Source of the DNA: Candidatus Polarisedimenticolaceae bacterium
GTDB taxonomy: Bacteria > Acidobacteriota > Polarisedimenticolia > Polarisedimenticolales > DASRJG01
NCBI GenBank assembly: GCA_036275915.1
Contig: DASUCV010000008.1
Span: 1 to 64,000 of the forward strand
Direction of reading: 5' to 3'
DNA: 64,000 bases
A program made the position numbers and the translations under genes. The notes under the pieces are model-generated. The model made no database searches. It had not been told where the DNA came from and worked only from the letters and a program-made list of their open reading frames with translations. Below, piece after piece: positions 1-64,000 of this stretch (position 1 is its first letter; every line of letters starts with the position of its first letter).

Positions 1-131
1 GAGGAAACGTCGGGTGTTGCCACCCGTAGAGGCTGCGCTGTCGGAGCATTCTCCAGAAGCCACCTCACGACGGTCGCTTCCTCATCCGAAATCGGACGCT
101 GTTCTTTCTTCCTGTCTTCGTGCTTTTTCAT
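1..131 (-). CDS. Partial hypothetical protein, N-terminus only (runs off left edge)
   Basis: An open frame starts at ATG 131 on the minus strand and continues without a stop to the window edge, giving 43 codons. The start reads MKKHEDRKKEQRP, a basic and very hydrophilic stretch, followed by an acidic then hydrophobic helix-like segment (DEEATVVRWLLENAP). A TAGTTA hexamer lies 6 bases before the ATG (138-143), matching the short-leader promoter pattern seen elsewhere in the window. The stretch is clearly less GC-rich than its neighbours. I do not recognise the family. It could also be a chance frame, because no Shine-Dalgarno sequence is visible. Confidence 0.4.
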   Translation of the reverse strand, partial: MKKHEDRKKEQRPISDEEATVVRWLLENAPTAQPLRVATPDVS

Positions 132-327
132 GCAGCTTAACTAGAATTGGTCCGGTCTTCGTTTGTCCCTCAAACGCTGCGAGCCCGGTCATCTAATCCG
201 CTGCGTCGAAGTGGCCGACAGCGCTTTGTTCTTTAGATACGCCAGTTAGCGGGCGAACGCCAGGGGGTGCCGTCGAAAACGCTGCGAGAAGCTCGCTACG
301 TTTGTCCGGAATTCTCCAAGTGGGCGA

Positions 328-1008
328 TCACTTCGTTTTCTTCCTGCTCGCGACGAGAGAGACGACCTTCGTCGCGTTTTGTGGGACCGTGAGCCCCTTG
401 CTCGACACGAGGTCGAAGCCGTCGAGATGGAGCTCGAGGTCGACCGCCTCGTCTGCAGGGACGGCCGCGTCGTAGTGATCGTCCGAAGGACGCAAGACCA
501 CCTTGCCGTAACTGAAGGGGTGCTCGTGTCCCGCCCGCGCGGCGTGCCACATCACGAGCTCGAACTCGTGCAGCACCACGGGCTTCTTGCCGGTCGGGGT
601 TTGCTCCTCGACGACGAGTCGGAGCGTTCCGGTCGGCGGGGAGATCAGGTCGATGGGCGTCGAAGCGTCGAGGTGCGTGATGTCGACGATCTTCCCGCCA
701 TCCTGATCGGGAAAGAGCGACACGCGCACCTGATCGTTCTTGACACCGGTGAAGTGTGCGAGCCCATGAGCATCGGTGGTGGCGGCCTGGGAGCAACGCT
801 GCGAGTGCGGCTCGCAGAGAAGGACGTCGCGGCCCGCGAGCGGCGCGTGACCTGCCGCGCCATCCGTGACTCTCACCGTCAGCGCATGTCCGGCCTTCGC
901 CGGCTGCGTCGGTGGCGAAGTCGTACTTTCCGCGGCAACGGCCGACGCCGAGCTGGCCGCGAGGAGAAGCGCGAGCGCCGGCACGGCGGCACTCTGGCCG
1001 ATCCTCAC
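328..1008 (-). CDS. Secreted hypothetical protein (226 aa)
   Basis: The product starts with a clear signal peptide (MRIGQSAAVPALALLLAASS, then Ala-rich with a probable cut near residue 26), so it is expected in the periplasm or outside the cell. The rest looks like an all-beta protein. An early segment with LAGRDVLLCEPHSQRC (two cysteines) followed by DAHGLAHFTG resembles carboxypeptidase-regulatory or transthyretin-like folds that decorate secreted proteins; this is inference only. The ATG overlaps the stop of the upstream DUF4010 gene by four bases (ATGA), so the two are probably translated together. No catalytic motif is visible. Confidence 0.75.
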   Translation of the reverse strand: MRIGQSAAVPALALLLAASSASAVAAESTTSPPTQPAKAGHALTVRVTDGAAGHAPLAGRDVLLCEPHSQRCSQAATTDAHGLAHFTGVKNDQVRVSLFPDQDGGKIVDITHLDASTPIDLISPPTGTLRLVVEEQTPTGKKPVVLHEFELVMWHAARAGHEHPFSYGKVVLRPSDDHYDAAVPADEAVDLELHLDGFDLVSSKGLTVPQNATKVVSLVASRKKTK

Positions 1009-2264
1009 ACACGCCCTTCAAGGAGCAGATAGGCTCCGATCGCGGCGGCGGCCATGCCGAGGAGCGGCGGCGCGACGATGAAGAAGAGGCGCCGCGTCCC
1101 GACCGTCGCGACGATCGAGAGCTTGACCGCCATGTTGACGAGGAAGGCGATCAGCATCGCGAGAAGCGCCTGCGCCGGCGGAATCGTACCCTCGGCAGCG
1201 AGTGTCGAGGCGGCAAGCGTCGCCGCATGGACGTCGGTCGTTCCGGCGAGCCCGGCGGTGACGAGGACGCCGGAGTCGCCGAACCTCCGCTGCGCCAACG
1301 CGCTCAGGACCAGCACGCCGCCGAACGCCGCGGCCATCGCGAGCGCCGGTTTCAATTCGAGCGGGTTCGAGAGCTCGAACGCGGCGGGCGCCTTCTGCTG
1401 CGCGTGCCGCCTGCGCCACCACACGACGACGAGCGCTCCGGCGATGCCGACGGCGACCGGCGCGCCGACGAGGACGATGGCTGCGCGCAGGAGCGCCGGA
1501 TCGGTGACGCCGACGACGAGGGCTTGGGCCGAGGCCGAAGCGGCGTTGGCGAGCACGATGCCGGTCGCGAGCGGCACGGCGAACTCGGGCTCGTCCTTCG
1601 CGCGGCGCGCGAGGGAGAGCGTGGCGGCGGTCGACGAGACGAGGCCGGCGAAGAATCCCGCGGCGGCGAGACCGCGCGCGGGGCCGAGCGCGCGCACGGC
1701 GATGTAGCCGGCGAATCCGACGCCGGCGATGAGCGTGAACATGAACCACAGGCGCGACGGGTTGATCACGCCCCATGGATCCACCGTGCGGTCGGGGAGG
1801 AGCGGCAGGACGACGAGCGCGATGACGAGGAAGAGGAGCGCGGCGTTGACTTCCCGGTTCGTCAACTCCTCGTGCGCGAAGGCGTGAATGCGCGGCTTGA
1901 GCCAGAGGACGAGCACGACGATGACGCCGAGCATCGCGGCGAGGCGCGGCTCCTGGTGGGCGAGCCAGCCGAGGCCGAACGTCAGGATCGCCGCGACCTC
2001 GGTCGTGGTTCCGGCGTCGTGGTGGCCGTCGTCCCCCGGCCGCAGGTAGGTCGCGACCGTCAGCGCGGCGACGAACGCGGCCAGCACGATCGCCACGGGC
2101 GGGCCGACGTGCGCGGCGAGGGTGCCGAGGAGGGCGACGAGTGCCATCGTGCGCGCGCCGAACGCCGTGCCGCGCCCCTCTAGGGCCCTCGACCGTTCGC
2201 GCTCGATCCCCACGAGCAGGCCGAGCGCCAGCGAGAGCAGGAAGAGCTTCGCGGTGTCGAACAC
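1005..2264 (-). CDS. MgtC/DUF4010-family integral membrane protein (419 aa)
   Basis: This is a polytopic membrane protein with about ten to twelve hydrophobic segments. The N-terminus (LLSLALGLLVGIERERS) is the MgtC/SapB-type signature: a first helix followed by the conserved G-ERER turn. The C-terminal half matches the DUF4010 pattern, with conserved small-residue helices such as FFAGLVSSTAATLSLARR and AGLAGTTDVHAATL. The family's substrate is not established. The start is GTG 2264, only 8 bases after a GATAAA hexamer (2278-2273), so the mRNA may have almost no leader. The gene diverges from the AddB-like gene, whose start lies 22 bases away, and it overlaps the downstream secreted-protein gene by ATGA. 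Confidence 0.85.
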   Translation of the reverse strand: MFDTAKLFLLSLALGLLVGIERERSRALEGRGTAFGARTMALVALLGTLAAHVGPPVAIVLAAFVAALTVATYLRPGDDGHHDAGTTTEVAAILTFGLGWLAHQEPRLAAMLGVIVVLVLWLKPRIHAFAHEELTNREVNAALLFLVIALVVLPLLPDRTVDPWGVINPSRLWFMFTLIAGVGFAGYIAVRALGPARGLAAAGFFAGLVSSTAATLSLARRAKDEPEFAVPLATGIVLANAASASAQALVVGVTDPALLRAAIVLVGAPVAVGIAGALVVVWWRRRHAQQKAPAAFELSNPLELKPALAMAAAFGGVLVLSALAQRRFGDSGVLVTAGLAGTTDVHAATLAASTLAAEGTIPPAQALLAMLIAFLVNMAVKLSIVATVGTRRLFFIVAPPLLGMAAAAIGAYLLLEGRV

Positions 2265-2286
2265 GCGTCATCTTTATCATGCGCGC
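2265..2286. promoter_or_regulatory. Candidate bidirectional short-leader promoter
   Basis: Only 22 bases separate two head-to-head GTG starts (2264 minus, 2287 plus). The sole AT-rich element in this GC-rich gap is at 2273-2280. Read on the plus strand it contains TATCAT, 6 bases before GTG 2287. Read on the minus strand it contains GATAAA, 8 bases before GTG 2264. One AT box may therefore act as the -10 element in both directions, with transcripts beginning at or next to the start codons. A second plus-strand hexamer, TATCCT (2300-2305), lies 8 bases before an alternative GTG at 2314. Confidence 0.4.
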
Positions 2287-5040
2287 GTGCCGCTGGGCTA
2301 TCCTGCCCGCACCGTGCTGGTCGTCTCCAACGCCTCGTCACTGGTGCTCGAACGGGAGCTGCTCGACCGGGTGGCGGCGGCGAAGACCGGGGATCCCCTG
2401 GCGCCGATCCTGATCGTCGTGCCCAGCCGCCGGCTGGCGGACCACGTCTCCCGGCGCCTCGTCGAGCGATTCGGCGCGGTGCTCGGCGTCGAGGTGGTGC
2501 ATCACGCGGGCCTGGCGCGCCGGATCGTGCGGAGCGCCGGCCTCGCCGAGCCGCGCTCGATCGAGAGTCCGCTTCTCGAGACGCTGACGCGCCGCGTCGT
2601 GCGGCGATCGCCCTCCGGTCGCCTGATCGATTTCTTCCGCGAGCGCCCTGCGGCGGTGCCGACCCTCATGCGGTCGCTCGTCGATCTTCGCGAGGGCGGC
2701 GTGGCGCCGGCCGCGGCGCGGGCGGCGCTCGGTCCGGAGCACGCCGAGATCGGCGCGTTGTACGCGCGATGGACCGAGGCGCTCGAGGCGGTGGCGTCGC
2801 GCGGTGGCGCCGATCCGGCGGCACTCGCCGTTCTGGCCGCTCCGCATGCCGCCGCGTACGCCTCGCGCTTCCGCTGTGTCCTCCACCACGGGAGCTACGA
2901 GCTGATCGGAGTTCACGAGGCGCTCGTCGCCGCGCTCGACCGGGGACGCGACGGGGTGGAGCTGAGGCCGAGCGCGCGCGGCGACGACGATCCGCCGCTC
3001 GATGCCGCGGCATCTTTCTTCCAGGCCCAGGGAGCGCTGACCGAGCTGACGACCGCCGCGCGCATGGCGCTCGCGGCGGTGCGTGACGGCGTGCCCCCGC
3101 ACGAGGTCGCGATCGTCGTGCGGTCGTTCGGCGCCTACGCCGCCGCGATGGACGTGCTCATCGACTCGGGCGACGTGCCGTGGGAGACGTCGTACGCGCG
3201 CGCGCTGCGCCGCGATCCCGCCGTCGCCCGCACCCTTGCCGCGATCGCCGCGATGGCGGACGACGCGGGAACCTTCGCCTCGCATGCGGCGGGGTTCGAG
3301 CAGGCCGCCGCGGCGGCGTTCGGCGAGCGCTGGAGCTCGCCGGCGGGAACGGCGCTCGCAGGTTTGCTGCGCACGCTCGCGGAGGTCGAAACGCTGCTCG
3401 ACGAGCGCGCCGCGATCGGCCGCGCCGAAGCGGCGGCGTGGCTGGAAGGCGCCGTGGATGCCGCCGTCGTTCCCGCCGTGCCCGGCGTGGGCGTTCGCGT
3501 TCTCGATGCGATGCAGGCCCGCGGCCTCACCTTCGAGCACGTGCTCCTCTCCGGCATGAACTCCGGCATCTTCCCTTACGTCGGACGCGAGGACCCGTTC
3601 CTGCCCGACGACGCCCGGCGGCGCGTCATGGAGGCGACCGGGCATCCTCTGCCGCTCGCCGCGCGACGCGAGCGCGAAGAGCATCTCCTGCTCGGCATGA
3701 TGCTCGGCTCCGCCAGGAAGCGTCTCGTCGTGTCGTGGCGGCGCGCCGACGAGGCGGGCCGCCCTGCGACTCCTTCTCTCGCCCTTCGTGACGTCGCGCG
3801 CGCCACCGGCCGGGGAATGACGGCGAAGGATCTCGAGGACGCGGCGCGGAGGATCCCCGCCCATCCGGGAGCGCGTTTCGCCGCGTGGGCCGCCGACCCG
3901 GGGCTGCTCCGCCGCGACGAGGAGACGCTGCTCGTCGCACTGCAATCGGAGGCGGGCGCCGATGCCGCGCCGGCGGTCGCGGCGCGAGCTCCGGGGCTCC
4001 GGCGAGCGATCGATCTCGTCGTGGCGACCGATGCGTTCTCTCCCGGATCGGGCCGGTACGACGGCCGCATCGGACCGGGGTTCGTCGATACACGAATCGC
4101 GGCAACCGCCCTCGAAGTTCTTGGAGCCTGCCCGCTTCAATTCTTCTTCCGCCATGTGTTGGACGTGCATGCCGATCCCCAGGCGAAGACGCCGTTCGAG
4201 CTCGATGCCGCGACGACCGGTACGCGGGTGCACAAGGTTCTGCACCACGTCTACGGCGCGCTGGCGGGCGAGGACGCCTTCACACGCCTCTCGCTGCCCG
4301 CGCGCGTCGCGCGAGCGCGGCAGATCCTGGGCGAGGTCTGGCCGGAGTACGCTCCCGAGCGCGAGGCCGCGCTCGCCGAACGCTTTCCGCTCCTCGACGG
4401 GATCGTGCGCCACGGGTGGCAGAAGACGCTCATGGCCTTCATCGCGGCCGACCTCGAGCGGCTCGAGGCGGAGTCGCTCGTCCCGGTCGAGTTCGAGGTC
4501 AAGGAAGAGAGGACGATCCCCGGCGGGCCGCCGGGACTCGTCGTCAAGGCCCGTTACGACCGGATCGTGGAAGGTGCGGGCGGCCGGGTGATCGGCGACT
4601 ACAAGACGGGAAGCAGCAAACTCGACAAGAGGCTGGCTCCGGCCGCGATCGTCTCCGGCGCCGAGCTTCAAGTTCCGCTCTACGCGCTGCTCGAAGGCGT
4701 GCCGGTGGAGCTCCTCGGCGTCGGCCCGCGGCTCGTCCCCGACGGCACCGAGAAGACCGACCCGCGGTTCGTTCGGTTCCCGGGCTTCGACGGCGCCGAT
4801 CAGCGCGACGGCGTGATCGAGACGATCGGTGTGCTCGCGCATCTCGCCGCGGAGGGCACGTTCCCGATCCGCGTCGGCGACGACTGCGCGTTCTGCGACT
4901 ACCGGACGGCGTGCCGCCGCCATCACCCCCCGACCGAGCACCGGGAATCGGTCTCGCCCGACGTGCAGGACGCGGTGCGATGCTGGGAGAAGAAGAAGGA
5001 GACGCCCCTTCTCGCGCAGGTCGGCCCGAGGACGGCATGA
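2287..5040 (+). CDS. AddB/RecB-like PD-(D/E)XK exonuclease subunit with four-cysteine iron-sulfur motif
   Basis: This is the AddB-like partner of the downstream helicase and is expected to form a two-subunit helicase-nuclease for double-strand break end processing. The N-terminal part carries a degenerate helicase-like fold (ILIVVPSRRLADHVSRRL). A later block, AMQARGLTFEHVLLSGM, corresponds to the inactive helicase motif typical of AddB. The nuclease domain has the GDYKTG core near residue 770. Cysteines at about 615 (LGACPLQFF) and 867, 870 and 876 (CAFCDYRTAC) give the C-X2-C-X5-C arrangement of the AddB iron-sulfur cluster that flanks the nuclease. The start is uncertain: GTG 2287 and GTG 2314 both follow -10-like hexamers closely. 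The stop overlaps the next gene by ATGA. Confidence 0.88.
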   Translation: MPLGYPARTVLVVSNASSLVLERELLDRVAAAKTGDPLAPILIVVPSRRLADHVSRRLVERFGAVLGVEVVHHAGLARRIVRSAGLAEPRSIESPLLETLTRRVVRRSPSGRLIDFFRERPAAVPTLMRSLVDLREGGVAPAAARAALGPEHAEIGALYARWTEALEAVASRGGADPAALAVLAAPHAAAYASRFRCVLHHGSYELIGVHEALVAALDRGRDGVELRPSARGDDDPPLDAAASFFQAQGALTELTTAARMALAAVRDGVPPHEVAIVVRSFGAYAAAMDVLIDSGDVPWETSYARALRRDPAVARTLAAIAAMADDAGTFASHAAGFEQAAAAAFGERWSSPAGTALAGLLRTLAEVETLLDERAAIGRAEAAAWLEGAVDAAVVPAVPGVGVRVLDAMQARGLTFEHVLLSGMNSGIFPYVGREDPFLPDDARRRVMEATGHPLPLAARREREEHLLLGMMLGSARKRLVVSWRRADEAGRPATPSLALRDVARATGRGMTAKDLEDAARRIPAHPGARFAAWAADPGLLRRDEETLLVALQSEAGADAAPAVAARAPGLRRAIDLVVATDAFSPGSGRYDGRIGPGFVDTRIAATALEVLGACPLQFFFRHVLDVHADPQAKTPFELDAATTGTRVHKVLHHVYGALAGEDAFTRLSLPARVARARQILGEVWPEYAPEREAALAERFPLLDGIVRHGWQKTLMAFIAADLERLEAESLVPVEFEVKEERTIPGGPPGLVVKARYDRIVEGAGGRVIGDYKTGSSKLDKRLAPAAIVSGAELQVPLYALLEGVPVELLGVGPRLVPDGTEKTDPRFVRFPGFDGADQRDGVIETIGVLAHLAAEGTFPIRVGDDCAFCDYRTACRRHHPPTEHRESVSPDVQDAVRCWEKKKETPLLAQVGPRTA

Positions 5041-8000
5041 CGCCCACGGACGCGGAGGCCCGGCTCATCGCGTCGATCGACGCGTCGGTCAACCTCGTCG
5101 TCGCCGCGGGCGCCGGCACCGGCAAGACGACGCTCCTCGTCGAGAGGATCCTGCACGCCATCGGATCGGGCACGGCGCGGCTTCCCGAGATCGCCGCGAT
5201 CACCTTCACCGAGAAAGCCGCGGGTGAGCTGCGGCACAGGCTCGCGGCCGGTCTCGACGCCTTGGCCGACGCGGCGCAGGGACGGGCGTCGGAAGAGTCG
5301 GGCTCGCGCGTCCTCGCGCGCCTCGTGGACGCGGGATGCACGCTCCAGGATCTCGTGCCGCGCCTGGCGGCGGCGCGCGGCGCGCTCGACCGGACCTCCG
5401 TGTCGACGATCCACGCCTTCTGCGCCGATCTCCTGCGCAGCCATCCGGTCGAATCGGGGCTCATCCCGGGCTTCGTGGTCGATCAGGGCCCGCTCGCGCG
5501 CCGCATCATCGATCCGGCGTGGGAAGCGTTCGTCACCGAGGAGATGGGACCCGCGGGACGCCGCGGCGCGCTGTGGGGACGCGTGCTCGCGGCGGTGACG
5601 CTCGCCGACGCGGCGGATGTGGCGCGTCAGCTCGTCAAGGGAGCCGTTCCGGACGACGTGCTCGCGCACGAGATCGCGCCGCTCGATCTCCAGTCCGCGT
5701 TCGGCACGACCGCCATCGCGTGGGCCGATGAGCTTCGCGTCGCGGGGGCGGTGACCGGCCTCACCCCGGTTCCACAGGAGTGGATCGGGGAGGCCGAGCG
5801 CGTCCTCCGCACTCTGGCGATGGAGGGAGTCGAGGCCGCGCAGCGCACGATCGATCGCTCGGAGCGCTTGCGCGACCGGCCGTCGATCGGAAAGAAGGTC
5901 GCCGAGGAGGACCGCGCGCGCGTCGAGGAGCTCTGCCGCCGCGTGAACAGCCTCCTCAGGGCGCTCCGGAAGCTCGACGAAGCCGCGTCCTCCGACCTCC
6001 TCGAGGCGGTGAGGCCGTTCGCGCGCGCCGCGCGCGAATCGCTCGTCCGCGCCGGGATCCTCGACTTCGACGGTCTCCTCGTCCGCGCGCGCGGCCTCCT
6101 GCGCGACCATCCCGCCGTCCGCGAGGCGATGAAGCGCCGGTTCCGGATGCTCCTCCTCGACGAGTTCCAGGACACCGATCCACTCCAGTACGAGATCGTC
6201 TTCTTCATCGCCGAGGTGGAAGGGAAGTGCGAGCGCGACGCGTACGCGACGCGCCTCTCCCCCGGCCGTCTGTTCATCGTCGGCGACGCGAAGCAGTCGA
6301 TCTACCGGTTTCGCGGCGCCGACTACGCGGCGTACCGGCGCGCCGTGGAGCACGTCGTGAGCCAGGGCGGGAGGGAGCTCTCGCTCACGACGAACTTCCG
6401 CTCGCTGCCGAGCGTGCTCGCACCGATCAACGCGCTCTTCACGGACCCCTCACCCTCGTGGACGCCCTCGGCGCATCTGCCGCCCTACGAGGCGATCGAA
6501 GCGCATCGGACGAGCGACGAGGAGAGCCGGTGCGTCGAGGTCTGGAGTCCCCTGCTTCCGAAGAAGGCGCTGGCCGCGGATCGACGCCGGCTCGAGGCGG
6601 CTGCGCTCGCGCGTGAGATCGGGGAGTTCGCCGGTCCCGGGAAGCGCTGGCGTTACGCGGACGTGCTCCTGCTCCTCCGCGGCTTCCGGGAGGCCGGTAT
6701 CTACCTGAGGGCGCTTCGGGCGCAGCGCATCCCGTTCGTCGTCAGCGGCGGACGGTCGTTCTTCGAGAGAACCGAGATCGTGCAGGCGCTCGCCGTGCTG
6801 CGAGCCGTCGCCGATCCCGTGGACGAGGTGGCGCTCCTCGCCTATCTACGCTCGCCGGCGGGCGGCGTCGACGACCGCGAGCTCGCGCTCCACGCGCAGC
6901 ATCACGACCACGCATGGCGGCCCGAGACGCCCGCGCACGCAGGCAGGACACCGGCGCTCGCCGCCGCGCTCGAGCAGCTGGACGCCATGAGGGCCGTCGT
7001 GGCCGATCTTCCGGTCGACGAGGCCATCCGCAGGGTGCTCGAGGCTTCCGGGATGATCGCCGTCTCGGGCCTCGCCTTCGAGGCGGCGCAGCGCGTCGCG
7101 AACCTCGAGAAGCTGATCGTCGCCGCGAACACGCTCAGTCGCGACGGCTCGCTCACGCTCAAGGAGACACTCGACGCCATCGAGGAGAGCCTCGAGCTCG
7201 ACGAGGAGGGCGACTCGCCGCTCGCCGACGAGACGATCGACGCGGTGCGCGTCATGACGATCCACAAGGCCAAGGGGCTCGAGGCCCGCGTCGTGATCCT
7301 GGCCGACACCGCGACGCGCCCGAACCTGGGCGGCCGCGAGGAATGGTCGATCGAGATGACGGGCGGGCGCCTCGCCCTCCGCGGCTTCGGCCTGCGCAAC
7401 GGCGCCGCGATTTTCGCCGCTCTCGACGACGCCGCGCACGAGCGCGCGGAGCACCTCCGTCTCCTCTACGTCGCGCTGACACGCGCCCGCGACCGCCTCG
7501 TCGTCTTCGGCGGCGGGGAGCCGACGATGGCGTGGATCGCGGCGTTCGCCGCGTGGGGCTACACGCCCAAGGAGCTCCCCGCGGACGGTCCGCTGCGCTG
7601 CGGCGACGTCCTGCACCGGTGCCTCGCCATGCCGCCTCCCGAGACCGTCGCCTCCGGAGCCGTGCCGGCGGGAGCGCCGGACGCTGCCCTCCGCTACGAC
7701 GAAGCGCTCTCCGCCGTTTCTCGCCTCGCCGCTCCCGAGATGCGCGCGCCGAGCCTGATCGATCACGAGTTCGAGCGCGGCGAGAGCGCCCTCGTCCCCG
7801 ACCTCGCCCGCGAGATCGGGAGCGTCGTCCACGCGCGCCTGGCGGGGCTCTCCAGCGAAAGCATGCCGGAGGCCGATGAGCTCATGAAGGCGTTCGACGC
7901 GTCGCCCCTTCGCGCGCGCCTCGACGCGCTCGACGTCCTCGGCCGCGAGATCCCGATGCTCTTCGACGACGGAGGCGCGCGCTGGCGCGGCGCGATCGAT

Positions 8001-8234
8001 CTCCTCTATCGCGAACGAGACGGCACGATCGTCGTCGCCGACTACAAGACCGACGCCTCGAGCGACGGCGCGGCGGAGCGCCACGCGCACCAGCTCGGCG
8101 TGTACGCGAAGGCGGTCGCGCGCGCGATCCCCGGTGCCACGGTGCGCGCGGAGCTCTGGATGCTCCGCACCGGCGAGATCATCCCCCTCGGCGTCAAATC
8201 TCGAGCCGGTACCCCACCCCGGAAACTGTTTTGA
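5037..8234 (+). CDS. AddA-like UvrD/Rep-type helicase-nuclease (1065 aa)
   Basis: This is a superfamily 1A DNA helicase fused to a C-terminal nuclease. It shows Walker A GAGTGKTT (residues 25-32), motif Ia ITFTEKAAGELRHR, motif Ic TSVSTIHAFC, Walker B LLLDEFQDTD (about 372-381), motif III VGDAKQSIYRFRGAD, motif IV TTNFRS, motif V VMTIHKAKGLEA and motif VI LLYVALTRARDRLVV. The end carries the RecB-type nuclease core: an RWRGAIDLLY strand and ADYKTD near residue 1000. It is coupled to the AddB-like gene by ATGA, so the pair very likely makes one complex for recombinational repair. The last 41 bases overlap the convergent response-regulator gene, so the final 13 or so residues are encoded antisense to its C-terminus. 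Confidence 0.93.
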   Translation: MTPTDAEARLIASIDASVNLVVAAGAGTGKTTLLVERILHAIGSGTARLPEIAAITFTEKAAGELRHRLAAGLDALADAAQGRASEESGSRVLARLVDAGCTLQDLVPRLAAARGALDRTSVSTIHAFCADLLRSHPVESGLIPGFVVDQGPLARRIIDPAWEAFVTEEMGPAGRRGALWGRVLAAVTLADAADVARQLVKGAVPDDVLAHEIAPLDLQSAFGTTAIAWADELRVAGAVTGLTPVPQEWIGEAERVLRTLAMEGVEAAQRTIDRSERLRDRPSIGKKVAEEDRARVEELCRRVNSLLRALRKLDEAASSDLLEAVRPFARAARESLVRAGILDFDGLLVRARGLLRDHPAVREAMKRRFRMLLLDEFQDTDPLQYEIVFFIAEVEGKCERDAYATRLSPGRLFIVGDAKQSIYRFRGADYAAYRRAVEHVVSQGGRELSLTTNFRSLPSVLAPINALFTDPSPSWTPSAHLPPYEAIEAHRTSDEESRCVEVWSPLLPKKALAADRRRLEAAALAREIGEFAGPGKRWRYADVLLLLRGFREAGIYLRALRAQRIPFVVSGGRSFFERTEIVQALAVLRAVADPVDEVALLAYLRSPAGGVDDRELALHAQHHDHAWRPETPAHAGRTPALAAALEQLDAMRAVVADLPVDEAIRRVLEASGMIAVSGLAFEAAQRVANLEKLIVAANTLSRDGSLTLKETLDAIEESLELDEEGDSPLADETIDAVRVMTIHKAKGLEARVVILADTATRPNLGGREEWSIEMTGGRLALRGFGLRNGAAIFAALDDAAHERAEHLRLLYVALTRARDRLVVFGGGEPTMAWIAAFAAWGYTPKELPADGPLRCGDVLHRCLAMPPPETVASGAVPAGAPDAALRYDEALSAVSRLAAPEMRAPSLIDHEFERGESALVPDLAREIGSVVHARLAGLSSESMPEADELMKAFDASPLRARLDALDVLGREIPMLFDDGGARWRGAIDLLYRERDGTIVVADYKTDASSDGAAERHAHQLGVYAKAVARAIPGATVRAELWMLRTGEIIPLGVKSRAGTPPRKLF

Positions 8235-8865
8235 GGTAGCGCGGCTCCGCCGGATCGTCCTCGATCTTCTGGCGGACGCGGTGGACGAGCTGCTTCAGGA
8301 GCTGGCGGTCTTCGGTGGTGCGCGCGCCCCACACGTGGCGGAGCAGGCGCTCCGGCGGCACCGTGCGATTGGGGTGCGCGACCATGAGCTGGAGGAGGCG
8401 GAATTCGAGGTTCGTGAGACGCGACGGCTCGGCCTCGCCGATGCGGACGGTCTGGAGGTCGGGGTCGAGGACGATCGCGCCTGCGGCGAGCGGGGCGGCG
8501 CGCTCGAGACCGCCGCGGCGAAGGCGCGCCCGCACGCGCGCGACGAGCGTCTTCGGGCTGAACGGTTTCGTGAGGTAATCGTCGGCGCCGAGGTCGAGAC
8601 CGCGCACGTGGTCGGCCTCCTCGCCGCGCACCGTGAGCATGACGACCGGCGTCTCCGAGGCGGCGCGGATCCGCTTGAGAACCTCGAAGCCGTCGAAGCC
8701 CGGGAGGTTGACGTCGAGGAGGACGAGGTCGGGGCGCTCGGCGCCGTGCCGCGCGACCGCGGAAGGGCCGTCGGCGGCGTCGACGACCGCGTAGCCGGCC
8801 TGGCCGAGGACGAAGCCGATCAGCTCGCGGAGCTCGCGGTCGTCGTCGACGACGAGAACCTTCAC
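8194..8865 (-). CDS. OmpR/KdpE-family response regulator (223 aa)
   Basis: The N-terminal receiver domain has the acidic pocket (VLVVDDD), the phospho-acceptor Asp51 (VLLDVNLPGFDG) and the conserved lysine in YLTKPFSP. The C-terminal half is a winged-helix DNA-binding domain of the OmpR type (LTNLEFRLLQLMVAHPN, then RVRQKIEDDP and the final SGVGYRL hairpin). It is expected to bind promoter DNA after phosphorylation by the adjacent histidine kinase. The GTG start overlaps the kinase stop (GTGA). It is the last gene of the sulfate-transport run on this strand, which suggests that the two-component system senses or controls that process. Its 3' end overlaps the addA-like gene by 41 bases tail to tail. 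Confidence 0.93.
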   Translation of the reverse strand: MKVLVVDDDRELRELIGFVLGQAGYAVVDAADGPSAVARHGAERPDLVLLDVNLPGFDGFEVLKRIRAASETPVVMLTVRGEEADHVRGLDLGADDYLTKPFSPKTLVARVRARLRRGGLERAAPLAAGAIVLDPDLQTVRIGEAEPSRLTNLEFRLLQLMVAHPNRTVPPERLLRHVWGARTTEDRQLLKQLVHRVRQKIEDDPAEPRYLKTVSGVGYRLEI

Positions 8866-10871
8866 GCGGGCACCCCGGCCGGAAGCGTGACGGCGACGCG
8901 GGTGCGGGTCTCTCCGGCCTCGGCGTCGATCGTGCCGCCGTGCCGCTCGACGATCGACTTCGCGATGTAGAGGCCTAAGCCCACGCCGGACGACTCGGGC
9001 TCGTCGCCGAGCGAGCGCACGAACGGCTCGAAGAGCTGCGGCTCGACGTCGTCGGCCCAGCCGGGCCCCTCGTCGTCGACCCACAGCACGATCGAGCCGC
9101 CTTTGACCTCGCCGCCGACGCGGATCGCGGTGCCGTCGGGCGCGAACTTCGACGCGTTGGCGAGCAGGTTGACGAACACCTGCGTGAGACGCGGGCCGTC
9201 GCCCGACACGATCGGCAGCGGATGCGGGAGATCGATCTCGATCGCCTGGCGCCTCTGATCGGCGAGAGGGCGGATCATCTCGACGGCTTCCTCGACGACC
9301 GCGTCCAGGCTCACGTCCTGGCGGCGCACGGCCGCGCGCCCGGCTTCGATGCGCACGCTCTCGAGGAGGTTGTCGATGAGCTGCGTGAGTCGCAGGGCGC
9401 CGCGCTGGAGCGCGACCACGAGGCGGTGCGTCTCGTCGGGCGCGAGGTCGGGCAGGCGCTCGAGGAGCAGCTCGAGCGAGGCGAGCTGCGCCGCGAGCGG
9501 GGTCTTGAACTCGTGCGAGATGTTGGCGAGCACGGCATCGCGCAGGCGCCGCGCGGCCTCGACCTCGGTCTCGTCGCGCATGAGCTGGAACTGGCGGTCG
9601 CCCCCCGAGAGCGAGCTCGTGAGGACCACGGTGCGAGGCCGGCCGTCCTTGAGGACGAGACGCTCGGTCGCGCGCGCCTGGCCGCGGAAGCGCGCGTGGA
9701 GGATCGGGCAGTTCTCCTCGCACGGCCGCGGGTCGGGGCGGAGGACGTCGCCGCAGAACCTTCCGGTGGCCTTCTCGGGCGTGGTGCCGACGAGCGCCGC
9801 GGCCTGCGCGCTCATCGTCACGATCCGCCGCTCGCCGTCGACGACGAAGACGCCTTCCGCGATCCCGTCGACCATCGCACGGGCCTCGGACTGCCGGGCG
9901 GCCAGGTCTCCGGTCAGCGTGAGGAGGCGCCGGCGCATCTCCTCCATCGACGCGGCGAGGCGGCCGATCTCCGCCCAGCCCGCCTCGCCCACCGGCGTTC
10001 CGAGGTCGCCGCCGCCGATGCGATCCGCCGCCTCGGTGAGCTGCGTGAGCGGACCGACGATCCGGCGGGCGACGAGGACGGTGAGGAGGAGGGCGACCGT
10101 GCCGATGCCGAGCGTGAGCTGGGCGACGCGGCGCATGAGCTTGATGCGCGCTTCGCGCGCCGGCTGCGTCGGCAGCTCGACGTCCATGAAGCCGACGACA
10201 CGCCCCGTCGCGTCCTCGAGCGCGACGACGGTGGCGTACACCCCGAGGTCGTCCAGCCGGCGCGCCTCGGGCGGCGCGTCGTGGAGGAGCTTGGCGCGAA
10301 GCGGCAGCTTCGGATCGCCGATGCTTCCGATGCCGTGCGCCGCGTCGTCGAACCGGACGGACGCGCCGACGGTCTCGCCGAGCCGCTTCGAGTATGCGCC
10401 GTCGAAAACGACGCCGAGGGCGACGGTCGCCGCGGAGTCGACCGGCGAGCGGGTCGAGGCGACGAGCTGGATCCCGCCCGTCGGGGTCGCGGAGAGCCCG
10501 TCCGTCCATGCGAGCGCGGGGCCCGCCGAGGCGACGACGCGGCCGTTCCTCAGGATCGCCGCCGCGTAAAGCCCGCCTTCCTCGCGAATCGTCGCCAGGT
10601 TCCGCGCGGCCTCGTCGTACCGCCGCTCGGCGAGAGGCGCGGAGAGCTCCGGCTGCGCCGCGACGAGCCGCACCGTCGCCGCGAGCGCGTCCCCCTCGCG
10701 CGCGATGTCGCGCGCCGCGCCGTCGGCCGCGAGACGGACGTGGTCGAGCGCCTCGTCGTCGATGAAGCGGCGCAGAAGGGCGGCCGAGGCGATCGCGAGG
10801 CCGGCCATCGCGAGCAGCACGACCGACACGTTGAGCGCGATCAGGACGGCGCGCAGGCTCGAGCGCCTCAT
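8862..10871 (-). CDS. Membrane sensor histidine kinase with HAMP and cysteine-bearing PAS domain (669 aa)
   Basis: Domain order: membrane helix at about 8-32; a 220-residue extracytoplasmic sensor, probably Cache-like; second membrane helix at about 250-270; HAMP; a PAS domain (about 325-435); HisKA with His453 (NISHEFKTP); and an ATPase domain with N, G1 (VDDEGPGW) and G2 (GVGLGLYIAKS) boxes. The PAS domain carries three closely placed cysteines, Cys373, Cys384 and Cys388 (PCEENCPI), an arrangement often seen in redox- or metal-responsive PAS domains. The ATG lies 12 bases after the cysW stop and the end overlaps the response regulator by GTGA, so it belongs to the sulfate transport transcription unit. 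The ligand is unknown; a sulfur or redox signal is inferred from context. Confidence 0.92.
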   Translation of the reverse strand: MRRSSLRAVLIALNVSVVLLAMAGLAIASAALLRRFIDDEALDHVRLAADGAARDIAREGDALAATVRLVAAQPELSAPLAERRYDEAARNLATIREEGGLYAAAILRNGRVVASAGPALAWTDGLSATPTGGIQLVASTRSPVDSAATVALGVVFDGAYSKRLGETVGASVRFDDAAHGIGSIGDPKLPLRAKLLHDAPPEARRLDDLGVYATVVALEDATGRVVGFMDVELPTQPAREARIKLMRRVAQLTLGIGTVALLLTVLVARRIVGPLTQLTEAADRIGGGDLGTPVGEAGWAEIGRLAASMEEMRRRLLTLTGDLAARQSEARAMVDGIAEGVFVVDGERRIVTMSAQAAALVGTTPEKATGRFCGDVLRPDPRPCEENCPILHARFRGQARATERLVLKDGRPRTVVLTSSLSGGDRQFQLMRDETEVEAARRLRDAVLANISHEFKTPLAAQLASLELLLERLPDLAPDETHRLVVALQRGALRLTQLIDNLLESVRIEAGRAAVRRQDVSLDAVVEEAVEMIRPLADQRRQAIEIDLPHPLPIVSGDGPRLTQVFVNLLANASKFAPDGTAIRVGGEVKGGSIVLWVDDEGPGWADDVEPQLFEPFVRSLGDEPESSGVGLGLYIAKSIVERHGGTIDAEAGETRTRVAVTLPAGVPA

Positions 10872-10883
10872 GACCTCATGCTA

Positions 10884-11714
10884 TCAGCCCGCGCTGCCGT
10901 GGAGGTGGCGCTCGACGACCGCCTTGACCGCGAGCGTGGCGAGCGCGGCGAGGGAGAGGAGCGAGGCGACCGCGAACGCCGCCGAGAATTGATAGTCGTT
11001 GTAGAGGATCTCGACGTGGAGCGGGATCGTGTTCGTCAGCCCCTGGATGTGGCCGGACACGACCGAGACGGCGCCGAACTCCCCGATCGCCCGCGCGTTG
11101 CACAGGATGATCCCGTAGAGGAGGCCCCAGCGGATCTTGGGGAGGCTGACGTGGACGAACATCCGCCAGCCCGAGGCGCCGAGCGTCAGCGCGGCCTCCT
11201 CGTCGTCGTTGGCCTGGCTCTCCATGAGCGGGAGCAGCTCCCGCACGACGAACGGCGAGGTCACGAAGAGCGTGGCGAGGATCATGCCGGGGACGGCGAA
11301 GATGATCTTGATGTCGTGCGCCTGGAGCCACGGACCGAAGAAGCCGTGCGCGCCGAAGAGGAGGACGAAGACCATCCCCGAGACGACCGGCGACACGGCG
11401 AACGGCGCGTCCAGGATCGTGATGAGGAGCGCGCGGCCGGTGAACTCGAACTTGGCGATCGCCCACGCCGCGGCGACGCCGAAGACGACGTTGATCGGCA
11501 CGACGGTCGCCGCAATCTCGAGCGTGAGCTTGATCGCCTCCCGGGCATTCGGATCGGCGATCGCGGTGAGGTACGCCGCGGCGCCCTTCTCGAACGCCTT
11601 GACGAAGACGGCGACGAGCGGAAGGAAGAGAACGAGCAGGAGGAAGACGAGCGCGGTCCCGATGAGCAGGGCGCGCGTCAGCGGGCTCTCGTCGCGGTGA
11701 TGCGGCCTGGTCAC
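10884..11714 (-). CDS. cysW: Sulfate/thiosulfate ABC transporter permease CysW
   Basis: This is a 276-residue inner-membrane permease of the binding-protein-dependent type with about six helices. The cytoplasmic loop motif that docks the ATPase is visible as EEAALTLGASGWRMF, with ARAIGEFGAVSVVSG following, which is characteristic of the CysW/CysT family. The translational start is taken as GTG 11714, which overlaps the stop of cysT (GTGA); this gives a length close to the 291 residues of the E. coli protein. It works with CysT, the binding protein and the ATPase encoded just upstream to import sulfate or thiosulfate. Confidence 0.92.
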   Translation of the reverse strand: MTRPHHRDESPLTRALLIGTALVFLLLVLFLPLVAVFVKAFEKGAAAYLTAIADPNAREAIKLTLEIAATVVPINVVFGVAAAWAIAKFEFTGRALLITILDAPFAVSPVVSGMVFVLLFGAHGFFGPWLQAHDIKIIFAVPGMILATLFVTSPFVVRELLPLMESQANDDEEAALTLGASGWRMFVHVSLPKIRWGLLYGIILCNARAIGEFGAVSVVSGHIQGLTNTIPLHVEILYNDYQFSAAFAVASLLSLAALATLAVKAVVERHLHGSAG

Positions 11715-12550
11715 GCGATGTCCCCGGTCTTGAGGCGCGCCGCCGCACGCCGTGTCATCGCGCCGATCGCGAAGAGCATGGTGAACGAGGCGACGAGGAA
11801 GACGAGCGCCACGGCGGTGGCCCCGGCGTAGTCGTACTGCTCGAGCTTGATCATGATGAGGAGCGGCGTGATCTCCGAGACCATCGGCATGTTGCCGGCG
11901 ATGAAGACGATCGACCCGTACTCGCCGAGCCCGCGCGCGAAGGCGAGCGCGAAGCCGGTCGCGAGCGCGGGCATGAGCACCGGGAGGACGACGCGCACGA
12001 CCGTGGCGAAGCGGCCCGCGCCGAGCACCGCCGCCGCGTCCTCGAGCTCCGGCGAGAGGTCCTCGAGCACCGGTTGCACGGTGCGGACGACGAACGGCAG
12101 CCCGATGAACGTGAGCGCGACGATGATGCCGAGCGGCGTGTAGGCGACCTTCACGTGATAGGGCGCGAGGTACCGCCCGACCCATCCGTTCTCGGCGTAG
12201 AGCGAGGTGAGCGCGATGCCGGCGACCGCGGTGGGCAACGCGAACGGAAGGTCGACGAGCCCGTCGATGAGACGGCGCCCGGGGAAGCGGTAGCGCACCA
12301 GGACCCAGGCGACGAGGACTCCGAAGACCGCGTTGATCGACGCGGCGGCCGCTGCGGTCACGATGCTCAGGCGGTACGCGGCGAGCGCGCGCGGCGCGCT
12401 GACCGCCGCCCAGAACGCGGACGGCCCGAGGGAGGCCGACTTCAAGACGAGGGCCGCGAGCGGGATCAGGATGAGGAGCGACACGTAGCCGACCGTCATC
12501 GAGATCGCAGGCCGGAATCCCGGCAGGACGCGGCGGCCCGAGACGCTCAC
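11711..12550 (-). CDS. cysT: Sulfate/thiosulfate ABC transporter permease CysT (CysU)
   Basis: This second permease subunit has 279 residues. An N-terminal helix ([17 protein letters not shown]) is followed by about five more, and the ATPase-docking motif reads [16 protein letters not shown]. The segment [19 protein letters not shown] is diagnostic for the CysT family. The start is GTG 12550, overlapping the stop of the binding-protein gene by four bases, and the end overlaps cysW the same way. It forms the membrane channel with CysW. Confidence 0.92.
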
Positions 12551-13542
12551 TTCGCGGCCCCGAAGATCTGATCGAACACGCCTCCGTCGGCGAAGTGCTG
12601 CTTCTGCGCCTTGTCCCACCCGCCGAACGCGGTGTCGATCGTGAACATCTCGACCGGCCCGAACTGGTCCTTGTACTTCGCGGCGACCGCGGGATCGCGC
12701 GGCCGGTAGTAGTGCTTCGCGGCGATCTCCTGCCCTTCGGGCGCGTAGAGAAACTGGAGGTACGCGCGCGCGACCTCGGCGATCCCGTGCTTCGCGGCGA
12801 TCTTCTCGACGACCGCGACCGGAGGCTCGGCCTTGATCGACATCGAGGGGACGACGAGCTCGAACTTGTCCTTGCCCAGCTCCTTCATGGCGAGGAGCGC
12901 CTCGTTCTCCCACGCGATGAGGACGTCGCCGATCCCGCGCTCGACGAACGTCACCGTCGAGGCGCGCGCGCCGGTGTCGAGGATCGGCGCGTTCTTGTAG
13001 AGCTTCGCGACGAAGTCCTTCGCCTTCGCGTCGTCGCCGAGCTTCCTCTTCGCGTAGCCCCACGCGGCGAGGTAATTCCACCGTGCGCCGCCCGACGTCT
13101 TGGGGTTCGGCGTGATGACCTGGATCCCGGGCTTCACGAGATCGTCCCAATCCTTGATCGCCTTCGGATTCCCCTTGCGGACGAGGAAGACGATCGTCGA
13201 CGTGTACGGGCACGCGCCGTCCGGGAGCTTCGTCCTCCAGTCGGGCGCGATGAGTCCCGAGACGGCGATGGCATCGATGTCGTACGCGAGCGCCAGCGTG
13301 ACGACGTCGGCCTCGAGGCCGTCCGCCACCGCGCGCGCCTGCTTTCCCGATCCGCCGTGCGACTGCTGGACCCGGACGTCGTCGCCGGTCTTCGCCTTCC
13401 ACATCTTCGAGAACGCCTCGTTGAACTCCTTGTAGAGCTCGCGCGTCGGGTCGTAGGAGACGTTGAGGAGCTTGACTTCCTTGGCCAAGACGCAGGTCGC
13501 GGCGAGGAGGACGAGCGTCGAGGCGAAGATGCGCATTCTCAT
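12547..13542 (-). CDS. Periplasmic sulfate/thiosulfate-binding protein
   Basis: This 331-residue solute-binding protein has a signal peptide ([20 protein letters not shown]) with the cut expected after Ala20. Family signatures are [17 protein letters not shown] near the N-terminus, [20 protein letters not shown] for the anion-binding loop, and [19 protein letters not shown]. These match the Sbp/CysP family that delivers sulfate or thiosulfate to CysT/CysW. It overlaps cysA upstream (ATGA) and cysT downstream (GTGA). Sequence inspection alone does not separate sulfate (Sbp) from thiosulfate (CysP) preference, so no symbol is given. Confidence 0.93.
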
Positions 13543-15347
13543 GACGTGGACCTCACGATGAGCACCGACGGCGCCTTCGGTGACGCCAGGAGGCGGCCGA
13601 CGACGCCGCCGAGCGGCTCTCCAGGATCAGCGAGACCGGCGGGCGAACCGACGACGACGAGACCGTACCGGCCGCTCGCGGCCTCGGCCTCGATCGCCTC
13701 GGCGGGGTCGCCCATGAGGACCTTCGTGGTGACGGTGATGCGCGACGAGGCGAGCGTCTTCGCGCCCGCAGCGACGAACCGCTCGGCCTGCGCGGTCGAG
13801 CCGGGATCCGGCTCGTCGCCGGGAACGACCATCATCACGGTGACGTCGCCCCCGACGTGACGGAGCAGGCGGCCCGCGAAGAGGATGTCGACCTTCCCCT
13901 GCTCGCCGCCCGCGACGCACAGGAGCGCGCGCTCGAGCGGCACCTCGGCGGGCCGGATGACGAGGACGTGCTGATCGCCTCCCGCCATGAGACGCGGAAC
14001 GACGTCGACCGCCGTGTCGCCGGCGGGCGAGGCGATGACGAGATCGACCGGGTCGCGCTCGGACTCGCGCGTCACCGCCTCTTCCAGATCGCCGACGAGG
14101 CGCCGCGTCTCGGCGCCCCGTACGGCGAGGACGCCGTCGCCCGCGAGCACGGTGAGACGTGCCGCTGCGCGTGCCGCGAGCTTGACCGCATGCTCGATCG
14201 CGATGCGGTCGCCGATCTCCGGCCCCGCGACCGCGACCATGCGAAGGCCGGGGTGCGGAAGCGCATGGATACGCCTCAGGCCGACCCACGCGCTGTCCCC
14301 GGCCGCGAGCGGATAACGCCGGGCCTGGTGCTGCGAGCGGCTCGCCTCGACGACGATCCCCTCCTCGCCGAAGACCGGCGGCGGCTCGATCATGCGCACG
14401 CCGGTCAGCTCGGGAAGTCGGAGCCGGAGACGCTCGATCGAGCCGAAGAAGGCGCTCTCCTCGACGACCGCCTTGCCGAGGAGAGGCCAGTCGAGCGCCT
14501 CGCGCGCGTCCTTCACGGCGACGTCCTCGGGGCGGAAGAGGACCTGGACGCGGCCGGTCTCCTGGCCCTGCGTCTTGAGCGGGAAGAGGCATGGGCCGAC
14601 GCGAACGCCCTGCGGCTCGTTGATCCCGACGATGAGGTTCGCCGCTCCGAGAAAGCGAGCGACGAACTCCGTCCGCGGCCGCGCGTACAGCTCGAGCGGC
14701 GGGCCGGCCTCGAGGAGGCGCCCCTGGTGGAGGACGGCGACCCGGTCGGCGACCTCGAACGCTTCCTCCTGGTCGTGTGTCACGAAGATCGCCGCGACCG
14801 CCAGCTCGCGCTGGATGCGATGGACGGCGCGGCGCAGCTCGACGCGGATCTTCGCGTCGAGCGCTCCGAACGGCTCGTCGAGGAGGAGCACCTCGGGCTG
14901 GTGCGCGAGCGCGCGTGCGAGCGCGACCCGCTGCTGCTGCCCGCCCGAGAGCTGCCCCGGCATCCGCGCGCCGAGACCTGCCAGACCGACCAGCTCGAGC
15001 AGCTCCTCACGCCGCCGCTTGCGCGTCTCGCGCGCGACGTTCCTGATCTTGAGCGCGAACTCGATGTTCTCGGCGACGGTCATGTGCGGGAAGAGGGCGT
15101 AGTGCTGGAAGACGAGCCCTACCCCGCGCTTCTGCGGCGGTAGATTCGTCACATCGCGGCCGTGGAGGATCACGCGCCCGTGGTCGCACGGCGTGAGCCC
15201 CGCGATCATCCTCAGGATCGTGCTCTTCCCGCTGCCGCTCGGGCCCAGGAGCACGAGCAGCTCGCCGTCGCCGATCTCGAGCGACACCTGGTTCACGATC
15301 GCGTGCCGGTCGATCCGCTTCGTGATCTGGTCGAGGACGATGGACAT
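13539..15347 (-). CDS. cysA: Sulfate ABC transporter ATPase (CysA) fused to C-terminal universal-stress-protein-like domains
   Basis: Residues 1 to about 240 form a CysA-type ATPase: Walker [10 protein letters not shown] (35-43), signature LSGGQQQR (133-140), Walker B LLLDEP and the switch histidine at about 191. A TOBE-like part follows to about 365. The last 235 residues are not normal for CysA. They look like two UspA-type units: a degenerate one ([20 protein letters not shown], about 372-466) and a better one (about 472-600) with [18 protein letters not shown] and PSVLIVRS, the USP nucleotide-binding pattern. The chain is 602 residues against about 365 for E. coli CysA. The ATG at 15347 follows a TACGTT hexamer (15355-15360) by 7 bases and also has an adjacent GAGG. 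It heads a run of six coupled genes. The fusion suggests nucleotide- or stress-dependent control of sulfate uptake; this is inference. Confidence 0.9.
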
Positions 15348-15354
15348 CCTCGTT

Positions 15355-15360
15355 AACGTA
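15355..15360 (-). promoter_or_regulatory. -10-like hexamer upstream of the sulfate transport operon
   Basis: TACGTT on the minus strand lies 7 bases before the cysA start. No matching -35 is obvious. It is one of several starts in this window with a -10-like hexamer 6-10 bases upstream. Confidence 0.3.
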
Positions 15361-15408
15361 TCCGAAGCGCGGTGACAGGGCGGTTCCAACGAAAGCAGAA
15401 TGTCCCAA

Positions 15409-15990
15409 TTACCGCATGGCCTTCGGCCCCGATACATCGGGATGGCCCTTGAGCACGAACCGGTAGCGCTTGCTCGCGTGCGTGCCGGCGTAGTCGACGC
15501 CGATGCGCCGCGTCCGCCGGACTTTCGCGTCTGGGACGCGAGGCGCGTCTTCGAGCCACAACGGGCCGGTCAGGAACGACGACCCGTCGAGCGTGCGGTC
15601 GATACGGAACGCCTTCGTGAGACGGCCGGGGCCGGACGCCGACACCCCCGGCCGGGGTGACTCCGCGGCGCGCAGGAGCACCGCCGACGGCGTCCCGGCG
15701 ACTCCCGTGACGACGTTCACGCAGTGGTGCATCCCATAAACGAAGTAGACGTAGGCCAGTCCGCCGTCCTCGAACATCCACCGGTTGCGCTCGGTCCGTC
15801 CGCGGTACGCGTGGCTCGCGCGGTCGTTGAAGCCGTCGTACGCCTCGACCTCGACGAGCCGGCCACGGAGCACCGTCCCATCGGGCAGTCGCCGACAAAG
15901 GACCTTTCCGAGCAGATCGCGTGCGACGGAAAGCGCGTCGCGTCCGTAGAAGGAAGCAGGGAGGCGTCGTAGGCTCTCGGCCGAGCTCAT
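15409..15990 (-). CDS. 3-methyladenine DNA glycosylase, AAG/MPG family
   Basis: This 193-residue base-excision repair enzyme removes alkylated purines. Family motifs are RDLLGKVLCRRLPDG, the catalytic loop LVEVEAYDGFNDRASHA (its glutamate activates water), the DNA-intercalating region YVYFVYGMHHCVNVV, and SGPGRLTKAFRID near the C-terminal third. Length and motif order fit the AAG/MPG family (the mammalian type), not E. coli AlkA or Tag. The ATG at 15990 lies just 24 bases from the divergent start at 16015, so its promoter must sit inside or next to the opposite gene. Confidence 0.93.
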   Translation of the reverse strand: MSSAESLRRLPASFYGRDALSVARDLLGKVLCRRLPDGTVLRGRLVEVEAYDGFNDRASHAYRGRTERNRWMFEDGGLAYVYFVYGMHHCVNVVTGVAGTPSAVLLRAAESPRPGVSASGPGRLTKAFRIDRTLDGSSFLTGPLWLEDAPRVPDAKVRRTRRIGVDYAGTHASKRYRFVLKGHPDVSGPKAMR

Positions 15991-16014
15991 TGCGCCCCAA
16001 CCAGGGAGGACCCC

Positions 16015-16590
16015 ATGAGATTCCGGAACCCGGTCACGATCGCGCTCCTCGTCCTCGCCGCCGCGGCGGTCTTCGTCGTGACACCGGCGCGCCGCGCGCT
16101 CGGCGACGAGGCCCAGTCGGTGGCTTCGGTCCTCGTCACCAACTTCCCCAAGGTCTGGAGCATCTCCGGGAAGGTCGACGTCGATGGCCCGATCCGCCAT
16201 GCACGCTACATCCCGATGCGCGAGATCGTCGTTCCCCCCGTCAACCCCAAGGACACGATCCGCCTCGTCCAGGGCGGCACGATCGAGACCGACGGGTTCA
16301 CCGCCATGGTGCTGGGGTTGTCGGGACAGATCAAGGGCGAGATCACCCGCGGCGGAACGGTCGGCGTTTTCGTCCTGCCCGACGAGGAGCAGGTCGTCCA
16401 CGCGTTCGAGGAGAAGGGGATGATGCAGTTCATGACCGAGATCAACGCTCCGGGCATTTCCGCCGCCTCGCCGTACTTCTCGTCGGAGCAGACTCGGATC
16501 CTGGTCGGCTTCCCCCGCTATCGCACCTACTTCTACAACTCGAGCGACAAATCGGTGAGCGTCAACCTGTTCGCGTATCTGACGAACTGA
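16015..16590 (+). CDS. Secreted hypothetical protein (191 aa)
   Basis: The N-terminus (MRFRNPVTIALLVLAAAAVF) is a signal peptide or single anchor helix followed by a soluble, beta-rich domain. A strong Shine-Dalgarno (GGGAGGA, 16004-16010) precedes the ATG. The central region mentions no known catalytic motif; segments such as GTIETDGFTAMVLGLSGQIK and VGFPRYRTYFYN look like beta-sandwich strands. The protein is probably exported. It is divergent from the glycosylase gene and 25 bases upstream of the YdeP-type oxidoreductase start. I do not recognise a named family. Confidence 0.75.
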   Translation: MRFRNPVTIALLVLAAAAVFVVTPARRALGDEAQSVASVLVTNFPKVWSISGKVDVDGPIRHARYIPMREIVVPPVNPKDTIRLVQGGTIETDGFTAMVLGLSGQIKGEITRGGTVGVFVLPDEEQVVHAFEEKGMMQFMTEINAPGISAASPYFSSEQTRILVGFPRYRTYFYNSSDKSVSVNLFAYLTN

Positions 16591-16602
16591 CGGCCCAAAC
16601 TG

Positions 16603-16608
16603 TAGACT
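16603..16608 (+). promoter_or_regulatory. -10-like hexamer before the molybdopterin oxidoreductase
   Basis: TAGACT lies 7 bases before GTG 16616, with no room for a Shine-Dalgarno. This spacing would put the transcript start at the GTG itself. Confidence 0.35.
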
Positions 16609-16615
16609 GGGCTTC

Positions 16616-18802
16616 GTGCCGAAGCCCAGAGTCAGCGCCGCCGGAGGGTTCGCCGCCCTCGCCTACACCTGGAAGAAGGGGCGCGAGGCCGGCGGCGTCG
16701 CCAAGCTCTACAAGAGGATGCGCTCGAAGAACGCGTGCAAGACCTGCGCGTACGGGATGGGCGGACAGCAGGGTGGCATGGTGAACGAGCTCGGCTCGTT
16801 CCCCGAAGTCTGCAAGAAGTCGCTCCAGGCCCAGGCCGGCGACATGCAGGCGCCGCTCACCGAGGAGTTCTTCCGCAAGCACTCGATCGCGGAGCTCGAG
16901 ACATGGTCGTCGCTCCAGATGGAGGCGGCGGGGCGGCTCGTCTTCCCGATCGCGTGGCAGAAGGGCGACACGCACTTCCGGCGCGTCGATTGGCAGACGG
17001 CGCTCGACCGGGTCGGCGCCGAGCTGGCCGCGGCGCCGCGCGAGGCGACGTTCTTCTACGGCTCGGGGCGGTCATCGAACGAAGCCGCCTTCCTCATGCA
17101 GACCCTCGCGCGCGCCTACGGCACGGCGAACATCAACAACTGTTCGTACTATTGCCACCAGGCGTCCGGCGTCGCGCTCTCGCGGGTCGTCGGAAGCGGG
17201 ACCTCGACGTTCGTGCTCGACGATCTCGAGAAGACCGAGCTCGCGATCGTCGCCGGCGCGAATCCGTCTTCCAACCATCCGCGCCTGATCACCAAGCTCG
17301 TCGAGATCCGCGAGCGCGGCGGCAAGGTCATCGTGATCAACCCGGTCCGCGAGCTGGGACTCGTACGGTTCAAGATCCCCTCGCGGCCTGGGTCGCTCCT
17401 GTTCGGGTCCACGGTCTCCGACTTCTACCTCCAGCCGCACGTGGGTGCCGACATCGCGTGCCTGAAGGCACTCTTGAAAGGAGTCGTCGAGCAGGGAGGC
17501 GTCGATCGCGACTTCGTGCACGACCGCGTCCACGGCTTCGAGGCGGTCGAGGCGGACGTCCGCGAGACATCGTGGGAAACGCTCCTTCAGGCGAGCGGCC
17601 TCGCGCGAGAGGCGGTCGACCGGGCCGTCGAGGCGATGGTCTGCGCCCAGCGCGGCGTCGTCCTGTGGGCGATGGGGCTCACCCATCACGAGCATGGCGT
17701 CCAGAACGTGATCGCCCTCGCCAACGTCGCCATCGCGCGGGGCTGGCTGGGCCGCGAAGGGTGCGGGCTCCTGCCGATCCGCGGCCACAGCAACGTGCAG
17801 GGGGTCGGCTCGGTCGGATTCGCGCCGGCGCTCAAGGCCGGCTTCGCGAAGAAGATGGAAGAGGTGTACGGCATCGCTCCCTCCGCTGAGGCCGGCCTCG
17901 ATACCTTCGGGTCGATGGAGGCGGCGGACGCTGGGAAGATGCGCGTCGCCGTGCTCCTCGGCGGGAACCTGTTCGGCGCCAATCCCGACCGCGCATGGGC
18001 CGCAAGGTCGCTCCAGCGGATCGGCACCACGTGTTACATCACGACGAAACTCAATGAAGGGCACGTCCACGGCCGCGGGCGGCAGAACGTCGTGCTTCCG
18101 GTCCTGGCGCGCGACGAGGAGAAGCAAGCCACGACTCAGGAGAGCATGTTCAATTACATCCGGTTGTCCGAAGGCGGTGCTCCGTCCCCCGGCCCGGAAG
18201 TGAAGAGCGAGGTCGAGGTGATCTGCGCCCTCGCCGCCCGGGTCCTCCAGCCGGGGCCGTTCCCGTTCGCCACGATGACCAGCCACGAGGCGGTGCGCCA
18301 CGCCATCGCCGCGGTCGTCCCCGGCTTCGCCGCCATCGCGGAGATCGGGACAACGAAGAGCGAGTTCCACGTCGACGGCCGGACCTTCCACGACCCGGTG
18401 TTCGCGACCGCCGACGGGCGCGCCCACGCGTTCGTGCCGTCCCTGCCTTCGTTCGCCCCCGGTCCCGGCGAGTTCCGCCTCATGACGCTCCGGAGCGAGG
18501 GCCAGTTCAATACGGTCGTCTACGAGGACGAAGACCTCTACCGCGGCACGACGCGGCGCGACGTCGTCATGATGGCGCCCGACGACGGCGCGGCGCTTGG
18601 CCTCCGCGAGAACGACCCTGTCGACGTCGTGACCGAGCTGGGCCGGATGCGTGTCGTCGCGGCGTTCATCGACATCGTGCCCGGGAACATCGCGATGTAC
18701 TACCCCGAGGCGAACGCGATCGTCCCGCGGCGCGTCGACCGCGAGTCGGGAACGCCCGCGTTCAAGAGCATCGTCGCGCGGCTCGTCCCCGCTCCCGCAT
18801 GA
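16616..18802 (+). CDS. FdhF/YdeP-family molybdopterin oxidoreductase (728 aa)
   Basis: This belongs to the molybdopterin-guanine-dinucleotide oxidoreductase superfamily, YdeP branch. The N-terminus has Cys41, Cys44 and Cys66 (ACKTCAYGMGGQQGG and FPEVCKKS) as likely iron-sulfur ligands; a fourth classical ligand is not obvious. Cys180-His181 (NNCSYYCHQASGVAL) sits where formate dehydrogenase H has its (seleno)cysteine-histidine Mo-ligand pair. Nucleotide-binding segments (IVAGANPSSNHPRL, GGNLFGANPDRAWA) and a C-terminal Molydop-binding barrel (GQFNTVVYEDEDLYRG) follow. The substrate of YdeP is not established; E. coli ydeP has been linked to acid resistance. GTG 16616 is taken as the start. 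It is coupled to a HAD phosphatase gene by ATGA. Confidence 0.9.
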   Translation: MPKPRVSAAGGFAALAYTWKKGREAGGVAKLYKRMRSKNACKTCAYGMGGQQGGMVNELGSFPEVCKKSLQAQAGDMQAPLTEEFFRKHSIAELETWSSLQMEAAGRLVFPIAWQKGDTHFRRVDWQTALDRVGAELAAAPREATFFYGSGRSSNEAAFLMQTLARAYGTANINNCSYYCHQASGVALSRVVGSGTSTFVLDDLEKTELAIVAGANPSSNHPRLITKLVEIRERGGKVIVINPVRELGLVRFKIPSRPGSLLFGSTVSDFYLQPHVGADIACLKALLKGVVEQGGVDRDFVHDRVHGFEAVEADVRETSWETLLQASGLAREAVDRAVEAMVCAQRGVVLWAMGLTHHEHGVQNVIALANVAIARGWLGREGCGLLPIRGHSNVQGVGSVGFAPALKAGFAKKMEEVYGIAPSAEAGLDTFGSMEAADAGKMRVAVLLGGNLFGANPDRAWAARSLQRIGTTCYITTKLNEGHVHGRGRQNVVLPVLARDEEKQATTQESMFNYIRLSEGGAPSPGPEVKSEVEVICALAARVLQPGPFPFATMTSHEAVRHAIAAVVPGFAAIAEIGTTKSEFHVDGRTFHDPVFATADGRAHAFVPSLPSFAPGPGEFRLMTLRSEGQFNTVVYEDEDLYRGTTRRDVVMMAPDDGAALGLRENDPVDVVTELGRMRVVAAFIDIVPGNIAMYYPEANAIVPRRVDRESGTPAFKSIVARLVPAPA

Positions 18803-19458
18803 GCCGCCGCTTCGACCTCGTCGCCTTCGACGTCGACGGCACGCTGATCCACCACCCCGAGGACAAGACCGTCTGGGAGGTCTTCAACCTCAAGTTCACG
18901 GGGAGCGACGACCAGAACGCCGAGCGCTGGGAACAGTACCGCCAGGGCAAGCTCTCGTATGCCGAATGGGTCGCCCTCGACGTCGAAGGGTGGCAAAAGG
19001 CCGGCGCCACCAGGGACGTCCTGGCGGGCAGTCTCGACGGGCTCTCGCTCGTCCGGGGCGCGCGGGAGACCCTCGCCGAGCTGAAGGGGCGCGGAATGCG
19101 CCTCGCCGTGATCTCGGGGACGCTCGATCTCCTCCTCGAGTGCCTCTTCCCGGACCATCCGTTCGACGAGATCTACACGAACCGGCTCGTCTTCGACGAC
19201 GCCGGCCGGATCTCCCACTGGCACGCGACACCGTTCGACATGGAAGGCAAGGGGGTCGCCCTCCGCGCGATCGCCCTCCGGGAGAACATCCCGCTCGAGC
19301 GCTGCGCGTTCGTCGGCGACCACGCGAACGATCTCGCGGCGGTCAAGCTGGCCGGCTTCTCGGTCGCGTTCAACCCGAAGAGCACCGAGCTCGAAGCCGC
19401 GGCCTCCGCCGTCGTGCGGTCGTCCGACCTGCGCGACGTCCTTCCGCACCTCTCGTAG
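18799..19458 (+). CDS. HAD-superfamily IB phosphatase, SerB-like (219 aa)
   Basis: HAD motif I is DVDGT (Asp11 nucleophile, Asp13 acid/base), motif II is the serine in LAVISGT, motif III is the lysine in the MEGKGVALR region, and motif IV is FVGDHANDLAAVK. A cap domain occupies roughly residues 20-80. This is the layout of HAD-IB phosphatases such as phosphoserine phosphatase and its relatives; the actual substrate cannot be read from sequence. It overlaps the YdeP-type gene by ATGA and is presumably co-transcribed with it, an unusual pairing. Confidence 0.88.
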   Translation: MSRRFDLVAFDVDGTLIHHPEDKTVWEVFNLKFTGSDDQNAERWEQYRQGKLSYAEWVALDVEGWQKAGATRDVLAGSLDGLSLVRGARETLAELKGRGMRLAVISGTLDLLLECLFPDHPFDEIYTNRLVFDDAGRISHWHATPFDMEGKGVALRAIALRENIPLERCAFVGDHANDLAAVKLAGFSVAFNPKSTELEAAASAVVRSSDLRDVLPHLS

Positions 19459-19641
19459 ACATCGCGCGTCGCCTCACGAGGTTTTCAGCGACGAAAGTGT
19501 CGGTCATCGTTCGCGTGTGTAGCGGGGTTATCGCGTAGGCGTGTGAACCGGTTCGAAACGGTGATCGCAAAGGGTGCCGGCGGCGCGCCTTTCCCTCGGC
19601 GCCGATGGCGTAAAAAGCTCATAAGTTGGCGCTCGTTACAT

Positions 19642-19667
19642 ATATGCATTTCTATAAAATGGCATAT
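19642..19667. repeat. AT-rich near-perfect inverted repeat (operator or hairpin candidate)
   Basis: In the 267-base gap 19459-19725 most sequence is unremarkable, but 19642-19667 forms an inverted repeat: ATATG-CATTT, loop CTATA, AAATG, one unpaired G, CATAT. It is the most AT-rich patch for many kilobases and lies about 60 bases before the 133-residue secreted-protein gene. It could be an operator, part of the promoter (TATAAA within it) or a transcript hairpin. No T-run follows, so an intrinsic terminator is unlikely. Confidence 0.45.
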
Positions 19668-19725
19668 GCGTTGCTCTTCTCTCCAGGCGTGGCGCGAGTG
19701 AACGCGTCGCCAGGAGGGAGGGATC

Positions 19726-20127
19726 ATGAGAAGCGCAGGCGTTCTCCGGCTCGCGATGGCGGTGACGTTCGCCGTGAGTCTTGGACACGCCGAAGACCCG
19801 GTGGTGAAGTTCGAGGTGCCCCAGGCGTTCCGCGTCGGGTCGCACGAGTACGCGAGCGGCACGATCTCGGTGCGCCCGCTTCGCGATTACAACCCGACGA
19901 CCGCGCTCCTCGAGGTGCGCGTGAACGACCAGTGCATCGGGATGATGTCGGCGCGCCGCGACGCGTCGACGGACCGGGCGTCGCGGACGGAAGCGCTGTT
20001 CACGCGCGACGACGAGGGCAGGCTCGTCATGACCGGCTTCCGCTCGACCGGCACGACGTTCCGCTTCCAGGAGCCGGCGGTCGCGCAGGCGTCGGCGCCG
20101 ACGGCGGCTCTCATCGGGTCGAATTGA
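19726..20127 (+). CDS. Secreted hypothetical protein (133 aa)
   Basis: This is a small exported protein with a signal peptide (MRSAGVLRLAMAVTFAVSLG, cut expected after HA at 21-22) and a compact beta-rich domain. The segment VPQAFRVGSHEYASGTISV is similar in style to small acidobacterial secreted proteins annotated only as hypothetical. An excellent Shine-Dalgarno (AGGAGGGAGG) precedes the ATG. The AT-rich inverted repeat upstream may regulate it. Its last 17 bases overlap the convergent Nudix gene. Confidence 0.7.
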   Translation: MRSAGVLRLAMAVTFAVSLGHAEDPVVKFEVPQAFRVGSHEYASGTISVRPLRDYNPTTALLEVRVNDQCIGMMSARRDASTDRASRTEALFTRDDEGRLVMTGFRSTGTTFRFQEPAVAQASAPTAALIGSN

Positions 20128-20650
20128 TCGATGCCGCTCGCAGGATCGCGCAGACCGATTTCGCGTCGACGATCGCGCCGCTCGTCGCCTGGCGCACCGC
20201 CTCGGCGAGCGGCAGCGGCTCGACGGTGAGGACCTCGTCGGGCTCGAGCGAGGCCGGCACGGGCGTGAGGTCGCGCGCCAGGTAGAGCCAGATCTTCTCG
20301 TCGCTGTAGCCCGGCGTGACCCAGATCCAGCCGAGCGGCACCATCTCCCCGGCGCGGAATCCCGCCTCCTCCTCGACCTCGCGGCGCGCGCACGCCTCGG
20401 GCGATTCGCCCGGGTGGTCGAGCTTGCCCGCCGGAACTTCGAGAAGCCACGACGCGGTCGCGTGACGGTACTGGCGAACGAGGATGACCCGGCCGTCCGC
20501 GTCGATCGGGACCGCCGCCGCGGCGCCCCGGTGGTGGACGATCTCGAGCGAGACCGTCTCGTCGTTCGGAAGGCGCACGCGCTCGACCGCGAGCGTCACG
20601 ATCCGGCCGGAGTAGACCGTTTCGCGCGAAAGGACCTCGGATTCGGGCAT
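20111..20650 (-). CDS. Nudix hydrolase, ADP-ribose pyrophosphatase-like (179 aa)
   Basis: The Nudix box is clear: GESPEACARREVEEEAGF, with the REVEEE core that binds the metals. The segments ILVRQYRHA and LLEVPAGKLD upstream and GWIWVTPGYSDEK downstream are typical of the ADP-ribose pyrophosphatase subgroup, which cleaves ADP-ribose to AMP and ribose 5-phosphate. Start ATG 20650 has a Shine-Dalgarno AGGAGG 7 bases upstream. The gene diverges from the cysteine desulfurase gene and appears to share an AT box with it (20667-20673). Confidence 0.9.
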   Translation of the reverse strand: MPESEVLSRETVYSGRIVTLAVERVRLPNDETVSLEIVHHRGAAAAVPIDADGRVILVRQYRHATASWLLEVPAGKLDHPGESPEACARREVEEEAGFRAGEMVPLGWIWVTPGYSDEKIWLYLARDLTPVPASLEPDEVLTVEPLPLAEAVRQATSGAIVDAKSVCAILRAASINSTR

Positions 20651-20666
20651 CGGGGACCTCCTGCGC

Positions 20667-20673
20667 GATAATA
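20667..20673. promoter_or_regulatory. Shared -10 element between Nudix and cysteine desulfurase genes
   Basis: GATAAT (plus, 20667-20672) and TATTAT (minus, 20673-20668) occupy the same seven bases, and both are close to the TATAAT consensus. Minus-strand spacing to the Nudix ATG is 17 bases, including a Shine-Dalgarno. Plus-strand spacing to the ATG at 20695 is 22 bases, and to an in-frame TTG at 20680 it is 7. One element could drive both directions. Confidence 0.5.
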
Positions 20674-20694
20674 CCGGCTTTGGGCGGAGCCCCC

Positions 20695-21843
20695 ATGCCG
20701 CAGCCGATCTACCTCGATTACAACGCCTCGACGCCGCTCGCGCCCGAGGTGCTCGACGCGATGACCGCGGTCTTTCGCGACGTCCACGGCAACGCCCTCT
20801 CGACCCACGCGTTCGGCGCCGCCGCGCGCGACGTCGTCGAGCGCGCACGCTCCGAGGTCGCCGCGACGATCGGCGCGTCGGCCGACGAGATCGTCTTCAC
20901 GAGCGGCGGCACCGAGTCGAACAACGCGGCGGTCTACGGGGTCGCCGAGGCGCTCGCCTCGCGCGGGCGGCACATCGTCATCACCGCGATCGAGCACGCC
21001 TCGATCGAGCAGTGCTGCCAGGTGCTCGAGCGGCGCGGCTGGGCCGTCTCTCGCGTCCCGGTCGACCCGCAGGGCCAGATCGATCCGCGCAGCGTCGAGG
21101 TCGCGATCCGGCCGGACACCGTGCTCGTCTCGGTGATGCACGCCAACAACGAGACCGGCGTGATCCAGCCGGTCGCCGCGGCCGCGCGCGCGGCTCACGC
21201 GGCGGGGATCCCGGTCCACACCGACGCCGCGCAGTCGATGGGCAAGATCAAGGTCGACGTGGCCGAGCTCGACGCCGACCTGCTCACGATCGCCGGGCAC
21301 AAGCTCTACGCCCCCCAGGGCGTCGGGGCGCTCTACCTGAAGCGAGGCACCCCGTTCGAGCCGCTCGTGCGCGGCGCCGGGCACCAGGCGAACCGGCGGT
21401 CGGGCACGGAGAACGTCGCCCTCTCCGCCGCGCTCGGTACGGCGTGCGCTCTCGCCGGGCGGGAGCTCGAGCTCAGGCGCTCGCACCTCCAGGCGATGCG
21501 CGACCGGCTCGAGACGCGCCTGCGCTCCGCCCTCCCGTCGCTCGTCGTCCACGGCGGCGGCGCGCCGCGACTGCCGAACACGCTCTACGCGGCCTTCCCC
21601 GGCTGCGACGCGCAGGAGCTCCTGAGCCGGCTCGACGGCGTCGCGACCGGCTCCGGCGCCGCGTGCCACAGCGGGAAGACGACGCCCTCGAAGGTGCTCC
21701 TCGCGATGGGCGTGCGCCCGGAGATCGCGACCGCGACCCTGCGCCTGACGACCGGCCGCGGGACGACGGAGGCCGAGATCGACGCCGTCGCGGAGCGCCT
21801 CGTCGCGGCGGTGAAAGCGCTCATCGCGGAATCGACGACGTGA
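20695..21843 (+). CDS. Cysteine desulfurase, NifS/IscS family (382 aa)
   Basis: This PLP-dependent enzyme transfers sulfur from L-cysteine as a persulfide for iron-sulfur clusters and thio-nucleotides. Signatures are IYLDYNASTPL at the N-terminus, FTSGGTESNNAAV for cofactor phosphate binding, DAAQSMGKIKVD, the PLP lysine at about 203 (AGHKLYAPQGVGALY) and the catalytic cysteine at about 324 (GSGAACHSGKTTPS). A longer start at TTG 20680 adds five residues and cannot be excluded. It is followed without a gap (GTGA) by xseA. No IscU-type scaffold gene is adjacent. The gene pairs with a dihydrouridine synthase two genes further on, so a role in tRNA modification is possible. Confidence 0.93.
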   Translation: MPQPIYLDYNASTPLAPEVLDAMTAVFRDVHGNALSTHAFGAAARDVVERARSEVAATIGASADEIVFTSGGTESNNAAVYGVAEALASRGRHIVITAIEHASIEQCCQVLERRGWAVSRVPVDPQGQIDPRSVEVAIRPDTVLVSVMHANNETGVIQPVAAAARAAHAAGIPVHTDAAQSMGKIKVDVAELDADLLTIAGHKLYAPQGVGALYLKRGTPFEPLVRGAGHQANRRSGTENVALSAALGTACALAGRELELRRSHLQAMRDRLETRLRSALPSLVVHGGGAPRLPNTLYAAFPGCDAQELLSRLDGVATGSGAACHSGKTTPSKVLLAMGVRPEIATATLRLTTGRGTTEAEIDAVAERLVAAVKALIAESTT

Positions 21844-23519
21844 GCCGCGAGGTCTTCCACGACGGCGAGCGGTCGCTGCGCATCCGCTTCTCGTTCGACC
21901 GCCGCCTCGTCGATCTCGTCAAGTCGCTGACGCGCCGCCGGTGGTTGGCCGAGGACAAGCTCTGGACCGTTCCCGACGACGACGTCGTCGCGCTCGTCGA
22001 GCTGCTGCAGCCGGAGGGGTTCGCCTTCGACGAGGAAGTCCGCCGCCGTTACACCGAGGCGGGCGGCGTCCGGACGCTCCGCGCCGGAAGCGCGCCCTCA
22101 CCGCGCGGCCTCTTCGATGCGCCGCCCGCGGAAGCGCCCGCCCCTTCCGAGGATTGGACGGTCGGCCGGCTGAACCACGCCGCGAAGACGGCGCTCGAGG
22201 CCGCCTTCCCCGGGGCGTTCTGGCTCGTCGGCGAGATCGCCGGATGGAACCGCTCGCAGCACAAGCGCCACGTCGGCTTCTCCCTCCTCGAACGCGACGG
22301 CGAGGGCGAGCAAGACGCGCAGGTCGGCGCGATCCTCTTCGAGGGCGCTCGGCGCGAGATCGAGAAGAAGCTCGCGGCGGCCGGCGATCCGTTCCGACTC
22401 GAGGATGAGGTGACCGTGCGCGTTCGCGTGCGCGTCGACCTCTACGAGCCGTGGGGCGCGTACCGCGTCCAGATCGAGGACCTGGACGTCGCCTACACGA
22501 TGGGCGAAGCGGCGCGCCGGCGCGAGGAGATCGTCCGCAAGCTCACCGCCGACGGCCTGCTCGGCCGGAACGCCGCTTTGCCGATGACGCCGCTCCCGCT
22601 CTCGATCGGGCTCGTCACGAGCCTCGGCTCCGACGCTTACCACGACGTCCTCCGCACGCTCCGCGAGAGCGGGTTCGCGTTCAAGGTCACCGTCCACGGC
22701 GCACGCGTGCAGGGACGGCAGACGGAACCCTCGGTCCTGAACGCGCTCGACTGGTTCCGGGCCCGGCAGGCGCACTTCGATGCGATTCTCGTCTGCCGGG
22801 GCGGCGGCTCGCGCACCGACCTCGCGTGGTTCGACACCGAGCGCCTCGGGCGCGCGGTGGCGCTCTTCCCCGTCCCGATCGTCGTCGGCATCGGGCACGA
22901 GCAAGACGTCTCGGTCCTCGACCACGTCGCGCGGCGCGCGAAGACGCCGACGGCCGCGGCGCTCCAGATCGTCGACGCGGTGCGCGCCGCTCAGGGCGCC
23001 GTCGAGGAGACCGGGCAGGCGATCCTCGCGGAGGCGCGATCGTCTCTCCATGCCGAGAAGCTCCACCGGCGCGACGCCGCTGCACGCCTCGCCCGCGCGG
23101 TCCGCGCGTTCCTCGACGTCGAGCGGGTCGAGGTCCGCCGGCGGCGCGACGCGCTGCGACGCGCGCCGACGCGCCGGATCGAGACGGCGCGCGCCGGGCT
23201 CCTCGCCGGAGCGCGTCAGCTCGGGCAAGGGGCGCGTCGCGACCTCGAAGGCGAGAGGCGGAGGGTCGACGACGGCGCCGCGCGCCTCGGACCGCGCGCC
23301 TCGCGCGCGCTGACGCTCGAGGGCGAGCGCACCGACGCCCGCGCGCGCCGCGTCCACCTCGTCGACCCCCGTCGCGTCGTCGAGCGCGGCTATGCGATCG
23401 TACGGTCGACGGCGGGGCGCGTGATCACCGATCCGGCGGCGGCGCCAAAGGGGACGCGTCTCACCGCTGAGTTGCGGGCCGGGCGCATCGCGGTCGTCTC
23501 GGAAGGGAGCGAGCCATGA
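21840..23519 (+). CDS. xseA: Exodeoxyribonuclease VII large subunit with extra N-terminal HARP-like domain
   Basis: Residues from about 104 to the end are XseA: the OB-fold (WTVGRLNHAAKTALE, FWLVGEIAGWN), the catalytic core (SIGLVTSLGSDAYHDVL, VCRGGGSRTDLAWFD, VVGIGHEQDVSVLDHVA), a long coiled-coil region of arginine-rich helices, and the closing VDPRRVVERGYAIV. The first 70 residues are not normal for XseA. RIRFSFDRRLVDLVKSL followed by KLWTVPDDDVVALVELL resembles the HARP domain of SMARCAL1-type annealing helicases. The protein has 559 residues against 456 in E. coli. Start GTG 21840 overlaps the desulfurase stop. With XseB it degrades single-stranded DNA to oligonucleotides. Confidence 0.92.
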   Translation: MSREVFHDGERSLRIRFSFDRRLVDLVKSLTRRRWLAEDKLWTVPDDDVVALVELLQPEGFAFDEEVRRRYTEAGGVRTLRAGSAPSPRGLFDAPPAEAPAPSEDWTVGRLNHAAKTALEAAFPGAFWLVGEIAGWNRSQHKRHVGFSLLERDGEGEQDAQVGAILFEGARREIEKKLAAAGDPFRLEDEVTVRVRVRVDLYEPWGAYRVQIEDLDVAYTMGEAARRREEIVRKLTADGLLGRNAALPMTPLPLSIGLVTSLGSDAYHDVLRTLRESGFAFKVTVHGARVQGRQTEPSVLNALDWFRARQAHFDAILVCRGGGSRTDLAWFDTERLGRAVALFPVPIVVGIGHEQDVSVLDHVARRAKTPTAAALQIVDAVRAAQGAVEETGQAILAEARSSLHAEKLHRRDAAARLARAVRAFLDVERVEVRRRRDALRRAPTRRIETARAGLLAGARQLGQGARRDLEGERRRVDDGAARLGPRASRALTLEGERTDARARRVHLVDPRRVVERGYAIVRSTAGRVITDPAAAPKGTRLTAELRAGRIAVVSEGSEP

Positions 23520-23791
23520 GCAAGGGCAAGGGCGCCAAGGACGTCTCCTACGGCGAGGCCGCCGCGCGCCTCGAGGAGATCCTCCGCAAGATCGAGGAAG
23601 GGAAGGTCGACATCGACGAGCTGTCGGGGCTCGTCGCCGAGGCGGCCGGCCTCGTCACGCTCTGCCGCGAGAAGATCCACGCCGCCGAGGTTCAGGTGAA
23701 GACGATCACCGAGCAGCTCGAGCGCGACGTCGAGGCGGAAGCCGAGACGGCGGACGACGAGGGCAAGGCCAGCGAGGACATCCGCTATTGA
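23516..23791 (+). CDS. xseB: Exodeoxyribonuclease VII small subunit
   Basis: This 91-residue subunit shows the XseB pattern: SYGEAAARLEEILRKIEEG, then two helices ending LCREKIHAAEVQV. It binds the coiled-coil arm of XseA. It overlaps xseA by ATGA, and its stop overlaps the TTG start of the dihydrouridine synthase gene. The acidic tail (ETADDEGKASEDIRY) is lineage-specific. Confidence 0.93.
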   Translation: MSKGKGAKDVSYGEAAARLEEILRKIEEGKVDIDELSGLVAEAAGLVTLCREKIHAAEVQVKTITEQLERDVEAEAETADDEGKASEDIRY

Positions 23792-24861
23792 ACGCCGACG
23801 AGCTCTTCCGCGGGCGGCTGATCATGGCCCCGATGACGCGGGGCACCGACCTGCCGTTCCGCCTGCTGGCGAACGAGTGGGGAGCCGAGATCTGCCTCGG
23901 CGAGATGGCCTACGCTCACAAGACGATCGGGCGCGAGCGCGGCGACCTTCCGCTGCTCCGCCGCCACCCTTCGGAGAAGATCTTCGGCGCGCAGCTCGCG
24001 GGTAAGATCCCCGAGGTCATGGCCGAGTCGGCGCGCGTCGCCCAGGATCAGGGCGCCGACTTCGTCGACGTCAATTGCGGCTGCCCGATCGACGAGGTCA
24101 CGCGCCGCGGCTTCGGCGCTTCGCTCCTGAGGAAGCCCGCGAAGATCGCCGCGGTCGTCGCCGCGATGAAGAAGGCCGTGACCGTCCCCGTGACGATCAA
24201 GCTGCGCCTCGGGTGGTCGGAGGGCGACTCCGACTACCTGAAGGTCGCGCGCGCGGCGACGGAGGCCGGTGCCGACGCGATCACGCTCCACGCGCGCAGC
24301 CGCGCCCAGCGTTACCGCCGCGCCGCGGACTGGGACCACGTCAAGGCGCTCGTCGAGACGGTGCAAGTCCCGGTGATCGGCAACGGTGACGTGTTCACCT
24401 GGCACGACGCGCAACGGCGGATCGAAGAAACGGGGTGCGCGGGCGTCATGGTCGGCCGCTGGGCGCTCGCCAAGCCGTGGATCTTCCGGGAGTACGCCGA
24501 GCGGCGCGACCTCGACCTCGACGTCGAAGCGCGTCTCGCCGTCCTCAAGCGCTACGTCGAGATCTGCCGCGGCTACTTCCGCGACGACGAGAAGGGCCGC
24601 GCGCGCACGCGCCGCTTCTTCGTCTTCCACCAGGATTTCTTCCGCCGCTACCGGCGCCACGCCGAGCGCGACGCGGTCAACGCCGACGATCCGCGCGCGT
24701 GGGGCGACGCGCCCGCCGGCGATCTCGAGGCTTGGCTGTGCCGGGCCGATGCCGCTGGGGTCGATGCGCTCGCGCGCTGGCTCGTCGACGGCGAAGAAAC
24801 CGCGCCGCCGCCGGAAGCGGTCGACGCGCCGCGCGCCGTCAAGGTCGCTGCGCTAGGATAG
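23788..24861 (+). CDS. tRNA-dihydrouridine synthase, Dus3-like (357 aa)
   Basis: This FMN enzyme reduces uridine to dihydrouridine in tRNA. It has the FMN-barrel start LIMAPMTRGTDLPFRLLA, the active-site region VDVNCGCPIDEVTRRGFGA (catalytic Cys expected at residue 99), IKLRLGW, ITLHARSRAQRYRRAADW, PVIGNGDV and VMVGRWALAKPWIF. The active-site loop with CPID, and the overall order, look more like eukaryotic Dus3 than E. coli DusA/B/C. The start is TTG 23788, overlapping the xseB stop. The C-terminal helical domain is rich in aromatic and basic residues (RRFFVFHQDFFRRYRRHAE), consistent with tRNA binding. Confidence 0.88.
   Translation: MNADELFRGRLIMAPMTRGTDLPFRLLANEWGAEICLGEMAYAHKTIGRERGDLPLLRRHPSEKIFGAQLAGKIPEVMAESARVAQDQGADFVDVNCGCPIDEVTRRGFGASLLRKPAKIAAVVAAMKKAVTVPVTIKLRLGWSEGDSDYLKVARAATEAGADAITLHARSRAQRYRRAADWDHVKALVETVQVPVIGNGDVFTWHDAQRRIEETGCAGVMVGRWALAKPWIFREYAERRDLDLDVEARLAVLKRYVEICRGYFRDDEKGRARTRRFFVFHQDFFRRYRRHAERDAVNADDPRAWGDAPAGDLEAWLCRADAAGVDALARWLVDGEETAPPPEAVDAPRAVKVAALG
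24854..24859 (+). promoter_or_regulatory. -10-like hexamer before the lipoprotein gene
   Basis: TAGGAT lies 9 bases before ATG 24869 and overlaps the end of the dus gene (its stop is TAG 24859-24861). No Shine-Dalgarno is present in the 9-base gap. Confidence 0.3.
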
Positions 24862-24868
24862 GCCGCCT

Positions 24869-25576
24869 ATGAAGACCTTCGCGGTGCTCGTCGCCCTCTC
24901 CTCGGTGCTCCTCCTCTCCGGTTGTCCCGATCAGGGAACGCCGAAGGATCCGCCTCCGGCGCCGCAGACCGCGCACGCGCAGCCACCTGCCGACTCGAAG
25001 CCGGCGCTCGGCGCCGTCGATCCGAACGCACCGCTGCCGCCGGGGCACCCCGCGATCAACGCGAATTCGGCGAGCTCGCTCCCGCCGGTTCCGGAAGGCG
25101 CGGGGTCGGGCGAGACCGCGCTCGCGTGGACCACGCCCGCCGGCTGGGTGTCGGTGACGCCCAGCTCGACGATGCGGCGCGCGCAGTACCGCGTCCCCGG
25201 AAAAGCGGGCGACGGCGAATGCGCCGTCTTCTACTTCGGGCCGGGGCAAGGCGGCGATCCGATGGCCAACGCGCAGCGCTGGGCGGGACAGTTCACCCTT
25301 CCCGACGGCCAGCCCGCGACCAGCGCCATGAAAACCTCGCAAATGGACGTCGGCGGCTTGAAGGTCACGATCGTCGAGGTCGCCGGCACGTACAGCGGCG
25401 GCATGACGATGGGGACCGAGCCCGCGAAGCCGCAGCCGGGCTATCGCCTCCTCGGTGCGGTTGCACCCGGTCCCGACGCGAACTGGTTCTTCAAGTTGAC
25501 GGGCCCCGACGCCACGGTCGTCGAGCAGCGCGGCGCGTTCGAATCGATGGTGAAGTCGCTCAAGCACGGCGTGTGA
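24869..25576 (+). CDS. Putative lipoprotein (235 aa)
   Basis: A lipoprotein signal peptide ends in the lipobox LLSGC with Cys19 as the lipidated residue. A proline-rich linker (KDPPPAPQTAHAQPPA) follows, then a folded C-terminal domain of about 150 residues beginning WTTPAGWVSVTPSSTMRRAQ and ending at the stop. This shape is common in acidobacterial and planctomycete lipoproteins with no assigned role. It overlaps the start of the HEAT-like gene (GTGTGA), so the two probably form one operon of cell-envelope proteins. Confidence 0.8.
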   Translation: MKTFAVLVALSSVLLLSGCPDQGTPKDPPPAPQTAHAQPPADSKPALGAVDPNAPLPPGHPAINANSASSLPPVPEGAGSGETALAWTTPAGWVSVTPSSTMRRAQYRVPGKAGDGECAVFYFGPGQGGDPMANAQRWAGQFTLPDGQPATSAMKTSQMDVGGLKVTIVEVAGTYSGGMTMGTEPAKPQPGYRLLGAVAPGPDANWFFKLTGPDATVVEQRGAFESMVKSLKHGV

Positions 25577-26889
25577 TCGTCCCCGCCGCCGCTCTCGTTC
25601 TCCTCGCGGCCGCGCCGGCCGTTCCGCCACTTCCTCCGGATTACCCGTTCAACAGGCCGGCGCCTTCGTGCCCGGCTTACCTCTCCGTCTGGACGTCGGC
25701 GGGCTCGCTCCAGGCCGGCGACGACTGGGACGCGGTGCTCCTCGAGATCCGCTCCGATCGCGCGCGCCTCACCGACATCTCGCTCCGCGCGGCGATCCCG
25801 CGGATGCCGACCGCCGAGGCCGACTGGTTCCTCTCGGACCCGCTCGATCCCGAAGCCTCCGCCTTCTCGGTCGCGACGCGCACGTACTCCGGCAAGCCGC
25901 TCGACGATCTCTGTCAATCCCTCGTGAAAGCGGGCATGACCGCGGTGACCTCGCGCGCCGCCGCCGACCTCAAGGTCGACGGCAAGACGCTCCTCATCGA
26001 GAACCTGAACGCCGGCGCGATCTTGAACGATCGCGACGGCCGTGTCGGCGCGCTCGCGAAGCCGCCCGACCCGCGCCCGCCCGAGCGCTTGCCCGTCATC
26101 CCGTACGACGAGCAGACGAAGCCCGGCCCCGGCACGCTGACCCAGCCCGCGCTCGACGCGAAGCAGACGAGCCAGACCGAGCGGCGCGATGTCTCCCCGA
26201 AGGACCCCGACCCCGATCATCCCGCCGATCCGGAGCGTGTCGCGCACGATGACGCCGAGCGTAAGGCGCTCGACGCCGCGCGCGACATCGTCTGGCGCCA
26301 GGCGCGCGGCGTCCACCCGACCGCCGGCGACCTCGAGGACATCCCCGCATCGCGGCGCATGCTCGCGCGCATGGCGGAGCTCGACGTCGAGGGGCTGCCC
26401 AAGGGGCTGCCGAGCGACTTCATCCTCGCCACCCTCGGCGCGCCGAAGGACTACGTCACCGCGCTCGCGATCGACGTCCTGAACTACGAGGACAACACCG
26501 ATCGCCTCGCCGCGCTGAGATGGCTGGGCGACATGGCCGCACCGAGCGCCGTCGACGACCTCATCGCTCTCCTCCGCAAGCGCCCCGACGGCAAGCAGCT
26601 CCAGGAGGAGCAGGCGCTCGCGCTCCGCGCGCTCCTCAAGGCCTCCCCCGACCAGGCGCGCATGCAGGCGCTGCGGCTTCTCACCGCACCGCGCCGCGTC
26701 TGTCGCGCCGCGATGGGCGTGTTCTACTTCACCGAGCCTGCGCTCCGCCGCGAGCTGACGACTCTCGACTTCTCGAACCCCGACAAGGTCAAGGGGATGG
26801 CCGCTCGGATTCGCGGCCATCTCACCGTCAATGCGCGCGATCCGGACCTCAAGAAGGCGGCGGCCGGCGTGCAGAGCGCGCTCTACTAG
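25573..26889 (+). CDS. Exported HEAT-repeat-like protein (438 aa)
   Basis: The start is taken as GTG 25573, overlapping the lipoprotein stop. It gives a short hydrophobic signal ([20 protein letters not shown]). The first half contains [20 protein letters not shown] and beta-like strands. The second half is helical and HEAT-like: [35 protein letters not shown] and [19 protein letters not shown] are paired helices of the kind seen in HEAT arrays. The C-terminal 46 codons reappear about 4.2 kb downstream at 30983-31120 in a diverged, truncated copy. The function is unknown; a scaffold role in the envelope is only a guess. Confidence 0.75.
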
Positions 26890-26944
26890 CGTTTCGGGCC
26901 GCCGCACCGGAGCGAAACCATCCGGTAGAGCGGTCCGCTCACCG

Positions 26945-26950
26945 TATACT
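26945..26950 (+). promoter_or_regulatory. -10-like element before the triple-propeller gene
   Basis: TATACT, one base from the consensus TATAAT, lies 22 bases before TTG 26973. A G-rich stretch (CCGGGGGCC) between them could act as the ribosome binding site. Confidence 0.45.
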
Positions 26951-26972
26951 CTCGGCAACCGCCGGGGGCCTC

Positions 26973-29900
26973 TTGAAATTTCGTTTTCGCGTCGCTGCGA
27001 TCGCGCTCCTTTCGCTCGCGGGCGTCCGGCCCGCCGCATCGCAGACGCCGGTCGATCTCGGCTTCGCGTCGGTGATCGGAGACGCGGTCGTCGATGAGGG
27101 CCGTGGGCTGATCTACGTCAGTCAGCCGTGGACCGATGACGTTCTGTTCGTTTCGACGCACTCGCTGACGGTCGTCGCACGCGTCCACGTTGGGCCGTCG
27201 CCCTACGGCCTCGATCTATCGCAAGACCGGTCGCGGCTCTACGTCGCTCTCGGCGGTTCGGGCAAGATCGCGATTCTGGATCCGGACACGCTTACACAAA
27301 CCGAAATCCTTGTCGCCGAAGGGCTGGGGGACTTCCAGGTCTGGGACGTGCTCGAACGCAGCCAGGGAAACGTGCTCGTCTCCGGCAGCCAGGAGCTCCG
27401 CCCCGTGTCGATGGGGGTCGGGATCGTCCACGTCGATGAAGGCGGATGGTTCGAGAGGGTGGATCCGCAGGAGATCTTCGACATCCGTCCCTTCCTGGCG
27501 TTGAGTCCCGATCGTGGTTTTCTCTATGTCGGACAAGACGAGTACCCACTCCACATTCCCGCGGCGAGCGAGAAGACCCTCACGAAGATCGACCTCAGTA
27601 CCACGACACCGCCGGGGCTGTTCGGACATCGGACGTGGGAAACGGTCGACGTCCTCTATCAGCTCGAACCCTCGCCGGACGGATCACGTATTTTCCTCGC
27701 GAACGGCGAGGTCCTCTCGACCTCCGTCCTCGAGACGGTCGCCTCCGCGCCTCCCGGCGTCCACGAGCTGAGCGCGGACGGATCGATCCTTCACATCGCG
27801 ACAGCGCCGGGGACGCTGGCGCGCTGGAATGCTCAGACGCTGGCCCCGATCGACACGACGACTCTTCCGTGTTCGTTCCAATACGTCGAACGCTTGGCCG
27901 TGTGGAACGGGGGAAGCGATCGCGTCGTCGCCGGCGACGATCACCTCTGCGGGTTCGTCACCACGACGGCATGCAGCGGGCCGCCGCAACCTGCCGCGTC
28001 ACCCGACCCGGCGGACGCCGGAGCGAAGCCCGCTCTTCGCGGCACGCTGCGGTGGCAGGGGAACGACTCATCGTGTCCCGAGACCTTCGACGTCCGCCTG
28101 GGCACCGACGACCCGCCCACGACGACCGTTTGCTCGGGCCTTCACGAGCGCGCCTGCGACCCGGGACAGCTCACCGCGGGCGCGACGTACCACTGGCAGG
28201 TGGTCGCCACAAACGCCACGGGTAGAACGGCTGGCCCGATCTGGTCGTTCGTCGCTGCGCCTCCGCCCACTCCTCCGCCGTACGTGGCGAAGGTCGAGCT
28301 CGAGGCGAAGGCGCACGACGCGGTGCTCGACGTCGCGCGCGAGCGCGTCTACGTCAGCTTGCCCGCGCTCGACGCGGTCGTAGCCATCTCGACTCGCACA
28401 TTCCAGGTCGCGGATCAATTCACGATCGGCCCGAGCCCGCGCGGGCTCGACCTGTCACCCGACGGTGAGCGCCTCTATGTTGCGCTTCAAGGATCGGGCG
28501 AGCTCGGCATCATCGATCTTGCGACCCGTAATGTGCGTCGCATCCCATTCGGCGAGGCCATGAATTCTCTCCAATCTTGGGACGTCGCGGCGTCGCCGGA
28601 CGGCCGGGTGTTCATGACCGCCAATGGGATCGACTTCGGCGACATGAGCTTCACGGCCTACGTGCGCCCCGACGTCAACATGGCTCCCGTGCGTGTCGGG
28701 CTCGATCTCTGCGGTCCGATCCTCGCCGCGACGAGCGACAATCGCCGCCTCTTCATCTCGGAGCCGACCTGCACACCCGACGAGATCGACGCGCGCGACC
28801 TCACGACGGAAGACGCCGCGATGGTGCGTACCGAGACCGACTATCTCTATCCGTGGTACTGGACAGGTTCGTTCACGCCGTCCCCCGACGGAAAGCGCCT
28901 CTTTCTTCACGGCGGCGTCGTCCTCGACAGCGATCGCCTTTGGCCCGTGGGATGGCTGGCGTACGGACCGTGGATTCTCAATCCGGCCTACGGTCTCAAG
29001 GCCTTCGGCCCCGATCCGAACGTCATTTGGTCGGCGACGGAGCCGGATTCCCTGACTTCTTGGGACGCGAACAGCTACTCCTTCCTCGACGCCTACACAG
29101 TTCCGTGCGCGTTCCAGGAGATGACCAAGCTCTTCGTCCTCCCCGACGGCGGCTGGCTCGTCGTCGGAGACGATCTCGTCTGCGGGCGCGTGCAGCAATC
29201 CCCCTGCGCGACCACCCCGGCCGTTCCTGGTCAGCCGATCCCGCAGGACGGCGCGACGGACGTTTCGCCGAGGCTCAAGCTGCAATGGTCGGGCACCGGA
29301 TCAGAAGCGTGTCCGACGACGTACACGGTGAAGCTCGGCGCCCATGGCATCGCGACCGACGTCGTCTGCCAAAGCACCCCTCATACCGTCTGCGATCTCG
29401 GATCCTCGCTTGCACCGAACACGACCTACACGTGGCAAGTCGAGGCGACGAACGACGCGGGAACGGTCACCGGCCCGGCGTTCTCGTTCTCGACCGGCGC
29501 GTTCGCGACGCCCTTCCCGTCGGTGATCGCGTCCCACCTCCCCCGCTATCCCACGGACATCGGGATCGACGCCTCGCGTCACCGAATCTATGCGGCGTTT
29601 CCAGACACGGAACGGCCGGAGATCGCTTCGATCGCGGGCGAATGCGGCACAGTTGTCGGCGCCTACCCCGTCGACAGCCGCCTCTATAGCTTCGTCGTGG
29701 GCTTGGACGGCCGCCATCTCTACGGCACGTTGTACGACGGCAGCGCGCTCGAGATGATCGATCTCGACACCGGGACTCGATCGCAATTCGGCTTGTGGGG
29801 CGACGATCCGTCACGTCGGCCGAACTACTTGGTCGAGCAGGCCCCGGGTCAGTTCTTCGTCACTGCGAAGGCTGATCGCCCGTTCATGTACCGCGTCGAC

Positions 29901-30968
29901 CTCAACACACAGTCCAGCGTCGGGGTCACGCCGCCCGACATCTACTTTGGCGGGGGAAACCCTTTCGTCGCTCCGGGCGACAAGTACCTTTACACCAGCA
30001 ATGAGTACACACCGTCGATGTTCAAGTTCGACACGAGTCGCCCGGGCACACCGCTCGTCGCACACAATCTATTCACCGAGGCGATCGGCTCGGTCCTCCC
30101 CGACGGGAAGCGGATCATCTCGAGCGACGGCGTCGTCTACCGCGCCGGGACGCTGCTCGAGGAGGGATCGCGCGTCTCGCCGGGGCCGTCCAGCCCGTCA
30201 CCGAGCGGCGATGTGGTCTACGTCGGGCGGCAGAGCGACGGCGGCAGCGTCGAGGTGTGGGACACGAGTTCTTGGACGCTCCTTCGGACCATCCCACTCG
30301 GCTGTCCGAACATCCAGGCTTGGATGCCGATCAACCGCCTCCTGACGCTCCCCGGCGACACGGGCTGGCTCGTACAAAGCCTCCAGGAGCTCTGCATCTT
30401 CTCTTACGATCCGGATTTCGACGGACGCCTGAACGGCGCCGACGACGTTCCGCTCGATACCGACGGCGACGGCCAGCCCGACAGTTGCGATCGTTGCCCC
30501 ACGGTACCCGAGGCCATCGCCCGCGACACCGACGAGGATTTGATCGGCGACGCCTGCGACAACTGCCCCACGGCGTTCAACCCAGCCCAGACCGACGGCG
30601 ACGCCGATGGTATCGGCGACGCCTGCGACAACTGCCCCACGATCGCCAACGCAGATCAAAGGGACGGTGACGGCGACGGCATCGGCGACCTCTGCGACAA
30701 CTGTCCGAACATCGCGAATGCGAACCAGAACGACTACGACGGCGACGGAATCGGCGATGCGTGCGAGCTTGGCATCCCACTCGTCGATGCCGACGGGTCA
30801 GGGCGCGTGGACGGGCTCGATCTAGCGCGCCTCGGCCGCGCTTTCGGCGCAATGTCCACCGACGCGCGCTTCGACCGCGGCGTGGACTTCAATCGCGACG
30901 GCATCGTCGACGGGATCGATCTGGCCATGCTCTCGGCGATGTTCGGACGGTCGGTGCCAACGCATTGA
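26973..30968 (+). CDS. Large secreted propeller/Fn3 protein with thrombospondin type 3 repeats and dockerin-like C-terminus (1331 aa)
   Basis: The protein is exported (signal peptide [20 protein letters not shown], cut near residue 23). Three propeller blocks of the YVTN kind ([40 protein letters not shown]) span about 30-330, 436-748 and 849-1143. The first two are each followed by an Fn3-like domain ([34 protein letters not shown]). Then come about five calcium-binding thrombospondin type 3 units ([15 protein letters not shown]) and, at 1272-1331, two dockerin-like EF hands ([33 protein letters not shown]). It is probably a surface adhesin or scaffold. The start is TTG. By eye its base use is less GC-biased than its neighbours. 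No cohesin partner was recognised in the window. Confidence 0.85.
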
Positions 30969-30982
30969 GGGCGTAGAGCCGG

Positions 30983-31120
30983 CGCGAGCTGACGATGCTG
31001 GACTTCACGAACCCCGACAAGGTCAAGGGAATGGCCGCTCGGATTCGCGGCCATCTCACCGTCAATGCGCGCGATCCCGACTTGAAGAAAGCCGCTGCGG
31101 GTGAGCAGAACGCTTACTGA
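30983..31120 (+). pseudogene. Displaced 3' fragment of the HEAT-like gene (46 codons)
   Basis: These 138 bases re-encode the end of the protein at 25573-26889: [20 protein letters not shown] and onward to a stop, one codon shorter. A TAG stop sits just upstream in the same frame (30974-30976) and there is no plausible start, so it is a remnant. Against 26748-26889, most differences are synonymous third-position changes (about nine), with only a few amino-acid changes (T/M, S/T, V/E, S/N). The fragment therefore diverged as a working gene before being truncated. It fills most of the 155-base gap between two convergent giant genes. Confidence 0.85.
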
Positions 31121-31123
31121 GAC

Positions 31124-34100
31124 TCATGGACACGCCGACGGCGACGCCGCGATCTCCGCGTCCCGCGCGCCTTGCTGGCTCGCCAGTCCCTCGTCGTAGG
31201 TTCCCGGTGCCGTGCAGTCGACGCCGCGGACGAGGTACCAGAAGCCGTCACCCAGCGCCGGAGTAGCGGCGTCACTGGACGTCGGCGTGAGCGAGTCGTT
31301 CGCGACGCACTGGTCCAGCGTCGAGAAGTCACCCGCCGAGCTGCGTAGCGTCGACAGAAGGCCCCGCACCGTGTCGTAGCGATCGGCACCCGCGACCGCC
31401 GCCCAGGTGAACGTCTCGGTGGCGCCGCTCTTCGACGCGCTCACCGAAGGCCGGCCCGCGGGTGCGATGAAGCCGTCGTCGATCGCGCCGTTGCAGTTGT
31501 TGTCCTTCCCGTCGCACACCTCGGGGTTGCCGGGGAACATCGTCGGGTCGGAGTCGTTGCAGTCGCCGCTCGCCGCCACGTAACCGTTGGGCTGCGAGCA
31601 GGCCGCCAGAAACACGCTCGAGTTGCCGTAGCCGTCGCCGTCGGCGTCGCGGTAGTAGGTGACGAGCTGGCACGACGTCCTGATGTCGATTCCCTCCGGG
31701 CCGTTCCCCGGAAGCGAGATCCACCGCGTTCGCGGGAAGATCGGATCGGTCGTCGAGAAGCGCATGCGCCACTTGTAAGCGGTGAGCGGATCGAGACCGG
31801 AGACGAGCCGGTTGAAATTGACGTCGGCGCCGGAGCCGTCGGTCGTGCCGGTGTCGAAGGCGTTGCCGTGGACGTACGTCCCGGTAGCGATCGGCGTTCC
31901 GAGCGGCGCGACCTCGTGGTCCATCGAGATCATCGCGCGCCCGCGCGCGTTGCGGCCGCGCGCGAGGATGCGGAAGCGGTCCGACGAGCCGCTCGATCCG
32001 AGGAACGCGACGGGGCCGGTGCCGGCGCCGTTGTAGTTGCGCGGGATGAAGTCGAGGCCATCGCCGCCGCCGCCGAGGTAGACGAACGCGCTGCCGCCGG
32101 ACGTGCCGTCGGGCGCGCCGATGACGACGTCGGAGAAGCCGTCGCCGTTGACGTCGCCGGCCATCGCGAAGGATTGGCCGAACTTCGTGTTCGCGGCACC
32201 GGTGACGCTCCAGCCGGCGGTGTTGCCGAGTCCGGTCGCGGAGCCGAAGTGGATCTCGATCGCGCTGAATTGACCGACGGTGAGAATGTCGGAGAAGCCG
32301 TCGCCGTTGACGTCGCCGGCGAGGCGCGCGTTGACGACCGAGAACGTCAGCGCCTGGTCGGGGGTCGTCATCGACAGCCCGGCGGGTCCGCCGAGGTAGA
32401 GCGCGTCGGTGGTTCCCGAGGCGTCGGAGTGGTGGTACACGACGTCGTCGTAGCCGTCGCCGTCGACGTCGCCGGCGGCGTGAACCGATGAGGAGAAATC
32501 TCCGAATTCGGTCCAGTCGTCGTTCTGGTCCATGCGCGGTGCGCCGCCGTAGTAGACGCGCGACGATTGCGCGCCGAGCCCGGTGTAGTCGTTGGTCAGG
32601 ACGTCCGACAGGCCGTCTCCGTTGACGTCGCCGGCGGCCTCGACGTTCTCACCGTCGAGGAACTCGACCGGCGTCTGATGGACCCCGGTCGCGGAGCCGT
32701 AGTAGATCCTCGTCCCGTCGTTGACGCCGCCCGAGACGCCGATGTCGGCGAAGCCGTCGCCGTTGACGTCGCCGACGCCCGCGACCTCCGAACCCAGGTT
32801 CTGGTTCACGATGCTCTCGGTCCGCGAGAACGCCGGTGTCGTGCTCACGCCGCCGACACCGCCGTGATAGACGTAGAACTTCCCTTCCTCGCCGCCGCTC
32901 TGAACGTTGAAGTGCGGCTCGCCGACGATGACGTCGTCGTAGCCGTCGCCGTTGACGTCGCCCGCCCCGGCCACGGAATCGCCGAAGCCGCCGTGGAACT
33001 GGAAGCCGTCGAGCGTCGTCGCCGGAACGGTCGACGGACCGGTCGCGGTCCCGAGGAAGATGAACGCCGCGCCGAGATCGGCACCGCCGTACTGCGGATC
33101 GCCGACGATGATGTCGGTGAACCCGTCGGCGTTGACGTCCCCCGCCGAGGCGACGCTCCAGCCGAAGTTCTCGGTCTGCGTCGTGTCGGCGCCGTGGAGC
33201 GCCGCGAGCGACGTGGTCGACGGTCCGTCGCCCGAGCCGAGGAAGAGCCAGGCGCGGCCCTCGTCGGTCTGGCCGTGATCGTAGCTTGCGGCGCCGACGA
33301 TGAGATCGCCGTAACCATCGCCGTTGACGTCGCCCGCGGCGAAGACCGCGCCGAGCGCGTCGTTCGCCTGATCGCCGGTGAACGTCCAGCTCGGCGTCGT
33401 GCCGATCCCGCTCGGCGACCCCTGGAAGACGCGGATCTGCCCCGCGTTCGCGAGCCCTCCCGAGGTGAATCCGGGCGCGCTCGCCGCGACGTCGGCGAAG
33501 CCGTCGCCGTTGACGTCGCCCGCCGGCGCGACCGACGAGCCGAGGCCCGCGCTCACCGATCCGCCGTTCAGTGTCTGCGCCGCCGCCGAGCCGAGGCCGG
33601 TCGACGATCCGCGGTAGATGTACACGCGGCCCTCGCCCGAGAACGACGAGGTGAATGACGAGGCGCCGATCGCGATGTCAGCAAAGCCGTCGCCGTTCGT
33701 GTCGCCGACGCCGGCGACCGAGCAGCCGAAGAGCCCGCCCGATCCGTCCTCGGTCCAGCTCGGCGTCGTCGAGAGGCCGGAGGCCGAGCCGTAGAAGCCG
33801 AGCACGCGCCCCGCGTCGACGAGGGTCGCGGTGTCCCACTGCCACGCGCCGGCGAATACGTCGTCGAAGCCGTCGGCATTGACGTCGACACCTCCCGCGA
33901 CGTGAATGCCGAGGTTCGCGTCGACCTGGTTCGATTCGACGTGGAACGGCGTGCCGGCCGCGATGACGGTCGACGCGTCGCCGAGAAAGACGTAAACCGC
34001 CCCTTCGTGGCTCTGGCCGTTCGTGTAGTAGGGCGCGCCGACGACGAGGTCGTCGTTGCCGTCGCCGTCGACGTCGCCGCCGTAGGCGATCGAGGTGCCG

Positions 34101-35188
34101 AAGCGCGCGCCGGCATTCCCTGCCGTCAGCGTCTTCGCGAGCACGATCCCGACCGAGCTGATCGATCCGGTGTAGACGAAGACGGCGCCCTCGTCGACCT
34201 GCGTCCCGTCCCAGCGCTCGGCGCCGACCGCGAAATCGTCGTAGCCGTCGGCGTTGAGGTCGCCGGCCGTCGACACTGACGAGCCGAAGCGCGCGTCGGC
34301 CTGATTCGATTCGAACGTTCGCGTGGCGGTGAGCGGGAGGCCGGACGGCGAGCCGAAGTAGAGGAACACCCGGCCCTCGTCGACCTGGCCGTTGTCGTAC
34401 TGCGGCGCGCCGACGATGACGTCGGAGTAGCCGTCGCCGTTCACGTCGCCGGCCGTGGCGACCGACGATCCGAAGAACGCGCTCACCTGGTTCGACTCGA
34501 CGGACCACGTCGCGCTCGTGAGGAGCGGATCGACCGTGATCGGGTACGCGGCGTCGCGATCGTCGATCTCGATCGAGAGCGACTCCGGCGCGAGCCGGAA
34601 CCGCGCGGGAAGCTCACGCCCGCCGGCGTCGATGACGTGGAGCTCGCCGAGCTTGAGGAGCGGCTTCCCGGCGGGATCGGCGAAGAGAATCGCGCTCCCC
34701 GTGGCGTCGGCCCTGCCGAGGAGATCGCCGGTGAGCTTCAGCGAGACGACGAGCGGTGCCGACCCCGGCATGCGCGCCGGAATCTCGAGTACCTGCTCCA
34801 GGCCGGCGGCATCGTTCACGTAGCGCTCCACGAGCGCGTCACGTGAGAACGAGATCGCGGCACCGGTGCGGGTGAAAACTCCGGAGGCGAGCGCGGTCTC
34901 CGACCCGGAGCGGCCCCATCGCGCGGCCTCGAGGCCGAGCCGCCACCCCTCGCCGCCCTCGCGCGGCGTGACCACGATGCCGGCCGCCGTCGTCCCGACG
35001 CGGAACCCCTGCGCCCGGTTCGGCGCCGAGATCGTGCCGCTCGGGAGCGCATGGAACTCGTACTCCATCCGCTCGAGGTTGTCCTTCACCCGGGCGAGCC
35101 AGGCCTCGTCGACGCCGGCGGCCGCCGAGACGAGCGAGAAAGAGAGGAGCGATGCCGCGATCGTGCCGAGGATGCCGTTCCTGCGCAT
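31124..35188 (-). CDS. Secreted 14-repeat FG-GAP protein with MopE and Fn3-like C-terminus (paralogue 1, 1354 aa)
   Basis: Start ATG 35188 is preferred over ATG 35203 because GGGG lies at SD distance; a signal peptide follows (GILGTIAASLLSFSLVSAAA). An N-terminal domain shared with the protein at 39604 (SAPNRAQGFRV to AAYPITVDPLL) leads into 14 FG-GAP repeats, each with a calcium-binding DVNGDGYSD-type loop; 14 repeats would fit two seven-bladed propellers. A MopE-type metal-binding motif (DCNDSDPTMFPGNPEVCDG then DNNCNG) and a C-terminal module (YDTVRGLLSTLRSSAGDF, ending AACSP-like in ACP) follow. It lies 48 bases downstream of the anti-sigma gene on the same strand, so it is probably part of, or controlled by, the ECF unit. 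Likely surface-exposed. Confidence 0.88.
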   Translation of the reverse strand: MRRNGILGTIAASLLSFSLVSAAAGVDEAWLARVKDNLERMEYEFHALPSGTISAPNRAQGFRVGTTAAGIVVTPREGGEGWRLGLEAARWGRSGSETALASGVFTRTGAAISFSRDALVERYVNDAAGLEQVLEIPARMPGSAPLVVSLKLTGDLLGRADATGSAILFADPAGKPLLKLGELHVIDAGGRELPARFRLAPESLSIEIDDRDAAYPITVDPLLTSATWSVESNQVSAFFGSSVATAGDVNGDGYSDVIVGAPQYDNGQVDEGRVFLYFGSPSGLPLTATRTFESNQADARFGSSVSTAGDLNADGYDDFAVGAERWDGTQVDEGAVFVYTGSISSVGIVLAKTLTAGNAGARFGTSIAYGGDVDGDGNDDLVVGAPYYTNGQSHEGAVYVFLGDASTVIAAGTPFHVESNQVDANLGIHVAGGVDVNADGFDDVFAGAWQWDTATLVDAGRVLGFYGSASGLSTTPSWTEDGSGGLFGCSVAGVGDTNGDGFADIAIGASSFTSSFSGEGRVYIYRGSSTGLGSAAAQTLNGGSVSAGLGSSVAPAGDVNGDGFADVAASAPGFTSGGLANAGQIRVFQGSPSGIGTTPSWTFTGDQANDALGAVFAAGDVNGDGYGDLIVGAASYDHGQTDEGRAWLFLGSGDGPSTTSLAALHGADTTQTENFGWSVASAGDVNADGFTDIIVGDPQYGGADLGAAFIFLGTATGPSTVPATTLDGFQFHGGFGDSVAGAGDVNGDGYDDVIVGEPHFNVQSGGEEGKFYVYHGGVGGVSTTPAFSRTESIVNQNLGSEVAGVGDVNGDGFADIGVSGGVNDGTRIYYGSATGVHQTPVEFLDGENVEAAGDVNGDGLSDVLTNDYTGLGAQSSRVYYGGAPRMDQNDDWTEFGDFSSSVHAAGDVDGDGYDDVVYHHSDASGTTDALYLGGPAGLSMTTPDQALTFSVVNARLAGDVNGDGFSDILTVGQFSAIEIHFGSATGLGNTAGWSVTGAANTKFGQSFAMAGDVNGDGFSDVVIGAPDGTSGGSAFVYLGGGGDGLDFIPRNYNGAGTGPVAFLGSSGSSDRFRILARGRNARGRAMISMDHEVAPLGTPIATGTYVHGNAFDTGTTDGSGADVNFNRLVSGLDPLTAYKWRMRFSTTDPIFPRTRWISLPGNGPEGIDIRTSCQLVTYYRDADGDGYGNSSVFLAACSQPNGYVAASGDCNDSDPTMFPGNPEVCDGKDNNCNGAIDDGFIAPAGRPSVSASKSGATETFTWAAVAGADRYDTVRGLLSTLRSSAGDFSTLDQCVANDSLTPTSSDAATPALGDGFWYLVRGVDCTAPGTYDEGLASQQGARDAEIAASPSACP
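32055..34510 (-). repeat. Tandem FG-GAP coding repeats, paralogue 1
   Basis: Fourteen in-frame units of about 150-200 bases carry near-identical DNA cores encoding GDVNGDG. The units differ mainly between cores, so this DNA is prone to unequal recombination with itself and with the array at 40.3-42.8 kb. Confidence 0.8.
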
Positions 35189-35236
35189 GACGTGATCCCC
35201 CATGCGGCAGAGGAACGGGACGGCGGAGAGAACTCC

Positions 35237-35917
35237 TCACCTGCCGGGCGAAGAATCTCCCTCGAGGACGATCGAGCGCGCGAAGACGACGGAAGTCCCC
35301 GAACGAACCTCGAGCCTCAGAGCCTCGCCACGGGGAAAACTCTTGGGATCGAGCGTCACGGCGAGGGCGCCGTCCGCGTCGAGCGTCGCGGCAGGGATCG
35401 TCGTGTGCGAGTTGCCGAGCGTCAGCTCGAGCGGTACCTCCGGCCTCACATCGTCCCGGTCCACGAAGAGCCGCAAGACGAGAGGCCCGCCGGCGGAGAG
35501 CGCGAGCGGCGCAGGCGGCTCTCCACCGCGGGTCACCGGCTCGGACTCGAGACCGACGATCCGCGCTTCGGCCACGGGCGCCGGAGACGGCCGGACGAAG
35601 CGGTACGCCGGGATCATCAGCGCGAGGAGCACCAGGTACGCGAGCGCCGCCTCCGGCCGCAGAAGGGTCACGGTGAGGCGGCTCCACAGGGACGCGCGTC
35701 GCTCCGCGAGCGGTTCGCCCGACGCCTCATGAATCGCCGCGGCGGTGCGCAACGCGAGCGCGCAAGCCGGGCACGATGCGGTGTGATCGAGAAGTCGCTC
35801 GATCTCGTGCGGGGCCAAGAGGCCCTGCGCCATTGCGAGGTATCGGTCATCGTCCGGACAGCCGGCGCCCTTGGGGCCGGAGGACCAGGCGTCGGCGAGC
35901 TTCGCGTCGTCGATCAC
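35237..35917 (-). CDS. Anti-sigma factor with zinc-finger (zf-HC2) domain and one membrane helix (226 aa)
   Basis: The N-terminal cytoplasmic part has the zinc-binding anti-sigma pattern with His45, Cys49 and Cys52 (LLDHTASCPAC) and a further His37. A single membrane helix lies at about 89-108 (AALAYLVLLALMIPAYRFV). The outside part (about 110-226) is a beta-rich sensor-like domain with no recognised ligand. The gene overlaps the ECF sigma gene by ATGA, the usual arrangement in which the anti-sigma holds the sigma factor at the membrane until a signal arrives. The FG-GAP gene starts 48 bases downstream. Confidence 0.88.
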   Translation of the reverse strand: MIDDAKLADAWSSGPKGAGCPDDDRYLAMAQGLLAPHEIERLLDHTASCPACALALRTAAAIHEASGEPLAERRASLWSRLTVTLLRPEAALAYLVLLALMIPAYRFVRPSPAPVAEARIVGLESEPVTRGGEPPAPLALSAGGPLVLRLFVDRDDVRPEVPLELTLGNSHTTIPAATLDADGALAVTLDPKSFPRGEALRLEVRSGTSVVFARSIVLEGDSSPGR

Positions 35918-36438
35918 GCCGCTCCCTTCTCCCGGAGGCAGTGACGAAGGTCCTCGAAGCCGCGGAAGACGAGGTTTGCCGTGCGCTTCGCGTCCGCGCC
36001 GAGCAGCTCGGCCGCTTCCGCGTAGCGAAGCCCCGCGAGACGGAGCTGGACCGCGCGGCGCCGGTCGGCCGTGAGGCCTCGCAGGCAGGCCTGGATCGCG
36101 CGCACCAGCTCGCCGTCGAGCGCGCGGCGCTCCGGATCGGCGGCAGGTGCTTCCGCCTCACCCACGCCCTCGTCGTCGAGCGGGCGCTCGTACTTGCGCC
36201 GGGCGCGGCGCACCTCGTCCAGGACGACGGCGTACGCCGTGCGCCAGAGATAGGTCGCGTTGAACGACACGCCTCCGCCCCGGACCTGCTCGAGGATGCG
36301 CACGAGCGAGCTTTGCACGAGGTCGTCCCTCTCCCCCCGAAGCCAGCGCGGACAGATCCGGGCAACCGCGCGCTCGAGCTGCGAGCGTAACCGCTCGGCG
36401 TCGATCCCCGGATCGACGTTCACCGATCCCCCGTGCAT
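35914..36438 (-). CDS. ECF-type RNA polymerase sigma factor (174 aa)
   Basis: Region 2 is seen as DDLVQSSLVRILEQVRGGG and LWRTAYAVVLDEVRRARRKY. Region 4 is seen as CLRGLTADRRRAVQLRLAGL and YAEAAELLGADAKRTANLVF, a helix-turn-helix that reads the -35 element. No sigma region 3 is present, so this is the extracytoplasmic-function class. It is co-encoded with its presumed zinc anti-sigma factor and diverges from the CHAT-domain gene 116 bases away. Acidobacterial genomes often pair such sigma/anti-sigma units with TPR-CHAT proteins, so the CHAT and FG-GAP genes are the best candidate targets. Confidence 0.9.
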   Translation of the reverse strand: MHGGSVNVDPGIDAERLRSQLERAVARICPRWLRGERDDLVQSSLVRILEQVRGGGVSFNATYLWRTAYAVVLDEVRRARRKYERPLDDEGVGEAEAPAADPERRALDGELVRAIQACLRGLTADRRRAVQLRLAGLRYAEAAELLGADAKRTANLVFRGFEDLRHCLREKGAA

Positions 36439-36525
36439 GCCGCCAGGATCGGCCAGCGGCCGAGTACGGTCAAGCCGGCCGCCGGAAGGAAGAAACGGGC
36501 GACGCCTCCGAATTCCTCTCCGCCG

Positions 36526-36531
36526 TACAAT
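36526..36531 (+). promoter_or_regulatory. -10-like element before the CHAT gene
   Basis: TACAAT (one mismatch to TATAAT) lies 23 bases before ATG 36555, with a purine-rich GTGGGGGAAAC Shine-Dalgarno region between. It looks like a housekeeping-type promoter and need not depend on the neighbouring ECF sigma factor. Confidence 0.45.
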
Positions 36532-36554
36532 TCACGAGCGGTGGGGGAAACTCG

Positions 36555-39521
36555 ATGACCGCGTCCCTTCTCTTGTGGTCGGCGCTCGCCGCCTCGCCGG
36601 AGGTCGCTCCCGGCCGTCCGGCGCGGTTGACGCTGACGAGCGAACCGTCGTCGGTCGCGACGGTCGTCCTCACCGCCCTGGATGCCGGGCCGATCACCGT
36701 CGAGGCACGTTCGCTCGACCTCGACGTCAAGGTCGCGATCTTCGACGCCGACGGAGCCAAGCCGGTCGCGGAGGACGACAACGGTCTCGGCGGCACCGAT
36801 GCGGTGGCCGGGATCGAGGCCGCCGCCGGCGCCCGGTACCGCATCGAGGTCCGGCCGGCGGACGAGACGGAAGAGGCGCGCGGCGAGGTCACGATCTCCG
36901 TTCGAGCCGGGTCGCCGCCGCCCGCTCCCGAGGCGGATGCCGCGGCCGCGCGCGACCTCGCCTACTGGAACTCCGTCGAGGAAGGCGGCGATCCCTGGCG
37001 GAAGGTGCGGGGTAGGCTCGGCCGCGCGACGCTCGCGCTCGGCCGCGGCGCTTACGCCGAGATGATCCCGCTGTGCGACGACGCCGCAGCCGCGGCCCGC
37101 GCCGCGTGGGGCGCCGCCGACGGACGCTACGGCGTCGCGGTCGCGACCGGCGGCCTCGCCCGCTACCTGAGCGGCGACCTGACCGCGGCGAGGCCGATGA
37201 TCGCGGACGGGCTCGCGGTGATCGAGCGGCGGTACGGCGAGGACGACATGCGCACCGCGATGAGCCTGAACTATCTCGGTGAGGTCGACGAGGACCTCGG
37301 CGAGCTGCGCCTCGCCCGCGACGATTACGAGCGCTCGCTCGCGATCCGCGAGCGCCTGCACGGCAAGGACCAGCCCGAGTCCGTCGCTGCGCTCGGGAAT
37401 CTCGGCGGCTTGATCGACGAGCTGGGCGACCCGGAGACCGCGCACGCGTACTACGAGCGCGCCCTCGCGATCCAGGAGAAATCGTCGCCCGGCTCGGCGC
37501 GCATCGCCTCCCTCCTCAACAACGTCGCCTTCGAGATGAAGAAGATCGGTAGAACGAAGGACGCGGTGCCGCTCTACGAGCGCGCGCTCGCGATCCGGCG
37601 GGACAAGCTGGGCGATGAGCACCCGTCCACGGCCCTCAGCCTGCAAAACCTCGCGATGGCGCTGCACGAGACGGGAAGAACGGCCGAGGCGGTCCCGATG
37701 CTCGAGCAATCGATGGCGATCCGCGAGAGGAAGCTCGGCCCGGATCATCCCGACCTGGCCGTGTCGCTCTCGAACCTCGCGCGCGTCGACTACGAATCGG
37801 GGCACGCCGCAGACGCGCTGCCGCTGATCGAGCGCGCCCTCGCGATCCGCGAGGCGAAGCTGGGACCCTCGCACCCGGACACGGCGCGCGCCGAGGTGCT
37901 TCGCGCCCGCGTTCTCGCCGCGCTCGGAAAGACCGACGAGGCGATCGACGCGGCCATCGCGGCCGAGGCGGTCTCGCGCGCCGACGTGCGGCGCATCGCG
38001 CGCTTCCTCCCGGAGTCGACCTCGCTCGCCTACGCGGCGAAGCGCGCGCGCGGGCTCGACGTCGCGATCGCGACCGCGGCCGCGCCCGGCGCGCGCGTCT
38101 CGCAGGAGCGGCTGCGCCGCGTCTGGGAGTGCGCGCTTCGCTCGCGCGCTCTCGTCCTCGACGAGATGGCGCGCCGCGCGAGGGCCGTCAGGAAGAGCGG
38201 CGACCCGGCGACACGCGCCGCCGAGGCGAGGCTCGTCGCGGCGGTCTCGGCCTGGGGCCGCCTCGTCACCGAAGGCGCCGGCAAGAAAGGAGACCCGCGC
38301 GCGGCGTTCGACGCCGCGCGGAGCGAGGTCGAGGCGGCGGAGCGCGCGCTCGCGGAGGCGAGCGCCGACTTCCGGCGGGAGGTCCAGGCGCGGGAGCCCT
38401 CGCTCGAGGACGTGCGCCGCCCTCTCACCGGCGGGACGGCGCTCGTCGCGTACGCCACCTACGACGCCGGGACCGAGACCGCACCGAAGCCCTGCTACGC
38501 CGCCTTCGTGCTCGAGGGAGGAACGGTCGCGCTCCGTCCGCTCGGCGATGCGGGCGCGATCGACGGGCGCATCGCGCGCTGGCGCGCGGCGGTCGGAGGG
38601 GCCGCCGCCGACGTCGAGACGGCGCGCGCGGGAGAGAAGGAATCTCGTCGCCTCGGCGCCGATCTTCGCGGCGCCCTCTGGGATCCGGTCGCCCCCTCGC
38701 TCGGCAAGACGAAGTCGGTGGTCATCGTCCCCGACGGCGCCGTTCATCTGGCGCCGCTCGGCGCGCTTCCCGACGGCGACGGCTACCTCGTGGAGAGCGG
38801 GATCCTCTTCCAGTACGTGACCGCGGAGCGCGATCTCCTCGGCGGCGCGAGCCCCCCCGCCGGTGGGGTCCTCGCGATGGGAGGCCCGGAGATGCCCGCG
38901 CCTGCTGCGGGTTCCGAAGGATGCGGTCCCGCATCGCTCCCCCTTCCGCCGCTTCCGAACGCCGCGCGCGAGGCCGAAGAGATCGGTGCGATCTTCGGCG
39001 GCACGTCGCGCGTCCTCACCGGCGCGCAGGCGACGGCCGCGGCGTTCCGGACGCTCGCGCCGCAGGCCGGCGTCCTCCACCTCGCCACGCACGGGATCGT
39101 CCTCGGCGCCCGCTGCCCGTCCCGGGGGCGTTCGGCCCTCGAGATCGCGGGGCTCGCGCTCGCCGACGGCGTTCTCACGGCGGAGGAGATCGCATCGATC
39201 GACCTCTCGCGCGTGCGCTTCGCGGCGCTGTCGTCGTGCGACTCGGGCGGCGGCACCGTCGCCGACGGCGAGGGGGTGCTCGGCTTGCGACGTGCCTTCG
39301 CGATCGCCGGCGCCAAGACCCTCGTCCTCACGCTCTGGCCGGTCGACGACCGCGACGCCCGCCGCTTCATGACCGCGGCCTACCGCGCCCGCTTCAAGAA
39401 CGGCGAGCCCGCCGCCGGCGCCGCCCGCGACGCGTCGCTCGAGATCCTGAAGGACCGCCGCAAGCGCGGCCTCGACACGGGCCCGATCCACTGGGGAGCG
39501 TTCGTGGCGGCGGGAAGCTGA
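36555..39521 (+). CDS. Exported PPC-TPR-CHAT caspase-like protein (988 aa)
   Basis: The N-terminus has a short hydrophobic export signal (MTASLLLWSALAAS), then a beta-sandwich resembling the pre-peptidase C-terminal (PPC) domain (LDVKVAIFDADGAKPVAEDD and YRIEVRPADE). Residues about 170-470 hold six or seven kinesin-light-chain-like TPR units (YERALAIRRDKLGDEHPST and similar). The C-terminal CHAT domain has the caspase-type dyad: His846 (VLHLATHG) and Cys895 (AALSSCDSGGG), with the closing segments GLRRAFAIAGAKTLVLTLWP and GPIHWGAFV. CHAT domains are cysteine peptidases in some systems, such as the CRISPR TPR-CHAT protein, but this one appears to be outside the cytoplasm. It lies between the sigma unit and the second FG-GAP gene. 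Confidence 0.9.
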   Translation: MTASLLLWSALAASPEVAPGRPARLTLTSEPSSVATVVLTALDAGPITVEARSLDLDVKVAIFDADGAKPVAEDDNGLGGTDAVAGIEAAAGARYRIEVRPADETEEARGEVTISVRAGSPPPAPEADAAAARDLAYWNSVEEGGDPWRKVRGRLGRATLALGRGAYAEMIPLCDDAAAAARAAWGAADGRYGVAVATGGLARYLSGDLTAARPMIADGLAVIERRYGEDDMRTAMSLNYLGEVDEDLGELRLARDDYERSLAIRERLHGKDQPESVAALGNLGGLIDELGDPETAHAYYERALAIQEKSSPGSARIASLLNNVAFEMKKIGRTKDAVPLYERALAIRRDKLGDEHPSTALSLQNLAMALHETGRTAEAVPMLEQSMAIRERKLGPDHPDLAVSLSNLARVDYESGHAADALPLIERALAIREAKLGPSHPDTARAEVLRARVLAALGKTDEAIDAAIAAEAVSRADVRRIARFLPESTSLAYAAKRARGLDVAIATAAAPGARVSQERLRRVWECALRSRALVLDEMARRARAVRKSGDPATRAAEARLVAAVSAWGRLVTEGAGKKGDPRAAFDAARSEVEAAERALAEASADFRREVQAREPSLEDVRRPLTGGTALVAYATYDAGTETAPKPCYAAFVLEGGTVALRPLGDAGAIDGRIARWRAAVGGAAADVETARAGEKESRRLGADLRGALWDPVAPSLGKTKSVVIVPDGAVHLAPLGALPDGDGYLVESGILFQYVTAERDLLGGASPPAGGVLAMGGPEMPAPAAGSEGCGPASLPLPPLPNAAREAEEIGAIFGGTSRVLTGAQATAAAFRTLAPQAGVLHLATHGIVLGARCPSRGRSALEIAGLALADGVLTAEEIASIDLSRVRFAALSSCDSGGGTVADGEGVLGLRRAFAIAGAKTLVLTLWPVDDRDARRFMTAAYRARFKNGEPAAGAARDASLEILKDRRKRGLDTGPIHWGAFVAAGS

Positions 39522-39603
39522 TCGCCCTGTAACGGAGCCCGCCCCTCTCCTTAGTACCCGGTGAACGCAGCCCATCGCTGCGCGCACCGCGAGGAGAGGG
39601 ACC

Positions 39604-42600
39604 ATGAAGACAGGCCGCGCCTTCCATCGAATCATCCCGATTTTGGCCGTGACGGCGCTCTGGGCCGGCATCGCCGCCGCTCAGGATGCGGGTTGGCAAT
39701 CCCAGATCGCGGCGGACCTCTCCGCGCGGGAAATGGAGCTCAGCCTGAAGGACGGGACCTGGCAGGCGCCGAACCGGGCGCAGGGCTTCCGGGTGTCGTT
39801 CACCGAGCGAGGCGTCCATCTCGCGCCGCGGCTTTCGCAGAGTCCCGAGTGGGAGTGGGGTCTCGCGTTCATGGGGACGGCAGCGACGGTTCGCACCTCC
39901 GCGCAGGAGAACCGCCTCGACCGCGACTGGGGCGGCGTTCGTGAGTGGTACGTGAACGAGGCGCGCGGGCTGAAGCACGAGTTCAGCGTCCTCGAGCGGC
40001 CGGTGACGGCCGCGCTCGACTTGGCGCTCACCGGGACGCTCGAGCCGCGCGTCAGCGCGGACGGGCAGGCGATCGACTTCCACACGAAGGATGGGCGGAA
40101 CGTCCTCCGCTACGCCGAGCTGTCGGTCGTCGATGCGCGCGGGCGCACGCTGCCGTCGCACATGGAAGGGTTCGCGAAGGCCGGCACGCGCGGCATCCGC
40201 ATCGTCTTCGAGGACAAGGACGCCGCTTATCCGATCACCGTCGATCCACTCGTGATGACGATCGGATGGAGCGCCGAGTCGAACCAGGCCAACGCGGACT
40301 TCGGCACCTCCGTCGCGACGGCGGGCGACGTCAACGGCGACGGCTTCTCGGACGTCATCGTCGGCGCCGACAAGTACGACAACGGCCAGGTCGACGAAGG
40401 TCGCGCGTACGTCTATCTCGGTGGTCCGTCGGGCCTCTCGACGACGCCCGCGTGGACGGCCGAGAGCAACCAGGCGAGCGCGTTCTTCGGCGCCTCGGTC
40501 GCGCCGGCCGGCGACGTCAATGGCGACGGGTACGACGACGTGCTCGTCTCGGCTTACGGCTACGACGACGGACTGACCGACCAGGGCCGGGTCTACCTCT
40601 ACCTCGGCTCGCCGACCGGGCTCTCCGCGACGCCGGCGTGGACGGCGGAGAGCGACCAGGCGAGCGCGAACTTCGGCCGCTCGGTGGCGACCGCGGGCGA
40701 CGTCAACGGCGACGGCTACTCGGACGTCATCATCGGCGCGACCACCTACGACAGCGGCCAGACCGACGAGGGGAAAGTCTTCGTCTACTACGGCTCGCCC
40801 GCGGGCCTTCCGGCGACGCCGAGCTGGACCGCGGAGTCGAACCAGGCGGGCGCGGCGTTCGGCGTCTCGGTCGGCACGGCGGGCGACGTCAACGGCGACG
40901 GCTACGACGACGTCATCATCGGGGCGCGCCTCTACGACAACGGCCAGACGGACGAGGGGCGCGTCTTCCTCTACCTCGGCTCGGCGTCCGGTCTCGCGGC
41001 GAACCCGATCTGGACGGCGGAGAGCGATCAGGCGGGCGCCAACTTCGGCCGCTCGGCCGCGACCGCGGGCGATGTCAACGGCGACGGCTACGCCGACCTC
41101 ATCGTCGGCGCGTACACCTACGATCAATTCCAGGTCGACGCGGGGCGCGCGTACATCTACTACGGCAACGCGACCGGCGTTCCCACCCCCGGGCCGATCC
41201 TCTACACGGGCTTCTCGGTGAACGAAGGATTCGGCATCTCCGTCGCGGCGGCCGGCGACGTGAACGGCGACGGCTACGCGGATGTCATCGTCGGCGCCTA
41301 CCTCTACGACGGCACCGGCTTCACCGACCAGGGACGCGCGTACGTCTATCTCGGCTCCGCGTCCGGAGTCTCGACGGTCGCGGCGTGGGCGACGCAGATC
41401 CCGGACGCGGGCGCGCAGTTCGGCTGGTCGGTCGCGACCGCGGGCGACGTCAACGGCGACGGCTACTCCGACGTCATCATCGGCGCCCCGATGGCGAACG
41501 ACGGCGAATCGTATGAAGGACGCGCCTTCGTGTTCATGGGCGCACCCGATGCTCCGTCGATCACCGCCGGATGGTCGGTCTCCGGCCGCACGAACGGCGA
41601 GTTCGGCCAGTCGATCGCGACCGCGGGCGACGTCAACGGCGACGGCTACTCCGACGTCATCGTCGGCGATCCCTTCCACTTGTTCCCGCAGGCCCGCCTC
41701 TATCTCGGCACGCCGAGCGGCCTCTCGACGACGCCGGCCTGGGAGGCGGACGGCAACGCCGCGATCGACGACCAGTTCGGCTACTCGGTCGCCTCCGCGG
41801 GCGACGTCAACGGCGACGGCTACTCGGACGTCGTCGTGGGCGCTCCGGGCAGCGGCACCATCTACGTCTACTACGGCTCGCCGACGGGGCTCGGGGCGAC
41901 GCCCGCGTTCGTCGCCTCCGATCCGACGAGCAGTCTCGGGTTCTCCGTCGGGACGGCGGGTGACATCAACGGCGACGGCTACTCCGACATCGTCGTCGGC
42001 GATCCGAACTACACCGCCTTCGGAACGCAGATCGGCGCGGTTTTCGTCTACTACGGCTCCGCGAACGGTCTCTCGGCGCGGCCCGACATCCGGCTCGGCC
42101 TCCAGGCGAACACCGCCTTCGGACAATCGGTCTCGACCGCCGGCGACATCAACGGCGACGGCTACTCCGACATCGTCGTCGGCGACCCGCAGTTCCCCAA
42201 CTCGGTGACCGGCGTGGGTGTGGCGGGAGGGGCGTTCGCCTTCTGCGGCCCCAGCCTCTCTCCATGCTGGGAGGCATTCGGCGACCCCGTCCACGGGGCC
42301 CGGTTCGGCACGTCGGTCGGCACCGCGGGCGACGTCAACGGCGACGGCTACTCCGACCTCATCGTCGGCGATCCTTATCTCTCGAACCCGGCGCTCAACG
42401 CGGGTCGTGCCTACGTCTTCCTCGGCGCACCGACGTTCATCGACAATCCTCCGCCCGATTGGTACGTGGACGGCGAGCAGGACTTCGCGCACCTCTCGAA
42501 TTTCGGCTCCGCCGTCGCCACGGCCGGCGACATCAACGGCGACGGTTATTCCGACGTCGTCATCGGCGCGCCGCAGTTCCACGGCGGGATCAACGGCATG

Positions 42601-43713
42601 GAGCCGTTCGGCAAGGCCTACGCCTACCTCGGCGGCCCCGCCGGCCCTCAGACGACTCCGATCTGGACCGCGGTGGGAACATCGACCACCGATTACTTCG
42701 GCATCGCGGTCGGGACCGCGGGCGACACCAACGGTGACGGCGACTCCGAGATCGTGGTCGGCTCGACCGGAGGCGCCGTCCAGAACGCGGCCACGGGGAC
42801 CGGCTACCTCTATGGCCGCGTCCTCCGCGGTCTCGCCGGCTCGCCGCAGCAGTTCCAGGCGGACGACTCGGCCCCGATCGACCAGAACGGGCTCTCGAGC
42901 TCGCCGGTCTCGTTCCGCGTGCACGCCAAGGGGATGAGCGCCGCCGGCCGCGCGCGCGTCCGGCTTCAGTGGGAGGTCAAGCCGCTCTCGTCTCCGCTGA
43001 GCGGCACCGCCGTCAAGGGCGGCGCGAGCTTCGTCACCACCGGAAACCCGGGAAGCTCGGTCTCGCTCGACGAGCTGGTCACCGGCCTCAACTTCGGCAC
43101 CGCGTACCGCTGGCGCGTGCGCGTGGCGACCAACTCGCCGTTCTTCCCGTGGTCGACGTGGGCCTCGCACCCGTGGAACAACGCGACCGAGACCGATCTG
43201 CGCACGAACCCCTGTCTCGACCTCGACGGCGACGGCTACGGCGCCGCCGGCTCGAAGTGCGCGCTCCCCGGCGTCGACTGCGACGACACGCGCGCCGACG
43301 TCAACCCCGGCCACGCCGAGGTGTGCGACGGCGTCGACAACAACTGCAACGGCGTCGTCGACGAGCCCCCGACCGGCACGACGTCGCTCGCGCTCGCGCC
43401 GGTGGCCGGCGGCACGCGCCTTCAGTGGCTCTCGATCCCGGGCGCGACGAGCTATGACGTCGTGCGCGGCGTGCTCTCGTCGCTCCGCAGCTCCGCCGGG
43501 AACTTCACGACGTCGCTCGACCAGTGCACCGCGAACGACGCGAGCGGCTTGCTCGTCGACACGACCGGTGCGCCGCCCGCCGGCGACGGCTGGTACTTCC
43601 TCGTGCGCGGCACGCTGGGGAGCTGCTCCGCCGGAAGCTACGACGACGGCTCGCCGTCGCAGAGCGGCTTCCGGGACGGGGAGATCGCGGCGTCGGGGGT
43701 GGCCTGCCCCTGA
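39604..43713 (+). CDS. Secreted 14-repeat FG-GAP protein with MopE and Fn3-like C-terminus (paralogue 2, 1369 aa)
   Basis: A signal peptide (FHRIIPILAVTALWAGIAAA) precedes the same N-terminal domain as paralogue 1 (QAPNRAQGFRV to AAYPITVDPLV). Fourteen FG-GAP repeats follow, nearly all with DVNGDGYSDVIVG-like calcium loops and YGSPTGLSATPAW-like linkers. Then come an Fn3-like segment, a MopE motif (LDGDGYGAAGSKCALPGVDC then CDGVDNNCNG) and the shared end module (YDVVRGVLSSLRSSAGNF, finishing in ACP). Start ATG 39604 has Shine-Dalgarno GAGGAGAGGG. It is 82 bases downstream of the CHAT gene on the same strand and may be co-transcribed. A surface-displayed propeller protein is the best reading. 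Confidence 0.88.
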   Translation: MKTGRAFHRIIPILAVTALWAGIAAAQDAGWQSQIAADLSAREMELSLKDGTWQAPNRAQGFRVSFTERGVHLAPRLSQSPEWEWGLAFMGTAATVRTSAQENRLDRDWGGVREWYVNEARGLKHEFSVLERPVTAALDLALTGTLEPRVSADGQAIDFHTKDGRNVLRYAELSVVDARGRTLPSHMEGFAKAGTRGIRIVFEDKDAAYPITVDPLVMTIGWSAESNQANADFGTSVATAGDVNGDGFSDVIVGADKYDNGQVDEGRAYVYLGGPSGLSTTPAWTAESNQASAFFGASVAPAGDVNGDGYDDVLVSAYGYDDGLTDQGRVYLYLGSPTGLSATPAWTAESDQASANFGRSVATAGDVNGDGYSDVIIGATTYDSGQTDEGKVFVYYGSPAGLPATPSWTAESNQAGAAFGVSVGTAGDVNGDGYDDVIIGARLYDNGQTDEGRVFLYLGSASGLAANPIWTAESDQAGANFGRSAATAGDVNGDGYADLIVGAYTYDQFQVDAGRAYIYYGNATGVPTPGPILYTGFSVNEGFGISVAAAGDVNGDGYADVIVGAYLYDGTGFTDQGRAYVYLGSASGVSTVAAWATQIPDAGAQFGWSVATAGDVNGDGYSDVIIGAPMANDGESYEGRAFVFMGAPDAPSITAGWSVSGRTNGEFGQSIATAGDVNGDGYSDVIVGDPFHLFPQARLYLGTPSGLSTTPAWEADGNAAIDDQFGYSVASAGDVNGDGYSDVVVGAPGSGTIYVYYGSPTGLGATPAFVASDPTSSLGFSVGTAGDINGDGYSDIVVGDPNYTAFGTQIGAVFVYYGSANGLSARPDIRLGLQANTAFGQSVSTAGDINGDGYSDIVVGDPQFPNSVTGVGVAGGAFAFCGPSLSPCWEAFGDPVHGARFGTSVGTAGDVNGDGYSDLIVGDPYLSNPALNAGRAYVFLGAPTFIDNPPPDWYVDGEQDFAHLSNFGSAVATAGDINGDGYSDVVIGAPQFHGGINGMEPFGKAYAYLGGPAGPQTTPIWTAVGTSTTDYFGIAVGTAGDTNGDGDSEIVVGSTGGAVQNAATGTGYLYGRVLRGLAGSPQQFQADDSAPIDQNGLSSSPVSFRVHAKGMSAAGRARVRLQWEVKPLSSPLSGTAVKGGASFVTTGNPGSSVSLDELVTGLNFGTAYRWRVRVATNSPFFPWSTWASHPWNNATETDLRTNPCLDLDGDGYGAAGSKCALPGVDCDDTRADVNPGHAEVCDGVDNNCNGVVDEPPTGTTSLALAPVAGGTRLQWLSIPGATSYDVVRGVLSSLRSSAGNFTTSLDQCTANDASGLLVDTTGAPPAGDGWYFLVRGTLGSCSAGSYDDGSPSQSGFRDGEIAASGVACP
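40262..42825 (+). repeat. Tandem FG-GAP coding repeats, paralogue 2
   Basis: Fourteen units of about 165-200 bases share almost unchanged DNA cores (GCGGGCGACGTCAACGGCG), giving strong similarity among units and to the array at 32-34.5 kb on the other strand. The two arrays are inverted relative to each other and could promote inversion of the sigma/CHAT segment between them. Confidence 0.8.
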
Positions 43714-43791
43714 TTCGATGGGTGCGGGGCCGCCGGTATCAAGATCTCATCAAGATCGCCGGCGGTCCCCCCAAGTCCCAGGCTGGCTTCG

Positions 43792-43797
43792 TACGAT
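43792..43797 (+). promoter_or_regulatory. -10-like hexamer before the KimA-like permease
   Basis: TACGAT lies 6 bases before ATG 43804, in the string GTACGATCCGGCA. The same TACGATCCG string precedes the POT gene at 52342. No Shine-Dalgarno fits in the gap, so the mRNA may be leaderless. Confidence 0.4.
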
Positions 43798-43803
43798 CCG
43801 GCA

Positions 43804-45645
43804 ATGCCGTCGCCGTCCCTGCTCGTCGGTTTGAAGCGCCTGCTCGTCGGTAGCCGGATCCCTTCTCACCTCGCGCATCGCGAACGGTTCGGCGTCGCCA
43901 CCGGGCTCGCCATTCTCTCGTCGGACGCGCTCTCGTCGGTGGCCTACGCGACCGAGGAGATCCTGCGCACGCTCCTCGTCGCCGGAACGGCGTCCCTGTG
44001 GCTGGTCACGCCGATCGGCTGTGTGATCGCCGGCCTGATGCTCGTGATCGGCTTCTCGTACCGGCAGACGATCCTGGCCTACCCGAACGGCGGCGGGGCC
44101 TACCGGGTCGCCGGAGAGAACATCGGCGTCGTCGCCGGCTTGGTCGCCGCGGCCTCCCTCCTCCTCGACTACGTCTTGACCGTGTCGGTGTCGATCGCCG
44201 CCGGGGTCGCCGCGATCACGTCGGCGTTCCCGCAATGGCAGGAAGCACGCGTCGCGCTCGCGCTCGGATTCCTCGTCATCCTCACCGTCGGCAATCTCCG
44301 CGGGATCCGGGAATCGGGAAGGATTTTCGCGACGCCGACGTACGTGTTCCTCGGCGGCATGGCTCTGCTCCTCATCGTCGGCGGCAGCAGGATCCTGACG
44401 GGAGGCCTGGCGCCCCCCGCGGCTCCGTCGGGACTGCTGCCGTCGGCGACGGCACCCCTCACCATCTTCCTCGTGCTCCGTGGGTTTGCGAACGGGTGCA
44501 CGGCGCTGACCGGGATCGAGGCGATCTCGAACGGCGTGCCCGCGTTCAAGCCGCCCGAGGCCCGGCACGCCGTGACCACGCTCCTCATCATGATCACCTG
44601 CGCGGTGGCCTGCTTCATGGGTGTGACGTTTCTCGCCCATGCCTACCAGATCACGCCGACGACCGACGAGACGGTGATCTCGCAGCTCAACCGAGCGATC
44701 TTCGGTGGCGGGACCATCGTGTACTACGCGATCCAGGCTGCGACGACCATGATCCTCGTGCTCGCCGCGAACACCGCCTTCGCCGACTTCCCGCGGCTCG
44801 CCTCGATCGTCGCGCGCGATCGATTCCTGCCGCGGCAGCTCGCGAACCAGGGCGATCGCCTCGCCTTCTCGAATGGGATCCTCGTCCTGGCGCTGCTCGC
44901 CGGGGTGCTCCTCGTGGCGTTCCACGGGGATACGCACGCGTTGATCCCGCTCTACATGCTCGGCGTCTTCGTTTCGTTCACGCTGTCGCAAACCGGAATG
45001 GTCCTGAAGGCGTGGCGGGAGCGCCGTCGCGGCTGGCTCGCCGGAAGCGTCGTCAACGGCGTCGGCGCGATCTTGACGGCGATCGTGCTCGTCGTCGTGT
45101 GCGTCACCAAGTTCAGCGAGGGCGCCTGGATCATCGTCGCGCTGATCCCGCTGAACGTCTTCCTGTTCCTCGCGATCCGCCGTCACTACCGCGGGGTCGC
45201 CGCGCAGCTCTCGCTCAAAGGCCTCGTGGCCGGACGGGAGCGGCACAACGTCGTGATCGTCCCGATCGCCGGCGTGCACCGTGCGGTCGTGCGGGCGCTC
45301 GACTACGCGCGCACGCTCTCGCCGGACGTGCGCGCCGTGTGCGTCGACGTGGATCCCCACGCGACGGCGCAGATCCAAGAGGAGTGGCAGCGCTGGGGCC
45401 ACGCCATCCGGCTCGAGATCGTCGCCTCGCCGTTTCGCTCCGTCGTCGAGCCGCTCCTCGAGTACATCGAGATCACCGATGCCGAGCGGCCGGGAAATTT
45501 CGTGAGCGTCGTCCTGCCGGAGTTCGTCCCGGCGCGTTGGTGGCAGCACCTCTACCACAATCAGCGCGGGCTCCTCCTCAAGACCGCGCTCCTGTTCCGT
45601 CGCAACGTGGTCGTCACGAGCGTGCCGTACCACCTGGAGAAATGA
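43804..45645 (+). CDS. APC-superfamily permease, KimA/YdaO-like potassium transporter (613 aa)
   Basis: About twelve membrane helices fill residues 30-450. The first conserved block (LAILSSDALSSVAYATEEIL) and AYPNGGGAYRVAGENIG are hallmarks of the KimA branch of the amino acid-polyamine superfamily. LRGFANGCTALTGIEAISNG and NTAFADFPRLASIVARDRFL also match that branch. The soluble C-terminal part (about 470-613, HNVVIVPIAGVHRAVVRALD) resembles the USP-like regulatory tail of KimA. KimA imports K+ with protons in Bacillus; transfer of that substrate to this protein is inference. Its stop overlaps the start of a DUF4118 protein (ATGA), which supports a potassium-linked role. Confidence 0.85.
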   Translation: MPSPSLLVGLKRLLVGSRIPSHLAHRERFGVATGLAILSSDALSSVAYATEEILRTLLVAGTASLWLVTPIGCVIAGLMLVIGFSYRQTILAYPNGGGAYRVAGENIGVVAGLVAAASLLLDYVLTVSVSIAAGVAAITSAFPQWQEARVALALGFLVILTVGNLRGIRESGRIFATPTYVFLGGMALLLIVGGSRILTGGLAPPAAPSGLLPSATAPLTIFLVLRGFANGCTALTGIEAISNGVPAFKPPEARHAVTTLLIMITCAVACFMGVTFLAHAYQITPTTDETVISQLNRAIFGGGTIVYYAIQAATTMILVLAANTAFADFPRLASIVARDRFLPRQLANQGDRLAFSNGILVLALLAGVLLVAFHGDTHALIPLYMLGVFVSFTLSQTGMVLKAWRERRRGWLAGSVVNGVGAILTAIVLVVVCVTKFSEGAWIIVALIPLNVFLFLAIRRHYRGVAAQLSLKGLVAGRERHNVVIVPIAGVHRAVVRALDYARTLSPDVRAVCVDVDPHATAQIQEEWQRWGHAIRLEIVASPFRSVVEPLLEYIEITDAERPGNFVSVVLPEFVPARWWQHLYHNQRGLLLKTALLFRRNVVVTSVPYHLEK

Positions 45646-45989
45646 GCATGAGCGACGCGGACGACGATCGACTGATTTTCCTCGGTGCGGGACCTTTCGC
45701 GGCGCTGGTCCTGGGTGCCGCACTGACGCCGGTCCGCGAGTCGGTGACCAGCTCGTGGGTCGCCTACCCCTTCATCATTCTGACGATGATCGCAGCGGAG
45801 TTCGGCGGCCGCCGGGCTGCGCTGGCCACGGCGGTCACGTCGGTCCTCAGCATGGACTTCTTCCTCATGACGCCGTACTTGAGGATCGAGGTCGCCGAGA
45901 AGCACGACCTGATCACGCTCGTCGGCTTCACCGCTTGCGGCATCGTCGCCGCGGCTCTCTCGTCCCGGCGGCGCCGCGGACCCGGCTAG
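45642..45989 (+). CDS. Stand-alone DUF4118 (KdpD-type transmembrane sensor) protein (115 aa)
   Basis: Most of the protein is the four-helix membrane module found inside the potassium sensor KdpD: VAYPFIILTMIAAEFGGRRA, then SMDFFLMTPYLRIEVAEKHD, then LITLVGFTACGIVAAALSSR. There is no USP, GAF or kinase part, so it is a bare membrane domain. The ATG overlaps the stop of the KimA-like permease, so translation is coupled. The last four bases (CTAG) are shared with the stop of the convergent RHS gene. It may be a regulatory or assembly subunit of the permease. Confidence 0.75.
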   Translation: MSMSDADDDRLIFLGAGPFAALVLGAALTPVRESVTSSWVAYPFIILTMIAAEFGGRRAALATAVTSVLSMDFFLMTPYLRIEVAEKHDLITLVGFTACGIVAAALSSRRRRGPG

Positions 45990-48900
45990 AGCGGAAGCCG
46001 CACGTAGAGGCCGTTGTGGATCGTTGCGCCCAGCCCGGTGCTGGCCGGAGGCGGCTCGCCGTCGAACGGGTCCATTCCCCCCGCGGAGCTCGACATCCGG
46101 CAAAGACCGGAGGGGCACCGGATGGGACGCCCGATGTGCGGGTCGTACGCGGTGCCTCCGACCCGGTAGAGCTGCGTCTCCGGCTCCCACAACATGCCGC
46201 GGTAGAGGAACGGATTCCCGACGGCCGACGACCCGATCGGCGTTCCGTCCGCTGTGAAGAACGACGGGTTGCCCCAATCGTCGTAAGCGTACCGTTCGAC
46301 GACGGCGCCGCTCTGGTCGGTGAGCGCCCGCACGTTTCCCTGCTCGTCGGTGTGATAGGTGTACCGGTCGAGCACGCCGTTCCCGTTGATGTCGGCATCC
46401 TCGATCATCTGGAGGAGGCGGCCGTCCTCGCCGACGACGAAGCTCGCTCGAGACGCGCCCCCGGCGTACTCCTGGATGTAATCGCTGCCGGCGGAATCGA
46501 AGCGCAACGGGACGCCGGCCCGTAGCAGGTACCGGCCGAGCGCATCCTGCGTGTACGAGAACCCGCCCGCAGTGACGATGTTCCCGCGATAGTCGTGGGT
46601 CATCGCGAGCTCCGCAGGCGTGCCGCCGTGGATGATCAGCGGGTTGCCGTCGGCGTCGTACGTGCGCGTGCCCGACGGCGTCGATGTGTACTGGTGCATC
46701 TGGAGGTCGGCAGGCTCGGGGAGGGTCGCATCGCGCGTGTACGAGCCCGCGTCCATGCCGCCGCTCACCAGGACGCGGTCGCCCATCGCGCTCAGCGTGT
46801 AGACGCGTGACGAGGCGCTCCCCGACGACGTGGTCGTGCTCTTCGTCAGCCGGTGCATCGAATCGTAGACGTAGCTCGTCGTCGACGACGAGAGCGGCTC
46901 GCTGCGCGAGGTCATTCCGAGCGGGTCCCACGTGATCGTGGCGTCGACGATGTCGCCGTCGGCGCCGGTGACCGTCTTGCGCTCGAGGCGTCCCGCGGCG
47001 TCATAGAGATAGCTCGTTCCGACGCTGTTGCCGTTGACGACGCGCGAGAGCTTCGTCGCTCCCTGATAGTTGTAGGACGCGACCAGCGCGCCGTCCGCGA
47101 AGACGGTTTGCGTCCGGTCGAGCGGGTCGTAGCCGTAGCTGATCGTGTGGCCGCCCGGATAGACCATGCTCGTCGGGTTGCCGACGGCGTCCCGCTCGAT
47201 CGTCACCGTGTGCGGCGGCGATCCGCCGGCTTGCTGCGTCTCGCTCAGCATGCGCGAGAACGAGTCGTAGGTGCGCGTCACGGTCGAGTCGTCATCGGAG
47301 GCGGAGACGAGCGCACCGCTGCCGTCGTAGACGTAGTGCTCGCTCGTCGTGCCCGCGACGCCCGGGCCGCGGGCGACCGAGACGTCGGTCAAGCGTCCCA
47401 GCTTGTCGTAGGTCAACGTGCTCGCCGAGCCGTCCGGGTCGGTCTCACTGACCAAGTTGCTTCGCGGAGACCAGACGAGGCTGGTCGTCCGCGCGTCGGG
47501 CGCGGTTGCGACCGAGACGCGCCCGCCGCCGTCGTACGCGTACGTCCACGTGCTCCCTTCGGCATCGACCGTCGAGGTGAGCTGGCCGAGATCGTTCCAC
47601 GTCTGCGAGGACACGAGGGTCGCGACGACATTGCCGTTCCCGTCGCCGGTGTCGGTCATGTCGTCTTGCGTCTGCACGAGCTGGCCGAGGCCGTCGTACG
47701 TGTATCGCGTCTTGTTTCCGGTCTTGTGCGTGACACCAACGACGTAGTACTTGCCGTCGAACTTCCTCTCGGTGCGCCCGCCCGCCGGATCGACGTCCGC
47801 CGTCCGCCGGTCGAGCGCGTCGTACTCGTAGTGGGTCACCGCCGAGGACGGCGGGCCGCCGGCGGTCGCGGCGTCGGTCTCGGTCACCTGGATCACGTTC
47901 GAGGCCAGATCGTAGTCAAGCTGAGTCGTGTTCCCCATCGCATCGGTGACGAGCTTCAGCAACTGCCCCGAGTCGTAGGTGAAGTCGGTCCCGTGGCCGT
48001 TGTCGTCCTGGATGCGGCTCCAATTCGAGTTCTCGTCGTAGTACCCCAGACACGTGTTCGAGCCGTCGCCGATCGGAGCGCCGTTCGCGCGGCGCAGATG
48101 CGTGCAGTCGCATTTGATCGCGCGGTCGATCTCGTCGTAGGTCGTCGTGCACTCGGCGAGCTTCACGTTCGGCCCCGACGAGCCGTCGGCCAGCTCGCCG
48201 TCGAGACTCGACGAGACCTCGTTGCCCGCGGCGTCGTAATGGGACGACCACTCGTTCCCCTCGGCGTCGGTCGTCTTCGTCAGGCGTCCGTAGCCGTCGT
48301 ACTGGAACGTCGTGTCCGCCACCGAGGGGTCGATGCCGTCGTGCACGGCGATCAGGTTGCCGTCCGCGTCGTAATCGTAGGCCTGCCGTGCCCACACGGA
48401 GCCCAGCTCGTCCTTGTCCTGCGAGAGCGTGGGGAACTTCACCTTCACCCTCGCATACGCGAGCTCCTTGACGAGCTTCGCCCCGGAGCCGCCCCTCGAG
48501 AGCTTCGTGATCCGGCCGAGCGGGTCGTACTCCACGTCGTCGATCATGCACTGCGCGCTGTCGATCTCACGGCTCAGGCCGCTGAGCCGGCCGAGACCGT
48601 CGTAAACGTAGAGCGTGCTCAGGTAAGGGTCGGGCCGGAGCACGCCGTTCTCGTCGACGTTCTGCACGTCATGGCGGACGAGATCGCCGTTCGCGTCGTA
48701 GTAGGAATCGCTCTGATACGAGAACGGAGCCGCGGACGTCACGCGGACGACCTGGTCGTCGTCGTTGATCGTCATCGTCGTCGTATGTCCGTTCGGATCG
48801 GTCGTGCCGACGAGCTGCCCGCGCGCGCTCCACGTGTATTGCGTCCCCGCGCTGAGCGTCCCGTGCGGGATGGTGAGCGTTCTGAGGTATCCGTTGTCGG

Positions 48901-51900
48901 AGCCCGAGCTCGACCAATCGAGCGTCGAGACGTGGCTCTGCGGGTCGGTGTACGCGACGATCTGGCCGTAGGCATTCCGGTCCCAGTGATGATGGATCGT
49001 CTGGGGCGCGCCGGTGAGCGTACCTGTCACGACCGAAGGCGCCTGAAGATCGGTCAAGAAGCCGGACGTGTCGTACGTGAACGTCCACGTCTGGCCGTTC
49101 TCGTCGGTCGCCGTCGTCGGGAACCCCGACGAAGGCAGCGTGCCGCCGAACGCGAGCGTCCGGTCACGCGACGTTCCGATCGCAATGAGCCTGCCCGGCG
49201 AGACCTCGCGGCCGCCCGGGAAAATCCCGGGATCGCTGTCGTCGCAGTCTTCCTTGATGGAGACCTCGCCCCAGTCGTTCCAGTGCCCGTTGCTGAGTGT
49301 GGATCCCAGCGTCTGTTTCCCAGCCAAGCAAATGTGACTGTCGCCGGTGTAGCGGCCCGCCGGGTCGATGACGCTGTCGCCTCCGTCTCGTGCCACCGCA
49401 TGGCGAGCGGCGGTGCAGATGGAGCTGTCGCCGGTGTAGCGGCCCGCCGGGTCGATGACGCTGTCGCCTCCGTCTCGTCCCAGCGCATGGCGTGCGGCCG
49501 TGCAAATGGAGCTGTCGCCCGTGTATCGAGCGGCGGTGCAGATGGAGCTGTCGCCGGTGTAGCGGCCCGCGGGGTCGATGACGCTGTCGCCTCCGTCTCG
49601 TCCCAGCGCATGGCGAGCGGCCGTGCAAATCGAACTATCGCCCGTGTATCGAGCGGCGGTGCAGATGGAGCTGTCGCCGGTGTAGCGACGAGCTGCCGTG
49701 CAGATGGAGCTGTCGCTCGTGTAGCGGCGCCCCGCCGCCGTGCAGACGTCGCTGTCCATCGTGTACCAGGTGTCACCCCAAATCTTCTCCGATCCCGCGC
49801 CCGCACCCGCGAACGGATCGACGCTCTCTTGGTAGAGCTTGGGATTCAGCTTCCGCCACAGCCCCGGCGGCTCGGCCGGAGGATGCACGATGTGGATGTC
49901 CTTGATCGTCCTCCACGTTCCAGGCGGCGTCGCCGGCGGGTGCACGATGCGGACGTCGCTGATACGGCGCAAGACGCCGGACGGAACGCCTGGTCGATAG
50001 ATGATGCGCGGCTCGCGGCGTGCCCCCCAATCGGTTCCGAACGGCGTCGCGTACGTCCACGAGCGCGTGATCTGCGCCTGGTCGCCGCCGAGCGGTCCTG
50101 GATCGAACGTCTCGCTCAACAGATCGCCGCGCTTGAGCACGCTGGGATTCCCCGAGTCATAGACGCGCGACACGCTCGCGAGCGAGGGCATCGTCAGCTC
50201 CGTGACGAGCGCGTTGCCGTCGTGGTGGACCTTGGTCTCGTAGTACGGCGGATCGGTCGGCGAAGGCGGTGGGCCGGGCAGATTGTCGAGATCGCTCGCG
50301 AACGTCGCAGAGTCGGGCAAGACTCCGGTGAAGTCGCGAACGCGGACGATCTGTCCTTGCGCGTCGTAGTAGTAGTCGCTCCTGTGGTCGGTCGCGTCCT
50401 TGACGATCGTCTTGCTCACCGCGAAATCGTTCGACGCATCGGGCGTGAGCGCCACGTAGGTGAACATCTCGTCCGCCGGATTCACGGCGGCGTAGGTCTC
50501 CATCCGATAGAGGCGGTCGAACGCGGGATCGGCATCGTTGTCGGTCATGCTGTAGGAGAAGCTCGCGTACGTCTTCCCGTCGGGTCCGGCGATCGACAGC
50601 AGGTTGCTGTTCTCCGCGCCGAGCGAGTGGCCTCGCGAGTACGTGTACGTCGTCGTGCGGCCTTGAGGGAAGTCGTTCCCGGTGGGTGTTCCGGTCACCG
50701 GCGGTGACGTCACCGACTTCAGGTCGTCGAGCTCGCCGCCCGCCTCGGTCCCGTCGTAATACACGTATTGGACGCTGCGACCAGTGAAGTCCGTCACCGC
50801 GGTGACCAGATTGCGCGTGTTGTACGTCAGCGTGATCGCGCGTCCGAGCGTGTCGGTGATCGTCGTGAGCTTGCCGCCGGTGTCGTAGGCGAAGCTCATC
50901 GCGTTCCCGAACTGATCGCGCGACTGGAGGATCTTCCCGGCGGCTGCCGAGCCGTCGAACCCGCCGAAGACCCAGATCTGCCCGTCGGGGAAGTTCAGCG
51001 CCAATGTGCCGTCCGCCTGCGGGCACAGCTCCTCGAAGCCGCCGGCGGGCGTGACGTAGCATCCGCCACTCGGCGGCGGGGCGGCGAAGAGCGTCTCACC
51101 CGATGCCGGATTGACGACGACCACGCCCCCGGTCGGAGGACTCGACACGCGCCGGTCGTACGCATGCGTCCATTCGACGCCCTGCGACGTGCTCTGCCAT
51201 CGGCGCGAGCGGTAGTAGCGCGTGAACACGAAGTCGAAGCCGCGTCCGGGGATCTCCATGTCGGTCTGCGCGACCTCCAGCTCTCCGGAGTGCAGATCGA
51301 CGCGCGCGGCGGCGCCGAAGTCAGGCGCTGCGTTGTAGACCGGAGGCACCCAGTGCTTCGCCGCTTCCGGATCGCCACCGCCGTTGGGCGCGGGCGAACC
51401 GTTCAATCCTCCCTGGCAGGCCGCGGGATCGGAGAAGACGGTGAGGGTGGCATCGGGCGTCGTGATGTTTCCGCAGGCGTCCTGGACCGTGACGTGGATC
51501 GCGCTCCGATGATCGGAAAGCGTCACGGGCAGCGCGAGGGTCGGGCTGTTGCCGCCGACAGGCGCGCCGTTCTTCGTCCAGGCATAGCTCGCGCTGGAGC
51601 CGTTCTGCGCTTCGACGGTGAAACGCGCGGTACCGCCGTCGCACACACCGATGCTCGAGGGCCCGGTGACGATCTTCGGCGCGACGGGCGTGTGCGTGCA
51701 GACGCCGTTCTTCGCGGAGTCGTCCGTGCACGTATTCGAGTCGTTGCAGACGACGCTGAAGGCGCAGTCGCGCACCTGGCGCGGCGTGCCGTCCGATCGC
51801 GTGCCCGAGTCTCCTGCGCCGCATCCGTTCCGGCCGCGCACGATGTAGAAGAAGATGCCACCGGCCGGCGGGACCTGCGGATCGGTGAACTGAAGCTCCG

Positions 51901-52255
51901 TGCCGCCCGGATCGAGACACGTATCCGTCGGATGGTCGAGGAAGTTCGAGGCGACACGCGAGCGCACGACCTCGTACGTGAACGGCGCCGATTGCCCGCC
52001 GGAATCGAGTGGATTCCAGCTCAGCACCGCAGCGCCGGTACCGGGCACTCTCGCGAGCTTGACCTGCCCGACCGATTGCATCCGCGCCCAGAGGCCGGGG
52101 TTCGTGTCGTCGCAGTCGTTGGCTCCGACGTAGCCGTCGCCGTCGAGATCGCCGGGACCGCCGGCCATCCCCGTGCAGGTGTCCGCGAACGAAGGTCGCG
52201 CGGCGCAGAGAACGAGGAACGACGCGAGATAGATCGAGACACGGAATCCGCGCAT
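45986..52255 (-). CDS. Giant secreted RHS/YD-repeat protein without recognisable toxin (2089 aa)
   Basis: Start ATG 52255 gives a signal peptide (FRVSIYLASFLVLCAARPSF). Next come a MopE-like motif (DLDGDGYVGANDCDD), the Fn3-like module shared with both FG-GAP proteins (YEVVRSRVASNFL, FFYIVRGRNGCGAG) and an Ig-like segment. The RHS part begins at about residue 330 (HSGELEVAQTDMEIPGRG) and runs through many YD repeats (YDALDRRTADVDPAGG; YDSFSRMLSETQQAGG). Residues about 770-1010 are a non-RHS insert holding two IVHPPAxPPG units, LCCL-like repeats and another DCDDSDPG motif. The end has an RHS core-like YDPHIGRPI followed by only about 45 residues, with no polymorphic toxin seen. No immunity gene is adjacent. 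Its stop shares four bases with the convergent DUF4118 gene. Confidence 0.87.
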   Translation of the reverse strand: MRGFRVSIYLASFLVLCAARPSFADTCTGMAGGPGDLDGDGYVGANDCDDTNPGLWARMQSVGQVKLARVPGTGAAVLSWNPLDSGGQSAPFTYEVVRSRVASNFLDHPTDTCLDPGGTELQFTDPQVPPAGGIFFYIVRGRNGCGAGDSGTRSDGTPRQVRDCAFSVVCNDSNTCTDDSAKNGVCTHTPVAPKIVTGPSSIGVCDGGTARFTVEAQNGSSASYAWTKNGAPVGGNSPTLALPVTLSDHRSAIHVTVQDACGNITTPDATLTVFSDPAACQGGLNGSPAPNGGGDPEAAKHWVPPVYNAAPDFGAAARVDLHSGELEVAQTDMEIPGRGFDFVFTRYYRSRRWQSTSQGVEWTHAYDRRVSSPPTGGVVVVNPASGETLFAAPPPSGGCYVTPAGGFEELCPQADGTLALNFPDGQIWVFGGFDGSAAAGKILQSRDQFGNAMSFAYDTGGKLTTITDTLGRAITLTYNTRNLVTAVTDFTGRSVQYVYYDGTEAGGELDDLKSVTSPPVTGTPTGNDFPQGRTTTYTYSRGHSLGAENSNLLSIAGPDGKTYASFSYSMTDNDADPAFDRLYRMETYAAVNPADEMFTYVALTPDASNDFAVSKTIVKDATDHRSDYYYDAQGQIVRVRDFTGVLPDSATFASDLDNLPGPPPSPTDPPYYETKVHHDGNALVTELTMPSLASVSRVYDSGNPSVLKRGDLLSETFDPGPLGGDQAQITRSWTYATPFGTDWGARREPRIIYRPGVPSGVLRRISDVRIVHPPATPPGTWRTIKDIHIVHPPAEPPGLWRKLNPKLYQESVDPFAGAGAGSEKIWGDTWYTMDSDVCTAAGRRYTSDSSICTAARRYTGDSSICTAARYTGDSSICTAARHALGRDGGDSVIDPAGRYTGDSSICTAARYTGDSSICTAARHALGRDGGDSVIDPAGRYTGDSSICTAARHAVARDGGDSVIDPAGRYTGDSHICLAGKQTLGSTLSNGHWNDWGEVSIKEDCDDSDPGIFPGGREVSPGRLIAIGTSRDRTLAFGGTLPSSGFPTTATDENGQTWTFTYDTSGFLTDLQAPSVVTGTLTGAPQTIHHHWDRNAYGQIVAYTDPQSHVSTLDWSSSGSDNGYLRTLTIPHGTLSAGTQYTWSARGQLVGTTDPNGHTTTMTINDDDQVVRVTSAAPFSYQSDSYYDANGDLVRHDVQNVDENGVLRPDPYLSTLYVYDGLGRLSGLSREIDSAQCMIDDVEYDPLGRITKLSRGGSGAKLVKELAYARVKVKFPTLSQDKDELGSVWARQAYDYDADGNLIAVHDGIDPSVADTTFQYDGYGRLTKTTDAEGNEWSSHYDAAGNEVSSSLDGELADGSSGPNVKLAECTTTYDEIDRAIKCDCTHLRRANGAPIGDGSNTCLGYYDENSNWSRIQDDNGHGTDFTYDSGQLLKLVTDAMGNTTQLDYDLASNVIQVTETDAATAGGPPSSAVTHYEYDALDRRTADVDPAGGRTERKFDGKYYVVGVTHKTGNKTRYTYDGLGQLVQTQDDMTDTGDGNGNVVATLVSSQTWNDLGQLTSTVDAEGSTWTYAYDGGGRVSVATAPDARTTSLVWSPRSNLVSETDPDGSASTLTYDKLGRLTDVSVARGPGVAGTTSEHYVYDGSGALVSASDDDSTVTRTYDSFSRMLSETQQAGGSPPHTVTIERDAVGNPTSMVYPGGHTISYGYDPLDRTQTVFADGALVASYNYQGATKLSRVVNGNSVGTSYLYDAAGRLERKTVTGADGDIVDATITWDPLGMTSRSEPLSSSTTSYVYDSMHRLTKSTTTSSGSASSRVYTLSAMGDRVLVSGGMDAGSYTRDATLPEPADLQMHQYTSTPSGTRTYDADGNPLIIHGGTPAELAMTHDYRGNIVTAGGFSYTQDALGRYLLRAGVPLRFDSAGSDYIQEYAGGASRASFVVGEDGRLLQMIEDADINGNGVLDRYTYHTDEQGNVRALTDQSGAVVERYAYDDWGNPSFFTADGTPIGSSAVGNPFLYRGMLWEPETQLYRVGGTAYDPHIGRPIRCPSGLCRMSSSAGGMDPFDGEPPPASTGLGATIHNGLYVRLPL
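49327..49770 (-). repeat. In-frame minisatellite encoding LCCL-like units within the RHS gene
   Basis: A 36-base unit encoding YTGDSSICTAAR occurs about eight times, some copies variant, and a 51-base unit encoding HALGRDGGDSVIDPAGR occurs three times, in mixed order. All units keep the reading frame. The first unit (IWGDTWYTMDSDVCTAA) looks like the start of an LCCL domain, whose usual signature is a WG motif, then YTxDSxICxAAxHAG. Copies are so alike that replication slippage or recombination must have produced or homogenised them recently. Confidence 0.85.
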
Positions 52256-52341
52256 GCCCACCCCCCCGGATGGGCATCCATATACCCCGAATCGTTCGGC
52301 TCCGTGCCGACTTTTCGAGGCAGGATCGCGCGGCCCCGGGT

Positions 52342-52347
52342 TACGAT
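52342..52347 (+). promoter_or_regulatory. -10-like hexamer before the POT transporter
   Basis: TACGAT lies 8 bases before ATG 52356, in the same TACGATCCG context as at 43792. The 100-base gap to the divergent RHS gene holds no other obvious promoter on this strand. Confidence 0.4.
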
Positions 52348-52355
52348 CCGCAGCC

Positions 52356-53594
52356 ATGGCCGAAGCGCGACTCTCCCTGTCCGATTACGTCCGCGGCTTC
52401 AGCCGTCCGTTCTGGGCGGCAAACGCCTCCGAGCTGTTCGAGCGCATCGCGTACTACGGGATGGCGCCGGTCCTCGTCCCCTACCTCGTCCAGGTGAGGC
52501 ACTTCGACGAGAGCGCGGCGATCCGGGTCGGCGGCAACCTCGGCTTCGTCGTCTACGGCGTCACCGTGCTGTCCGGCATGTTCGCCGACTGGCTCGGCTA
52601 CCGCCGCGCGATGATGCTCGCCTACGTCCTGCTCGCCGTCGGCTACGCGGGCGTGTGGAAGGCGCCCAGCTTCCCCGTCGTCGTGCTCGCGCTCGCGTGC
52701 GTCGCGTTCGGCGCGTCGGTCATCAAGCCGGCGATCACGGGGACGGTCCAGAGGACGTGCTCCGAGGAGAGGCGGCCCGTCGGCTTCTCGATCTACTACA
52801 CGCTCGTCAACGTCGGCGGCTTCCTCGGCCCGAACGTCTCCGGCGCGGTCTCGGCGGCGGCAGGTCTCTCAATGGTCTTCCCGACCTCCGCGATCGCAAT
52901 TCTCGTGGCGCTCGCGCTCGTCCGCATCTTCTACGCGGATCAAGAGACGCGCGTGGCGACGCCGAAGCGGACGCTCGGCGCGTTCGCGGCGGACTTCCTC
53001 CGCATCCTGACGACGGCGCGCCTCATGAGCCTGTTTCTCCTCGTCGCGGGGTTCTGGAGCCTCTTCTTCCAGTTCTTCGGCGCGTTCACGACCTACGTGA
53101 CGCAAGACCTCGGGCTCAGCCAGCAGAAGGCGAACTTCATCATCTCGCTCGACGCCGCTCTCATCGTCTGCACCCAGGTGATCGTCGGCTACCTCGTCCG
53201 CAACTGGACGACCGCGCGCGCGGTGTGGATCGCGGCGCTCATCGGGTCGGTGGGGTACGGCGTGATCGGGCTCCGGATGTCGCCCGTCATCGCCGGTGCG
53301 GGCGTCGTCGTCTTCTCGATCGGCGAGATGATCTACTCCGCGCACTTCTACAAATACCTCGGGAGCCTGGCGCCCGCCGGCCAGGAGGGGATGTATCTCG
53401 GGTTCGCGTTCTTCCCGATCGCGCTGGGGAGCTTGCTCTCCGGATGGATCGGCGGGCCGGTCGCCGGCTGGGCGCGCGACACGCTTCACCACCCCGAGAA
53501 GATGTTCTGGGCGTTCGGCGCCGTCGGCCTCGCCGCCGCGCTGGGTCTCTTCATTCACGCGAAGATGTACGCCGGGCGCGACGCCCACGCCTGA
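52356..53594 (+). CDS. POT/PTR-type or related MFS peptide transporter (412 aa)
   Basis: About twelve membrane helices are visible. The N-terminal FWAANASELFERIAYYGMA is the POT-family opening (its ExxER-like proton-coupling motif reads ELFERIAYYG). GYRRAMMLAYVLLAVGYAG and CVAFGASVIKPAITGTVQ (the POT motif with a conserved lysine) follow, then SIYYTLVNVGGFLGPNVSG. POT transporters import di- and tripeptides with protons. Start ATG 52356 is chosen over a longer frame beginning at 52254, because the longer N-terminus is not hydrophobic and would overlap the RHS start. An OPT-type transporter starts 15 bases after the stop. Confidence 0.87.
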   Translation: MAEARLSLSDYVRGFSRPFWAANASELFERIAYYGMAPVLVPYLVQVRHFDESAAIRVGGNLGFVVYGVTVLSGMFADWLGYRRAMMLAYVLLAVGYAGVWKAPSFPVVVLALACVAFGASVIKPAITGTVQRTCSEERRPVGFSIYYTLVNVGGFLGPNVSGAVSAAAGLSMVFPTSAIAILVALALVRIFYADQETRVATPKRTLGAFAADFLRILTTARLMSLFLLVAGFWSLFFQFFGAFTTYVTQDLGLSQQKANFIISLDAALIVCTQVIVGYLVRNWTTARAVWIAALIGSVGYGVIGLRMSPVIAGAGVVVFSIGEMIYSAHFYKYLGSLAPAGQEGMYLGFAFFPIALGSLLSGWIGGPVAGWARDTLHHPEKMFWAFGAVGLAAALGLFIHAKMYAGRDAHA

Positions 53595-53609
53595 TACACG
53601 GGAGAGCCG

Positions 53610-55625
53610 ATGGAAGCCGTCGATACCAAGTCGCTGCCGGAGAACGCCTACGAACCGCTAAAGCCGGGCGAGGAATACCAGTCGATCGTCCCGCCTTCGG
53701 CGACGTTTCCCGAGGCGACTTGGGTCTCCGTGTTCTTTGGGATCGTCTTCTGCGTCATCTTCTCGATCGCGTCGGCATATTCCGGCCTGAAGGTCGGCCA
53801 GGTCATGGAGGCGGCGATCCCGATCGCGATCTTGGCGATCGGGCTCACACGCGTCGTCTCGAAGGATCCGCCGCTCCTCCAGAACGTCATCATGACGGGG
53901 ATCGGCGGCGTCTCGGCATCGGTCGTCGCGGGCGCCATCTTCACGTTGCCGGCGCTGTACTCCCTGCAACTCTCGCCGAAACCGATCCAGACGACATTCA
54001 TCTGCCTCGCGGGAGGCTGTCTCGGCGTCCTCTTCCTCATCCCCCTGCGGCGTTACTTCGTGCGCGAAATGCACGGCAAGTATCCGTACCCCGAGGCGAC
54101 CGCGATCACGGAGATCCTCGTCACCGGTGAGAAGGGGGGCTCGCAGGCGATGCTCCTCCTCCAGGCGACCGTCGTGGCGGCCGTCTACGACTTCTTCGTG
54201 ACGACGTTCCGCGTCTGGAAGGAGATGGTCGACTTCCAGTTCGTCCCGCTCATGAAGGACGCCGCGGACAAGGCGAAGGTGGTCCTCAAGTTCGACGCTG
54301 TGGCGTTCATTCTCGGCCTGGGATACGTCATGGGCCTCCGGTCGTCGATGATCCTGTGCGCCGGCGGCGTGCTCTCGAACTTCGTCCTGGTGCCGCTGGT
54401 CTACTACGTCGGGTCTCACGTTCCGGAGATCCTTCCGCCCGGCACGAAGGCGATCTCGGCGATGTCCGCCGGCGAGGTCTTCCGAGGCTACGTCCGTTTC
54501 ATCGGCGTCGGCGCGATCGCGACGGCAGGAATCTTCGGCATCTTGAAGTCCCTTCGGGTGGTGGCGGGATCGTTCAGCATCGCGATCAAGGCGTTCCGCC
54601 ACGGCGAGAAGCATCTCGAGCTCGACCGTACCGACCGGGACATCTCGATCATGACGATGCTCGTCGGCACGATCGTCACGTCGATCCTCGCGATCGTCTT
54701 CTTCTCGACCCTCGAGGCTGGAGGATGGACCGCCGTAGGAGTCGGGTTCCTCCTGATGCTCGTCTTCTCCTTCTTCTTTACCTCGGTCGCCGCCAACGCG
54801 ATCGCGACGACGGCGCGGAATCCGGTCTCCGGAATGACGATGCTGACGATCATGATCTCATCGGTAGTCCTGCTGAAGTTCGGGTTGTCGGGGCCGACGG
54901 GGATGTTCTTCGTCATGGCGATCGCGGGGATGGTCTGCACTGCGCTCTCGGTGTCGGGCCAGGCGATCACCGATCTCAAGACCGGGTACTGGCTCGGCTC
55001 GACGCCGCAGGTGCAGGAGCGCGTGAAGTTCCTCGGGGTGATCGCGGCGTCGATCGCGACCGCGGCCACGATCGCCGTCCTCGCCAACGCGGGATACTTC
55101 TTCGGCGACGCCCCCGAAGGCACGGCGGCCGCTAAGATCCTCGCCGCCCCGCAGGCCTCGATCATGAAAGCGCTTGTCCAGAGCTTCATGAACCGAGAGC
55201 CGGTCGCGTGGGCGCTGTTCGGCGTCGGCTCCGCGATCGCGATCGTCCTCGAGATGCTCCAGGTGCCCGCGCTCACATTCGCACTGGGGATGTATCTCCC
55301 CCTCGAGCTGAACTCCCCCGCCCTCGTCGGCGGCTTCCTCCACCACCTCGTCACCGGCAAGGCCGCGAGGACGGGAGGCGACAAGGGCCGCTCGCTGCGC
55401 GAGCGCGGCGTCGTCATCGCGTCGGGAATGATGGCCGGCGGCGCATTGGGGGGCGTGTTCGGTGCCGCCCTGCGCCTCGTCCCCTCGTTCAAGGAAGAAT
55501 GGATCAAGCTTCCGTTCTACGACACGGACTCGATCTCTCAGCTCGTCTCGATCGTCGCATTTCTGGCCCTCGTCGGATATTTGTGGTGGGGATCGAACCG
55601 CAGGCCGGCGGGCGCCCTCGACTGA
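53610..55625 (+). CDS. OPT-family oligopeptide transporter (671 aa)
   Basis: About sixteen membrane segments are seen. Signature stretches are SAYSGLKVGQVMEAAIPIAI near the N-terminus, MHGKYPYPEATAITEIL (the conserved YPxA-type motif), VSGQAITDLKTGYWLGSTP, and MLQVPALTFALGMYLPLELN near the end. Bacterial OPT proteins take up peptides of about three to six residues, and some members move metal chelates. The Shine-Dalgarno GGGAGAG precedes ATG 53610, 15 bases after the POT stop. The two genes form a peptide-uptake operon that would suit a protein-degrading heterotroph. Confidence 0.93.
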   Translation: MEAVDTKSLPENAYEPLKPGEEYQSIVPPSATFPEATWVSVFFGIVFCVIFSIASAYSGLKVGQVMEAAIPIAILAIGLTRVVSKDPPLLQNVIMTGIGGVSASVVAGAIFTLPALYSLQLSPKPIQTTFICLAGGCLGVLFLIPLRRYFVREMHGKYPYPEATAITEILVTGEKGGSQAMLLLQATVVAAVYDFFVTTFRVWKEMVDFQFVPLMKDAADKAKVVLKFDAVAFILGLGYVMGLRSSMILCAGGVLSNFVLVPLVYYVGSHVPEILPPGTKAISAMSAGEVFRGYVRFIGVGAIATAGIFGILKSLRVVAGSFSIAIKAFRHGEKHLELDRTDRDISIMTMLVGTIVTSILAIVFFSTLEAGGWTAVGVGFLLMLVFSFFFTSVAANAIATTARNPVSGMTMLTIMISSVVLLKFGLSGPTGMFFVMAIAGMVCTALSVSGQAITDLKTGYWLGSTPQVQERVKFLGVIAASIATAATIAVLANAGYFFGDAPEGTAAAKILAAPQASIMKALVQSFMNREPVAWALFGVGSAIAIVLEMLQVPALTFALGMYLPLELNSPALVGGFLHHLVTGKAARTGGDKGRSLRERGVVIASGMMAGGALGGVFGAALRLVPSFKEEWIKLPFYDTDSISQLVSIVAFLALVGYLWWGSNRRPAGALD

Positions 55626-55802
55626 TCCCCCCGCATCCAACGATCACGGACCCCGACCGTCGTAAGACGCGTCGACGCCTCCCCGCCGCGGCACGGTGAA
55701 TCTCTTACGTCGTGCACCGAGGAGTGTCGCCCTCATCTCCGGAAATGGCGCGCCATCGCGCGTGGGCGCGATTCTTGAAGCACCGCGCCGACGGAGGTGT
55801 CT

Positions 55803-56114
55803 ATGAAGCTCAGAAGCGTTTCCATCCTGATGCTCGTGCTGGGTCTCGTCTTGACCCTCGGCTCGTTCGCGAGCGCCGACGATCGTCCGCACGAAGGCAA
55901 GGTCACCGCCATCGACACGTCGCAGATGGTCATGCAGGTCCAGGGCGACAAGGGCGATCAGTGGAACCTGTTCTGGACGCCGTCGACCAAGCTGAAGGGC
56001 GATCTCGCCGTCGAAGAGGTCAAGGTCGGGGACAAGGTCCACTTCGACTTCGTCCAGAAGGACGACAAGATGTATCTCGTCGAGCTCAAGCGTACCGAGA
56101 AGGCCAAGGGTTGA
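55803..56114 (+). CDS. Small exported protein (103 aa)
   Basis: The signal peptide reads LRSVSILMLVLGLVLTLGSF with the cut expected after ASA. The mature part is only about 78 residues of mixed beta strands and lysines: GKVTAIDTSQMVMQVQGDKG, then VEEVKVGDKVHFDFV. This resembles small OB-fold-like exported domains with KVGDKV-type strands (DUF5666-like), a resemblance rather than an assignment. A perfect GGAGG Shine-Dalgarno lies 5 bases before ATG 55803. The 177-base gap upstream holds no other feature I can name. The stop abuts the convergent sigma-factor gene (TGATCA). Confidence 0.75.
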   Translation: MKLRSVSILMLVLGLVLTLGSFASADDRPHEGKVTAIDTSQMVMQVQGDKGDQWNLFWTPSTKLKGDLAVEEVKVGDKVHFDFVQKDDKMYLVELKRTEKAKG

Positions 56115-56819
56115 TCAGCGGCGGGCCTTCTTCGTCATCGCCTTCCTGAGCTGGGCCAGCGCCGCGCTCTCGATCTGCCTCACGCGCTCGCGCGAGAGGG
56201 AGAGGAGTGTGCCGACCTCCATGAGGGTCATCGGCGTCTCGCCGTCGAGGCCGTAGCGCGACGCGAGCACCGCCTGTTCCCGGAGCGGCAGCGCGCGGAG
56301 GTGGCGGCGCAGGCGGCGGACGTCGTCTTGCGCGACGGCGGCGGCGTCGGGCCGCTCGCCACGCTCGTCCTCGAGTGTATCGAGGAGCGTGCGCGGATCA
56401 TCGGCGGAGATCGGGTCGTCGAAGCGCAGCTCGCGCATCGTGGGCCGGCCGTGCACGCGCTGGTACCGCGGAACGCGGACGAGACGGCCGCCGTCGGAGA
56501 TCGCTTCGAGGATCGCCTTCCGGATCCAGAAGGCGGCGTACGTTATGAACCGCGCGCCGTTCGCCGGATCGAACCGGCGGATGGCCTTGAGCAGCCCCAC
56601 GCACCCTTCGTGCACGAGGTCCTCGAACGCGACGCCGCGTCCGCGGTAGTCCATCGCCACACGGATGACGAAGGCGACGTGTGTGCGCACGAGGCGCTCG
56701 GCGGTCTCCGGCGCACCGCGACGGGCCTCGGCGACGAGCGTGAACTCCTCGTCGCGGCTGAGCTTCGGGACCGTGTGGACTCGTTTCAGGTAGCTCGAGA
56801 TGACGGCGCTGTTTTCCAT
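56115..56819 (-). CDS. RpoD/RpoS-like alternative sigma-70 factor (234 aa)
   Basis: Region 1.2-2 reads SAVISSYLKRVHTVPKLSRD, AFVIRVAMDYRGRGVAFEDL and VHEGCVGLLKAIRRFDPANG, with RFITYAAFWIRKAILEAI as the -10-reading part. Region 3 is short. Region 4 ends with MTLMEVGTLLSLSRERVRQI, a typical -35-reading helix-turn-helix. Unlike the ECF factor at 36 kb, region 3 is present, so this is a group 2 or 3 sigma factor. No anti-sigma gene is adjacent. Its role (stationary phase, heat or other stress) cannot be read from sequence. Confidence 0.92.
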   Translation of the reverse strand: MENSAVISSYLKRVHTVPKLSRDEEFTLVAEARRGAPETAERLVRTHVAFVIRVAMDYRGRGVAFEDLVHEGCVGLLKAIRRFDPANGARFITYAAFWIRKAILEAISDGGRLVRVPRYQRVHGRPTMRELRFDDPISADDPRTLLDTLEDERGERPDAAAVAQDDVRRLRRHLRALPLREQAVLASRYGLDGETPMTLMEVGTLLSLSRERVRQIESAALAQLRKAMTKKARR

Positions 56820-56921
56820 GGGGAAACGGTATGAGCGCCTTGAAACGGATCGGTGACGGAACGGGGACGGAAAAGGGTCAGCCCGGCTCGATCCTTCCCG
56901 GCGGGCTCGGCGCCACCGCGA

Positions 56922-57893
56922 TCAGCGTTGGTGCGCGAACACTTTGAACGCCCCCGCTTCTTTCTTCACGCCGACGACGATCGGGAAACCGTCGAGATTG
57001 CACTCGGCGAGCTTGCCGGAGAAATCGAGGAGACGCACCGGCTCGCGCCCCTCGAATTTCGCGTCGACGAGGGCGTCGATCGCGCCGGGCGCGGCATCGC
57101 CCTGGGCGCACTTGAGCTTGGGGAGCATCGAGGCGCCGGTCGCGGTCTTGACGAGCTCGGTGATGTCGAGGCTGTCCTCGAGCTCTTTCTCGCCGGCGAG
57201 GACGAGCGAGATGCCGCCCTCGTCGCGGTGGCCCGTCTTCATCCCCTCCGGTGTTCCGCAATCGGCCGGGACGAAACGCGGATGGTTGAGGACGACGGCG
57301 ACGGTGTGGTGGTTGCCGTCGCGGAGGTCGATCGCCGCCGACTCGCGAAGGTACGAGCCCTCCGGGAGCTGCGCGAGGAGACCTTTGGCACCCTTTCCCG
57401 CCGGCGGGAGCGTGTAGACGTAGTCGGTGACGCTCTTGCTCGTGAACGATTGGAGCACGACGTTGCGGCTCTTCTCGCGCGGCGGCTTCTTCCCGGTCGC
57501 GAGCTGGTACGCCGCGTCGAACGCGTCGTCGTCCCACGCCTTCCGCGCCGTGAGGAAGATCGTCGCCGGGTCCTCGATCGACGTTCCGTCCTGCGACAAC
57601 GCCACGCGCAGCACGAGATCGTACGGGACGTTCTTGTCCTGCACGATGAGCCAGCTCGCCGGCCAGCCGTCTCCCGAGTCGATCGTCTTGAGGCAGGTCG
57701 TCGCGCGTGCCGCATCGAGGATCGAGCTCGCCGCGACCATGCTTCCGTCGGGTGCGGCGAGCTGTTTCGCCGCGACCTTCTGCGCGAGCGACGCGGCGAG
57801 CTGAGGGAGCTTGTCCGCCGGCGGACGTGGGGTGTCTTTGGCGGCGAGCGCCGTCGCCGCAACCGCGAGAAGGAGGGGCACGATCGTCTTCAT
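56922..57893 (-). CDS. Secreted hypothetical protein (323 aa)
   Basis: The signal peptide is MKTIVPLLLAVAATALAA with the cut after Ala18. The mature protein has four cysteines spaced far apart (TCLKT, ADCGTPEG, LKCAQGD, AECNLDG), possibly forming disulfides. Other segments include WPASWLIVQDKNVPYDLVLR and DGNHHTVAVVLNHPRFVPAD. I do not recognise the family. It is divergent from the Ser/Thr kinase gene, 114 bases away, and has no other obvious partner. Confidence 0.75.
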   Translation of the reverse strand: MKTIVPLLLAVAATALAAKDTPRPPADKLPQLAASLAQKVAAKQLAAPDGSMVAASSILDAARATTCLKTIDSGDGWPASWLIVQDKNVPYDLVLRVALSQDGTSIEDPATIFLTARKAWDDDAFDAAYQLATGKKPPREKSRNVVLQSFTSKSVTDYVYTLPPAGKGAKGLLAQLPEGSYLRESAAIDLRDGNHHTVAVVLNHPRFVPADCGTPEGMKTGHRDEGGISLVLAGEKELEDSLDITELVKTATGASMLPKLKCAQGDAAPGAIDALVDAKFEGREPVRLLDFSGKLAECNLDGFPIVVGVKKEAGAFKVFAHQR

Positions 57894-59322
57894 CGCGGAC
57901 ACGTTACCCCAATCTCCCGTGCGCACAACCTCGCGTTCTCGCGCGGGGAACCGAGAGACGCTCGAACGCTTGGTGCGCGGAGCCGCTGAGGTTACGTTCC
58001 CGCCCGCATGACATCCGCTTCGGCCCACGCGATCTCGCCGGTCCTGGACGCGCGCTTCCTCGTCGTCGAGACGCTGGGGCGCGGCGGCCAGGGAACGGTC
58101 TACCGCGCGTTCGACAGGCTCACGAGACGCGACGTCGCGCTCAAGACGCTCCACCCCGTGCCCGATCTCGATCCGGTGCATCCGCTCGTAGCGGAGTTCG
58201 CGGCGTGGTCGCGTCTCCGGCACCCTCACGTCGTGCGCGCGTACGAGATGGGCCGGGCCCGCTCGGGGCCGCTCGAGCCGGGAACGCCCTACCTCGTGCT
58301 CGAGCTGGTCCGCGGGCTTCCGGTTCACCGCGCGATGCGCGCCGGCGCCACGAGCGGCGAAGCGGTCGAGGAGGTGGGCCGGCGCCTCCTGCGCGCGCTC
58401 GACCACGTTCACCGTGCGGGATTGGTTCACCGCGATCTCAAGCCTGGCAACGTCCTCGTCGGCCCCGGCCGCCGCGGACCGGGGCGCGTGAAGCTCACCG
58501 ACTTCGGGCTCGCCTCGCCGTCCGGTCTGGCGGGCGCGCCCGGCCGGATCAGCGGCTCGATCCCTTACGTCGCGCCCGAGCGGATCCTTGGCCTGCCGCT
58601 CGACGGGCGCGCCGACCTCTACGGGCTCGGCATCCTCCTCTTCTATCTCGCGACCGGCCGGCTGCCGCTCCTCGCGCGCTCGCCGCAGCGATGGCTGCGC
58701 TGGCACCTCGCCGGTCCCCCGGCCGATCCCCGCGTCGTCCGTCCCGAGATCCCGGCGCGTCTCGCCGATCTCGTCATCAAGCTCACCGCGCGCGATCGCG
58801 ACGCGCGCCCCCCCACCGCGGCCGAGGCGCTGGCGCTTCTGGGGCCGGCTCCGCCAGCGGCGCCACGCGCCTCGGCCTCCCACCTGACTTCGTCGCAGCG
58901 CGCCGCGCTGAGGATGGCGCTCGACGCGGCGCGTCGCGGCGAGTCACGGGAGATCGTGCTGCCGCCGGGCGCGGCGCGTCAGGAGCTCTCCGTCGCGGCG
59001 GCGGCGATGGGGCTCGCGGTTCACAGGCTCCGCCGTCCCTCCGGAATCGCCGAGGTCGTGCTGACGCTCCTGCTGGCGCGCGGCAGCGAGGCGCAGGCGA
59101 CGGCCCTGCGCCACGGCCTCGCGCGCGGGCTCCCGCTCTCGTTCGTCGGAGGCGTGCCGGTGTGGGACCGCTCCGTCGGCGCGCCGCCGCCTCGCGCCGT
59201 GGCCGTGCTCGCGCGCGGAGTCGCCGCGTTCCTCGTCGCCGAGGCGCGGCGACGTCCTCTCGCTCTCGTCGTCGAGCCCGGTGCCACGCGCGACCCGCTC
59301 GCCGGTACGGTCGTCGCGATCC

Positions 59323-60659
<1,337 letters not shown>

Positions 60660-60663
<4 letters not shown>

Positions 60664-62384
60664 GATCGTGGCTCCTCACCGGGCCCGCGGAGATGCCGGC
60701 CCGGCCTGTAAGGATAGATGTCGACGACCTCCCCGCGCGCGTGCATCTCCTGCATCCGGTGCCAGAAGTCGACGTGGAGCAGCTCTTCGTGGTGGTCGAG
60801 GAAGACCTCGCGCAGGCCTCGCCTCAGGCCCAGGAACGAGCGGAACTCCTCGGGAAAGATGTCACGCTCGCCGACGTAGAACCAGGGCTCGCCGGCGGTT
60901 TCCTCGTCGCCGCTCTTCGCCTCGGGCAGCGCGCGGAAGTTGCAGTCGGTGAGCAGGCACAGCTCGTCGTAGTCGTAGAAGATGAGCCGGCCGTGCCGGG
61001 TCACGCCGAAGTTCTTGAGCAGCATGTCGCCGGGGAAGATGTTGGTCGCGGCGAGATCGCGCAGCACCTGGCCGTACTCGACGACCGCGTCGCGCGCCGC
61101 GTCGTCGGGCGCGACCTTGAGGTAGACGTCGAGCGGCAGGAGCCGCCGCTCGGTGTACAGGTGCGCGATGACGACGCGGTCCGCGCGCAGGCGCACGCTC
61201 TCGCCCGCCACGGTCAGGAGCTCGCGGAGGAGCCGCTCCGTGAACCGCGACGCGTCGAACTCGAGGTGCTCGAACTCCTGCGCGTCCGCGAGGCGTCCCG
61301 CGCGGTCGTGGCGGAAGACGAGGCCGTACTTCTCCCGGACCTCCTGGTGCGTCACGGTCTTTGGATAGTCGAAGCGGTCCTTGATGACCTTGAACACGAC
61401 GTCGAAGCCGGCGAGCGTGAAGACGCTCATGACCATGCCGCGCTGCCCCGGCGCGATGTCGAAGCGGTCGTCGGTCTCCTCCAGGTGATCGAGGATCGAC
61501 CGGTACAGCTCGGTCTTGCCGTGCTTGTTGCACCCGACGGCGTTGTACAGCTCGGCGAGCGGCTTGCGGGGCATGATCGTCTTCAGGAAGGCGACGGTCT
61601 CGCGCGGGCTTTCCATCTCGACGAGGAAGTACGACCGCGCGAAGCTGAAGACGATGCTGACCTCGTCTTCGGTCATGAGGACGGCGTCGACGGCGATCCT
61701 TCCTCCGAAGTTGACGAGCGCCATGACCCACGGGACGCTGCCCCGATCGGTCTTCACGCGCCCGACGACGTACGCTCCCTTCCCGCGGAAGAAGACCGGC
61801 CTGAGCAGCTCGAGGGCGAGAACGCGGCGGCCCTCGAGCTGGCGCTCCATCTCGCCGGCGATCCGGGCCGCGTCGCCCTCGGCATCGTCCCAGCCGGGAT
61901 CGAAGCGATACGCCTCGAGCACCGTGAGGACGAGCGAGGTGAGCGTGCCGTTCCGCGGGAAGGTCGCCATCTCGGCGCCGGCGGGATCGACCGAGGGCCG
62001 GTGGAGCTGCGGGATGACGAACTCGACCGCCGGATCGGCGCCGATCGTGTGGAAGATCTTGCGCGTATACGAGTTGAAGAACGTCTCGGCGAGCTCGACG
62101 TCGGGACGGCCCTTCATCGCGCGCGCGTAGGCGCTTCGAAGCGCCGTCCATGTCGGGCGGTCGGCGATCCGATCGTCCATCAGCGGCCGCAGGCGCTCGA
62201 GCCCTTCCTGGACCGCCTCGAGGTAGAGGTCGAACCGCCGCGCGGAATCGCGCTGGACGGCATGCCAGTCGCGCGATTCGAAGTTCGCCCGCGCGCGGTG
62301 GGTCAACGCTCGGAAGCGCTCGGTGTAGGAGCGGAACGACTCGGCGATGAGGGACGCACCGTCTTGGACGAGAGACCGTTCCAT
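60660..62384 (-). CDS. aceK: Isocitrate dehydrogenase kinase/phosphatase AceK (574 aa)
   Basis: This bifunctional enzyme phosphorylates Icd at the regulatory serine and removes the phosphate, directing carbon into the glyoxylate bypass during growth on acetate or fatty acids. Conserved AceK stretches include [91 protein letters not shown] and [18 protein letters not shown]. Length is close to the 578 of E. coli. ATG 62384 is preferred over an in-frame GTG at 62393 because a TACACT hexamer (62395-62400) would place the transcript start just before it. The usual aceB/aceA neighbours are absent; icd follows directly instead. Confidence 0.96.
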
Positions 62385-62394
62385 GGGATCCACG

Positions 62395-62400
62395 AGTGTA
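62395..62400 (-). promoter_or_regulatory. -10-like hexamer before aceK-icd
   Basis: TACACT on the minus strand lies 10 bases before ATG 62384. Together with TAGACT on the plus strand at 62425-62430 it makes a compact divergent promoter region of 52 bases between aceK and the hydrolase gene. Confidence 0.4.
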
Positions 62401-62424
62401 GCGGGGCGCGCCGGTTTTTTCCTA

Positions 62425-62430
62425 TAGACT
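62425..62430 (+). promoter_or_regulatory. -10-like hexamer before the D-aminoacylase-like gene
   Basis: TAGACT (or TATAGA at 62423) lies 6 bases before ATG 62437, with a T6 run just upstream. There is no room for a Shine-Dalgarno. Confidence 0.4.
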
Positions 62431-62436
62431 TCGCCG

Positions 62437-64000
62437 ATGCGCTGGGTCCGGAACGCCTTCCTCGTCGGGTGCTGCCTCGCGCCGGCGTTCGCCGCAGATC
62501 GTTTCGACCTCGTCGTGAAGGGCGGAACGGTCTATGACGGCACGGGCGCCCCGGGGCGCAAGGCCGACGTGGGAATCAAGGGGGATCGGATCGTCGCCGT
62601 CGGCGATCTGTCGGCCGCCGCGGCCGCGCGTGTCGTCGACGCGAAGGGGCTCGCTGTCGCACCGGGATTCGTCAACATGCTCTCGTGGGCGACGGATTCC
62701 CTGATGGTCGACGGACGCTCGATGAGCGACCTGAAGCAAGGGGTCACCCTCGAGGTCATGGGCGAAGGCTGGTCGATGGGGCCCCTGACCGACTCCATGA
62801 AGAAGGAGATGAAGGAGCAGCAGGGCGACATCAAGTACGACATCACGTGGACGACGCTCGGCGAGTACCTGGACCAGCTCGTCAAGCGCGGCATCTCGCC
62901 GAACGTCGCGAGCATGGTCGGCGCCACGACTCTCCGCATCCACGAGCTGGGTTACGCCGATCGCGAGCCGACCGCGGACGAGCTGGCGCGCATGGAGGCT
63001 CTCGTCCGCGCGTCGATGAAGGAGGGCGCCCTCGGCATCGGCGCCGCGCTCATCTACGCTCCCGGCTTCTACGCGAAGACGCCGGAGCTGCTCGCGCTCG
63101 CCAAGACCGCGGGAGAATCGGGCGGCGGCTACATCGCCCACATGCGCAGCGAGGCCAACCGTCTCGACGAAGCGGTCGACGAGACGATCGGCATCGCGCG
63201 TGCGGCCGGCGTGCACGGCGAGATCTATCACCTGAAGGCCGCCGGCCGCGCGAACTGGCCGAAGATGAAGGGCGTGCTCGCGAAGATCGAGGCCGCCCGG
63301 AAGGACGGCGTCTCGATCAGCGCGAACATGTACACCTACCTCGCGGGCGCGACCGGCCTCGACGCCGCGATGCCGCCGTGGGTCCAGGAGGGCGGCCTCG
63401 ATGCGTGGGTGAATCGCCTGAGGGATCCCGCCGTCCGCGCGCGCGTGATCGGGGAGATGCGCACCCCGGCCGACACGTGGGAAAATCTGTGGCTCCAGGC
63501 GGGATCCGCCGACAACGTGCTCTTCACCGGCTTCAAGACCGAGCGGCTCAAGCCGCTGACCGGCAAGACTCTCGCCCAGGTCATGAAGATGCGCGGCACC
63601 TCGGCGGAAGACACGATGATCGACCTCGTCATCGAGGACCACACGCGCATCGAGACCGTCTACTTCCTGATGAGCGAGGACAACCTGAAGCTCGAGATCG
63701 CCGAGCCTTGGGTCGCCTTCGGCTCCGACGCGGAGTCGTCGGCGCCCGCGGGGGTCTTCCTGAAATCGAGCACGCACCCGCGCGCCTACGGAAACTTCGC
63801 CCGTGTCCTCGGCCACTACGTGCGCGACGAGAAAGCGCTCGCGCTCCCCGACGCGATCCGCCGCCTGACGGGCCTCCCCGCCGAGAACTGGAAGCTGAAG
63901 GATCGCGGCTGTCTGGCCGCCGGCTGCTTCGCGGACGTCGTCGTCTTCGATCCCGCGAAGGTTGCCGACCACGCCACGTTCGACAAGCCGCGGCAGTACG
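62437..64000 (+). CDS. Secreted D-aminoacylase-like amidohydrolase, 3' end beyond window
   Basis: The frame is open from ATG 62437 to the window edge (521 codons). An export signal (MRWVRNAFLVGCCLAPAFAA) fits signal peptidase I, though LVGC could act as a lipobox. The amidohydrolase layout is clear: VVKGGTVYDGTGAPGRKADV, GDRIVAVGDL and later FADVVVFDPAK. The family is the N-acyl-D-amino-acid deacylase group. The usual metal-binding HxH after PGF is missing here (PGFVNMLSWATDS, residues 76-88), while IYHLKAAG and FGSDAESSAP are present. It may use an altered metal site or different chemistry. Substrate unknown; a role in handling D-amino-acid peptides is inferred from the family. Confidence 0.85.
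   Translation, partial: MRWVRNAFLVGCCLAPAFAADRFDLVVKGGTVYDGTGAPGRKADVGIKGDRIVAVGDLSAAAAARVVDAKGLAVAPGFVNMLSWATDSLMVDGRSMSDLKQGVTLEVMGEGWSMGPLTDSMKKEMKEQQGDIKYDITWTTLGEYLDQLVKRGISPNVASMVGATTLRIHELGYADREPTADELARMEALVRASMKEGALGIGAALIYAPGFYAKTPELLALAKTAGESGGGYIAHMRSEANRLDEAVDETIGIARAAGVHGEIYHLKAAGRANWPKMKGVLAKIEAARKDGVSISANMYTYLAGATGLDAAMPPWVQEGGLDAWVNRLRDPAVRARVIGEMRTPADTWENLWLQAGSADNVLFTGFKTERLKPLTGKTLAQVMKMRGTSAEDTMIDLVIEDHTRIETVYFLMSEDNLKLEIAEPWVAFGSDAESSAPAGVFLKSSTHPRAYGNFARVLGHYVRDEKALALPDAIRRLTGLPAENWKLKDRGCLAAGCFADVVVFDPAKVADHATFDKPRQY

Follow-up and report, generated by a model that had tools for sequence, protein, structure and literature searches.

An in-frame array of LCCL-derived core fragments in a lineage-specific insert of an RHS/YD-repeat protein

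RESULTS AND DISCUSSION

In the window, the stretch of 64000 nucleotides that was analysed, an RHS/YD-repeat protein carries an array of LCCL-derived fragments within a lineage-specific insert, and this array is real, although as an instance of in-frame repeat growth it is mostly ordinary. Our preferred reading, to which we assign a probability of roughly 0.6, is that a fragment of an LCCL domain entered the protein, was duplicated in frame and came under selection for its sequence, and that it would now serve as a projecting spacer or adhesive arm of the YD shell. The features on which this reading is based are collected in Table 1.

Table 1 Features of the RHS/YD-repeat protein and of the array in its homologue L034
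Feature	Position	Strand	Remarks
RHS/YD-repeat protein ORF	45986..52357	-	2123 aa; ORF list, Pfam, NCBIfam
Lineage-specific insert, ~residues 786-1079	49121..50002	-	BLASTP and MAFFT against RHS homologues L034, L035 and L036
Two copies of a 19-aa (57-bp) unit, ISDVRIVHPPATPPGTWRT / IKDIHIVHPPAEPPGLWRK	49850..49963	-	42/57 nt identical
WG strand and unit A1, start of the LCCL-like stretch, IWGDTWYTMDSDVCTAAGRR	49724..49783	-	Best single LCCL match
Tandem array A1 A2 A3 A4 B1 A5 A6 B2 A7 B3 A8	49316..49765	-	TRF, unit table, pairwise identities
123-bp module A3-A4-B1	49562..49684	-	All 5 changes against A5-A6-B2 synonymous
Unit B1, HALGRDGGDSVIDPAGR	49562..49612	-	GDSVIDPAGR half resembles a diverged A unit
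123-bp module A5-A6-B2	49439..49561	-	5 synonymous differences from A3-A4-B1
87-bp module A7-B3, HAVARDGGDSVIDPAGR	49352..49438	-	Against A6-B2: 4 synonymous and 2 amino-acid changes
QTLGSTLSNGHWNDWGEVSIKE segment (TLSNGHW), claimed LCCL end	49250..49315	-	LCCL end not supported
MopE-type metal-binding-like motif, DCDDSDPGIFPGGREVS	49199..49249	-	Pfam PF11617, 17.9 bits, below the cut-off of 27
Array of L034, 41-aa unit, GDYNSSRSNRTHTP...GGGGHDVIYIFGGTRGRAP	L034 ~1845-2504; G005 C1 near 4351845-4352504	-

The host protein and its insert

Both Pfam (PF05593, RHS_repeat, 253 bits over 16 stretches; DUF6531, 41.6 bits) and NCBIfam (TIGR01643, YD_repeat_2x, 201 bits) identify the ORF as an RHS protein with YD-repeat arrays. 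Its RHS-associated core is degenerate, scoring 14 bits with TIGR03696 (Rhs_assc_core; cut-off 32.5) and 17.5 bits with PF03527 (cut-off 27.9), and the ORF ends with a short tail approximately 45 residues past this core. No toxin family of Pfam or NCBIfam matched the ORF, and the C-terminal toxin domain of RHS polymorphic toxins was not recognized. The N-terminus is of MopE type with Ig/PKD-like sequence; the start is likely to be the internal methionine of MRGFRVSIYLASFLVLCAARPSFADTC, which resembles a signal peptide, and the protein is probably secreted. When compared with other RHS/YD-repeat proteins (WapA-like and bacterial teneurin-like), the window protein has in common with them DUF6531, many YD repeats and the signal-peptide-like start, but differs in its extra insert of approximately 290 residues, in a core that falls below the cut-off and in a tail of approximately 45 residues with no recognized toxin. 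A long plus-strand ORF that spans the array (46853-50707) was discounted as a consequence of the high G+C content, the RHS homology extending throughout the minus-strand frame. Elsewhere in the window, FG-GAP-like repeats with a 186/372-bp period (40282-41486, plus strand) belong to an ORF of 1369 aa, at the end of which come a MopE-type motif and a segment similar to the N-terminus of the RHS protein, and tandem thrombospondin type 3-like repeats with a 69-bp period (30543-30766, plus strand) form the end of a 1482-aa ORF.

The insert was delimited by alignment with three RHS homologues, two from the same order (L034 and L035) and one from the same class (L036), which have approximately 30-41% identity with the window protein over the long matches; for homologues in the same order and class in general, the range is approximately 30-44%. 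These alignments stop at approximately residue 769-785 and restart at approximately 1070-1081 with 0-22 residues in between, which leaves a net insert of approximately 270-300 residues in the window protein between two YD-repeat segments that lie almost side by side in the homologues. In the single further genome of the family that was searched, no RHS protein was matched at the threshold applied. The insert contains the tandem array, a MopE-like DCDDSDPG motif and, just upstream of the array, a duplicated 57-bp unit to which the earlier note on this DNA did not refer. The LCCL-like start (IWGDTWYTMDSDVCTAA, from residue 859) and the DCDDSDPG motif (from residue 1037) were both found as that note had described them, although the residue range of 810-1010 that it gave has to be corrected to approximately 859-1048. 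Exposure of the insert at the surface is plausible, judging by the signal-peptide-like N-terminus and the position at a YD-repeat junction.

Structure of the array

An in-frame tandem array within the RHS protein, as proposed earlier, is indeed present and takes up residues 865-1014. TRF scores reached 533, and the periods that it reported, 36/39, 87 and 123 bp, are all multiples of three. The array is composed of a 12-residue A unit, YTxDSx(I/V)CxA(A/G) followed by one to three residues, and a 17-residue B unit, HAxxRDGGDSVIDPAGR; a count with the pattern YT..DS.[IV]C.A[AG] returned eight copies of the former, and there are three of the latter, in agreement with the numbers first suggested. 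Five of the eight A units read exactly YTGDSSICTAA and six contain DSSIC, the divergent ones being the first (YTMDSDVCTAA) and the last (YTGDSHICLAG). The description of the units as near-identical thus holds for the protein, but not for the DNA, in which A3, A5 and A7 are only 82-88% identical with A4 and A6. In addition, the second half of the B unit, GDSVIDPAGR, shares 22 of 30 nucleotides with GDSSICTAAR of the A unit, whereas 19 is the most that any of the gene's 1959 other in-frame windows shares. We therefore interpret this half, which had previously gone unremarked, as a diverged copy of A, and by this derivation the array would consist of eleven units of common descent, arranged in nested modules. 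RNA structure was rejected as a property of the array (z = 0.08).

Relationship to the LCCL domain

The LCCL domain comprises approximately 100 residues, has a central helix between two sheets and contains in its back half the pattern GGxVxIEIRPG...Y.GS.RNGV.S. With the natural stretch of the insert as the query, the Pfam LCCL profile (PF03815) gave a summed score of 48.2 bits (E 1.3e-12), and on the whole RHS protein it gave 24.4 bits, which exceeds the curated cut-off of 22.6 only by the summing of many fragments, no single stretch of the whole protein passing the report threshold. These Pfam scores refer to the natural stretch and the whole protein only, whereas the array queries against the own genome and the order and class, as well as two of the three LCCL-profile queries, included shortened versions of the array or segments cut from it, prepared for search use only. 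The best single match, formed by the WG strand and A1, covers profile positions 34-52 of 96, and each match spans only approximately 15-22 of the 96 positions. Our own LCCL model, built on 17 distinct LCCL copies from bacteria of the same phylum, scored 64 bits on the array in eight stretches and matched all eight A units, the last of them weakly. When the model was confined to the front half of the domain, the first unit scored 27.1 bits and a later pair 26.1 bits, values equalled by none of 2000 shuffled sequences. Against a model of the back half or tail, the B units and the TLSNGHW segment either did not score or were matched by 184-408 of 2000 shuffles, and the proposal that TLSNGHW resembles the end of an LCCL domain is consequently not supported.

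Of the conserved LCCL motif YxxxSxxCxAAVHxGVI (PMC10892792), the part YxxxSxxCxAA occurs in seven of the eight A units (the eighth has CLAG), and the histidine is found in three only, with ALG or AVA following in place of xGVI. The four conserved cysteines of the domain (PMC10892792) do not recur in the array, where each 12-residue unit has a single cysteine and both the front strand and the TLSNGHW segment lack one. Structure prediction with AlphaFold2 from the single sequence returned a mean pLDDT of 31.7 and was uninformative for the LCCL fold. Taken at the level of sequence, an LCCL origin is well supported, with the 12-residue A unit and the preceding WG strand as a genuine core fragment; a complete LCCL domain appears to be absent, and what was multiplied would be the fragment and not the domain. 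The LCCL signature noted earlier accordingly stands for the 12-residue unit, where profile scores and shuffles bear it out, but not for a domain; the multiplication of this core by in-frame growth is supported as well.

Bacterial tandem LCCL proteins from the same phylum (L043, L044 and L045, for example) have in common with the array the core motif WG...YT.DSsICtAA. However, these proteins contain two to three whole domains of approximately 77 residues in tandem, whereas the window array has the core fragment only, at a spacing of 12 or 29 residues, and in comparison with PF03815 its back half and first cysteine are not recognizable. Proteins with two or three complete tandem LCCL domains were observed in six genomes (G068, G080, G103, G256, G267 and G382; loci L043-L061), and three genomes, all from one genus, have alanine in place of the core cysteine (DSSIATAAVHAG). 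In animals, LCCL modules have been linked to the binding of bacterial wall components (PMC10892792).

Distribution of the array

The array is present once in its own genome. No credible relative of it was found in the order, the class or the phylum sample, nor in genome contigs, viral contigs, plasmids or phages, where the best phage match reached only E 9e-3. A single genome-contig match (L033) was rejected as its frame is full of stops, and a plasmid match (H2) was rejected because it lies antisense to an annotated gene. Real LCCLs were detected in 8 of 396 genomes with a protein query; the whole-genome scan with the Pfam LCCL profile matched nowhere, controls included, and was therefore not used as evidence of absence. 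The history of the array is thus read from one sequence, no homologue of the array having been found.

Constraint and age of the units

Among the variants of the inner units, 11 of 14 are synonymous and three change an amino acid, an excess of silent changes that was reached by simulated neutral change with P <= 0.0005. Units A3 and A4 encode the same peptide although seven of their 9.2 synonymous sites differ, and both A3/A4 and A5/A6 combine a dN of 0 with a high dS, synonymous sites being near saturation. The two 123-bp modules are separated by five third-position differences only (dS 0.17, dN 0), few in number and nearly silent in one antisense frame too, where they cause one amino-acid change, and the synonymous divergence between the larger modules is approximately 0.17-0.20. 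Because of this antisense frame, the constraint test cannot by itself pick out the RHS frame, which is instead fixed by the RHS homology. Units A3, A5 and A7 are identical with one another, and exact repetition within the array extends to at most 54 bp (at an offset of 87 bp), only four 51-mers and no 61-mer occurring more than once. As neighbouring units are identical in protein, yet synonymously near saturation, the array seems to be constrained and not freshly made, and only the 87- and 123-bp modules appear to be younger.

Alternative explanations

The earlier note had regarded the array as actively changing, and such an array would be a minisatellite in which modules are gained and lost by slippage at a high rate, varying a surface loop between strains. 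The nested 36/87/123-bp periodicity and the identity of A3, A5 and A7 are what such a process would leave, but the 54-bp exact repeat is the sole sign of recent slippage, and both the divergence between modules and the near saturation between neighbours speak for persistent units, as does the scarcity of long repeated words. We consider this explanation rather unlikely, and for the inner units, with their silent divergence, the data argue against a surface minisatellite in active change. The array resembles coding minisatellites of bacterial surface proteins in its in-frame, multiple-of-three units and its probably secreted host; it differs from them in that its inner units are old by synonymous divergence. 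Chance growth of an array in a tolerant loop, free of selection on its sequence, would agree with its absence from every relative searched and with an insertion site that is dispensable, judging by the homologues; the excess of synonymous changes between units makes such drift unlikely.

The matches of the array to solved structures in phmmer were restricted to designed alphaRep helical repeats (best E 7e-5), and these, together with the B units and tail that find no counterpart in LCCL, raise the question of whether a short helical repeat, HEAT-like for example, has hit upon the LCCL motif by convergence. Similarity to LCCL is far greater and takes in the WG strand ahead of the first unit, whereas no HEAT family of Pfam was matched at E values up to 10, and a HEAT-like helical repeat thus appears less likely than an LCCL origin, convergence being very doubtful. 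Repeats are also a known source of assembly error (PMC6868369), by which copies may be inserted or collapsed. Since no 61-mer recurs, ordinary read lengths should resolve the array, and its units carry distinct, mostly silent differences and keep the frame, so that a misassembled array is highly improbable.

Proposed origin and role

According to the LCCL-fragment reading that we prefer, a probably secreted RHS/YD-shell protein would have gained the insert in frame at a YD-repeat junction, and with it a piece of a bacterial LCCL domain that ran from the WG strand into the first part of the YxxxSxxCxAA helix. The 12-residue piece would then have been duplicated head-to-tail, one copy diverging and being extended to give the 17-residue B unit, and the 87- and 123-bp modules would have been duplicated afterwards, with gain and loss of modules possibly proceeding by slippage or unequal recombination. 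As all of the unit lengths are multiples of three, the shell remains in frame. Selection would hold the protein sequence of the units while synonymous sites drift. The loop may project from the shell, lengthened by the repeats and presenting many short motifs with one cysteine each, and could act as a spacer or as an adhesive or ligand-contacting arm. On this account, a domain fragment can be the seed from which an insert of a YD shell grows, with selection maintaining it afterwards, and the array is a warning that repeats may be nearly identical as protein without being young or active.

Private arrays in other RHS homologues

The closest RHS homologue, L034, which comes from a one-contig genome (G005), has a C-terminal array of its own with a 41-residue unit (GDYNSSRSNRTHTP...HDVIYIFGGTRGRAP), approximately 5.4 copies and a 123-bp period. 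A search of 296 further genomes from the phylum did not recover this array. Its units differ by a dS of 0.3-1.1 and a dN of 0.05-0.13, and it contains a Kelch-like fragment that scores 18.9 bits, below the cut-off of 20.1. The two arrays have in common the in-frame 123-bp period, the gene family, a protein sequence kept in the face of synonymous divergence, their private occurrence and a fragment of a domain motif; however, their sequences are unrelated, and that of L034 forms a C-terminal tail whereas that of the window protein lies in an internal loop. It is tempting, but on present evidence quite doubtful, to suppose that private arrays arise repeatedly in the RHS/YD-shell proteins of this lineage through the in-frame multiplication of fragments of unrelated domain signatures (LCCL here, Kelch-like in L034), with a 41-residue higher-order period close to that of a YD-repeat pair (the TIGR01643 model has 42 positions) and with copies that stay identical in protein as their codons diverge; the equal 123-bp period is shared by two cases (n=2). 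If true, such recurrence would offer a route to new shell appendages. The occurrence of unrelated private arrays in two RHS homologues points to these proteins as material for studying the birth of coding repeats.

Two further RHS ORFs have unusual tails. The C-terminal 280 or so residues of one of them (L039 ~767-1609; G005 C1 near 1869767-1870609, minus strand) have an extremely high tryptophan content (WWGWNAWVGWWPGSGWFGW...); they may form a genuine tail or result from reading the wrong frame over a plus-strand ORF rich in proline. In the other (L038, G018 C73), the tail that follows the core carries an imperfect repeat of approximately 32 residues (KAKAVAKFKAG.AL...GGGGGHVTVLK), a third private-looking case.
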